Positions 1 to 40,318 of a stretch of DNA of 40,318 nucleotides are shown here, one piece after another; position 1 is the stretch's first letter, and every line of letters starts with the position of its first letter. A program made the translations under genes and the position numbers. The notes beneath the pieces are model-generated. The model searched no databases and had not been told where the DNA came from. It saw only the letters and a program-made list of their open reading frames with translations. Origin of the DNA: Defluviitaleaceae bacterium (lineage in GTDB: Bacteria > Bacillota > Clostridia > Lachnospirales > WQUN01); the NCBI GenBank assembly GCA_009785615.1, contig WQVX01000007.1, forward strand, positions 1 to 40,318. The letters run 5' to 3'.

Positions 1-215
1 AGGTATTATTAAATTGAAGGGTAGGAAACGAAAATCCAACAAATAATAAAAGCGCGTAGGGATAATGACAAAGTTCGTCATAATCACTCACGCGCATAAA
101 TTCAGCTTTAGGATAATCCTATGGGGGGCACCACATACAAATCTGTAGCAATACACAAAACAAACCTCATTTACATTCGACGATATCCATACTAAAGATG
201 CACCAAAAATATGGA
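1..215. other. Intergenic start of window, no gene seen
   Basis: No open reading frame with a ribosome site is visible. The only structure is an imperfect inverted repeat at 52-95: GCGCGT pairs with ACGCGC, and the inner arms around GATAATGAC pair partly. It could be a terminator remnant or an operator belonging to sequence left of the window. There is no T-run directly after it, so terminator function is not supported. Confidence 0.3.
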
Positions 216-244
216 TTGAAAATAAAGTCAGTTTATAGTATACT
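216..244 (+). promoter_or_regulatory. Sigma-A promoter for a small RNA
   Basis: TTGAAA at 216-221, a 17-base spacer and TATACT at 239-244 form a strong housekeeping promoter. The predicted start at about 251 lies exactly where a block of GC-rich, hairpin-forming sequence begins. There is no ORF with a ribosome site until 620. Confidence 0.65.
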
Positions 245-250
245 AACAGC

Positions 251-366
251 GTTGCAGCGGCAAGCTAAACTTGTGCCTGTGAGTGATACGAGTAATCACC
301 TACAGCCTCCGTGACACCCCTGGTAAGGTGTCGCGGACGTTGCACCGAAAGGCAAGCCTTTTTCTA
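251..366 (+). ncRNA. Structured small RNA candidate upstream of an AbiL-like pair
   Basis: Direct reading gives three hairpins in about 115 nt. CAAG/CTTG flanks CTAAA near 263-275. An 11-bp stem at about 273-304 has one mismatch (GTGAT/ATCAC core extended by CTGT/ACAG). A 10-bp stem has arms 309-318 and 327-336, closing an 8-base loop, with a G-U pair. A short AAAGG/CCTTT hairpin with a T-run follows at 347-366 and could terminate it. It has its own promoter. I do not recognise the family; it does not match the riboswitch classes I know. It sits 250 bases before the ATPase/RloB defence genes and could be their cofactor, a leader, or unrelated. Confidence 0.5.
347..366 (+). terminator. Short terminator of the upstream small RNA
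   Basis: AAAGG-CAAG-CCTTTTT forms a short stem followed by a T-run. It is weak by itself, but it is placed where the structured block ends. The stretch 367-619 that follows is very AT-rich, with no recognisable gene or convincing promoter. Confidence 0.4.
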
Positions 367-619
367 AGTTTTCATTTCAAAAACATTCTAACACTTTCCT
401 AGGAATAGTTCAAGCTATTATTTCATTTTTTTGTAAATTTTTGTGATTTCAAATTATGTTCATAGCAAATTTAGCGTGATTTTTAACGGAAGTTCATATA
501 AAATAATAACCGCAGGTAAATTCATAACCATTTGCGAATGTTGTTGCTATGATTATGGAAATAATAGTAATGCAAATTAAAGTGAACGCAATGCAGAAAA
601 TAGGAGGTGCGCAAGTAAT

Positions 620-1915
620 ATGTTGGTTGAATTTAGTGTAGAAAACTTTCGTTCTTTCAAAGATAAAGTTACGTTTAGTATGCTTGCATCTGAGGTCACT
701 GAACATGAAGATACAAATGTAACCACCCTTGATGATGGCACACGACTATTAAAGTCGGCAGTAATTTATGGGGCAAATGCTTCCGGAAAAAGCAACTTAA
801 TGTTAGCTATGGCATATATGTCTGACTTCGTTTATAGGTCTTACTATATGCAGCCGGATGAACCCACGAAAGTTATTCCATTTAAATTGGATGCAGATTG
901 CAAAGAAAAACCAAGTAAGTTTGAGGTGATTTTTTATTGTGATGGCATAAAATACGCATATGGGTTTGCAGTAACTAACAAAGAAGTGCCGGAAGAATAT
1001 TTATATACTTTCAAAAGTGAAACTGATGAATTGCAAATGCTTTTTTCACGAGATGCTACAAACGAAAAAGAATATGATTTTCCTGATGGAGAAGATAAAG
1101 GTTTATTAGAGAATCTATGTCAATTTAATGCTCGTAACAAACTCTATCTCTCAACTGCTGCTTTACTAAATTACAAAAAAATTACCAATATTTACAATTG
1201 GATGTGTGATTTTACTCTTCAAATTTATAACTTTATTCAAACTTTTAACACCTCGTATAATATTCTGCGTGATGCTGCTTATTATGATAAAAATGCAGAC
1301 GTAGCTAAATCAGTGCCTATTGTCAATAAAGCTATAGAATGGGTTAAAGAAATTGATACTGGTATAAGCGAAGTAACTGTTGTACAAAATCCTGATTCAT
1401 TTGATGATGACTTCTTTAATAATACCACCATGGAAAAATATATTAAATTACTGAATAACTTCAAAACTATGCGTGAGATTATGAATTCTGATGGAAGTCG
1501 TTCTAAATTTGAATTTAAATTTTTTGACGATGAATCACTGGGTACTAGTAATTTCTTTACTATTGCAATAGCTGTGGCAGAAAAAATGTCATATGGAGGC
1601 ATAATTTTAGCAGATGAATTGAACGCTGAGCTACATGTGTTTTGGACAAAGCGTATTGTAAGTTTTTTTCATGATGCTAAAAACAACCCTCTGCATTCTC
1701 AATTAATATTCACTACTCATGATACGGGTCTCCTTGACTTAGATTTATTTCGCCGTGATCAAATATGGTTTACAGAAAAAAGCCCTGATACCAGTGCTAC
1801 AGATATTTTTTCGTTATACGATTTTGGAGATAAAACAGACGTAGATGTTAAAAAAGGGTATCTTTTAGGTGTTTATGGAGCTATTCCTTTTATTAGAGGT
1901 GGCTCAAATGTCTAA
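620..1915 (+). CDS. AAA/ABC-type ATPase of an AbiL (RloA-like) defence pair
   Basis: This is a 431-residue P-loop ATPase of the AAA_15/AAA_21 type used in abortive-infection and OLD-like systems. The N-terminus (LVEFSVENFRSF) is typical. Walker A is GANASGKSN at residues 51-59. The ABC-like signature is near ESLGTS. Walker B is IILADELN with D332 and E333, and the H-loop is TTHD with H367. The start is set by AGGAGGTG 11 bases upstream. It overlaps the next gene, which encodes an RloB-family protein, so the two are translationally coupled. Family knowledge: such ATPases sense phage and control a nuclease or effector partner (AbiL; compare PARIS AriA/AriB). The exact system name is inferred from gene pairing. 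It acts in the cytoplasm. Confidence 0.8.
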   Translation: MLVEFSVENFRSFKDKVTFSMLASEVTEHEDTNVTTLDDGTRLLKSAVIYGANASGKSNLMLAMAYMSDFVYRSYYMQPDEPTKVIPFKLDADCKEKPSKFEVIFYCDGIKYAYGFAVTNKEVPEEYLYTFKSETDELQMLFSRDATNEKEYDFPDGEDKGLLENLCQFNARNKLYLSTAALLNYKKITNIYNWMCDFTLQIYNFIQTFNTSYNILRDAAYYDKNADVAKSVPIVNKAIEWVKEIDTGISEVTVVQNPDSFDDDFFNNTTMEKYIKLLNNFKTMREIMNSDGSRSKFEFKFFDDESLGTSNFFTIAIAVAEKMSYGGIILADELNAELHVFWTKRIVSFFHDAKNNPLHSQLIFTTHDTGLLDLDLFRRDQIWFTEKSPDTSATDIFSLYDFGDKTDVDVKKGYLLGVYGAIPFIRGGSNV

Positions 1916-2546
1916 AAAACCATACATTTCCCCAAGAAAAAGCAAGCAAAAAACTCCTCGCCCGGTTGTAATTATTGTTTGCGATGCAAAAAAGACTGAG
2001 CCAATTTATTTTAGCCATTTCAAAAACAAAAAGCGGGATAAATTAATAGATGTTAAAGTCGTAAAAAGTGCCGCTGGAAAGTCCTACGATGCTATAATAA
2101 AAAAAGCTATTGAAAGTGCCAAAGGCGTAGAGGGCAAATGTACTGTTTGGTGTGTATCTGATACTGATGTTAACCACAATATTCCCAATGCTATGGACGC
2201 TAAAAATAAACAACTAAAAAAATATGTTGAAGATGCCAAAAAGCATGGTTTTGAAATCGCTTTATCCAATCCGTGTTTTGAATTTTGGTTTTTGCTACAC
2301 TTCACATATACAGCAGCTAACTTGAAAGACTATAATGCCGTAGTAAACGAATTAGTTGCATATTTGCCTGATTATCAAAAAAATAGTGATGTTTACGATA
2401 AATTATCAAATAGGCAAACAACTGCTATAGATAATGCAAAAAAGCTGAGGCGTCACTACGAAGAAGAACAAAAAACACCCAATTTATGGGATGTATCCGT
2501 TAACCCTTATACCGATGTTTACAGACTTGTTGAGTCTCTTACATAA
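1908..2546 (+). CDS. RloB-family (TOPRIM-like) effector of the AbiL-like pair
   Basis: A 212-residue protein. I place the start at ATG 1908, which gives MSKKPYIS, because AGAGGTGG precedes it; the eight-base overlap with the ATPase stop implies coupled translation. The RloB hallmark is IVCDAKKTEPIYF (residues 23-35), where most relatives have an EG-x-x-TE motif. An SDTD motif follows at residues 84-87, with acidic D85 and D87. Together these look like the acidic centre of a TOPRIM-type nuclease fold. The first acidic residue here is Asp (D26) rather than Glu, a conservative change. Expected role: toxic or nucleolytic effector released or activated by the ATPase during phage infection. Biochemical activity is inferred. 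Confidence 0.75.
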   Translation: MSKKPYISPRKSKQKTPRPVVIIVCDAKKTEPIYFSHFKNKKRDKLIDVKVVKSAAGKSYDAIIKKAIESAKGVEGKCTVWCVSDTDVNHNIPNAMDAKNKQLKKYVEDAKKHGFEIALSNPCFEFWFLLHFTYTAANLKDYNAVVNELVAYLPDYQKNSDVYDKLSNRQTTAIDNAKKLRRHYEEEQKTPNLWDVSVNPYTDVYRLVESLT

Positions 2547-2565
2547 GATTGTGGTGATGTTTCCC

Positions 2566-2611
2566 AAAAAAAGCGAGGCTTTATCATTAAAATAGAGCCT
2601 TGCTTTTTTTA
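2566..2611 (+). terminator. Terminator of the AbiL-like operon
   Basis: AAAAAGCGAGGCT pairs with AGCCTTGCTTTTTTT, with one G-U pair across a loop of about 14 bases, giving a strong Rho-independent terminator 20 bases after the RloB stop. Confidence 0.85.
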
Positions 2612-2716
2612 GAGGCTGTTTAAAAGCTCTCCAAAATGGGATAATTAGTTAAAAGCGCAATGAGTGTCTGATTATGCCAAAATGCAAAACCGCTTAAAAT
2701 CAAAAGAATTTTCATG

Positions 2717-2745
2717 TTGATTTTTCTGACGAAACAGCATACAAT
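2717..2745 (+). promoter_or_regulatory. Promoter of the type III toxin-antitoxin locus
   Basis: TTGATT at 2717-2722, a 17-base spacer and TACAAT at 2740-2745. The predicted start at about 2752 lies just upstream of the tandem repeats, so the repeats, hairpin and toxin form one transcript. Confidence 0.7.
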
Positions 2746-2770
2746 AATATTGTGCCGAAAGGCATTAAAA

Positions 2771-2864
2771 ATGTTGCCCGCTCTCTGATATGCGGCATAT
2801 AAATGTTCGGAATAAAAATGTTGTTCGCTTCCCGGTATGCGGCTTACAAGTGGCTGGGATAAAA
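2771..2864 (+). ncRNA. CptI-like RNA antitoxin made of two 47-bp tandem repeats
   Basis: Two head-to-tail 47-base units (2771-2817 and 2818-2864) begin ATGTTG and end GGRATAAAA. They share TATGCGGC at the centre and differ at about a third of positions. They lie directly between a promoter and an attenuating hairpin upstream of a CptN-like toxin. Repeats of about 40-50 nt, roughly two per locus, placed before a terminator and then the toxin, are the defining layout of type III systems of the CptIN family. There the toxin cuts the precursor into single-repeat RNAs that bind and inhibit it. A partial third unit may precede (around 2752-2770). It has no coding potential: the ATG at each unit start lacks a ribosome site. 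Confidence 0.8.
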
Positions 2865-2875
2865 ATGATTATTGC

Positions 2876-2909
2876 AGGGCTTCGCCTTTTATGTGCGAAG
2901 CCTTGTTTT
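2876..2909 (+). terminator. Attenuator hairpin between RNA antitoxin and toxin
   Basis: AGGGCTTCGC (2876-2885) pairs with GCGAAGCCTT (2895-2904) and is followed by GTTTT. A leaky terminator at this exact place sets the ratio of antitoxin repeats to toxin message in type III loci. Confidence 0.8.
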
Positions 2910-2927
2910 ATGGATAGGTGCATGAAC

Positions 2928-3458
2928 ATGGATAGTGGAAGATTTTGCTTTCTGGCAGACCGATATTATGAGGATTTTCCGGACGAATACCTTATGCGTA
3001 ATAAGGAAGTTGTTGACGGCGTATTGCGTGACCGCCCTTGTTTTTTCGTGTTCCAAGATAGCGTAACTCCTGAAATTTTATGGCTTGTGCCAATTTCATC
3101 AAACTACGCAAAATATAAGGCGTTGTATGATAAAAAGGTGGAACGGTATAAAAAGTGCAACACTATTCGTTTTGGTGAGGTGCTAGGCAAGCAAGCCGCC
3201 TTTCTTATTCAGAATATATGTCCTGTCACAAAAGAATACATTCGTGAAGTTTACGTTGATAAAAACGGCGTTGAAATACAGATTGATGGCAGGATTGCCC
3301 AAGATGTTATTACCAATGCTCGTGAGGTTCTTGCCATAAGTAAGCGTGGTACAAAGATTATTTTTCCTGATGCGAACGCTATACATAAGGCATTGTGTGA
3401 ACGAGTTGTTTCGGCTAAATCGGAAAAGGCTCTGGCCGGTTCGGTTGAATCTGTGTAA
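2928..3458 (+). CDS. cptN: Type III toxin, CptN-like endoribonuclease
   Basis: This 176-residue protein resembles CptN toxins: FCFLADRYYEDF near the start, then ILWLVPISS, then a KxxxYKKCNTIRFG stretch, then GKQAAFLIQNICPVT and a basic RGTKIIFP near the end. Family knowledge: ToxN/AbiQ/CptN toxins are RNases held inactive by repeat RNAs and released during phage attack. An upstream in-frame reading frame runs through the repeats and hairpin, so I set the start at ATG 2928, with GGATAGG about 9 bases upstream; ATG 2922 is possible. It follows its own repeat RNA and attenuator. With the AbiL-like pair just upstream it makes a small defence island. An exact functional match to ToxN rather than CptN is not excluded. 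Confidence 0.8.
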   Translation: MDSGRFCFLADRYYEDFPDEYLMRNKEVVDGVLRDRPCFFVFQDSVTPEILWLVPISSNYAKYKALYDKKVERYKKCNTIRFGEVLGKQAAFLIQNICPVTKEYIREVYVDKNGVEIQIDGRIAQDVITNAREVLAISKRGTKIIFPDANAIHKALCERVVSAKSEKALAGSVESV

Positions 3459-3512
3459 ATGCTTTATTACAGCCACAAAAGTTCCGGTTGAATTTTCCCA
3501 AATCTACATTTC

Positions 3513-4580
3513 CTAAGCTTGCTCATACTGCTTTTTTAGCTCTTGGATACGTGTGCGGCTGGTTTCGCGGTTACGTGCATTTTCATCTTCAATAGCCTTT
3601 GTTTCTTTAAGGCCGGTCATAATAACCTTCCAGGTTTCTTCCATTGTTTCCAATTTAATGCTTGGCGCACCTGCCATACGTGCAATCTGTTGACTTTGGC
3701 TTGAAATATTTTGCGCATTTTTTAGCATCATCTCATTGGTACGCGCATCCAATTCTGCCATAGAATCTGCTACTAACTTTTGACGCTTTGCGGCTATAGC
3801 CTGAATCAAACCATTTTTAAAAACCGGGATTGTTACTACAAATGCCGAATTTATTTTTCCAATTAACTTTGTATTTCCACGTTGCAACATCCTAATTTGT
3901 GGGGCAGTTTGAAATGCCACTTGCTTTGCCATTTCCAAGTCAAAGGCTCGCTGCTCCAAAAGATCAATAGCATTGCGCATTGATTCCATTTCTATCATTG
4001 CCATTTGATCGCCGTTTCTTGCACGCTCTTCTAAAGATGGAAGGGCATGAAGCTTCAGCTCTTCGGCCTTTAATTCTGCCGCTGCAATATATTTTTCTAA
4101 AGCAAAAAAATAGTTGTAATTTTCGTGATATAGCTCTTCCAAAATTTTAGTTGAGCTTTTCATTTCTGTTTCATATTTTTTAATTTCAATGTAAATTTTA
4201 TCAATTTCAGATCCCATGGTCTGATATTTTTCCAAAACCTTATCCATCATATTTTTTCCCCTGTTGAAAACACGAGAAAGTAGCCCCTTATCTTCTGTAA
4301 AATCTTTTGGATCAAACTTATCCATAACTTTAGTCAAATTTTTAATTAATGCACTTGATTCTTCCATGCTTGAAGATTTTGTTGTAGCCAATATGCGGTC
4401 TGCAAAGCCTGATATTTTTAAAGATGATTCTTTTCCAAATTCAATTAGTGAAACCTGGTCTTTTATATCAATTGACTGTACAAGTTGCCGCACTTCCGGG
4501 CTGTTTCTAAGTTCTTCTTTCAACTTATTAGGATTGTTTAAAACCTCTTCTTGCTTATCTAATGTTGTTACTAAATCCAT
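3513..4580 (-). CDS. telA: Toxic anion (tellurite) resistance protein TelA/YceH
   Basis: A 355-residue, highly charged, helical protein with long coiled-coil stretches. It has TelA hallmarks: the segment SLIEFGKESSLKISGFAD near the N-terminus, the IYIEIKKYE region, and the C-terminal IKLETMEETWKVIMTGL followed by a basic RETSRTRIQELKK helix. ATG 4580 is chosen because GAGAGG lies upstream; the reading frame continues further without a site. It follows yceG by 29 bases, the Bacillus yceG-yceH order, and diverges from a Ca2+ ATPase-TerD operon. Family role: Ter-linked response to tellurite, envelope or metal stress; the molecular mechanism is not settled. Cytoplasmic, as no signal or membrane segments are seen. 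Confidence 0.88.
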   Translation of the reverse strand: MDLVTTLDKQEEVLNNPNKLKEELRNSPEVRQLVQSIDIKDQVSLIEFGKESSLKISGFADRILATTKSSSMEESSALIKNLTKVMDKFDPKDFTEDKGLLSRVFNRGKNMMDKVLEKYQTMGSEIDKIYIEIKKYETEMKSSTKILEELYHENYNYFFALEKYIAAAELKAEELKLHALPSLEERARNGDQMAMIEMESMRNAIDLLEQRAFDLEMAKQVAFQTAPQIRMLQRGNTKLIGKINSAFVVTIPVFKNGLIQAIAAKRQKLVADSMAELDARTNEMMLKNAQNISSQSQQIARMAGAPSIKLETMEETWKVIMTGLKETKAIEDENARNRETSRTRIQELKKQYEQA

Positions 4581-4609
4581 TTTTTTTATATCCTCTCTGA
4601 AATGTGTTC

Positions 4610-6181
4610 TCATTTACTTACAAGTTTATTAAAAAAGCTTTTTACTGCTTTTTTATTTCTTGTTACACGGCACGACAAGTCTAGTTGCTGTTGGTGGCTT
4701 TCTTCAAAACTGATATCTTCAAGCCAATGACTATCAAATAAACCGGAGTCTACATGCAATTCTAAATCTCTTTGCCCTGTTGGGTTAAACAAGATGATAT
4801 CCATTCCCAGTTCATTAAGTAATAATATACGGGCGGCATCTGAACGAGAAAATTCGCCCGATTTCCCATCATTAAAAATTACAAACTTAGGTACAGTTTG
4901 AGAATAGTCATATTGCTGCAATATTTGAAGAATATTCGCCGGAATCTCCAACGCTTGTGAAAATAAGTAAAGTTCTATATCCTCATTTGTGGCCTTTTTC
5001 AAATGAGCTTTTTTTACATAACGTGAAATAGCACTTACCAATCCAATCTGTAACCCTTTAGGCAAATGACCATATTTCCACCAATCCGCTTTAATCAATT
5101 TATTGCTATCTAGTGTTCCGTTAACAAGCATTTTCTGAAAATGGAAGCGATGATACCCTTTCACATCATCAGAAAATGGAAATTTATGCACATCTATTGT
5201 TAGCTCAGATTCCACCAAGTCTCTATATCTATGAGCGTAATCTACACGATCTTTGGAAACACCACAGATTTTTGAAAAAAGCACAGGTACATAAACTGTC
5301 TCATTTTTAACTTCAAAGCTAGGGCGTATAAAAGCCTTTGCTTCGCTAATTAGCCGTACTTCATCATAGGTTGTATGCAATGTAATTGAATGGGGAGAAT
5401 AATCTCTAAATTGCCATGGCTTAAACAAATAAGTACCGTCCTGATGCAGCATTTGCTCTAATTCGGCAGAAGCTTTTTTTGCAACAGTCGCTTCACGCAT
5501 AGGCTTGGACGTTGGAAGAGGTTCTAATGCTAAGGTGTTCGGATAACTTTGAATAGAAATTTCGATGCCCTCTAAAGCAGGCGAAAAAATATTTTTCCCT
5601 TCCGGATGAAATACAAGCACATCCAGCCCCAACAACATTAAAAAATAAAGGAAATAAACCTCACTTTTTGTTGCATCCCCATACCAGATAATTTTATTTG
5701 TAAAATCCTTCAAATAAGTCCACGACCATTTTATTGTATCAGTTAAAACTCGGCTTAAATCTTGGTGAAAAAGCCCTTGGTGCCGACTTTCAAAAGTTTT
5801 AAGTAATTGAGTGTACATACTACGAAGATGGTCATAATAAGTATGCTCCTTTAGAGGAAGCAAAGATTTACCGTCAATAAAGGCTATAAAACGATTTATT
5901 GACATGTTCTTGTTTTCCCTGTGAAAGTTCATAAGCTGCTGAATTTCTTGAAATCGCTTGTTATCTATATGCTTGTCCAAACTACCACTTGTAAAAACTT
6001 GAACATCGTCCCGATCATAAACCATGTTATAAAGAAATTCTTTATAAGTAAATACATCCCAAGGTGTTCCCAAGATTAAGCCCGCAACTTGAGTGTATCC
6101 TTCCCTTTCCGGCAGAGGCTTATTAAAAGCCTCTTCCCAGTTGGATGCAGATATTGGAAAGGGTTGTATGTTAAATTGCAT
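4610..6181 (-). CDS. yceG: YceG-family Ter-associated protein
   Basis: A 523-residue protein of the YceG family, the usual genomic partner of TelA. I recognise the N-terminal NWEEAFNKPLPEREGY and, further on, paired similar blocks: IIWYGDATKSEVYFLYFLMLLGLDVLVFHPEG, and near the C-terminus FVIFNDGKSGEFSRSDAARILLLNELGMDIILFNPTGQRDLE written in full-length order. These look like an internally repeated alpha/beta fold. ATG 6181 is preceded by GAGAGGTGA, and the promoter at 6255-6283 rules out the upstream in-frame start. Known families give it no biochemical activity. Context says it acts with TelA and the TerD proteins in a stress module. Confidence 0.85.
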   Translation of the reverse strand: MQFNIQPFPISASNWEEAFNKPLPEREGYTQVAGLILGTPWDVFTYKEFLYNMVYDRDDVQVFTSGSLDKHIDNKRFQEIQQLMNFHRENKNMSINRFIAFIDGKSLLPLKEHTYYDHLRSMYTQLLKTFESRHQGLFHQDLSRVLTDTIKWSWTYLKDFTNKIIWYGDATKSEVYFLYFLMLLGLDVLVFHPEGKNIFSPALEGIEISIQSYPNTLALEPLPTSKPMREATVAKKASAELEQMLHQDGTYLFKPWQFRDYSPHSITLHTTYDEVRLISEAKAFIRPSFEVKNETVYVPVLFSKICGVSKDRVDYAHRYRDLVESELTIDVHKFPFSDDVKGYHRFHFQKMLVNGTLDSNKLIKADWWKYGHLPKGLQIGLVSAISRYVKKAHLKKATNEDIELYLFSQALEIPANILQILQQYDYSQTVPKFVIFNDGKSGEFSRSDAARILLLNELGMDIILFNPTGQRDLELHVDSGLFDSHWLEDISFEESHQQQLDLSCRVTRNKKAVKSFFNKLVSK

Positions 6182-6254
6182 AATTTTGTCACCTCTCAAT
6201 TGACCGCAGGTTTTAGCGTAATTTGACATTTGTCTTATTATGCCTGTCCGCTCT

Positions 6255-6283
6255 ATTATAGAGTGTAAATGATTTTTTTTAAA
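6255..6283 (-). promoter_or_regulatory. Promoter of yceG-telA
   Basis: Read on the minus strand: TTTAAA at 6283-6278, a 17-base spacer and a perfect TATAAT at 6260-6255. Predicted start is about 6248, giving a leader of about 67 bases before yceG. The -35 box is weak (4 of 6), so an activator is possible. Confidence 0.6.
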
Positions 6284-6407
6284 CCAGCAAAAAATGTACG
6301 ATTGCAATTTTTGTGATATTATGTAAATATAGATAAAGTTACACTAATTATTTTCATTTTTTGCAAAATGTTGTTGTAATTACTCGAATACAGGAGAGAG
6401 ATATAAT

Positions 6408-9065
6408 ATGGAAAAGTACGGCCTAAGTAGTGATCAAGTAAAAGCCTCAAAAGAAAAGCATGGCGATAATAGAATTACAGAAGTGGCATCAGAAGGGTTT
6501 TGGGATAAATTTTTAGGCAATCTAGGCGATCCCATGATAAAAATTTTGTGTGTTGCTTTAGTAATTAATGTTATTTTTGTTTTTCTTGGGCAAACAGAAT
6601 GGTTTGAAGCTCTTGCAATTGCCATTGCGGTTTTAATTGCAACTTTAGTTTCAACAATTGCAGAGTACAAAAACGAGAATGCTTTTCAAAAACTGCAAGA
6701 AGATGCATCTCAAATTGTCTGTAAAGCATATCGTGATGGGCAAATCACACAAGTTTTGATAGACGATTTAGTGGTTGGTGATTATGTTCTTCTTCAACCG
6801 GGAGATAAAATTCCGGCAGACGGAATTCTTTTTAATGGTGAACTTGGCGTTGATCAAGCAATTCTTAATGGAGAAACCCAAGAGGCTCGCAAAATTCCTA
6901 TGCCTGAAGGCCATGAAGATAGTGAATCCGGGCTGGATTTTCTTAACGAGTATAAAGTTTTCAGAGGTTCGGTAGTATGTAACGGAAACGCGATAATGAT
7001 TGTTACTACAGTAGGCGATAAGTCCGTTTATGGGCAAATTGCAAGCGAACTTCAACAAGACGACGACCGCGATACCCCTCTTAAAGTGAAATTGCGTAAA
7101 CTGGCAGAAGATATCAGCAAATTTGGTTATATCGGTGGTATAGGAATTGCACTCGCGTTTCTTTTTCAACGCATTGTCATCCAAAATGACTTTGATATGG
7201 CTTTAATAACCGCATATGTATCCAATTGGATGGTATTGATCAACGATATAATTTACGCTGTAAAATTTGCCGTAATAATAATCATTATGGCTGTTCCTGA
7301 AGGGCTTCCTTTGATGATTGCCATAGTTTCTTCCCTAAATATGAGAAAAATGCTTAAAAATAATGTTTTGGTTCGGAAGCTTGTAGGAATAGAAACCGCA
7401 GGCAGCCTAAACATTCTTTTTAGTGATAAAACAGGAACTATTACAAAAGGCGAACTTGAGGCTATTACATTTATTTCCGGGGGAGGCACAGAATTTTCTA
7501 CACTGGATAAAGTTGGCGAAAAGCTTAAAGAGATGCTTTCCATCAGCATTCACAGTAACACAAGTGCGCACATGGGAAAAAGCGGAGATGTTGTAAAAGC
7601 AATTGGCGGAAATGCAACAGAACGAGCCATTTTAAATTTTGCCCTTTTGAGAACACCTACGGTTAATGTGTCTATTACTAATACAATACCATTTAATAGC
7701 AATAACAAATATTCAGCAAGTCAAATCAATGGAGACTACAACCTTACTCTTGTAAAAGGTGCCCCGGAAAAAATTCTTGAAAGATGCACACATTATTATG
7801 ATGAAGATGGACAAGTTGTTCCACTGACAGACTTATCTGCAATAAATGACAAAATTGACGAAATGGCATCAAGGGCAATCCGTGTATTGGCACTTGCTAC
7901 AACCGGCAAAGAAATAGATGGTGCTCATTTGCCTGAATGGAATGACGGTGTCCTCGTCGGTATTATTGGCATTCGCGATGAAATCCGCCCTGAGTCAGTT
8001 TCGGCAATCCAACAAGTGCATAGCGCAGGTGTTCAGGTGGTAATGATTACCGGCGACCGCATGGAAACAGCATCAGCTATTGCAAAAGAGGCCGGCCTGT
8101 TAAAAAGCGATACAGATATTGCAATGACTTCAGACGAGCTTGCAAAGCTTTCTGATGACGAATTAAAGAAAATGCTGAAAGATATTCGTGTTATCGCAAG
8201 GGCATTGCCAAGCGATAAGAGTCGTTTGGTTCGTATTGCGCAAGACCTTAACCTTGTTGTAGGTATGACAGGTGACGGTGTTAATGATTCGCCTGCACTT
8301 AAAGCGGCAGATGTTGGGCTTGCTATGGGCAGCGGCACAGAAGTTGCTAAAGAAGCCAGTGAAATTATTATATTGGATGACAACTTTAATTCTATTGACC
8401 AAGCAATACTGTATGGTAGAACCATTTTTAATACAATCAGAAAATTTATAACATTCCAGCTTACTATCAACTTAGCCGCGGTAGCAATATCTTTTATTGC
8501 GCCATTGCTTGGTATGAATCCGCCGTTGACCATAATACAAATTTTGTGGCTTAACCTTGTAATGGATTCATTGGGTGCGCTTGCCTTTGGGGCAGAACCT
8601 GCACGAAGAAGATATATGCAAGAAAAGCCTAAGGACAGAAACGAAAATATTATAAGCAGTTACATGAAAAGTTCTATTGGCATCGGATCATTGGTAGTAT
8701 TCGGGCTTAGCTTGTTTTTCCTGCTTTCAGATATCCCACGTACAATTTTCCGCTATGCACCCGATGACAGATATCTTATGACCGGATTTTTTGCATTCTT
8801 TGTGTTCATCTATGTATTTAACGCCTTTAACATACGTACCGAAAAACTTAACTTGTTTGAAAACATCGGCAAAAACAAAGGCTTTTTAGCCATAATTGGT
8901 TTAATTGCAACAATACAGTTGCTAATGACATTCTTAGGCGGCCCGGTATTGCGTACTTACGGCTTAGTGTGGAATGAAATGCTGTTTGTAATGGGGCTTG
9001 CTTTTATCATTATACCTGTTGATTTGCTACGTAAAGTTATTTTTAATGCAACAGCGCGAAGTTAG
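6408..9065 (+). CDS. PMCA-type calcium-translocating P-type ATPase
   Basis: An 885-residue P2 ATPase. The actuator loop has NGET where most pumps have TGES. The M4 motif is AVPEGLPLMIAI, the phosphorylation site is SDKTGTITKGE with D340, and the hinge is MTGDGVNDSPALKAADVGLAMG. M6 has LWLNLVMDSLGALAFGAEP, which matches PMCA/Ca2+ pumps rather than heavy-metal or Na/K pumps. Ten hydrophobic segments are expected: a pair near residues 35-85, a pair near 235-305, and six after 680. AGGAGAGAG precedes the ATG. It leads an operon with three TerD genes, the first only 11 bases away. In B. subtilis-type clusters this slot is often filled by TerC, so the pump probably exports Ca2+ (or Mn2+) in the same stress response. 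Confidence 0.9.
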   Translation: MEKYGLSSDQVKASKEKHGDNRITEVASEGFWDKFLGNLGDPMIKILCVALVINVIFVFLGQTEWFEALAIAIAVLIATLVSTIAEYKNENAFQKLQEDASQIVCKAYRDGQITQVLIDDLVVGDYVLLQPGDKIPADGILFNGELGVDQAILNGETQEARKIPMPEGHEDSESGLDFLNEYKVFRGSVVCNGNAIMIVTTVGDKSVYGQIASELQQDDDRDTPLKVKLRKLAEDISKFGYIGGIGIALAFLFQRIVIQNDFDMALITAYVSNWMVLINDIIYAVKFAVIIIIMAVPEGLPLMIAIVSSLNMRKMLKNNVLVRKLVGIETAGSLNILFSDKTGTITKGELEAITFISGGGTEFSTLDKVGEKLKEMLSISIHSNTSAHMGKSGDVVKAIGGNATERAILNFALLRTPTVNVSITNTIPFNSNNKYSASQINGDYNLTLVKGAPEKILERCTHYYDEDGQVVPLTDLSAINDKIDEMASRAIRVLALATTGKEIDGAHLPEWNDGVLVGIIGIRDEIRPESVSAIQQVHSAGVQVVMITGDRMETASAIAKEAGLLKSDTDIAMTSDELAKLSDDELKKMLKDIRVIARALPSDKSRLVRIAQDLNLVVGMTGDGVNDSPALKAADVGLAMGSGTEVAKEASEIIILDDNFNSIDQAILYGRTIFNTIRKFITFQLTINLAAVAISFIAPLLGMNPPLTIIQILWLNLVMDSLGALAFGAEPARRRYMQEKPKDRNENIISSYMKSSIGIGSLVVFGLSLFFLLSDIPRTIFRYAPDDRYLMTGFFAFFVFIYVFNAFNIRTEKLNLFENIGKNKGFLAIIGLIATIQLLMTFLGGPVLRTYGLVWNEMLFVMGLAFIIIPVDLLRKVIFNATARS

Positions 9066-9076
9066 GAGGACAGTTT

Positions 9077-9673
9077 ATGGGAGTAAATTTGCAAAAGGGA
9101 CAAAAAGTTGACCTTACAAAGGGCAATGCCAAACTTAGTACGCTTATGGTAGGGCTTGGTTGGGATGAAGCTGAAGGCCCGGCCGGCAAGGGTCTTTTTG
9201 GTAAAATTTTCAAATGGAATATTGACTGTGATGCAAGTGTTCTTGTGCTAACGGATGGCAAATTAGAAAGTGACAGCGATCTTGTTTACTTTGCTAATAA
9301 AAAGCATAAATCGGGAGCAATTGTACATCAGGGTGATAATCTAACAGGTGGCAGCGATGGTGATGACGAACAAATTAAAGTTGACCTTGACAAGCTTCCT
9401 GCAAATTGCGATAAACTAGTTTTTGTAGTAAATATTTTTATGGCAAAAACTAAAAAACAGCATTTTGGTATGGTAAATAATGCATTTATCCGCATTGTTA
9501 ATGACCAAACTGGCGAAGAACTTTGCAAGTACAATTTATCTGAAAATTATGACAATATGACTGCCATGATTTTTGGTGAAGTTTATCGGCATGAAAACGA
9601 GTGGAAATTTTCAGCTATCGGCGAAGCAACAAAAGACCCCGGATTAAGGGAGCTTGCCGCCGGGTATTCTTAA
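9077..9673 (+). CDS. TerD-family calcium-binding stress protein 1
   Basis: A 198-residue TerD-domain protein. It begins [14 protein letters not shown], the TerD start signature, and carries the Ca2+-binding acidic loop GDNLTGGSDGDDEQ around residue 90. The segment after LGWDE has an insert (GPAGKGLFGKIFKWNIDCD) not present in the next paralogue. The AGGAGG ribosome site overlaps the end of the ATPase gene spacer. Family role: cytoplasmic Ca2+-binding proteins that scaffold the tellurite/phage/colicin stress response. It likely buffers or senses the ion moved by the adjacent pump, which is inferred from the operon. Confidence 0.88.
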   Translation: MGVNLQKGQKVDLTKGNAKLSTLMVGLGWDEAEGPAGKGLFGKIFKWNIDCDASVLVLTDGKLESDSDLVYFANKKHKSGAIVHQGDNLTGGSDGDDEQIKVDLDKLPANCDKLVFVVNIFMAKTKKQHFGMVNNAFIRIVNDQTGEELCKYNLSENYDNMTAMIFGEVYRHENEWKFSAIGEATKDPGLRELAAGYS

Positions 9674-9698
9674 TCAAGGATTGTTTCAGATGAAAGTA

Positions 9699-9712
9699 AC
9701 GGCAATTGCCGT
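9699..9712. repeat. 14-bp perfect palindrome in the terD1-terD2 spacer
   Basis: ACGGCAATTGCCGT is a perfect palindrome in the 79-base spacer between the first two TerD genes. It could be an operator, an RNA processing hairpin or a weak attenuator. TATAAT at 9718-9723 follows it, but no matching -35 box is visible. Confidence 0.45.
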
Positions 9713-9752
9713 GAAAATATAATTTCTATTAATTATCAAGGAGGAAAAATCA

Positions 9753-10334
9753 ATGGCAGTAAATTTGCAAAAAGGTCAAAAGGTTGATCTTACAAAAGGA
9801 AATGCAGGTTTATCAAAAATATTTATCGCACTTGGTTGGGATACAAATAAGTATGACGGAGGTCATGACTTTGATTTAGATGCAAGTGCATTTTTGCTTG
9901 GTTCAAATGGCAAAGTACCGTCAGATAAGGATTTTATATTCTACGGAAACCTTGCCCATTCCAGCGGTGCTGTAGAACATACAGGTGACAACCTGACAGG
10001 TGAAGGTGAGGACGAGGACGACGAAGTAATTAACGTTGATCTTTCAAAAATACCTGCCAACATCGACAAAATTGACTTTACAGTAACTATTCATGAAGCC
10101 CCTGAACGTGGGCAAAACTTTGGAATGGTTTCAAATGCGTACATTCGTGTAGTTAATTCAGTCAATGGTGAAGAGCTTATTCGTTATGATTTAGGCGAAG
10201 ATTATTCTGTTGAAACTGCCATTGTTGTAAGTGAAATATACCGCTCCGGGTCAGAATGGAAATTTAATGCCATCGGCAGTGGCTTTAAGGGTGGATTAAA
10301 GGCACTTTGTGAAAATTTTGGTGTTAATGTTTAA
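9753..10334 (+). CDS. TerD-family calcium-binding stress protein 2 (TerD/TerE type)
   Basis: A 193-residue canonical TerD/TerE protein: [16 protein letters not shown] start, LGWDTN, then [10 protein letters not shown] and the acidic Ca2+ site [14 protein letters not shown] near residue 90, followed by [21 protein letters not shown] lies 9 bases before ATG. It is the most standard of the three paralogues here and lacks the glycine-rich insert of the first. Expected role: cytoplasmic Ca2+-binding component of the Ter stress response, co-transcribed with the pump. Confidence 0.92.
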
Positions 10335-10382
10335 ATCGTGAACCTTTCATAAATTTAAGTAGCTGTTTTCATAGCTTCTTGA

Positions 10383-10462
10383 TAGACCTGTCTGCTGCCT
10401 CATTCTATTATTTCCTTCCATTGCCGGCAGACAGGTCTACTTTAGAAGCAATTCATGCTTCT
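10383..10462 (+). promoter_or_regulatory. Structured leader between terD2 and terD3
   Basis: A perfect 13-bp inverted repeat (arms 10383-10395 and 10427-10439, TAGACCTGTCTGC and its complement) encloses 31 bases. A second hairpin, AGAAGCA-ATTCA-TGCTTCT at 10444-10462, ends 9 bases before the AAGGAG-type ribosome site region of the third TerD gene. Neither has a T-run, so attenuation by translation or RNA processing is more likely than termination. Confidence 0.5.
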
Positions 10463-10481
10463 TATTAAGGAGAATTTTTAT

Positions 10482-11072
10482 ATGCCCGTAGAGCTTAGGA
10501 AAGGTCAAAAGGTTAATTTATCTAAATCTGTAGAATCAAACGAATTTATAATTAATTTGAATTGGACACAGACAATTAAAAAAAAGGGGCTTTTTGGCAC
10601 GACAAAATCACAGGCCGTTGACTTAGATTTAGGTGCATTTGTTGAGCTTAGCAATGGTAAAAAACATTGCATACAAGCATTGGGAAACTCGTTTGGAAGT
10701 CTTACCGACGTTCCCTATGTCATGCTTGACGGAGACGATAGAACCGGCGAATCTACCGACGGGGAAAATCTTCGCGTTAACGGCAAAATGTCCTCAAATA
10801 TACGGCGATTACTTATATATACATTTATATATGAAGGTGCGGCAAACTGGCAGCAAGTAGATGGTATTGTAACAATCAAGTGCCCCGGAGCAGACGACAT
10901 TGTTATAAAAATGGATGAATACAACAGCAATAATAACATGTGTGCTATTGCCCAAATTACAAATATAGACGGAAATTTTTCTGTTGAAAAACTGGTTAAC
11001 TTTTTTAGTGGGCATGAACTGATGGACAAGCATTTTGGCTGGGGATTTAAATGGACTGTTGGAAGAAAGTAA
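10482..11072 (+). CDS. TerD-superfamily protein 3, TerA-like
   Basis: A 196-residue divergent TerD-superfamily protein. ATG 10482 is chosen because AAGGAG lies in the preceding bases. It starts VELRKGQKVNLSK, then DLDLGAFVEL, with an acidic site LDGDDRTGESTDGENLRV resembling TerA-type domains more than TerD, and ends with FGWGFKWTVGRK. Last gene of the pump-TerD operon, followed by a strong terminator. Probably a Ca2+-binding partner of the other two. TerA-like versus TerD-like naming is uncertain. Confidence 0.8.
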   Translation: MPVELRKGQKVNLSKSVESNEFIINLNWTQTIKKKGLFGTTKSQAVDLDLGAFVELSNGKKHCIQALGNSFGSLTDVPYVMLDGDDRTGESTDGENLRVNGKMSSNIRRLLIYTFIYEGAANWQQVDGIVTIKCPGADDIVIKMDEYNSNNNMCAIAQITNIDGNFSVEKLVNFFSGHELMDKHFGWGFKWTVGRK

Positions 11073-11075
11073 ATA

Positions 11076-11121
11076 AAAGGGCCAACCAAAATTATTAAAA
11101 TAAATTTTGGTTGGCCTTTAA
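11076..11121. terminator. Bidirectional terminator between ter operon and lanthipeptide genes
   Basis: AAGGGCCAACCAAAAT pairs with ATTTTGGTTGGCCTTT, about 16 bp with A- and T-rich flanks. It lies between two converging operons and can end both the TerD transcript and the precursor-peptide transcript. Confidence 0.85.
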
Positions 11122-11153
11122 GCTTTCTAACATCTAGCTAGATATATGTTAGT

Positions 11154-11285
11154 TTAAAATGGAGTTGGAACTCCACATGGGTATATAGTATGAATTGTCA
11201 TAAGAGAAAAATTCGGAGTATCCGAAAATGCTTTTTCTTCTACTTGAAGCTCTTGTAAAGACAACACTAAATCTTTATTATGCAT
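11154..11285 (-). CDS. Class III lanthipeptide precursor A1
   Basis: A 43-residue peptide preceded by AAGGAGGTGAAATCA. The leader (residues 1-24) has the class III recognition box LVLSLQELQVEE at 6-17, comparable to the ILELQDLEVE box of labyrinthopeptin precursors. Conserved FSDTPN at 20-25 precedes the core. The core contains S27 and TIHTIYPC at 30-37, so T30-x2-T33-x3-C37, the spacing of a labionin ring but with Thr, then GVPTPF. C37 is the only Cys, so at most one thioether ring can form. Last of four paralogues behind the LanKC gene and only 15 bases after A2. Expected product: a leaderless lanthipeptide with one (methyl)labionin or methyllanthionine. Assignment rests on motif and context. 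Confidence 0.85.
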   Translation of the reverse strand: MHNKDLVLSLQELQVEEKAFSDTPNFSLMTIHTIYPCGVPTPF

Positions 11286-11300
11286 TGATTTCACCTCCTT

Positions 11301-11423
11301 TTACCATGGATGGGCACATGGGAGAGTATGAATTGTCATAAAAGAAATATTCGGAGTATCCGAAAATGGTTTTTCTTCTATTTGAAGCTCCTGTAAAGAC
11401 AGTACTAAATCTTTATTGTACAT
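11301..11423 (-). CDS. Class III lanthipeptide precursor A2
   Basis: A 40-residue peptide with AAAGGAGGTGCG upstream. Leader box LVLSLQELQIEE at residues 6-17, then PFSDTPN. The core has S27 and TIHTLPC at 30-36, so T30-x2-T33-x2-C36, one residue shorter than in A1 and A3, and ends AHPW. One Cys only. The start is MYNK, like A4, while A1 and A3 start MHNK. Aromatic and His residues in the tail are unlike the other copies, suggesting a distinct product from the same enzyme. Confidence 0.85.
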   Translation of the reverse strand: MYNKDLVLSLQELQIEEKPFSDTPNISFMTIHTLPCAHPW

Positions 11424-11508
11424 AAATCGCACCTCCTTTTCTTTGAATATATGAACAATATCTCTTTAAATTTTCCGGTATTTAGCTAAATAAAATGGTT
11501 TAACAATA

Positions 11509-11631
11509 TTAAAGAACTGCACATGGGAATATAGTGTGGAGTGTAAGATGTGAAACATTCGGAGTATCCGAAAATGTTTTTTCTTCTACTTGAAGCTCTT
11601 GTAAAGACAACACTAAATCTTTATTATGCAT
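11509..11631 (-). CDS. Class III lanthipeptide precursor A3
   Basis: A 40-residue peptide with AAAGGAGGTGAAATCA upstream. Leader identical to A1 over residues 1-18 (MHNKDLVLSLQELQVEEK), then FSDTPN. Core S27 and TLHTIFPC at 30-37 (Thr-x2-Thr-x3-Cys), ending AVL. It has the most divergent central core (VSHLTLH). The spacer after its stop contains the palindrome TATTTAGCTAAATA, a small hairpin also seen in similar form after A4. Confidence 0.85.
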   Translation of the reverse strand: MHNKDLVLSLQELQVEEKTFSDTPNVSHLTLHTIFPCAVL

Positions 11632-11690
11632 TGATTTCACCTCCTTTTGTCTGATATAGTGAATATTTTTTTAACTTCCGGCTATTTAGC

Positions 11691-11819
11691 CTAAATTATA
11701 GTTGGAACCGGACATGGAAGAGTATGAATTGTCATAAAAGAAAGATTCGGAGTATCTGAAAATGATTTTTCTTCTACTTGAAGCTCCTGTAAAGACAACA
11801 CTAAATTTTTATTATACAT
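11691..11819 (-). CDS. Class III lanthipeptide precursor A4
   Basis: A 42-residue peptide with AAAAGGAGGTGAAATCA upstream, the first precursor after the LanKC gene (121 bases away). Leader MYNKNLVLSLQELQVEEK, then SFSDTPN. Core S27 and TIHTLPC at 30-36 (Thr-x2-Thr-x2-Cys), tail PVPTII. One Cys. No clear separate promoter is visible in the gap after LanKC, so it is probably read through from the LanKC promoter. Confidence 0.85.
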   Translation of the reverse strand: MYNKNLVLSLQELQVEEKSFSDTPNLSFMTIHTLPCPVPTII

Positions 11820-11940
11820 TGATTTCACCTCCTTTTTGCTTGGGATATTTATGAATTAAGGTATTAGGGCGCGCTCCCATTACCCAATCATGCATCATTA
11901 GAAGCAGTGATCGTTGCCCCGGCTTGCTATATGGGGTAGT
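11820..11940 (-). other. Spacer between lanKC and the first precursor
   Basis: 121 bases with no ORF and no convincing promoter. It contains GGGCGCGC/short GC clusters (CCCC...GGGG around 11917-11936 on the plus strand) that could form a weak hairpin lowering read-through. The ribosome site of A4 lies at its end. Confidence 0.3.
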
Positions 11941-14541
11941 TTATTCCGAAATCGCATTCCACAGACTTTCTGATAGTGGAAGCCAAGCTATCGGATTTTT
12001 TCTTCTTGCCGATTCTATAGCTAATATAACGCCGGAAACTCCTGAAAAAAAGTCAGACGATAATCTATACCCTACTCTGCCGGATATAAAGATTTTATCT
12101 TCAATCTCAATTAAAAAGGGGCGTAATTTGTTTAATGTGTTTTTCATTTGATCATTGTTATCAAAACAATCAAGTATAAAGAAACTTGCTGCACCTCCTG
12201 CCAAACTTGGTTCTAAGCATATTCTGGCATCGGCGTTTCTTTTTAAACCGCTTAACTTATCTTCGTATATATTTTGATTGCTAACTTTTTGTAATATTAT
12301 TATGGATAACCAAACACCTACAGATCCATTTGATAAATAGGGCAAAACACGATTTCTTATTTTGTCATGGACATTTAGCAGCCCTTCCCCGTTATCAAAT
12401 AACCCATCAATATCTTTTTGCAAAGCAGCAATTGAACCGTTTAGATATTTCTCATTTTTTGTTGCATGATATAAAAATGATAGAAACATTGATAATCCTG
12501 AATATCCATCAAATAATCCTAAAGATAGGGCTTCCCAATCGGAGCCGTTTACCGCAATATCTTTTTCAACAGCCAATATAATTATATTGGCAATATCTTC
12601 GGCTTCTTTTAAATATTTTTGATCATCCGTTGCCATATACAAAGAAACTAAGGCTAGTCCAATACCTGCTAAGCCGGATCTAAAAGATAAGTCGTTACAA
12701 TTTTTATCGTAGCTTTTTATTACTGCATCAATTATTTGCAAAGCTTCTTTTTGATAGCCACATTCATATAGCGTGCAAGCAATTCCGGCTTTTCCTGTTA
12801 GGTAGGCATTATTATATCCATGATTAAGAACTAAGTTAATTTTGGAATCTATCCATGATTTTATATCGCTTGTTAAAGAGGACAGTCTATTAAGAGCTAA
12901 AACAGCCCCAAACCCTCCGGTATGTATATTTAACATACCGCAATCAGTTTCAAATTGGCGTATATCTCCATTTATCAAGCTTTCTGATTCGATTTTACAA
13001 TTATGAAGCAATGCTGCTTTAAGCTTTTTAATTATTCTTTCTTGGGTATCGTAATATTCTGCTATGGAGCCGCTTTCTATTATTTGTTTAGCTTTTTCAT
13101 ACGTATTATTAAAAATTTCATCAGATTTAGGTATATTTTTGCAGCATTCTATTTGAAAATCATAAAAATAATCGTAAAATTGGGAACCAAAATTATCATA
13201 TATCCATAAACAATGAGAAATATTTATATTTGCATCAAAATCAAATACAGGTGCAATTGGTAATAGCAAATAATGTAGAATACGGTTTAGCGAAAACCAG
13301 TCCTCATCTTTTGCTAATTTACTTTTGAGACTGTGAAATCCACGTGTTACAACCACTTTAGCAGAATCAACATTGGCTTCTTGGGCAACTTCAAAATCAA
13401 TAATTTTTATGTTGAAATTAGCGTCAACAATAATATTTTGAACATGCAAATCACACATTGCGATACCGCGGCTATGCATTTCTGTTACTATATTTTTTAA
13501 TTTGTTCATTATTAAAATTACATTGTCTAAATATTTTTTGATTTCAACATTTTCAACAGGCATAAATGGATAGTTTCTAGTAATCCATGTTGTAAGTGCA
13601 TTACCTTCTGCAAATTCCTCAACCAAAAAGGTGTGTTCCCATATTTTGAAATAATCTACGGCATTTATGATACCTTCAACATCATTTAATTTAATTAAAG
13701 CATCATATTCAATTAACAATCTATCGGCGGCGGCCTTATTGTTAGAGTCAATTCCGATTCCTAACCTAGCTTCTTTAATAAGAATTTTTACTCCATCTGC
13801 TTCTCTTTTGCCAACATAAATTCCGCCGGAATTAGAAAATTTTAAAACTTTTTCAATTTTATAAAGATCCATTTTTGTTTCTTCTTTTGATAAGTTTTCA
13901 TTCTCAAATAGTTCGTTTTGCTGATTTAATTCTTTTGGCTCTTCTATAAAATCAGGCAAATAATATTTAGGCTCTCGGATATCGGGAACTAAATTGCCGG
14001 TGGAATTATATATACAATAATCACCATTATCGTTTACAATTTTTTCAAAAGCTCCATATCTATAAAAAATATTACTATTTTTCCACTGTTTATCTGTCAA
14101 AATATATGGGCCTTTTGGAAAATCTTTTAATGCCGCATATAATAGATTAAGTAGTATGATAAATTCATCATTTTTTGGATATATAGTTATAAATTTGCCG
14201 GAGCTAATTCTATTTCCATGTTTTGAGTACATTTTTAGTAGTTCTTTTTTGCCTTTAACATGTTTAAAAGATATTTTTTCATCTAATAAAATTTTTGAAA
14301 CAGTATCTAAGGTTATTTCTGCATTACTATAATCGGTGCTAACATGAATTTTCCAACCTTGAACAGGTAAAATTCTATTTTTAACATTATAAGATGCCCA
14401 AAACCCGTCAGATCTGTCAACAGTCCAACTATTGTTAACATTTTTTACAATAAAGCTTTCATCATTTTCATATACAGGCTTCACATAATATGTAGAAGTA
14501 GCACTCATATATTCAATATATTTTTCATAGATATTTTGCAT
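11941..14541 (-). CDS. lanKC: Class III lanthipeptide synthetase (LanKC)
   Basis: An 866-residue trifunctional synthetase. Lyase region (residues 1-215): KHGNRISSGKFITIYP near 107-122, the conserved phosphothreonine-lyase signature of LanKC. Kinase region (about 225-490): Lys256 in ILIKEA, catalytic loop CDLHVQN with D364, and IDFE with D382 replacing DFG. Cyclase-like region (about 540-866): GLAGIG, DGYSGLS, PYLSNGSVGVW and GVSGVI repeats of a LanC barrel but none of the Cys-Cys-His zinc ligands, which separates class III from class IV LanL. Start ATG 14541 has GGGAGG upstream; the longer frame begins inside the promoter. It should phosphorylate, eliminate and cyclise Ser/Thr in the four precursors downstream. 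No dedicated transporter or protease lies beside it. Confidence 0.9.
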   Translation of the reverse strand: MQNIYEKYIEYMSATSTYYVKPVYENDESFIVKNVNNSWTVDRSDGFWASYNVKNRILPVQGWKIHVSTDYSNAEITLDTVSKILLDEKISFKHVKGKKELLKMYSKHGNRISSGKFITIYPKNDEFIILLNLLYAALKDFPKGPYILTDKQWKNSNIFYRYGAFEKIVNDNGDYCIYNSTGNLVPDIREPKYYLPDFIEEPKELNQQNELFENENLSKEETKMDLYKIEKVLKFSNSGGIYVGKREADGVKILIKEARLGIGIDSNNKAAADRLLIEYDALIKLNDVEGIINAVDYFKIWEHTFLVEEFAEGNALTTWITRNYPFMPVENVEIKKYLDNVILIMNKLKNIVTEMHSRGIAMCDLHVQNIIVDANFNIKIIDFEVAQEANVDSAKVVVTRGFHSLKSKLAKDEDWFSLNRILHYLLLPIAPVFDFDANINISHCLWIYDNFGSQFYDYFYDFQIECCKNIPKSDEIFNNTYEKAKQIIESGSIAEYYDTQERIIKKLKAALLHNCKIESESLINGDIRQFETDCGMLNIHTGGFGAVLALNRLSSLTSDIKSWIDSKINLVLNHGYNNAYLTGKAGIACTLYECGYQKEALQIIDAVIKSYDKNCNDLSFRSGLAGIGLALVSLYMATDDQKYLKEAEDIANIIILAVEKDIAVNGSDWEALSLGLFDGYSGLSMFLSFLYHATKNEKYLNGSIAALQKDIDGLFDNGEGLLNVHDKIRNRVLPYLSNGSVGVWLSIIILQKVSNQNIYEDKLSGLKRNADARICLEPSLAGGAASFFILDCFDNNDQMKNTLNKLRPFLIEIEDKIFISGRVGYRLSSDFFSGVSGVILAIESARRKNPIAWLPLSESLWNAISE

Positions 14542-14558
14542 TTGTATTCCTCCCAACT

Positions 14559-14580
14559 TAGAAGCTGTATTCAGCTTCTT
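14559..14580 (-). repeat. Hairpin in the lanKC leader, MITE-end-like
   Basis: AGAAGCTG-AATA-CAGCTTCT forms an 8-bp hairpin in the 5' leader, ending a few bases before the GGGAGG site of lanKC. The same AGAAGCTGTATTCA string makes up the ends of the 166-bp element at 30187-30352, so this may be a collapsed copy recruited as a leader structure. Confidence 0.55.
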
Positions 14581-14617
14581 AAAACATTTACATTTAACAT
14601 TTATTTTAGTTAATTCC

Positions 14618-14646
14618 ATTTTATAACATTAAATTCCAAATGTCAA
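14618..14646 (-). promoter_or_regulatory. Near-consensus promoter of the lanthipeptide operon
   Basis: On the minus strand TTGACA (14646-14641), 17 bases and TAAAAT (14623-14618). Predicted start is about 14611, giving a leader of about 70 bases that holds the 14559-14580 hairpin. The strength suggests constitutive transcription unless blocked by an unseen repressor. Confidence 0.8.
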
Positions 14647-14696
14647 CACAAAATAATTCTTTAATGCATGAGGTTTTTTTTGAATTGCTATAAAAC

Positions 14697-14740
14697 AAAA
14701 AGCCAAACAGGGAGGGAAAGTAGTCCTGAGTGGCTTTTTA
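14697..14740. terminator. Bidirectional terminator-like hairpin
   Basis: AAAAAGCCA (14697-14705) pairs with TGGCTTTTT (14731-14739), with an inner CAGG/CCTG pair. It isolates the lanKC promoter from the RNA gene to the right. No obvious gene ends here, so it may be an insulator or the remains of a lost gene. Confidence 0.6.
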
Positions 14741-14792
14741 AAATTGCTATGTTGCTATGTTAGTTCTCAATCAAAAAAACTTTGAAAACCCA

Positions 14793-14821
14793 TTGCCAAA
14801 ATTATCTAACAATGGTACAAT
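14793..14821 (+). promoter_or_regulatory. Promoter of RNA copy A
   Basis: TTGCCA (14793-14798), a 17-base spacer and TACAAT (14816-14821). The predicted start at about 14829 begins a 320-base gene-free block ending in a T-run terminator. The same geometry (TTGCAA-17-TACTAT) precedes the second copy at 29384-29412. Confidence 0.75.
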
Positions 14822-14828
14822 GAAAACG

Positions 14829-15147
14829 TAACATTTGCAATTACAACGTTCGGTTGCGCCTAAGGAGGGCAACAACCGACGCATGAGGGGATGCCTACTA
14901 AACATCACCCTGCAAACACAGAAACTCTGTCGCTGTAGTATGCAACAGTATAACTTAGTTTTGCCTTTTTTACAAGGGTAAAGTTAGTTGTTTTGTTCAA
15001 TAGGATACTTTAGTGCATTGTAGTACGTGTTTATTCATTTGAATTATGCGAATGGATGGTTTGAATAGCTTAATTATTTAATTAAAATATTCAGGCGTGC
15101 AGGTGGTGTTGATCGTTTTTGGATCAGGATCCCTGTACGCCTTTTTT
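14829..15147 (+). ncRNA. Conserved ~320-nt structured RNA candidate, copy A
   Basis: Shared in order with the block at 29420-29745: CGTTCGG (14848-14854), AACCGACGC (14874-14882), an AACATCAC block (about 14901-14908), CAAACACAGAAAC (14913-14925), CGCTGTAG (14931-14938), TGTTTATT (around 15028) and a GGCGTGCAGG/CCTGTACGCC terminator. Possible pairings: CGG with CCG closes a GTTGC/GCAAC hairpin; TTACAACG (14841-14848) pairs with CGCTGTAG; GGGGATG pairs with CATCACCC. No ORF with a ribosome site lies inside. It could be a known clostridial RNA (the raiA class is one candidate to test), but I cannot assign it. Function unknown. Confidence 0.7.
15094..15147 (+). terminator. Terminator of RNA copy A
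   Basis: GGCGTGCAGG (15094-15103) pairs with CCTGTACGCC (15132-15141), with one G-U pair and an inner GATC/GATC pair, followed by six T. Confidence 0.85.
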
Positions 15148-15156
15148 GTATAGTTT

Positions 15157-15191
15157 TAGAAGCCGTATCTCAAGAGTTGAATGCAGCTTCC
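15157..15191. repeat. Solo end of the MITE-like element
   Basis: GTATCTCAAGAGTTGAATGCAGCTTC matches, with one change, the reverse complement of the left end of the 30187-30352 element. Preceded by AGAAGCC, so it reads as a collapsed copy directly after RNA copy A. Confidence 0.6.
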
Positions 15192-15325
15192 TATATAAAT
15201 TAGGCTGAAAGGAGGAGAGTCCAATGACTTGAAAACTTGCTATGCTAACATCAACATAGTTAACATAGCACCCTAAAAATTGAATAAATACCTAAAGCCT
15301 ATATAGCCTAGACGTTGCCTATGGC
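15192..15325. other. Intergenic stretch, no gene supported
   Basis: It contains GGCTGAAAGGAGGAGAGTCC, an excellent ribosome-site-like string, but the following ATG opens only a two-codon frame (Met-Thr-stop). An imperfect inverted repeat, TGCTATG...CATAGCA, spans about 15239-15269. Nothing else is recognisable. Confidence 0.35.
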
Positions 15326-15369
15326 TAAAAAAAAGATACTTTGCTTATGTAGCAAGGTATCTTTTTTTA
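15326..15369. terminator. Terminator of the long minus-strand operon
   Basis: GATACTTTGC (15335-15344) pairs with GCAAGGTATC (15352-15361). An A-run precedes and a T-run follows it, so it works in both directions. It lies 19 bases after the PfkB-kinase stop. Confidence 0.85.
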
Positions 15370-15387
15370 TGATAAATTGGGGATCTA

Positions 15388-16503
15388 CTATATACTTCCG
15401 TTTTCTGCCCATTGCTTTACAAAATTCATAACCTCTTCATAGGTAGGGCTTTTTGCATTGCGTACATAAAATCCGGAGGTGCATACCCCTAATGCAAGAG
15501 AATTTACAGGATCAAGCCCTAAAGCCTGGCCAAAGCAAAAACCTGTATTAAAATTATCTCCTGCGCCGGTGGTAAGTACAGGCTTTTCGCAAAACGGGCC
15601 TTCTACTTCATAATACCGACCATTAATGCAACAACAAGCTTCTTTTATTGGATGCACCACTAAACAGTAAATTCCAAGTTGGTTATAAAGTTTTACGGTA
15701 GTATTTTGGATACCATCATCTTCAATACCAAACACTTTTGCGATCTCAAACAGCTCTTTTTCATTAAGTCCCAAAACTGCCCTAAAGTTGCTTTCAAACT
15801 TGGCAATCAACTTCATAGCCGCTAAAATATCTTCCTTGTTTCGCTTTTCCGGGTCTGCCAGGTCAAAGAAAGCCAAAGGCTTTACAGGGCGGTTTGACAA
15901 TAGCGGAAATACTTCATCAATTAATCCCTGCCATATTTGGCTCATATATGGTACCATAGTCCAGTTTTCCATTCCAAAAAGGTCACATTTATCAATCATT
16001 GCTGCAATCTCTTTGGGAGTGCCAACTACACTTTTAAATTTTTCCCAGGTTATACTGTTAAGCCCCGTAAGTTTTCCCATGATTATTTTTCCATCATCAA
16101 ACTCTACTGCATCACTGTGCCCCGGGTCACATAAGCTGTATACTTTTTCGCATTTGCCTACCATTTCTTCAAATACCGGATGAATTGTTGGATCGCCCAA
16201 AGCTCCAATATAGGTAAGTTTTACACCATATGATAGCAAAGCATTTGAAAGTATTGGCCCGTTGCCGCCTAATTTAAACTTCATTGGCACCATTTCGATA
16301 TTGGTACCAAGGCCGGATGCACGGCTAATTCTTTCGCCAAAGTCCGCTATAGTTAGGATTCTTGTAAAAGTCTCGAAATCATGCCGCTTGTCTACAAGAT
16401 GGATTATTTCATCTACAAATCCATCAAGTCCTATAACCATAGACAGATTTTGCCCTTTGTTAGATTCCAAGTTTGAATATAAACTTTGCAATATATCTTT
16501 CAT
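15388..16503 (-). CDS. PfkB-family sugar/nucleoside kinase
   Basis: A 371-residue ribokinase-fold protein. The N-terminal MVIGLDGFVDEI and the glycine pair in KLGGNGPILSNALL match PfkB substrate-site segments. The C-terminal signature TTGAGDNFNTGFCFG holds the catalytic Asp and anion hole. Length is 50-60 residues above ribokinase, mostly N-terminal. Last gene of an eleven-gene minus-strand run, 18 bases after a small unknown gene and just downstream of nicotinate phosphoribosyltransferase, so a role in nucleoside or NAD-precursor phosphorylation is possible but only suggested by position. Substrate not assignable. Confidence 0.8.
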   Translation of the reverse strand: MKDILQSLYSNLESNKGQNLSMVIGLDGFVDEIIHLVDKRHDFETFTRILTIADFGERISRASGLGTNIEMVPMKFKLGGNGPILSNALLSYGVKLTYIGALGDPTIHPVFEEMVGKCEKVYSLCDPGHSDAVEFDDGKIIMGKLTGLNSITWEKFKSVVGTPKEIAAMIDKCDLFGMENWTMVPYMSQIWQGLIDEVFPLLSNRPVKPLAFFDLADPEKRNKEDILAAMKLIAKFESNFRAVLGLNEKELFEIAKVFGIEDDGIQNTTVKLYNQLGIYCLVVHPIKEACCCINGRYYEVEGPFCEKPVLTTGAGDNFNTGFCFGQALGLDPVNSLALGVCTSGFYVRNAKSPTYEEVMNFVKQWAENGSI

Positions 16504-16521
16504 GGATATTTCTACATCCTT

Positions 16522-16860
16522 TCAATCATAAAGCCGTTTAAACGATTTACTATTATTGTAAAATCCGTCTTGTTGGCTTATCTCTCCCTGGATCGCCTTT
16601 GATATTTCTTCCATGTATGATTTAAAAGCATTTATGGCAGAATCCAAATCTTTATCATGGTGGCCGGGCAAAGATGATACAGAAGCTTGTGATTTTACTA
16701 AAAATTCTCCTGAATGGTCTTGATCCGGCAACACAAATTTTAACTCCAGCGGTGCTTCAAAATTCACATTAATTTCTGAAACTACTTTATCTAAGTACTC
16801 AGCATTAACCACCTCTTTATCTTGCACATTTTTTATTCTAGCTACAAAATCGTATACCAT
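16522..16860 (-). CDS. Small conserved-looking protein of unknown function
   Basis: A 112-residue soluble protein, acidic overall, with no membrane segment or Cys. Start taken as ATG 16860 (AAAAGGG ten bases upstream); a GTG two codons earlier is less well placed. It has a helical C-terminal half (DSAINAFKSYMEEISKAIQGE) and a beta-like middle (APLELKFVLPD). Not recognised. It sits between nicotinate phosphoribosyltransferase and the PfkB kinase with 18-25 base gaps, so it is translated in the same operon. Confidence 0.6.
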   Translation of the reverse strand: MVYDFVARIKNVQDKEVVNAEYLDKVVSEINVNFEAPLELKFVLPDQDHSGEFLVKSQASVSSLPGHHDKDLDSAINAFKSYMEEISKAIQGEISQQDGFYNNSKSFKRLYD

Positions 16861-16885
16861 ACTCACTCAGCCCTTTTAACATTAA

Positions 16886-18349
16886 TTAAACTTTACGAAT
16901 TAAATTTATCATCTCTTGTTTTAAATCATACAAGTTTTGTGATAAATCTACAGGAAACGTTTGTGGACGGGTTAGACGTTTATGTTCATCCCATAATGTT
17001 TCTCGTTCATTATGAGCCTTTTCCCGAATTTTCATCACATTAGATGCGTTGTATACACAACGTCCATTTATAAAAATCGGTTCAAGCAATTCCCTTGCAC
17101 TATATGCACCGGATTTTAAAGTCATACGCTTCCAAGGGGCTAAGGGATCAAATACAGTGATATCTTGGTTTTCATTTATCACTTCGTCTGCCAAAGTTAC
17201 CAGATCCACTTTTGCTTTGCCCGTTAACGAGTCGTATAACCTAAAAACCTTTTTCTCTGCGGGATTTGTTACCTTTGCCGGATTTTCTGACAATTTTATT
17301 TGGGATGTCCACTTGCCTGCTTGGTCTGTTTGTGCTGCAAGTTTATACACCCCGCCAAAAGCCGGATAATCTTTTGAAGTAATAAGATGTGTTCCTACTC
17401 CCCATGTATTAATACATGCATTTTGAGCTTTAAGGTCTGTTATTACATATTCATCCAAATCACCGGAGGCACTTATTTTTGCATCACAAAACCCGGCAGC
17501 ATCAAGTTCTTTTCGTGCTGCTTTGGATAGATAAGCTAAATCCCCACTATCCAGGCGTATTCCATAATTTTTAAAAGTTATGCCCTTTTCTTGCATCTCT
17601 TTAAATATGGCAATAGCATTGGGTACTCCTGAACGTAAGGTGTCGTAAGTGTCTACCAGTAAAATACAATCATGAGGATATAAATCTGCGTATTGTCTAA
17701 ATGCTGTAAGTTCACTTTCATGGCTCATAACCCAACTGTGAGCATGGGTACCCCGTATAGGAATGCCAAAACGCTTACCTGCCAGTACATTACTGGTTGC
17801 ATGGCAACCTCCTATCATTGCAGCTCTTGCGCCATAAATACCTGCATCCGGGCCTTGCGCCCTACGCAAGCCAAATTCTAAAACAGTATCGCCTTGAGCT
17901 GCCCATAGAACCCGCGCCGCCTTTGTTGCAATCAAACTTTGATGGTTGATTATGTTAAGCAAGGCAGTTTCAATAAATTGTGCTTCTATAATAGGGGCCT
18001 TTACTCGTATTAACGGTTCGTTAGGAAAAATTACAGTGCCTTCAGAAACAGCGTAAATGTCTCCTGTAAACGAAATCCCTTTTAAATAGTCTATGAAGTC
18101 GTTACTAAAGATTCCTGTATCTTTAAGATATGCAGCATCGTCCGGCGTAAGTTGCAGGTTGCGGATATAATCCACCACCTGATCCAGGCCGGCCATTATG
18201 GAATAGCCGCCTCCGTTAGGATTTTCACGATAAAACATATCAAACACTGCATACTGAGTAAGCCTACCCATTTTTTCTGCATGATAATAGGCTTGCATCA
18301 TAGTTAATTCATATAAATCCGTTAATAAAGTGAGGTTAGAGTTTTCCAT
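16886..18349 (-). CDS. pncB: Nicotinate phosphoribosyltransferase
   Basis: A 487-residue enzyme making nicotinate mononucleotide from nicotinate and PRPP with ATP, the entry step of NAD salvage. Recognised by LLTDLYELTMMQAYY at the start, EFGLRRAQGPDAG, the GTHAHSWVMS loop with the phospho-accepting His, LVDTYDTLRSG, and the RLDSGDLAYLSK phosphate-binding segment. Length fits the Firmicute form. The ribosome site is weak (GATGATGAA), so it may depend on coupling to ftsH 20 bases upstream. Soluble, cytoplasmic. Confidence 0.95.
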   Translation of the reverse strand: MENSNLTLLTDLYELTMMQAYYHAEKMGRLTQYAVFDMFYRENPNGGGYSIMAGLDQVVDYIRNLQLTPDDAAYLKDTGIFSNDFIDYLKGISFTGDIYAVSEGTVIFPNEPLIRVKAPIIEAQFIETALLNIINHQSLIATKAARVLWAAQGDTVLEFGLRRAQGPDAGIYGARAAMIGGCHATSNVLAGKRFGIPIRGTHAHSWVMSHESELTAFRQYADLYPHDCILLVDTYDTLRSGVPNAIAIFKEMQEKGITFKNYGIRLDSGDLAYLSKAARKELDAAGFCDAKISASGDLDEYVITDLKAQNACINTWGVGTHLITSKDYPAFGGVYKLAAQTDQAGKWTSQIKLSENPAKVTNPAEKKVFRLYDSLTGKAKVDLVTLADEVINENQDITVFDPLAPWKRMTLKSGAYSARELLEPIFINGRCVYNASNVMKIREKAHNERETLWDEHKRLTRPQTFPVDLSQNLYDLKQEMINLIRKV

Positions 18350-18369
18350 TTATTTTTCATCATCTACCT

Positions 18370-20286
18370 TTAAAAGGCCATGCCAAAACCATCGCTGCCG
18401 GACTCATCAGCTTGGTTATCTTCGCGGCCAAATTGTTCAAGTACACCATAAGGGAAGCAAGCTCTTATTTCATCGCCTGTTAATTTTTCTTTCCTCATCA
18501 GTTCTTCAGAGATTTTATGCAATACTTCTAAATTTTCAGTAAGTATGCGCAAGGCTTCAGAATAGGCATCCTCTACCAGGCGTTTAATCTCGTTATCAAT
18601 CATAGAGGCAACTTGCTCGCCATAATTACGTTGATGGGCAAAATCGCGGCCAATAAATACTTCTTGATTATCATTGCCTAACTGGATTGGGCCTACAACT
18701 TCACTCATACCAAACTTTACTACCATGTTACGTGCTAAGGATGTGGCTTTTTCTATATCACTTGCCGCGCCGGTAGTAATATCTTTAATTACAATGGTTT
18801 CTGCGGCTCTACCACCAAGACAAACGATGATTCGTTGTTCAAGTTCTTTTTTAGTGGAGAATTCGCCATCATCTTTAGGCACCGGCATAGCATAACCCTC
18901 AGCCATACCCGTAGGAATGATGGATACAATATGATTCCCCTTCATTTCAGACAGGATTTCATTCATTATTGCGTGGCCCGCCTCATGATAGGCAGTAATG
19001 CGCCGCTCTTTTTTTGAAATGACCCTGCTTTTTTTCTCAGTACCAATGGCTACTTTTATAAAAGACCTACGAATATGGTCGGTTTCTAAAGCTTTTTTAT
19101 TTTCCCTGGCGGCCAGCAAAGCAGCTTCATTAAGAAGGTTTTCTAAATCCGCAGGGGTAAACCCGGGTGTGGTTTGGGCAACTTGTTTAAAATCTACATC
19201 TGATCCTATTTGCTTGCCCTTGGCATGAACTTGAAGAACAGCCTCACGACCTTTTACGTCGGGTGCTCTAACTACTACACGCCTGTCAAAACGTCCGGGA
19301 CGCAATAAAGCCGGGTCAAGAATATCCGGGCGGTTAGTAGCTGCCAATATTATAACCCCTTCGTTAGTACCAAAGCCGTCCATCTCTACCAATAGCTGAT
19401 TAAGGGTTTGCTCTCTTTCGTCATGGCCACCACCAAGACCTGCTCCCCTCTTTCTACCCACGGCATCTATTTCGTCTATAAATACAATACTAGCCGGATT
19501 GCGCTTAGCTTGCTCAAATAAATCTCTAACGCGAGAAGCACCCACACCTACAAACATCTCTACAAAATCAGAACCTGAGATGCTGTAAAAAGGCACATCT
19601 GCTTCACCTGCTACAGCTTTAGCAATATAAGTTTTACCTGTACCGGGAGGGCCAACCAGCAATACGCCTCTGGGTATACGAGCACCAATATCAATATATT
19701 TTTTTGGCATTTTTAGAAAATCGACTATTTCTGCAAGTTCAGTTTTTTCTTCTTCAAGCCCGGCTACTTGGGCAAAAGTCACCTTGTTTTTGCCATCAAC
19801 TGTTACCCGTGCCTTACTTTTTCCAAAGGACATCATACGTCCGCCACCACCGCCGTTGGCACCTTGCACCTGGCGCATGATAAATATCAGCATAATAGCC
19901 GTAACCAGCAAAAACAGGAATGTTGGTATAAGCTGAACCAGCCAATTGGTACGCGGCGTGGGATCAACATCAAAATTAAGTCGATCCGCATCTAAATACG
20001 TATGAGCCAAAACCATAAAAGTATCTACACTGGGAATATTAATTACTCTGTCATGTAATTCTCCTACGCGCCTTACGCTAACGCGGGCGGCATTACCTAC
20101 ATCAGTTTCTCTAACCAGTCGAATGCTGTAGATATTACCTGTACGCAGATCATCAACCATATTCGCATAGGTATAAGAAGGTAATTGCTCAGTTTGGGGA
20201 GATAAAAGCCTTACTGCTGATAAAACAAATAATATGGTCAAAAATATGACCAAGTAAAGACTAAAGTTTTTTGCGTATTTATTCAA
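18370..20286 (-). CDS. ftsH: ATP-dependent zinc metalloprotease FtsH
   Basis: A 638-residue membrane AAA protease that removes misfolded membrane proteins and short-lived regulators. TM1 at about residues 9-27, an extracellular domain, TM2 at about 115-137, Walker A GPPGTGKT (212-219), Walker B IVFIDEID, second region of homology [17 protein letters not shown], and zinc site HEAGH (434-438). The start is TTG at 20286, with GAGGAG seven bases upstream; no ATG lies nearby. The tail is short and acidic. Placed after tilS-hpt, the order standard in Firmicutes. Confidence 0.97.
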
Positions 20287-20334
20287 ATCTTAACTCCTCT
20301 CTGATTCCATGCCTTTTTTACTCCACCATCATTT

Positions 20335-20859
20335 TTATAGATTAAGCACGCCAATATAAGGCAAGTTACGGTATAGTTGGGCATAATCCAAGCCATATCC
20401 TATCACAAACTGATCCGGGATAGTAAAACCTACGTAATCAGATGTCATTTCATGAATCACCCTTCTATCCGGCTTGTCCAGTAAACAGCACGCTTTAAAA
20501 GATGCAGGTTCTTTGGATAAAATATGCTTTTTTATAAATAAAAGTGTGTGTCCTGTATCCAAAATATCTTCCACCAAGAGTATATGCTTCCCGGCCGGAT
20601 CAAAATCCAAATCTTTAGTTAGGCGTACTTTACCACTCGACGATGTACTATCACCATAGCTGGATGTACCAATTTGATCAAATTTAACAGGCATGTCAAG
20701 CTTTCTTGCCAGATCTGACATAAAGATCATAGCACCTTTTAGGGCGCATACTAAAGTAAGGGGTTCTCCCGCATAGTCTTTGTTAATGGTTTCGGCCAAT
20801 TCATTAACACGTTGGCAAATGGCTTCTTCTGATATAAGTATGCTAATATTCTCGTTCAT
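20335..20859 (-). CDS. hpt: Hypoxanthine(-guanine) phosphoribosyltransferase
   Basis: A 174-residue purine salvage enzyme converting hypoxanthine/guanine and PRPP to IMP/GMP. The PRPP site is LLVEDILDTGHTL (residues 94-106), with the mobile loop SSYGDSTSSSGKVRL upstream and a base-contacting VGFTIPDQFVIGYGLDY near the end. GAGGAGCGGG, overlapping the tilS stop, supplies the ribosome site. Confidence 0.96.
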   Translation of the reverse strand: MNENISILISEEAICQRVNELAETINKDYAGEPLTLVCALKGAMIFMSDLARKLDMPVKFDQIGTSSYGDSTSSSGKVRLTKDLDFDPAGKHILLVEDILDTGHTLLFIKKHILSKEPASFKACCLLDKPDRRVIHEMTSDYVGFTIPDQFVIGYGLDYAQLYRNLPYIGVLNL

Positions 20860-20875
20860 AATGTCATCCCGCTCC

Positions 20876-22333
20876 TCATTCTTTGGTTGGCTCTTTTTTT
20901 AAAACCGACACTTTCAATACTTTGCATCCGTCTTGGACTGCATAATCACTACTGATTCTTTCATTTTTGCTATCCTTGTCTATTATCCATAGGATATTGT
21001 TTCCCATTGCCAGCAAGGGTATGGTATCCCGCTGATTTCCGGGGATTTTACGGTCGCAAAATTCATCTTTAAGTTTCTTATTGCCTATGGTGATAGCGAT
21101 CCTATCCCCCGGACATCTAGTACGAATGTGCAACTCTCCTATGATTTTATCATAGTTAAAATATTTCGTACATATCTCTAAGGAATTTACAAGCGAAGTT
21201 GTATAAGGAATTTTTCCAAGATTAACGTTAGGCTCTATAGATGCTAATGCATAGCAGTTTAATATGGGGATAAAAACAGGTTCATTTATGATAATTTTGA
21301 AACAAAAAGGGGTTGTATCATCAATTTTTTTTTGGATGAGCTTAGGTAATTTAGAAAGAACCAAAAAATCATATTCTCTTTGGGCGAAAAGTAAGCCCGG
21401 TAAATGAAATTTTTTCCCTGTTTGATTTGTAATAAGCGTTTCTATCTGCGAAATATGTTTTTGAGAAATGTCTTTTAAGCCTCCCGCTTTATGTAATCCC
21501 ATACGGATTACCCGCCTTTGCATTGAAGCGGGAGATTGACAAAGAGTAGGTATGTGGAGTCGAATCACTTGATCTTGAGAAGTTTGCGTGTGAGAAAGAC
21601 ATTCTTGAAATACGCTACATGTTAATTCCTCCAATAGCATTGATTCTTCTCGTAGCAGTAAGGCAGTTTTAGCCAATTGCGCTGATGCAGTGGGGTTAAT
21701 TTCTTGAAGCGTTGGAATAACGTCATGACGAATACGGTTGCGCATAAAAGATTTATCAAAATTAGATGAGTCTGTGCAATAGGAAATACCTTTGTTGCAC
21801 AAGTACGAATCTATGGTTGATCTATCTGTCTCTATCAAAGGGCGGATAAGAGTAATATTTTTTTTTGCTTCTCTTATAGGAGGAATACCGCCCAAACCTG
21901 TAAGCCCTGTTCCGCGGCACAAGCGCAGTAAAAGTGTTTCAGCATTGTCATCTTGATTATGGCCCAATGCAATTTTTTTTGCACTGCATTTTTTTGCAGC
22001 TTTATATAAGAAAGCGTAGCGAATTTTTCTTGCAGCTTCTTCTATCGAAAGGCCACAATTTTTTGCTTCAAATTTTACATCTGCGGAATGGGATAGCAAC
22101 TGAATTCCTAAACCATGGCAAAGGCGTTGTACAAATCCTTCATCCTGCTGAGATTCATCTCCTCGTAAATTGTGATTAACATGTGCTGCAAAAAGGGTCA
22201 AAGAAAAATCCTCCTTCAGCTCCAATAAGCTATAAAGGAGGGCAACAGAATCCCCACCGCCTGATACTGCTATAAGTACATGATCGCCCGGGGATAGCAT
22301 TTTGTATTTTTGAATAGTTTGGATAATGTGCAT
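20876..22333 (-). CDS. tilS: tRNA(Ile)-lysidine synthase
   Basis: A 485-residue N-type PP-loop ligase that adds lysine to C34 of tRNA-Ile(CAU), changing decoding from Met to Ile; essential. PP-loop SGGGDS at 24-29, then AAHVNHNLRG, LGHNQDDNAETLLLRLCRGTGLTGLGG, and RPLIETDRSTIDSYL. The C-terminal TilS domain ends with RTRCPGDRI and LLAMGNNILWIID. Normal length for Firmicutes. Start ATG 22333 follows acpS by 37 bases. Confidence 0.95.
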   Translation of the reverse strand: MHIIQTIQKYKMLSPGDHVLIAVSGGGDSVALLYSLLELKEDFSLTLFAAHVNHNLRGDESQQDEGFVQRLCHGLGIQLLSHSADVKFEAKNCGLSIEEAARKIRYAFLYKAAKKCSAKKIALGHNQDDNAETLLLRLCRGTGLTGLGGIPPIREAKKNITLIRPLIETDRSTIDSYLCNKGISYCTDSSNFDKSFMRNRIRHDVIPTLQEINPTASAQLAKTALLLREESMLLEELTCSVFQECLSHTQTSQDQVIRLHIPTLCQSPASMQRRVIRMGLHKAGGLKDISQKHISQIETLITNQTGKKFHLPGLLFAQREYDFLVLSKLPKLIQKKIDDTTPFCFKIIINEPVFIPILNCYALASIEPNVNLGKIPYTTSLVNSLEICTKYFNYDKIIGELHIRTRCPGDRIAITIGNKKLKDEFCDRKIPGNQRDTIPLLAMGNNILWIIDKDSKNERISSDYAVQDGCKVLKVSVLKKEPTKE

Positions 22334-22370
22334 GTTAAATTCTCTTTTATTAGATTTTTAGATTTGTCCA

Positions 22371-22742
22371 CTATATTTGTGCTACTGCCATTGCTACTGC
22401 TAAAGTTTCGCAGTGGGATATGCTAATATCAATTTTTGTAATACCGGCCCTTTTTGCAATTTTAGCAGCTTCATTGTGTAGAAATACTTCGGGTTTACCT
22501 TCAGGATTACAGCGAATCTCTATAGATGCCGGCATAAAACCTGCAAAGCCTGTACCCAGAGCCTTTGCCACTGCCTCTTTTGCAGCAAAGTACCCGGCTA
22601 CACTCTCTAAACGTCGCTTGCTTAGATGTTCTCGCTCTTGCTCTGTGAAGCAACGCAACATAAATTTTTCTTCAAAACGACCATCACTTTGGTTGAACCT
22701 ATCTATTTCTATAATATCAGTGCCAATACCATAAACTTGCAC
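22371..22742 (-). CDS. acpS: Holo-[acyl-carrier-protein] synthase
   Basis: A 123-residue trimeric enzyme that transfers phosphopantetheine from CoA to acyl carrier protein. Motifs GIGTDIIEIDRF (residues 5-16, Mg2+ site D9) and AAKEAVAKALG (second Mg2+ ligand), then ISHCETLAVAMA. The start is GTG at 22742; its GGGAGG site lies in the last codons of maf three bases upstream, so the two are coupled. Confidence 0.96.
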   Translation of the reverse strand: MQVYGIGTDIIEIDRFNQSDGRFEEKFMLRCFTEQEREHLSKRRLESVAGYFAAKEAVAKALGTGFAGFMPASIEIRCNPEGKPEVFLHNEAAKIAKRAGITKIDISISHCETLAVAMAVAQI

Positions 22743-22745
22743 CTA

Positions 22746-23324
22746 CTACCTCCCACTCATCATACTTTTTAATACCATGCCCAGCCTACAAAGAGGAAGT
22801 CCAACAACAGTAAAGTAATCTCCCTCTACTCGCTCTATCAGCAAGGCTCCTTTTTCTTGTATCCCATAAGCCCCGGCCTTGTCAAAAGGCTCTCCCGTAG
22901 CTATATAATCGTTAATTTCTTCTTGGGATAAGGAGCGCATAAATACTTTAGTGCTTTCTACAAAAGTTTTTTGCTTTAATTTTTGATTGTTTAAGCAAAG
23001 TACTGTAACCCCGGTAAATACAGTGTGCGGACGACCTTGCAAGCGCATTAGCATATCAAAAGCGTCATCCTTATTATCAGGTTTGCCCAAAATTAAACCA
23101 TCTATAGCCACAATTGTATCTGCACCAATAATAATTGCATCTTCTTTAAGACTTTCTTGGATATGATAAGCCTTTTTTTCTGACAAGGCTGTTACCAACT
23201 GATCCGGCGATAAAGCCGGATCTGCTGTTTCATCCACATTAGCAGGGATAACTTCAAATGAAAACCCTGCCATATCAAGCAATTCTCGACGCCTGGGCGA
23301 ACCGGAAGCCAAAATAATTTTCAT
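22746..23324 (-). CDS. maf: Maf-type nucleotide pyrophosphatase
   Basis: A 192-residue house-cleaning enzyme hydrolysing non-canonical or pyrimidine nucleoside triphosphates. Signature ILASGSPRRRELL at the start, then IIGADTIVAIDGLILGKP, and EPFDKAGAYGIQEKGALLI with YFTVVGLPL near the end. The ribosome site is weak. Twelve bases after the FtsX-type permease gene, in the same run. Confidence 0.95.
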   Translation of the reverse strand: MKIILASGSPRRRELLDMAGFSFEVIPANVDETADPALSPDQLVTALSEKKAYHIQESLKEDAIIIGADTIVAIDGLILGKPDNKDDAFDMLMRLQGRPHTVFTGVTVLCLNNQKLKQKTFVESTKVFMRSLSQEEINDYIATGEPFDKAGAYGIQEKGALLIERVEGDYFTVVGLPLCRLGMVLKSMMSGR

Positions 23325-23336
23325 AATTTTTCACAC

Positions 23337-24797
23337 TTACTCCGTCCTAATGGCATTAAGGGCACTAAGTCTCATGGCTCTGCGCGCCGGGAAGTATCCT
23401 GATATTAACCCAATAAGGCTGGAAAAAAGCAAAGCCAACCCACCAAGCCATGTTGGGATCAAAGATACTACTGTACCGGGTTCGCCAATCCAGTCAAACA
23501 TCCCGCCCATAAATTCCATATTTGTATGCGTATTTAGTAAGTATGATACCAAATAACTAAACAAAACTCCAATCAGTCCGCCAAAAAGACCTATCAAAGC
23601 CGCTTCTATTAAAAATAGCTTTTTGATATCTGATAAAGCTGCACCAATAACTTTCATTACACCAATTTCGCGGGTGCGCTCATATGTGGACATTACCATA
23701 GTATTTGCTATGCCTATGGCAGCCACAAGAAGGGATACTACTCCAATTGCTGCAAGCATTTGTTGTTGGCTTTCTGCCATGCCTTGTATGCCTTCAAGCC
23801 ATTGAGTAGGGCTGTGCGCAGGAAAACCCCTGGATTCAATTTCTTGACGCACTTGGCTTACATCGTCCAAATTTGATACTCTTACAAGAATCATGTCGTA
23901 TCCTGCATCATCTTGTACAACACCTGTACGGGCATTAATAAAGCTGGTGCCGTAATCTACATCTACGCCCCACATATTATTTTCTTGAGTATGCCTTCTT
24001 GCATCGTTGTTGAGTCGGCGCACAGTTTCAATATTCATGAAAATTCCGCCGTCTGTAGTCCAGTCGTCACCCTCTGATCGTGCAAGCCTTCCTACCACTT
24101 GGATAGCTACAGGTCTTATAGGCCGTGGGGCATCTATATCTCCAAAAGCAATGTCTTGATCCTGAGTTTCTGCACCAAATATAAAGCTGCTGTCATAAGA
24201 CATAGTAATACGATCATTCCAGATATCTACGTATGTTTCTACTTCTTCGCCTATCATAGACAGCCAAAAACGTTCATTACTCCAGCTTTGGGACGTTGTA
24301 TTCAGGAAATTTCTTTCTGCGTTATATCCAAATACAACTTCTAGGTTATCTCCGTCTTGTAGCAGTCGGCCTTCAAATATTTCATATCCAAAGTCCGCCA
24401 TGGATTCCGGATCTATACCTATTACCTGGCCTCCCCATGCTATGGCATAATTGCCACTCCTAAAAAACAATTCTCCACGAAGCATAGGGCTAACCACTCC
24501 AACCCCCGGAATTTGTGAAAAACTCCGAGAAGCGTCGCTATCTAAATTTGGTGTTTCCATTTGTTGATCGTCCATGCCCGACCACCACATGTTTCTGGGA
24601 TTGTGTACTGTGATAACGTTAACATCTCCCATTGTGGCAATTTGCTGTTCAAAACGAAGGTTATTAGCAAGTCCAAGGGAAACAAGTACAATTATAGATG
24701 AGGTTCCCAGTACTACGCCAAGCATAGTTAAAACTGTACGCAACTTACGCTTAAATAAATTGCGCAAGCACATAAGCAAAATATCAGTGGTACGCAT
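23337..24797 (-). CDS. MacB/FtsX-type ABC transporter permease
   Basis: A 486-residue permease: TM1 at about 18-42 within RNLFKRKLRTVLTMLGVVLGTSSIIVLVSLG, a large extracellular MacB_PCD domain (about 45-340), then three C-terminal TMs with the FtsX block RTREIGVMKVIGA. GGAGGGGAG precedes ATG. With the ATPase and the secreted adaptor upstream it forms one ABC complex of the mechanotransmission type that does not move substrate through a membrane pore. Possible jobs are peptide export or resistance or cell-wall signalling. No substrate is visible. Confidence 0.88.
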   Translation of the reverse strand: MRTTDILLMCLRNLFKRKLRTVLTMLGVVLGTSSIIVLVSLGLANNLRFEQQIATMGDVNVITVHNPRNMWWSGMDDQQMETPNLDSDASRSFSQIPGVGVVSPMLRGELFFRSGNYAIAWGGQVIGIDPESMADFGYEIFEGRLLQDGDNLEVVFGYNAERNFLNTTSQSWSNERFWLSMIGEEVETYVDIWNDRITMSYDSSFIFGAETQDQDIAFGDIDAPRPIRPVAIQVVGRLARSEGDDWTTDGGIFMNIETVRRLNNDARRHTQENNMWGVDVDYGTSFINARTGVVQDDAGYDMILVRVSNLDDVSQVRQEIESRGFPAHSPTQWLEGIQGMAESQQQMLAAIGVVSLLVAAIGIANTMVMSTYERTREIGVMKVIGAALSDIKKLFLIEAALIGLFGGLIGVLFSYLVSYLLNTHTNMEFMGGMFDWIGEPGTVVSLIPTWLGGLALLFSSLIGLISGYFPARRAMRLSALNAIRTE

Positions 24798-24814
24798 TTT
24801 CTCCCCTCCGACTC

Positions 24815-27031
24815 TTAATTAAAATCTTGAAATAAGTCCCGATTATTACGCTTGTTTCTAATAATAAAGATAGCGATTGCAGCACCTATACCTACTATTA
24901 ATAAGCCTCCAACAATCCAAACCCACAATTGACTAAAAAAGCCGCCGCCCTCACTGTATGGATCATCCCATTCACCGGGAAATCTGTCTCCACCTAAGTA
25001 ATCGTCCGGCCCCCACATCATCATCTCTTCAACGAAAACAGAGAATTCGTGCCTAAATTCTATTAACTCGCCTGTCTCATCTTCGCCGGATACAATCAAG
25101 ATGCCGTGTTGCTCTCCCGGTTCTTCCGGCGTAAACTGACCTGCAAAGTTCGCGCTGTTTCCGCGCCCCATATTACCTACAAAAATATCTACGCCGCTGG
25201 TATCAAAGTTTCCTTCTACTGCCACACGCAAATTAGCTAAAGTTACCCTGCCGGAATTAATGATGTTAAAGTCCACAAATATAGGCTGAAACATCATAGC
25301 ATGGCTGGGTATCTGCAAATTGCTGACCTCTAAGCGTGTCACCTGCCGTACATTAATACTGAGCTGCTCAACTTCTTGAAATTCGTCAAAGTCCTCATCT
25401 TCATAATCAAAAGTTACCTCTATATTATAGGTACGCGGGTCTGCGTTAGGTACAGTAAACATCCGCAGATCCCTATCAACTGTTTCTCCGGGGCCAAGCC
25501 TATTTACAAACAAAGTATTACTGGCTCCTACCGTTGTAAAAACTGCGCCTGAGCGTTCTGCATATTCCACGGCCTGCAAAGTAATTTTGATATTATAAAC
25601 TGCCCGTGTAGAGCTGGTGTTTTGAAAGGTCATGGATAAATCGAATTGCTCTCCTGCCGAAACAATCATAGGATAAACAGAATAGGCCGACACAAGTATA
25701 CGTGGACGGCTACGCCCAACCTCTTCCTGATCCCTGTCTCTGTCCGGATTATATACATTTATCCCTACAAATTGCTCAAATGTATCCGTTTCCAAATCAC
25801 CGGAAACGCCGGTATCATATACTACTTCAAAGCCTATCATGTGATATTGGCTGGAAGCATCTGCTGTGGGCGAAAATACAAAGCTTAAAGATTGAGTTGC
25901 GCCGGGTTCTAAAATATTGATGGTTTGAACATTAGCACTTTGAGGGACTACCGCATCTGAATCCAGAGGCGAGGCACTTATACGGACATTACGAGCCGCA
26001 AGGTTTCCTGTGTTAGTCACCTGCATAGAGATTTGGGTTCGTTCATTTACTCCAATTGTCCGCCCTGCGGCAGTAGATGATATATTATCAATGGAGACAA
26101 AAGCTCTGTTTGCGCCTGTTGCCGGTGCAACAACTGTGACGAAGTATGTAAAACGCTCAGAAATTTCCTCTCCTGCATGATCTCTACCTGTTACTTCAAA
26201 TACAATGGGAAATGTGCCGCTTGTTATTCTGTCCGATGCCGCCAATCCAAAAGAAACTGCGCTTGAATGTCCTGCTTCTACTGTTTGAAGGAAGGGAGCA
26301 TTTGGGGCACCTGATAAAAATATTCCTTCTGAGTCTAAACCATCAACAATGGCTGTATGCACATTATTTGCTACACCGTTGCCTAAATTAACTAAATTGG
26401 CAGAGACAAGAAAAATATTCCCAGGAAATATTTGTACCTGATTAACAGAAAAGTTTTGCAACAGCACTCTGGGTTCTAATTGTTGAGCATCAATGCGTAT
26501 TGAAATGCTGTCTTGAGATGTTTCGTTGCTGCCGTCTCTATCACGAAAAGCAAATTCCAAATTAATGGAATAATTTCCTGCGGTTGCGTTTGAATGGGCA
26601 GAAAGTCGAGTACGCACAATGCTGTTTGTGTTCATTGCAACATTGCCCAATACATTACTGTTGCCTATAAACTCAATATTAACGGGGCCATCTGTGGATG
26701 CAGTTACTAAAACGTTATTTGCTAAACCACTTCCTATGTTACGAACTATAATGTCAACATACTGCACTTCTCCCGGTGTTATAACAATAGATTGAGGCTG
26801 TTGCAAACGAATGTTAGGATGTTGAGGCCGCGGGGTAGCTTGGGGTCTTACAACATTTGATGAAGCCTCATTCAACTGTCGTTGTAAATCTTGAATCTGT
26901 TGATCTTGCTCCATGACTCTATCAACCCACCACCCAATATCAAGATCAGAAGCGTTTACTATTGCGGGTGAAAGCAGTGTGCTTAACACTACCAAGCTTA
27001 GGGTTATTGCTTTAATAAATGTTTTCTTCAT
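24815..27031 (-). CDS. Secreted, membrane-anchored CARDB-like adaptor of the ABC complex
   Basis: A 738-residue extracellular protein. Signal peptide at residues 1-27 (KAITLSLVVLSTLLSPAIVNA), a short coiled segment with a DQQIQDLQRQLNEA heptad pattern, then about five beta-sandwich repeats of the NEW3/CARDB kind (VVRNIGSGLANNVLV, NLVNLGNGVANNVHTA, VTNTGNLAARNVRISA, QNTSSTRAVYNIKIT, IINSGRVTLANLRVAV). A C-terminal TM (WVWIVGGLLIVGIGAAIAIFII) is followed by a basic tail. Gram-positive MacB-like systems often use such a protein in place of MacA. Location between ATPase and permease genes supports this. Confidence 0.8.
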   Translation of the reverse strand: MKKTFIKAITLSLVVLSTLLSPAIVNASDLDIGWWVDRVMEQDQQIQDLQRQLNEASSNVVRPQATPRPQHPNIRLQQPQSIVITPGEVQYVDIIVRNIGSGLANNVLVTASTDGPVNIEFIGNSNVLGNVAMNTNSIVRTRLSAHSNATAGNYSINLEFAFRDRDGSNETSQDSISIRIDAQQLEPRVLLQNFSVNQVQIFPGNIFLVSANLVNLGNGVANNVHTAIVDGLDSEGIFLSGAPNAPFLQTVEAGHSSAVSFGLAASDRITSGTFPIVFEVTGRDHAGEEISERFTYFVTVVAPATGANRAFVSIDNISSTAAGRTIGVNERTQISMQVTNTGNLAARNVRISASPLDSDAVVPQSANVQTINILEPGATQSLSFVFSPTADASSQYHMIGFEVVYDTGVSGDLETDTFEQFVGINVYNPDRDRDQEEVGRSRPRILVSAYSVYPMIVSAGEQFDLSMTFQNTSSTRAVYNIKITLQAVEYAERSGAVFTTVGASNTLFVNRLGPGETVDRDLRMFTVPNADPRTYNIEVTFDYEDEDFDEFQEVEQLSINVRQVTRLEVSNLQIPSHAMMFQPIFVDFNIINSGRVTLANLRVAVEGNFDTSGVDIFVGNMGRGNSANFAGQFTPEEPGEQHGILIVSGEDETGELIEFRHEFSVFVEEMMMWGPDDYLGGDRFPGEWDDPYSEGGGFFSQLWVWIVGGLLIVGIGAAIAIFIIRNKRNNRDLFQDFN

Positions 27032-27069
27032 TACAACTTTAATCCCCTTTCATATTTTAAGCTCTATTT

Positions 27070-27843
27070 TTACCGAAATTCTGTCTCATCAGTTTTTACA
27101 GCAATGGATTCTTCTTCTGCTGTTTCAACTGTTGTTGTCTTGAGTGCTACTTTGTCCTCTATTCCATCCACTCCGCCATCTTTGATACGGATAATTTGGT
27201 CTGCATAATCTGCAATTTCCAAATCATGAGTAACAATCACTAGTGTCTGATTATATTTACGCGCTATACCCGTAATTAAATCCATCATTTCTAATGTTGT
27301 TCTGGTATCCAAATTACCCGTAGGCTCATCAGCAAAAACAACCTCCGGATTATTTACAAATGCTCTGGCAATACTAACCCGCTGCTGCTGCCCGCCTGAA
27401 AGCTCGCTGGGCTTATGTTTGCCACGGTTAGAAAGGCCAACAGCATCCAGCATTTCTTGAGCTTTTCGATTGCGTATTTTTTTAGGTACTCGCCTAAAAG
27501 TAAGTGGCAGGGTTACATTTTCCAGTGCTGTAAGGGTTGGCATTAAATTATAGGATTGAAACACAAACCCTACATAACGCTGACGATACAACGCCAATTG
27601 AGTTTCGTTTAACTTTTCCAACGGCTTACCCTTAAACAGGATGGATCCTTTGGTGGGCTTCTCTAACCCGGCTATCATATTTAACAGGGTTGATTTACCT
27701 GACCCGGATGTTCCCAACAGACAATAAATTTTTCCTTTATGAAATTCCAGGGAAACATCGTCTAAGGCAACAATACGTTCTTCACCCATAGGATATATCT
27801 TGCGCACATTTTGCAATTTAAATAATGGTTCTGACGTTAGCAT
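27070..27843 (-). CDS. MacB/LolD-type ABC transporter ATPase
   Basis: A 257-residue ATPase: Walker [11 protein letters not shown]-loop [17 protein letters not shown], signature [14 protein letters not shown], Walker [15 protein letters not shown]-loop VTHD. The FQSYNL and EPTGNLD strings mark the MacB/LolD subfamily. The acidic C-terminal extension after residue 225 ([14 protein letters not shown]) is unusual. AAGGAG precedes ATG 27843. First gene of the eleven-gene run. Confidence 0.93.
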
Positions 27844-28148
27844 TTTCTGTCATCTCCTTTGAAACTTTGTTTGCACATTTCACTATGGTACCTCCACTTC
27901 GCACTAACATGCTTCGTATCGGTGAAGGGGGCGCAATTTCCGCTTGCATCAACACGTAAACTTGTTAATGTTAATCGAAATTGCTATAGAGCATATTGAG
28001 GTTATACGGCATTGTACATCAAATTGCCGAAAAAGGGAAGATCAGCTAATATTTGGCTTGTGTGCCAAGTTGCTTAAATAAAAAAACCGACCACTTAATA
28101 TAAGAAGGTCGGTATGTATACAAGTCTAATCGAAACCAGTTGAATTAT
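27844..28148. other. Intergenic region with inverted repeats
   Basis: No ORF is supported. GCAATTTC (about 27935) and GAAATTGC (about 27976) form an 8-bp inverted repeat enclosing about 33 bases, possibly an operator for the ABC operon. No clear minus-strand promoter was found; TACAAT on the minus strand near 28014 lacks a convincing -35 box. Confidence 0.3.
28077..28113 (-). terminator. Leftward terminator before the nuclease gene
   Basis: ACCGACC (28086-28092) and GGTCGGT (28107-28113), with the T-run on the minus strand. It would stop leftward transcription from the accessory zone entering the ABC operon. Confidence 0.65.
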
Positions 28149-28178
28149 TTGAAGTAGCCCTTGTGGATATAGTATAAT
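28149..28178 (+). promoter_or_regulatory. Promoter of the PD-(D/E)XK nuclease gene
   Basis: TTGAAG (28149-28154), an 18-base spacer and TATAAT (28173-28178). The TTG that opens the longest reading frame overlaps the -10 box, so it cannot be the start; this supports GTG 28202. Confidence 0.65.
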
Positions 28179-28201
28179 TGAGGGCGAGGAGGCGGATAAT
28201 T

Positions 28202-29341
28202 GTGCAGGAAGAAAATAATCTACCGCTGGATATTGAAAATATCACATTGGACAGTAACACAAATATCAGTCAAATTTTTGATAAGATTTTAAAGCGTATT
28301 TTAATGGCATCGTCAAACGCCTCTGTTGTTGCATTTATCAATGGGATGTTTTCGGAAAATTTTCCGCGGGACAGTGAAATAACATATAACTACACTGAAA
28401 ATATTGATGGCAGCTTAAAGAAAACCGTGGCTGATATAATCATAACCCTTTGTAGCAAAGACCGAGTTTGCAGGTTTCATTTGGAAGGGCAGGTTAATGA
28501 CGATAACACCATTGTGATTAGAGTTTTTGAGTATGGTTTTGCCGATGCCTTGCGGCATCAAACAACACATAGCAATAAAATAACTTTGCCATTTCCAACA
28601 CCCGCAATCATCTTTTTAGAACACACAGAGACAACGCCGGACAAGGTTATTTTAGAGCTAGACTTTGGTGAAAACGGAAAATTTGATTATGCTGTTAAGA
28701 CTATGAAGTTCCTAACCTATAGTGTGGAAGAATTGTGCAAAAAGAATATGACAATTCTTTTGCCACTCTATTTGTTGAAGTTGCGGCGCGAAGTAGATAA
28801 TGCTAAAAAAAGAAAAACTCAGCGAAAAACTACACTACGGAAGATTGCCAAAAAACTAAAAAGCTTAATAGAGGAGAGTGTTTTACCTGCTATTGCTGAA
28901 AGCGAAAGTTTAGGTAATATAACTCATAGTGATGCTTTTGAGTTATTAAGCCTGTTAGAACGGCTATACGATTATTTATATGGTAGTATCCCCGAGTTTA
29001 GGGAAGAGGAGGCAAATATCATGTTGTCAAATATATTGGAATTAAAATATGATTCTGAATTTGCTGGAATAAAAGCTAAATTAGCTGAATTTAGATCAAA
29101 ATATGATGCGTTAGAATCGGAATATACTGCTAAACTTGCCGAAGCTGAAGCAAAATTTATTGAAACTGAAGCAAAATTTATTGAAGCTAAGGCGAAACAA
29201 GAGGCAAAATTTATTGAAGCTGAAGCAAAACAAATGGAAGAAAAAAGGATTGCGGCTCGTAATTTTAAAAATGATGGAATACCCGTTGAAGTTATCTCGC
29301 GGAATATGGGTATCTCAATTGCCGAAATAGAAAATTTATAA
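28202..29341 (+). CDS. PD-(D/E)XK nuclease, Rpn/transposase-like family, with coiled-coil tail
   Basis: A 379-residue protein. GTG 28202 has GAGGAGGCGG upstream. The nuclease core lies at about residues 35-200: D78 in TVADIII, then FHLEGQ with E95 and Q97, the D-(E/Q)-x-Q pattern of PD-(D/E)XK transposase-like (Rpn) proteins, followed by a RVFEYGFADALRH helix. The C-terminal third is a long coiled coil with near-exact tandem units EAKFIE/EAKQ (residues about 315-350, encoded by 21-bp-like DNA repeats) and a final helix-turn-like IPVEVISRNMGISIAEIENL. Family knowledge: such genes are multicopy, linked to recombination, and often decay. A truncated duplicate follows at 29812. Confidence 0.75.
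   Translation: MQEENNLPLDIENITLDSNTNISQIFDKILKRILMASSNASVVAFINGMFSENFPRDSEITYNYTENIDGSLKKTVADIIITLCSKDRVCRFHLEGQVNDDNTIVIRVFEYGFADALRHQTTHSNKITLPFPTPAIIFLEHTETTPDKVILELDFGENGKFDYAVKTMKFLTYSVEELCKKNMTILLPLYLLKLRREVDNAKKRKTQRKTTLRKIAKKLKSLIEESVLPAIAESESLGNITHSDAFELLSLLERLYDYLYGSIPEFREEEANIMLSNILELKYDSEFAGIKAKLAEFRSKYDALESEYTAKLAEAEAKFIETEAKFIEAKAKQEAKFIEAEAKQMEEKRIAARNFKNDGIPVEVISRNMGISIAEIENL
29145..29240 (+). repeat. Tandem coding repeats in the nuclease tail
   Basis: Repeated GAAGC(T)GAAGCAAAATTTATTGAA-like units about 21-30 bases long encode EAKFIE repeats. This is a slippage-prone stretch that would change coiled-coil length in frame. The downstream duplicate lacks them. Confidence 0.7.
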
Positions 29342-29344
29342 ATC

Positions 29345-29373
29345 AACAAAAAAACCGCCTAAAATTTAGGCGG
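29345..29373 (-). terminator. Leftward terminator after the nuclease gene
   Basis: CCGCCTA (29355-29361) pairs with TAGGCGG (29367-29373), followed on the minus strand by a T-run. It is the second leftward terminator around the nuclease gene. On the plus strand there is no T-run, so it would end the nuclease message only weakly. Confidence 0.6.
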
Positions 29374-29383
29374 ATAACGCTAC

Positions 29384-29412
29384 TTGCAAAATTTACAAGT
29401 TCATGTTACTAT
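29384..29412 (+). promoter_or_regulatory. Promoter of RNA copy B
   Basis: TTGCAA (29384-29389), 17 bases and TACTAT (29407-29412); start about 29420. The arrangement and distance to the conserved CGTTCGG block resemble copy A. Confidence 0.75.
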
Positions 29413-29419
29413 CTGTTTA

Positions 29420-29745
29420 CAAGTTTAGCTTGCTGTAGCAGTTAGCTACAGCGTTCGGAAGGCGTACGACCAATACACCAACCGACGCTTGCAGGGCTGA
29501 TTGTCAACATCATCCACACACAAACACAGGAAACCTATCGCTGTAGCAATAGGCATTATACTCTATTTCCGCTTGTAATACAAGAAAGGCGCGAAAAGGC
29601 GGCGGGATATAGGGTTGTGTTTATTATACAGATGGCTTTATAGGTGTACTTGATGTTTGAGTCCTTTTACATATTGTTTTAGTTTATGATAATTGGGCGT
29701 GTGGGTGATTTCAACCTATAGGGTTGGCTCCCTGCACGCCTTTTT
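29420..29745 (+). ncRNA. Conserved ~325-nt structured RNA candidate, copy B
   Basis: It shares ordered blocks with copy A: GCGTTCGG (29451-29458), AACCGACGC (29480-29488), AACATCA (29506-29512), CAAACACAGGAAAC (29521-29534), TCGCTGTAG (29538-29546) and the GGCGTG...CACGCC terminator, with low similarity between blocks. The 5' end forms a perfect hairpin GCTGTAGC/GCTACAGC (29432-29452). The same GCTACAGCG can instead pair over 9 bp with CGCTGTAGC (29539-29547), so two exclusive folds are possible. No coding frame with a ribosome site. It lies between the nuclease gene and its truncated duplicate. Confidence 0.7.
29696..29745 (+). terminator. Terminator of RNA copy B
   Basis: GGCGTGTGGG (29696-29705) pairs with CCTGCACGCC (29731-29740) using two G-U pairs, with an inner CAACC/GGGTTG stem and five T. 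Confidence 0.85.
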
Positions 29746-29811
29746 GCGTGCAAAAAATGTGTTGGGCAAATCTAAATCAATCCATTTTTCGGTGATTTAG
29801 CTAATGTCGTT

Positions 29812-30088
29812 AGATTGCCAAAAAACTAAAAAGTTTAATAGAGGAAAGTGTTTTACCGGCTATTGCTGAAAGCGAAAGTTTAGGTAATATAACTCATAGT
29901 GATGCTTTTGAGTTATTAAGCCTGTTAGAACGACTATACGATTATTTATATGGTAGTATCCCGGAGTTTAGGGAAGAGGAAGCAAATGCTATGTTTTCCA
30001 ATATAATAGAATTAAAATACGATGCTAGACTTGCCGAAGCTATGGCAAAGTTTAAAACAAGGCTTGAAGTCAACAAAAAAACCGCCTA
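29812..30088 (+). pseudogene. Truncated duplicate of the Rpn-like nuclease gene
   Basis: From 29812 the DNA is nearly identical to 28842 onward (the IAKKLKSLIEESVLPAIAESE segment through IPEFREEEAN), in frame to a TAA at 30086-30088. The nuclease domain, start codon and ribosome site are absent, and most of the coiled-coil repeats are deleted. The stop arises where copy 1 continues. The match resumes after the stop through the hairpin and RNA promoter to about 30155, showing the duplicated unit was gene 3' end plus promoter. Confidence 0.85.
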
Positions 30089-30110
30089 AAATTTAGATGG
30101 ATAATGCTAC

Positions 30111-30139
30111 TTGAAAAATTTGCAAGTTCATGTTACTAT
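30111..30139 (+). promoter_or_regulatory. Orphan duplicate of the RNA copy B promoter
   Basis: TTGAAA (30111-30116), 17 bases and TACTAT (30134-30139), a diverged copy of the promoter at 29384-29412 with an even better -35 box. The RNA body is missing. Downstream lies the MITE-like element, which it would transcribe up to the terminator at 30376-30422. Confidence 0.65.
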
Positions 30140-30186
30140 CTGTTTACAAGTTTAGATTGCCTTGAATATAGGTGGTCGGAAAAATT

Positions 30187-30352
30187 AGAAGCTGTATTCA
30201 ACTCTTGAGATACTGGATTGGCGATGGCGATTTTTCGCTGGTTCAAGGAAATTACGACACCGCGTACCCAAAGGTACGCTAGGAGAAATTGACGCAGAAA
30301 TGCAGAAAATTGACCGATAAGACAGTGTTTCAAGGGTTGAATACAGCTTCTT
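30187..30352. mobile_element. 166-bp MITE-like element with ~30-bp imperfect terminal inverted repeats
   Basis: The left end AGAAGCTGTATTCAACTC and the right end GGTTGAATACAGCTTCT are complementary. The inverted ends extend about 30 bases with few mismatches (through TTGAGATACTG on the left and CAGTGTTTCAA on the right). The interior has no supported gene and contains a GCGTACC/GGTACGC hairpin. Partial or collapsed copies of the same ends lie at 14559-14580, 15157-15191 and 34061-34093, so the family is multicopy in this genome. Target-site duplication is not clear. Confidence 0.65.
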
Positions 30353-30375
30353 AAACACCCTCCAAGATAAAGTGA

Positions 30376-30422
30376 GCGGTTGTCCTTTGTATTTCAAATG
30401 TGGGGGGGGCAGCCGTTTTTTT
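30376..30422 (+). terminator. Terminator with G8 loop before the TRAP gene
   Basis: GCGGTTG (30376-30382) pairs with CAGCCG (30410-30415) plus seven T. The loop contains a run of eight G (30402-30409), rare in such AT-rich DNA and prone to length change. Confidence 0.6.
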
Positions 30423-30486
30423 GTGCTTTTTGATGAATTTTTTGAGTTTGAAATAACATCAAAATTAAATTAGGAGATGATGCACA

Positions 30487-31566
30487 ATGAAGAAAAAATT
30501 ATCGTTTTTAGTAAGTCTTTTGTTTGTTGTCATGTTCACAGTTGCCTGTGGCACACAAGACAACGGTGGTAATATACAACAAACGACTTCCGAACGAAGT
30601 AATATGCCTGTGGTTGACCCGATTGTAATAAGGTTCGGGCATGTAGGCGTAGATGACCCTGAAGTACAAACGCAATACGGCGCACTTGCCTTTGCAAGAC
30701 GGGTTAATGAGTTGTCGGGCGGCATTATGCGTGTAGATGTTTATCCTGCATCACAGCTTGGCTCATCTGTAGAGATGGGGCATATGCTTCAAGCGGGTAC
30801 TTTGCACATGGCAGACCTTGAAAATGCCTCTCTTACAAACTTTGTTCCCGAAGCGATGTGGAGCGATTTGCCATATATAATTCAGAGCTATGAACACGCC
30901 CGTGCGGTGTACGATGCCCGTAGCAGCGTTTCACGCTGGATGCGCCCGTTATTTGTAGAGCAGGGGTTGCGCGTGTTAAACGTGTACGACACAGGTTTTA
31001 GACACATGATGAACAATGTGAATCCAATCAACCATCCGCGTGATATGGACGGACTTGTAATGCGTGTTATGCCCTCTGTGGTTATGATGGAAACTATTGC
31101 CGCTTTTGGTTCAGAAGTTGACACCACTCCTTTTGCACAAGTCCCGGATGCTATTAGAGGCGGGCTGATAAACGGAAACGAGCAAACGCTGGGGGTTATA
31201 GCCGGAAACAGAATGTGGGAGTTTCAGCCGTATATCTCCATGACAGCACATTTTTTCGGCCTTCGAAAATACACATTTTCCGAAGTATTGTGGCAACAAC
31301 TAACCCCCGCACAGCAACTTATTATATTAGAGGCATCAGAATACGCCACAAACAGAATGAATGCCCATCACCATGCAAACGAGGCAATTTTGTTGCAACA
31401 ACTTACACAAGAAGGTATGCAAGTAACCAACCTTACAGTTGCGAATATGGCTGCATTTATTGAAGCGGGAGCAACTGTGTGGCCATTGTTTTTTGAATCT
31501 ATAGGAAGCGGAAATGCAGCAAGGGGCAGTGTTATTATAGATATGGTTTCATCTTACATTCCTTGA
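30487..31566 (+). CDS. TRAP-type substrate-binding lipoprotein (DctP family)
   Basis: A 359-residue lipoprotein with signal sequence [19 protein letters not shown], lipobox Cys at residue 21. DctP motifs: [26 protein letters not shown], the [29 protein letters not shown] block, and LVMRVMPS with the Arg that binds the ligand carboxylate. AGGAG precedes ATG. It should bind organic acids at the outer face of the membrane. No DctQ or DctM membrane genes adjoin it; instead a chemoreceptor gene follows 43 bases later, so it probably serves as a ligand sensor rather than a transporter part. Confidence 0.88.
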
Positions 31567-31609
31567 TACATTCCCGGATTCGATACAACCCAAAATGGAG
31601 GCAGCAATT

Positions 31610-34015
31610 ATGATGAAATTATTTAGAAATATGAACATACGAAGCAAGCTGTTTGCAGGTCTTGCGGTGATTCTAATCGCCACCATTGCTATTTCTGTCT
31701 ATGGGGGCATTATGATTGCGTATGTTGATTCCGAATATTCCCACGCTATGGGGTATCCTACAGAACGTGTGGATATTCTGAACGACCTATCACTTAATTT
31801 TATGGATGCACGGCGCACCATGAACAGAGCCGCCATGTATATACACGACCCCGGCGACCCTGTTGCGGGCATTATAAGTCAATGGAGCGGCGTACTTGAT
31901 ATCCGCACGCGCATGAACGAGCTTTTTGACCGCTATCACGTTAATCTGGAAGCGGATACATCCTTAACCGCAACAGAACGGAATGAATATCGAAGGCTGA
32001 TTAATGAGTATGAGCGGTATGTTGTGCGTTATTTTGACCACTACATTACCGGCCTAATAGTTTATGCACGGATGTTTGACGAAGAAGCGGCAATCCAAAT
32101 TGTGCGTGATGGCGTTGCAACAGTAAATAGGGCGAATGAATATCACAGCCAACTGCTTACCTACACAAGAAATAACATGACGGCACTTGGCAATTCGCTA
32201 TCATCGCAAACCAATGCAACAATTTTAACCCTTGCGGTAGCCGCGGCAGCAGGCATCTTTTTGAGTATAGTTGTTATTATTTTGATTGCCGGTGCTATAT
32301 CAAAACCCATCCAAAAGGTTGTTGCTACCTTGGGCGATGTTGCCAAGGGTAATCTTAACGTAAATATTGACAGAACCAACCTTTCTGACGATGAAACAGG
32401 GGTGCTGACAAAGGATGTTTGCGGACTTATTGATGTCATCAAATCAACCATCGGTGAAATTGAAAGAAGGAACCGCGAGATTTTGGTTGGGCACATCCAA
32501 AAAAAGAAAGTTGAAAGTACGGCGATGGGTGACTTCCGTAAAATCCTTGAAGGCGTTGAGGATATAGCCGATGGGTTTCATCAGTACATGGACAAAATTC
32601 CGTGTGGCATTATGATTCAAGATGAGGAATATCGCTACACTTTCGTAAATGCCTACAACAGAGCTTATGGATATGACCCCAATGTTATATTGGGGCGCGG
32701 CCTTGATGAAGTGCTGCCTCCTGACCGATTGGCGTTCTTTGTCGGAAAATATAACCAAGCAACGTCCTCGAAAAAGGTAGTTCAATACCCCGTTGAATTT
32801 ACAACCCTTGACGGCAGAACCATACACGGGAATCACACCATAGTGCCGATTATGGATGATAAAGGCAAAATCAATTCCTATATTCATTTTTCATATGATG
32901 TTACTGAATCGGTTGAGGCGAAGCAAACCTCTGACAGAGTAAGTACCTACCAACACCAAGAAGCCGAGAGTATCACTAAAATACTTCAAGATGGGCTTGA
33001 AAAGGGCATACTCCAATTCATATATGAGCCGAAAAACGACGATAAAGATACAGTCGAAGCCGCTGCTGCTTATAAAGTAATCAGTAAAACAATAGAAAAT
33101 GCCGTTACCTTTATAAAGGGTTATGTTGATGAGATGAATAGTGTCTTAGCGGCAATAGCGAAGGGTGACTTGACAACTACGATTAACAGAGAATATCTGG
33201 GCGACTTTGCCACAATAAAAGATTCTATCAACAATATTACCGCAAGTTTGCATAAAGCCATGTCTGAAATTTCTATAGCTTCTGAGCAAGTATCATTCGG
33301 TGCTAAACAAATCTCCACAAGCGCGTCAGAATTGGCAAACGGTGCGCAGGAGCAAGCAAGCTCGGTAGAAGAACTTAACGCAACCATAGACGTGATTAAC
33401 CAACAAACACGTCGAAATGCAGACAGCGCATTGACTGCAAATGAGCTGTCCCAAAAATCAGCCGCCAATGCCCAAGAGGGCAACGATGCTATGAAGCAAA
33501 CAGTGGACGCAATGATGCAAATAAAAGAATCGTCCGGCAATATATCCAAGATTATCAAGACGATTCAAGACATAGCTTTTCAAACAAATCTGCTTGCCCT
33601 TAACGCGTCGGTTGAAGCGGCAAGAGCGGGTGAACATGGTAGAGGCTTTGCGGTTGTAGCCGAAGAAGTGAGAAACCTTGCAGGGCGTAGCCAAGGTGCC
33701 GCGAACGAAACAACAACGCTAATAGAAGATTCTATCAATCGTGTGGATGCCGGCTCAAACATTGCGGGAATTACATCAAAATCACTTGATGAAATTGTCG
33801 TAGGCTCAAATGAAGTATCGGGGATTATCAGTAACATTTCCGCTGCTTCACAAGAGCAAGCGGAATCGATTACACAAATTAGCGATGGACTCGCTCAAAT
33901 ATCAAGAGTAACACAAAGCAACTCGGCAGTTTCAGAAGAAACGGCGGCGGCATCACAAGAGCTTAATTCCCAAGCGGAAATGCTCCAACAGTTGGTAGCA
34001 TATTTTAAGTTGTAA
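31610..34015 (+). CDS. Methyl-accepting chemotaxis protein with HAMP and PAS domains
   Basis: An 801-residue transmembrane chemoreceptor. ATG 31610 has GGAG nine bases upstream; the frame opens earlier. TM1 at about 12-35, an extracellular helical-bundle domain (about 36-200), TM2 at about 203-227, HAMP to about 280, a PAS domain at about 320-440 ([28 protein letters not shown]), a second HAMP-like stretch, then the MA signalling domain with hairpin tip [37 protein letters not shown]. It ends LVAYFKL and has no CheR-binding pentapeptide. Coupled to the DctP lipoprotein upstream, which likely presents ligand to its outer domain. Confidence 0.92.
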
Positions 34016-34060
34016 CAAGCAAACCCCACTCAATGAACCTGCATAAATATTCATTATGTA

Positions 34061-34100
34061 AAAAGCTGTATTCAATGACTTGAATACAGCTTCTAATTTT
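34061..34100. terminator. Convergent terminator made from MITE-type ends
   Basis: AAGCTGTATTCAA (34063-34075) and TTGAATACAGCTT (34080-34092) form a perfect 13-bp stem with a 4-base loop, between two converging chemoreceptor genes. The arms equal the terminal repeats of the 30187-30352 element joined end to end, so a collapsed MITE appears to act as terminator. Confidence 0.7.
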
Positions 34101-34109
34101 ATTTAGCTT

Positions 34110-36446
34110 TTACTTAATCTTAAATCTGCTTACCAATGCCCTTAATACGCTGGCTTGGGTCGAAAGTTCTTCGCTTACAGAGGCATTATTTTGTGCCGAA
34201 GCAGAATCTACCAATATCCCGTTATACACAGTTTCCATACTGTTTTGGATTCTGGTTATTTCATTTGCCTGCTCGCATGATACATTTGTGATATTTGTCA
34301 TAACTGTGGAAGCGTTATCCATCATTTCAACAATAGTGTGCAATGCCTCGTTTGTCTGTACAGACTTTGCCACGCCTTCATCTACATGAGCTATTGAATT
34401 CATAATCATTTCTGATGTATCTCTTGCAGCTTTGGCACTTCTTGCAGCAAGGTTTCGTACTTCCTCTGCTACAACAGCAAATCCCTTGCCGTGCTCTCCG
34501 GCTCTGGTAGCCTCTATAGATGCATTTAGCGATAAAAGATTGGTTTGGAACGCTATGCCTTCAATTATATTTGCTACTTTTACTACCTCTGATGAAGATT
34601 GCTTGATTTCTTCCATAGTTGTAGCCATATCTTCCATGTGCTTTGCGCCAATATTAGCGGCTTTTCGTACTTGCTGAGAAAATTCTTCGGCAGATTGAAG
34701 ATCTTGCGCGCTTTTTTGAGTTTTATCCGTTAAGATATCAATAGCATTTCTTACCTCGCTTATAGCGGCCGTTTGCAATTCAAAGCTGGTTGTTAGATTA
34801 TAGTTTGATTGAGATATATGCTCGGCACCTGATTCTACCTGGGCGGTGGCTATCTGGATTTCATTTACAAGTTCGCTGATGGAATCAATAATCATCCCAA
34901 TAGAATCTTTTATTGAACCAAAATCTCCAATGTATTCACGTTTAATGCGAATATCAAAATTGTTGTTTGCAATTTCGTGCAACACCGCATTAATTTCAAT
35001 TATATAACTTTTAATAATACCGGTTGATTTTTTCACTACCTTTTCCATGTAATCTAGTTCTTCGGCTATTTCTGCCGTATCATCATCATGAGGGCTTTTG
35101 GGGATTTTAACGTCTAAGTTGCCCTTTTCAAATGCTGCTGTGATAGTATTGGTTAGCTTTTCAGTGCGGTCATGACGATATATGTTCAATTTTTCAGAAT
35201 TTCTTTGAATATCCCTAATATGAGTGATGTTTGTAAACAATACAAGTGCGCATACAACATCTCCATCAGCCAAAAATGGCACACAGTTGTATTCCAGGTC
35301 AAAAAGTTGATTTGGATTTAATTGCAACTGTATTTCTATTCCTGTTTGAAGAGTTTTTTCTCTAAATGCCTTAACTGTGGCAGGATGGTTTGCCAAATCT
35401 CCATTTAAAAATTCATTTATATGCATACCAAGCACATTTCGATCTTCATTTTCAGTAAATCTATTGATAACTGAATTGGTATATAGTATCTTAAAGTCAT
35501 TATCTACCATAATAAAAGGATCTGTAAGTTGATCATAGCGAATGGTAAATTCTTCAAAAGCATTGTTTGCACTTTTAAGTATTTCGGCAAAATTACCTTC
35601 AAGCCGGGAATCTTTAAGCCTGTAAAGCAGATCTCCATGATGCAAAGCGTACTCAGTTCTTCTAAAGTTATCCAGCATAATATTTAGAGTATCAATGATA
35701 TCTGCAAAAGCCTTAGTAACTTGGCCTATTTCATCATTAGAAATATTTGATAGATCTATGTTAGAGCTTTCATTTCCTTTAGCAACATCTTGTGCTAATT
35801 GTACCAGCTTACGAAGAGGATAAACTTTGCGAAAAATGATAACTATACCAAATATGCTTGTAAAAACAAAAAGAATAGAAGATATAATGGCCAATCTTTC
35901 AAAGAAAGTTGCCGAAGCTTGGGCATCTTCTTGGTATATTTGGGTGCGCTCTTCAACAAGTGTGGCCAGATAATTAAGTGTTTGTACAATTTGGATCCTG
36001 CCATCTTCATATGTATCTCCAAACATTAAAAATGTGGCCAAACTTCGGTTGCCTTCAAGTGCAGCATTAATGGCTTGGTATTCTATCAAGGCAAGATCGT
36101 TGGAATAGTTAAGGGCTTGTTGTATCAAGTTTTGTTCATTTGAAGGGGCATTAAGCTCTTGAAATGTTATTACAGCTTGTTCTCTGCGCTGTACTTCTAA
36201 AATTTCATCTTGATAGTGTTGATATTCCTGCAAATTGCCTGTTACAGCAAATGCTCCGGCCCAACGACTCAAATCCATTGATGCAACTTGTAAATCATTT
36301 ACAGCTAAGTCCAAACGTCTGCTTTGTTCTACTGCATCTAATAGTCTATGGTTTGCATGTGAAGCAACCAGAGAAAAAGTTACATTAAGACTTGCTAATA
36401 CTACAAATATTACTACTAAAATTTTTATTAACCGCGAGATACTCAT
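34110..36446 (-). CDS. Second methyl-accepting chemotaxis protein with HAMP and PAS domains
   Basis: A 778-residue chemoreceptor: TM1 at about 7-27, a four-helix-bundle sensor domain (LAVNDLQVASMDLSRW) to about 175, TM2 at about 180-205, HAMP, PAS at about 295-400 (DPFIMVDNDFKILYTNSVINRF), a second HAMP-like region, then the MA domain with tip [42 protein letters not shown] nine bases before ATG. Same architecture as the receptor at 31610 but clearly diverged outside the tip, so it is not a recent copy. Confidence 0.92.
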   Translation of the reverse strand: MSISRLIKILVVIFVVLASLNVTFSLVASHANHRLLDAVEQSRRLDLAVNDLQVASMDLSRWAGAFAVTGNLQEYQHYQDEILEVQRREQAVITFQELNAPSNEQNLIQQALNYSNDLALIEYQAINAALEGNRSLATFLMFGDTYEDGRIQIVQTLNYLATLVEERTQIYQEDAQASATFFERLAIISSILFVFTSIFGIVIIFRKVYPLRKLVQLAQDVAKGNESSNIDLSNISNDEIGQVTKAFADIIDTLNIMLDNFRRTEYALHHGDLLYRLKDSRLEGNFAEILKSANNAFEEFTIRYDQLTDPFIMVDNDFKILYTNSVINRFTENEDRNVLGMHINEFLNGDLANHPATVKAFREKTLQTGIEIQLQLNPNQLFDLEYNCVPFLADGDVVCALVLFTNITHIRDIQRNSEKLNIYRHDRTEKLTNTITAAFEKGNLDVKIPKSPHDDDTAEIAEELDYMEKVVKKSTGIIKSYIIEINAVLHEIANNNFDIRIKREYIGDFGSIKDSIGMIIDSISELVNEIQIATAQVESGAEHISQSNYNLTTSFELQTAAISEVRNAIDILTDKTQKSAQDLQSAEEFSQQVRKAANIGAKHMEDMATTMEEIKQSSSEVVKVANIIEGIAFQTNLLSLNASIEATRAGEHGKGFAVVAEEVRNLAARSAKAARDTSEMIMNSIAHVDEGVAKSVQTNEALHTIVEMMDNASTVMTNITNVSCEQANEITRIQNSMETVYNGILVDSASAQNNASVSEELSTQASVLRALVSRFKIK

Positions 36447-36668
36447 TATGCATTGCCTCCATATATCTGTAAATTTCCATTATTAATGGAGTGTTTGTAA
36501 TTTTTTGTTGAAGAGTGCAGTTTATATTAGCATAAAAACATATTTAACCGCTACCTTTTTTACGCAAAAAGGGACGATTTTTAACACTGAATATATTTAC
36601 TACTTGCTTGTGATATGATTAAAACAGAATAGAAACCTATTAAAATCTACTCGTGAAAGGTGTCCGCC
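36447..36668. other. Divergent intergenic region
   Basis: 222 AT-rich bases between the minus-strand chemoreceptor and the plus-strand response regulator. CCTTTTT-TACGC-AAAAAGG near 36555-36573 forms a hairpin. TATGAT near 36613 may be a -10 box but has no good -35 partner, so an activator-dependent promoter is possible. Confidence 0.3.
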
Positions 36669-37427
36669 ATGATACATATTGCGGTATGTGACGATATTCC
36701 GGAGCATTTAAACCATACTTTAATGTTGCTGGATGTGTATCAGCAAAAGAGACCAGATATAAAACTATGCTTGCACAATTTTAACTCCGGAGAGCAACTG
36801 ATTAGTGCTCTTGATATGGGACAACGCTTTGATTTATATCTGCTGGATATATTAATGCCTAAAACAAATGGGATAAAGCTTGCGCAACATATACGCCTAC
36901 TGGATAAAGATATTCCGTTAGTTTTTTTAACACAATCAACCGATTATGCATTGGATGCTTTTAGTGTTTATGCTGTTCAATATATATTAAAACCGGTTAA
37001 CAAAGATGCATTGTTTCTTGTTTTAAACAAATTATTAGATAAATTAACAGTATCGCAAAAAAGAGAAGAAGAGCGTTTTATAGTAGTATCTGCCTCCGGC
37101 CGAATTGTTCCGTTAGCCCATACTTCTATTATTGTTGTAGAGCATGTTGGGCGTATACTAAAATTTCATTTGGATAATGGTTGCTTTATTGAAAGCAAGT
37201 CTATCCGTACAACATTTGAACTATCGGTTTCAGAATTGTTAAAAGATAGCAGGTTTCTTTGGGTTCATCAGTCGTATGTTGTTAATATGGCTTATGTTAG
37301 TGAATTAAGAGATCGTTTATTCATAATGAAAAACGGCATGGAAATTTCCATACCCAAACCAAAGTATACAGCTATGAAAAAAACTTATTTAAAGTATCTT
37401 GCAGAACTTAGCAAAGGATTGATGTGA
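36669..37427 (+). CDS. LytTR-family response regulator (AgrA/LytR type)
   Basis: A 252-residue two-domain regulator. Receiver: acidic pair D8/D9 in AVCDDIP, phospho-acceptor D60 in LYLLDILMP, LTQS, and the YILKPVNK Lys. DNA-binding LytTR domain at about 140-250 with RFLWVHQSYVVNMAYVSEL. ATG 36669 is preferred over an in-frame GTG three codons earlier because AAAGG lies nine bases before it. Twenty bases upstream of a hybrid histidine kinase, likely its signalling partner. Confidence 0.9.
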   Translation: MIHIAVCDDIPEHLNHTLMLLDVYQQKRPDIKLCLHNFNSGEQLISALDMGQRFDLYLLDILMPKTNGIKLAQHIRLLDKDIPLVFLTQSTDYALDAFSVYAVQYILKPVNKDALFLVLNKLLDKLTVSQKREEERFIVVSASGRIVPLAHTSIIVVEHVGRILKFHLDNGCFIESKSIRTTFELSVSELLKDSRFLWVHQSYVVNMAYVSELRDRLFIMKNGMEISIPKPKYTAMKKTYLKYLAELSKGLM

Positions 37428-37447
37428 ATAGAAAGAGGCGATTATAG

Positions 37448-39733
37448 ATGTTAGAAAAACTATCCCTGGACATGCTTAATCACATGCACCCTTCTTCTAC
37501 CTTTGCATTGTATGAGGTTGTACTTTCTTCAACAGGGACAGAGGAGCTTTGTTTGCTGTTTGCAAATAAAGGATATGCCAATGTTGTCAGCATGGATTCT
37601 CAAGAAAGCGATATAATCGGAAAAATGTTTACAGAAATACTTCCCGGTGTTATTGCATGGCAATCCATGTTTATAGATGTTGCATTAAGACGAAGAGAAA
37701 CAAGCTCTTTTGAGTCCTATAGCCAAGCATCAAACACACATGTACATGCCCAAATGTTTTCACCGGAATACGGCAAAGTGGTGTTTATCTCTCATGTACG
37801 AGACCAATTTGTAAAATCTGAAGCGGAAAAAGAATCAGAAGAACAGCGCATATGCATGATGATGCAAATATTGCCGGAAGGGATTTGTTATGCCTCTGCT
37901 GTTTACGATGAAGAAAGCGGAAATTTAATTGATATATTCTGCATTATCGTAAACGAAACCTTTGAAGTATATGAAAGTGTGCGGGTAGGATCTTTGCAAG
38001 GTAATTACTTTTACAAGTTATATCCCGCAGAAAGTAAAATGTGTTTAATAAAAGTGGATCAAGCCCTTAAAAACAACGAAAAAATTGTATACACACAACA
38101 AAACAGCAAAAGACAAATTATAGAAGTTAGTGTTTATCCTCAAGCGGAAAATCAAATATTTATATTTGAACGAGACGTTACTGCAAGAATAGCGACCGAA
38201 GAAGCAAAAACATTGTTTATATCAAATATGAGCCATGAAATGCGTACACCTTTAAGTGGTATTATTGGCCTGACCGAACTAGCACTTGATGATGTAAGCG
38301 ACCCTGTAAAACAAGTGGATTACTTATTAAAAATTAAAAACAACGCTAAATCTCTTTTAACTATTGTTAACGATGTTTTAGACTTTACGAAATTGGACAC
38401 AGGTAAAATGAACCTTGAAAAAACGCCGTTTTGTATATATACATTAATAAATGAATGCAAAACAATAACCCAATACGATGCAGAAAGCAAAGGGATTTCT
38501 CTTTATGTGCATTCCGAATGGGAACCCGGCCTGCTACTAATAGGAGATCCTGCAAGATTAAAACAAGCCTTGCTTAATCTTCTGTCAAATGCTGTCAAGT
38601 TTACAAAAAAGGGCTATGTTTCATTTTCACTAAAATGCAACGCAATTGTACGTAGCGAAAAAAAATATGCCGTAACTTTGGGCTTTGAGATTAAAGATAC
38701 CGGTATAGGCATAATGCCTGAGAAACTGAATGTTATTTTTGAGCCATTTATCCAGGGGCATGAGGGTATAACACGCCGGTTTGGCGGTACAGGGCTTGGC
38801 CTTCCAATTACAAAAAATATTATTGAGCTAATGGGAGGCCGGCTTAAAATAAGGAGCGTACCCGGTAGCGGTAGTACATTTTTCTTTAATTTAGAATTTG
38901 ATATTTCTACAGAAATCCGGATGATTGATGCAATAAGCGTTAAGCCGCCTATGTTTGATGCAACAATCCTTATTTGTGAGGATAACGAAATAAACACTCA
39001 AGTAATAAAAGAAAACCTTGAAAAAATGGGAATAAGCGTAGTAACAGCAGAAAACGGCAAGCTTGGGGTAGATATGGTTTATGATCAGCCACAACGTTTT
39101 GACATTATTTTTATGGATATTCAAATGCCGATTATGGATGGTGTAAGTGCTGCTAAGAAAATTAAAGATTCGGGATGCAAGGCACCTATTATAGCATTAA
39201 CCGCTAATATTACCCAAAATGAACGACACAAGTATTTGACTGCCGGAATGTCAGATTGTTTATCAAAGCCTATTAACAGGCAAAAATTATGGAAATGTTT
39301 ACAAACTTATTTAACCCCTATTGGCTATAAAACTATAGACGTACTAACCAAACAAAAGCAGAGTGGTCAACAAGAGCCAATTGGTAATGCAGTAAATTGG
39401 GGCATGGGTCTTGAAAATTGCGCCGGAAATCAAGATTTTTATGAAAATATGCTTAAAATTTTTATGGGAAAATCGAAAGATACATTTAACCATATCAAAA
39501 ATGCTGTACATGAAAAAAATTACACACTGCTACATCGGCTTTGCCACCATGAAATAACTACCACCACCCTTATAGGTGCAGAACGGCTTGCAGAAATTTT
39601 AACATTTTTATCTGATAAGGCAAAAGAAAACTCTCCGAATTTCCAAGATGAAGAATTTTCACATAAAGCATTAAGTGCCTACCAAACGGAACTTTTGCGA
39701 GTATTGGACGGCATTGTAAAGTACTTAACATGA
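37448..39733 (+). CDS. Hybrid histidine kinase with receiver and degenerate HPt domains
   Basis: A 761-residue soluble-looking kinase with no clear TM. Two PAS-like sensor regions (about 15-115 and 135-245), HisKA with H263 in SNMSHEMRTPL, HATPase with NLLSNAVKF, DTGIGIM and GGTGLGLPI, receiver (about 505-620) with EDNE and D557 in FMDIQMP, and a C-terminal HPt-like domain. In the HPt the usual H-x-LKG becomes CHHEITTTTLIGAERL, with H700 in the phosphorylatable place but LKG lost. Phosphorelay from H263 to D557 to H700 and on to the LytTR regulator is plausible but not assured. AGAGGCG precedes ATG. Confidence 0.88.
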   Translation: MLEKLSLDMLNHMHPSSTFALYEVVLSSTGTEELCLLFANKGYANVVSMDSQESDIIGKMFTEILPGVIAWQSMFIDVALRRRETSSFESYSQASNTHVHAQMFSPEYGKVVFISHVRDQFVKSEAEKESEEQRICMMMQILPEGICYASAVYDEESGNLIDIFCIIVNETFEVYESVRVGSLQGNYFYKLYPAESKMCLIKVDQALKNNEKIVYTQQNSKRQIIEVSVYPQAENQIFIFERDVTARIATEEAKTLFISNMSHEMRTPLSGIIGLTELALDDVSDPVKQVDYLLKIKNNAKSLLTIVNDVLDFTKLDTGKMNLEKTPFCIYTLINECKTITQYDAESKGISLYVHSEWEPGLLLIGDPARLKQALLNLLSNAVKFTKKGYVSFSLKCNAIVRSEKKYAVTLGFEIKDTGIGIMPEKLNVIFEPFIQGHEGITRRFGGTGLGLPITKNIIELMGGRLKIRSVPGSGSTFFFNLEFDISTEIRMIDAISVKPPMFDATILICEDNEINTQVIKENLEKMGISVVTAENGKLGVDMVYDQPQRFDIIFMDIQMPIMDGVSAAKKIKDSGCKAPIIALTANITQNERHKYLTAGMSDCLSKPINRQKLWKCLQTYLTPIGYKTIDVLTKQKQSGQQEPIGNAVNWGMGLENCAGNQDFYENMLKIFMGKSKDTFNHIKNAVHEKNYTLLHRLCHHEITTTTLIGAERLAEILTFLSDKAKENSPNFQDEEFSHKALSAYQTELLRVLDGIVKYLT

Positions 39734-39736
39734 TAA

Positions 39737-39780
39737 AACGCGAGTTGGATGAAGGAGTAATCCCTCTAACTCGCGTTTTT
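39737..39780 (+). terminator. Terminator after the hybrid kinase
   Basis: AACGCGAGTT (39737-39746) pairs with AACTCGCGTT (39768-39777), with inner GGAT/ATCC and a T-run, directly after the kinase stop. Confidence 0.88.
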
Positions 39781-39814
39781 TGCATAATGTAACCATTGCT
39801 TTCAGTAAGTACCA

Positions 39815-39960
39815 CGTATCCCCAATTATTTCATCATTAGAGCAAGAGGCTCAATTGCCAAGTAAAAATAAGTAATTAAGTAACAAACTGTATACATATA
39901 AACGCCACCTTTCTATAAATTTGAAATCATGTATTTTATTGAAAATTATTCAGTATCATC
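39815..39960. repeat. Tandem duplication, unit copy 1 (358-bp period)
   Basis: Aligns with 40173-40318 at a fixed offset of 358 bases, nearly identical from GAGGCTCAATTGCC onward and diverging toward the left edge. It holds the 3' flank plus last codons of an XRE-like gene. Confidence 0.85.
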
Positions 39961-40188
39961 CGGCCTGTTAATTTCCAGGGGTGTATCCTCTCTGTGTTGG
40001 TTAATTTTAGGCATGTATTTAATCATTTGTATTACAAAATTTTTTTCGCTATCGGTAAGTTTATCAAAAAGCATGATCATCTGTCTGAGTTTGAGATCTT
40101 CAAAATTTTTGAGTTCGGCTAATTCAAAGCCGATCAAAACTTCTATAGGTACCCCAAAAACCCAGGCTATTCTAGTATCCCCATTACC
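39946..40188 (-). pseudogene. Beheaded XRE-type transcriptional regulator
   Basis: The minus-strand frame from an upstream stop near 40188 to TAA at 39946 encodes IAWVFGVPIEVLIGFELAE and then a helical tail ending RPDDTE. The first part resembles the end of a Cro/CI helix-turn-helix domain (IAxxFGVPIExLL). The DNA-recognition helices and a start with a ribosome site are missing; the duplicated flank replaces them. Likely the C-terminal half of a truncated repressor. The complete copy would lie right of the window. Confidence 0.55.
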
Positions 40189-40318
40189 TCATCATTAAAG
40201 CAAGAGGCTCAATTGCCAAGTAAAAATAAGTAATTAAGTAACAAACTGTATACATATAAACGCCACCTTTCTATAAATTTGAAATCATGTATTTTATTGA
40301 AAATTATTCAGTATCATC
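40173..40318. repeat. Tandem duplication, unit copy 2, truncated by window end
   Basis: The second copy of the 39815-39960 flank. Its last bases again encode the C-terminus of the XRE-like protein on the minus strand, so another regulator copy must continue beyond the window. Confidence 0.85.

Follow-up and report, generated by a model that had tools for sequence, protein, structure and literature searches.

Organization of the lanKC locus

The window, that is the whole stretch of 40,318 nucleotides analysed here, carries on its minus strand (14541–11154) a lanKC gene followed by four small precursor genes in the same orientation. lanKC (11941–14541) starts at an ATG at 14541, behind GGGAGG, and encodes in a frame free of stops a class III lanthionine synthetase of 866 amino acids, recognized by the NCBIfam class III LanKC model NF038151 (706.9 bits, cut-off 575), by Pfam and by its likeness to ThurKC in sequence and fold. 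The precursor genes, each read from ATG to stop and supported by alignment and by a profile search of the genome, are A4 (MYNKNLVLSLQELQVEEKSFSDTPNLSFMTIHTLPCPVPTII, 42 amino acids, 11691–11819), A3 (MHNKDLVLSLQELQVEEKTFSDTPNVSHLTLHTIFPCAVL, 40 amino acids, 11509–11631), A2 (MYNKDLVLSLQELQIEEKPFSDTPNISFMTIHTLPCAHPW, 40 amino acids, 11301–11423) and A1 (MHNKDLVLSLQELQVEEKAFSDTPNFSLMTIHTIYPCGVPTPF, 43 amino acids, 11154–11285). A LanKC followed by four precursors of 40–43 residues is what the first-pass annotation had proposed, and the coordinates, the profile score and the precursor lengths bear this out.

A predicted sigma-70 type promoter of near-consensus sequence (TTGACA-17-TAAAAT, 11 of 12 consensus positions matched; minus strand, 14618–14646) lies upstream of lanKC, its 3' end 77 nt before the lanKC ATG. 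The intergenic gaps are of 121 nt (lanKC–A4), 59 nt (A4–A3), 85 nt (A3–A2) and 15 nt (A2–A1), and the simplest reading of this arrangement is that lanKC-A4-A3-A2-A1 would be carried on one transcript. The gap common to A1 and to a convergent terD-like gene (11073–11153) contains, by sequence reading, the inverted repeat GGCCAACCAAAATT...AATTTTGGTTGGCC, likely a bidirectional terminator; this repeat is absent from the list of our terminator scan. A search against Rfam gave no match. The convergent genes, on the plus strand (6408–11072), encode a P-type cation ATPase and then three TerD-domain proteins of the tellurite/stress type, the third of which is only weakly TerD-like.

The lanthipeptide locus contains no exporter gene and no leader protease gene. 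It differs in this from the plasmid-borne relatives and from the relatives in the Defluviitaleaceae metagenome-assembled genome (MAG) Nc150P1bin1 (WRGD01), where an ABC exporter is encoded beside lanKC (in WRGD01 at L022 and L083, two of the loci looked at). A clustered protease is usually missing from class III loci (PMC8960859). Two candidates from elsewhere in the genome were considered and set aside. Paired M16B proteases, as in paenithopeptin maturation, were rejected since the genome has only two unlinked M16 genes and no adjacent pair, and the exporter of the relatives has its best full-length homologue within a radical-SAM peptide locus of a different contig, for which reason this homologue was not assigned to the operon. 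A separate radical-SAM peptide locus forms one run on contig C173 (68–5639) of this genome, where a small ORF with Cys stands together with genes for two radical-SAM proteins, for an M55 D-aminopeptidase and for an ABC exporter. On the Anaerococcus prevotii plasmid pAPRE01 (44–9920), which is conjugative, a class III lanthipeptide set directly adjoins a CXXX-repeat radical-SAM peptide maturase.

Leader and core of the four precursors

Every precursor gene is preceded by the Shine–Dalgarno sequence AAAGGAGGTG, within which the GTG starts of the ORF list fall, so that the start is likely the ATG 8 nt past AGGAGG. Common to all four precursors are AGGAGGTG, an LxLQxL leader box and a single Cys. 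A scan of the 40-kb window for small ORFs combining a Shine–Dalgarno sequence, LxLQxL and a Cys recovered these four and no others, and 100 windows simulated with an order-2 Markov model yielded none; the four precursors are thus not a product of chance. They score at best 14.2 bits against the NCBIfam class III precursor model, below its cut-off of 30, and a profile search of the same genome found no copy beyond the four. Between paralogues dN is 0.05–0.12 and dS 0.15–0.53, with dN below dS in every pair; these are rough estimates from about 36 codons, and they fit purifying selection.

The leader box is LSLQELQ(V/I)EE, with LSLQEL in all four precursors. Its L8-x-L10-Q11-x-L13 matches the anchor L(-18)-x-L(-16)-Q(-15)-x-L(-13) of ThurA, in which these positions were described (PMC10604976), and this alignment places the start of the core near residue 26. 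The precursor alignment has 27 invariant positions, including L8, L10-Q11, L13, S21-D-T-P-N25, S27, T30, H32, T33, P35 and C36. In three precursors (window positions 11212–11226, 11350–11364 and 11558–11572) a perfect 15-base palindrome, TTCGGATACTCCGAA, was considered as an RNA hairpin and rejected: coding explains it, since its bases specify the invariant FSDTPN and the fourth copy has lost the palindrome through one silent change.

The core can be written S27-x2-T30-x-H32-T33-x2/3-P-C, with S27 and H32 invariant in the four peptides and S21 and T23, also invariant, just before S27. The leader box, the single Cys, the T30-x2-T33-x2/3-Cys arrangement and the invariant His named in the first-pass annotation are all present in the alignment; that description was right for the Thr, His and Cys pattern but overlooked the invariant Ser27. 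The dehydratable core residues are S27, T30 and T33, to which A1 and A4 add one Thr near the C terminus. T30-x2-T33-x2/3-Cys has the Ser-x2-Ser-x(2-5)-Cys spacing with Thr at both places and lines up with S-x2-S-x2-C in STISINC and STISVFC, from a near relative (L083), while S27-x2-T30 offers a second option.

None of the precursors collected beside other LanKCs has Thr-x-His-Thr-x2/3-Cys, none of the relatives found has Thr in both labionin positions with a His between them, and no His occupies the place of His32 in the relatives' cores collected. Searches for the precursors returned nothing from viral contigs, none from plasmids and, in 344 genomes of the order, only the four copies of the window. 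The combination had been noted as one not recognized from described lanthipeptides, and this holds for the exact core in the sets searched but not for its elements: methyllabionin has been described, including in NAI-112 (PMC7296275, PMC10206099), as have TxxSxxC variants and class III cores with a single Cys and enriched in His, SxxSxHHC among them (PMC11251773), and in noursin a LanKC makes a labionin plus a His-to-butyrine bridge, that is a His crosslinked to a dehydrated Thr (PMC10206099). Judged by sequence, the exact Ser-Thr-His-Thr-Cys core is unmatched in the sets searched and otherwise a variation on described themes. NAI-112 and the other methyllabionin-containing class III peptides already provide a Thr-derived labionin such as this core may form; their cores and hosts differ.

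The LanKC enzyme and its relatives

LanKC has the three-domain lyase–kinase–cyclase organization (RamC_N, Pkinase and LANC_like in Pfam) and scores 286 bits against the class IV model, far under the cut-off of 650. ThurKC of Bacillus thuringiensis (PDB 8sao/8sam) matches residues 8–858 (E about 1e-190), with about 36–37% identity over the full length. An AF2 model built on a 13-row alignment has a pLDDT of 90.3, mostly at least 90 within the cyclase domain, and a pTM of 0.86; its top Foldseek match is ThurKC 8sam (E 7e-69, TM 0.85). ThurKC residues were mapped onto LanKC through the pairwise alignment, with their roles taken from PMC10604976. The eight residues of the lyase that were tested in ThurKC are all kept (K65, H67, K94, K108, K117, D152, R163 and R191), the lyase and kinase equivalents in the window enzyme being K64, H66, K93, K107, K116, D150, R161, R189 and D382-F383-E384, and the DFE motif and the cyclase residues R519, S608, R610, D667 and S726 (ThurKC numbering) are kept as well. 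The Cys, Cys and His zinc ligands of NisC correspond to S740, A781 and G782 (mapping of PMC10604976), which makes the cyclase, as in ThurKC, a predicted LanC-like, zinc-free enzyme. Together with the LxLQxL anchor, these properties uphold the class III assignment, with Thr in both labionin positions of the four precursors.

The ThurKC system (8sam, 8sao, 8sap; PMC10604976) differs in three respects: ThurA1 undergoes 11 dehydrations, against three conserved Ser/Thr in the window cores, the leader protease of ThurA, ThurP3/P4, has no counterpart in the window locus, and ThurKC has Phe770-Asp771 where the window enzyme has Ala781-Gly782, in an ungapped stretch (GGLFDGA versus PSLAGGA). Phe770 and Asp771 stand where NisC has its zinc ligands Cys330 and His331, and the F770A and D771A variants each fail to form labionin (PMC10604976). 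Phe or Tyr occupies position 770 in each of the 15 Bacillota enzymes compared that are closest to it (above 450 bits). Position 771 is variable among LanKCs (R, H, Q and others), and the aromatic residue is also missing from some actinobacterial LanKCs and one Lactobacillus LanKC, which is why we take A781-G782 as a flag and not as proof of altered chemistry.

In the phylogeny that the first-pass annotation had called for, the window LanKC lies inside the Bacillota ThurKC-like clade, grouped with the WRGD01 enzymes at 97/98 and apart from the Streptomyces enzymes; relatives of the same clade carry LxLQxL precursors adjoining lanKC. LanKCs of this type occur in 2 of 392 genomes of the order, this genome and WRGD01. 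Among 391 genomes drawn from the class this genome alone has one, and among 398 drawn from the phylum four more do. The LanKC profile found nothing in viral contigs, and phage records yielded no more than a single 11% fragment of LanKC. lanKC lies in a GC trough (0.30–0.34, against 0.36–0.43 around it), and its horizontal gain is likely. WRGD01 itself encodes four divergent LanKCs (L021, L022, L083 and L084), which share 40–49% identity with that of the window. Most of them are accompanied by several different precursors, and for the order such a class III load is unusual. These loci provide the nearest LanKCs found (47–49% for the best two) and likewise have small LxLQxL precursors beside lanKC, but their cores, among them the canonical STISINC and STISVFC, have Ser and no His between, where the window core has Thr and His.

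Predicted products and alternative readings

We consider it probable, at roughly 80%, that lanKC-A4-A3-A2-A1 is a minimal class III lanthipeptide operon that places one methyl-labionin or methyllanthionine in each peptide. The operon is a real and probably working class III system, ordinary in kind: the sequence shows the genes and their common direction, the leader box, the enzyme class and its lyase and kinase residues, whereas co-transcription, dehydration, ring type, export and any biological role are inferred. LanKC would bind the LxLQxL leader helix of each precursor and, in the core, phosphorylate and then eliminate Ser27, Thr30 and Thr33; the zinc-free cyclase domain would couple the sole Cys to one of the dehydro residues so formed. 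The product would be a methyl-labionin, most likely T30/T33/Cys, which lines up with S-x2-S-x2-C in the nearest relatives, or a methyllanthionine, one or two dehydro residues being left, and leader removal and export would rely on genes elsewhere in the genome. One such ring in each peptide had been predicted from the start and remains plausible, with the reservations that Ser27 offers alternatives and that the equivalents of Phe770-Asp771 are lost. The presence of Thr for Ser at both labionin positions, the A781-G782 pair, the lack of exporter and protease in the locus and the precursor scores under the NCBIfam cut-off all count against this reading.

Since the Phe770-Asp771 pair is replaced while the tested lyase and kinase residues are kept, it is over ring chemistry that other readings arise. 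The cyclase might be impaired, leaving the dehydrated peptide linear or slowly closing as a simple methyllanthionine, in an operon drifting after horizontal transfer. The replacement of an aromatic-x pair kept in the 15 close Bacillota relatives, the ThurKC F770A and D771A phenotypes, the missing exporter and protease, and the rarity of LanKC in the order and its position in a GC dip would all fit, but an intact 866-codon frame with all other checked catalytic residues kept, a cyclase domain modelled mostly at a pLDDT of at least 90, four paralogues with dN below dS, and a position 771 that varies, next to an aromatic that other LanKCs also lack, make such decay unlikely. A noursin-like tricycle, which would use all of the five invariant reactive residues, the same LanKC joining the Cys and two dehydro residues in a (methyl)labionin and His32 adding to the remaining one, either Dha27 or a Dhb, is in our estimation very improbable. 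Noursin has the same inventory, with three Ser/Thr beside a single His and a single Cys, and it undergoes three dehydrations and retains no dehydro residue in free form (PMC10206099); its leader is also of the LxLQxL type, His32 is invariant in the four window peptides and missing at this place from the relatives' cores collected, and the A781-G782 site leaves scope for altered chemistry. However, the noursin core is S-x3-S-T-x2-H-x3-C, whereas the spacing here is S-x2-T-x-H-T-x2/3-P-C; His32 adjoins Thr33 and is two residues after Thr30, which suits a bridge of the i,i+3 type poorly; and the window LanKC clusters with the Bacillota ThurKC-like clade, whereas LanKC-Hbt, the noursin type of enzyme, belongs to a distinct actinobacterial cyclase group and its locus has a clustered protease and transporter.

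As a minimal class III operon, the locus adds a precursor family not found elsewhere in the sets searched, from a Clostridia lineage in which LanKC is rare. It also offers a natural test of the metal-free LanKC cyclase, as the two residues to which labionin formation is ascribed in ThurKC are both replaced, and this altered cyclase coincides with a substrate bearing a conserved His missing from relatives. It is a long shot that this LanKC, a Bacillota enzyme whose cyclase site would have been re-made, forms a His32 crosslink beside or instead of labionin; if true, His-to-dehydroamino acid bridging would have arisen here independently, or the substrate's own His would be assisting the cyclization.
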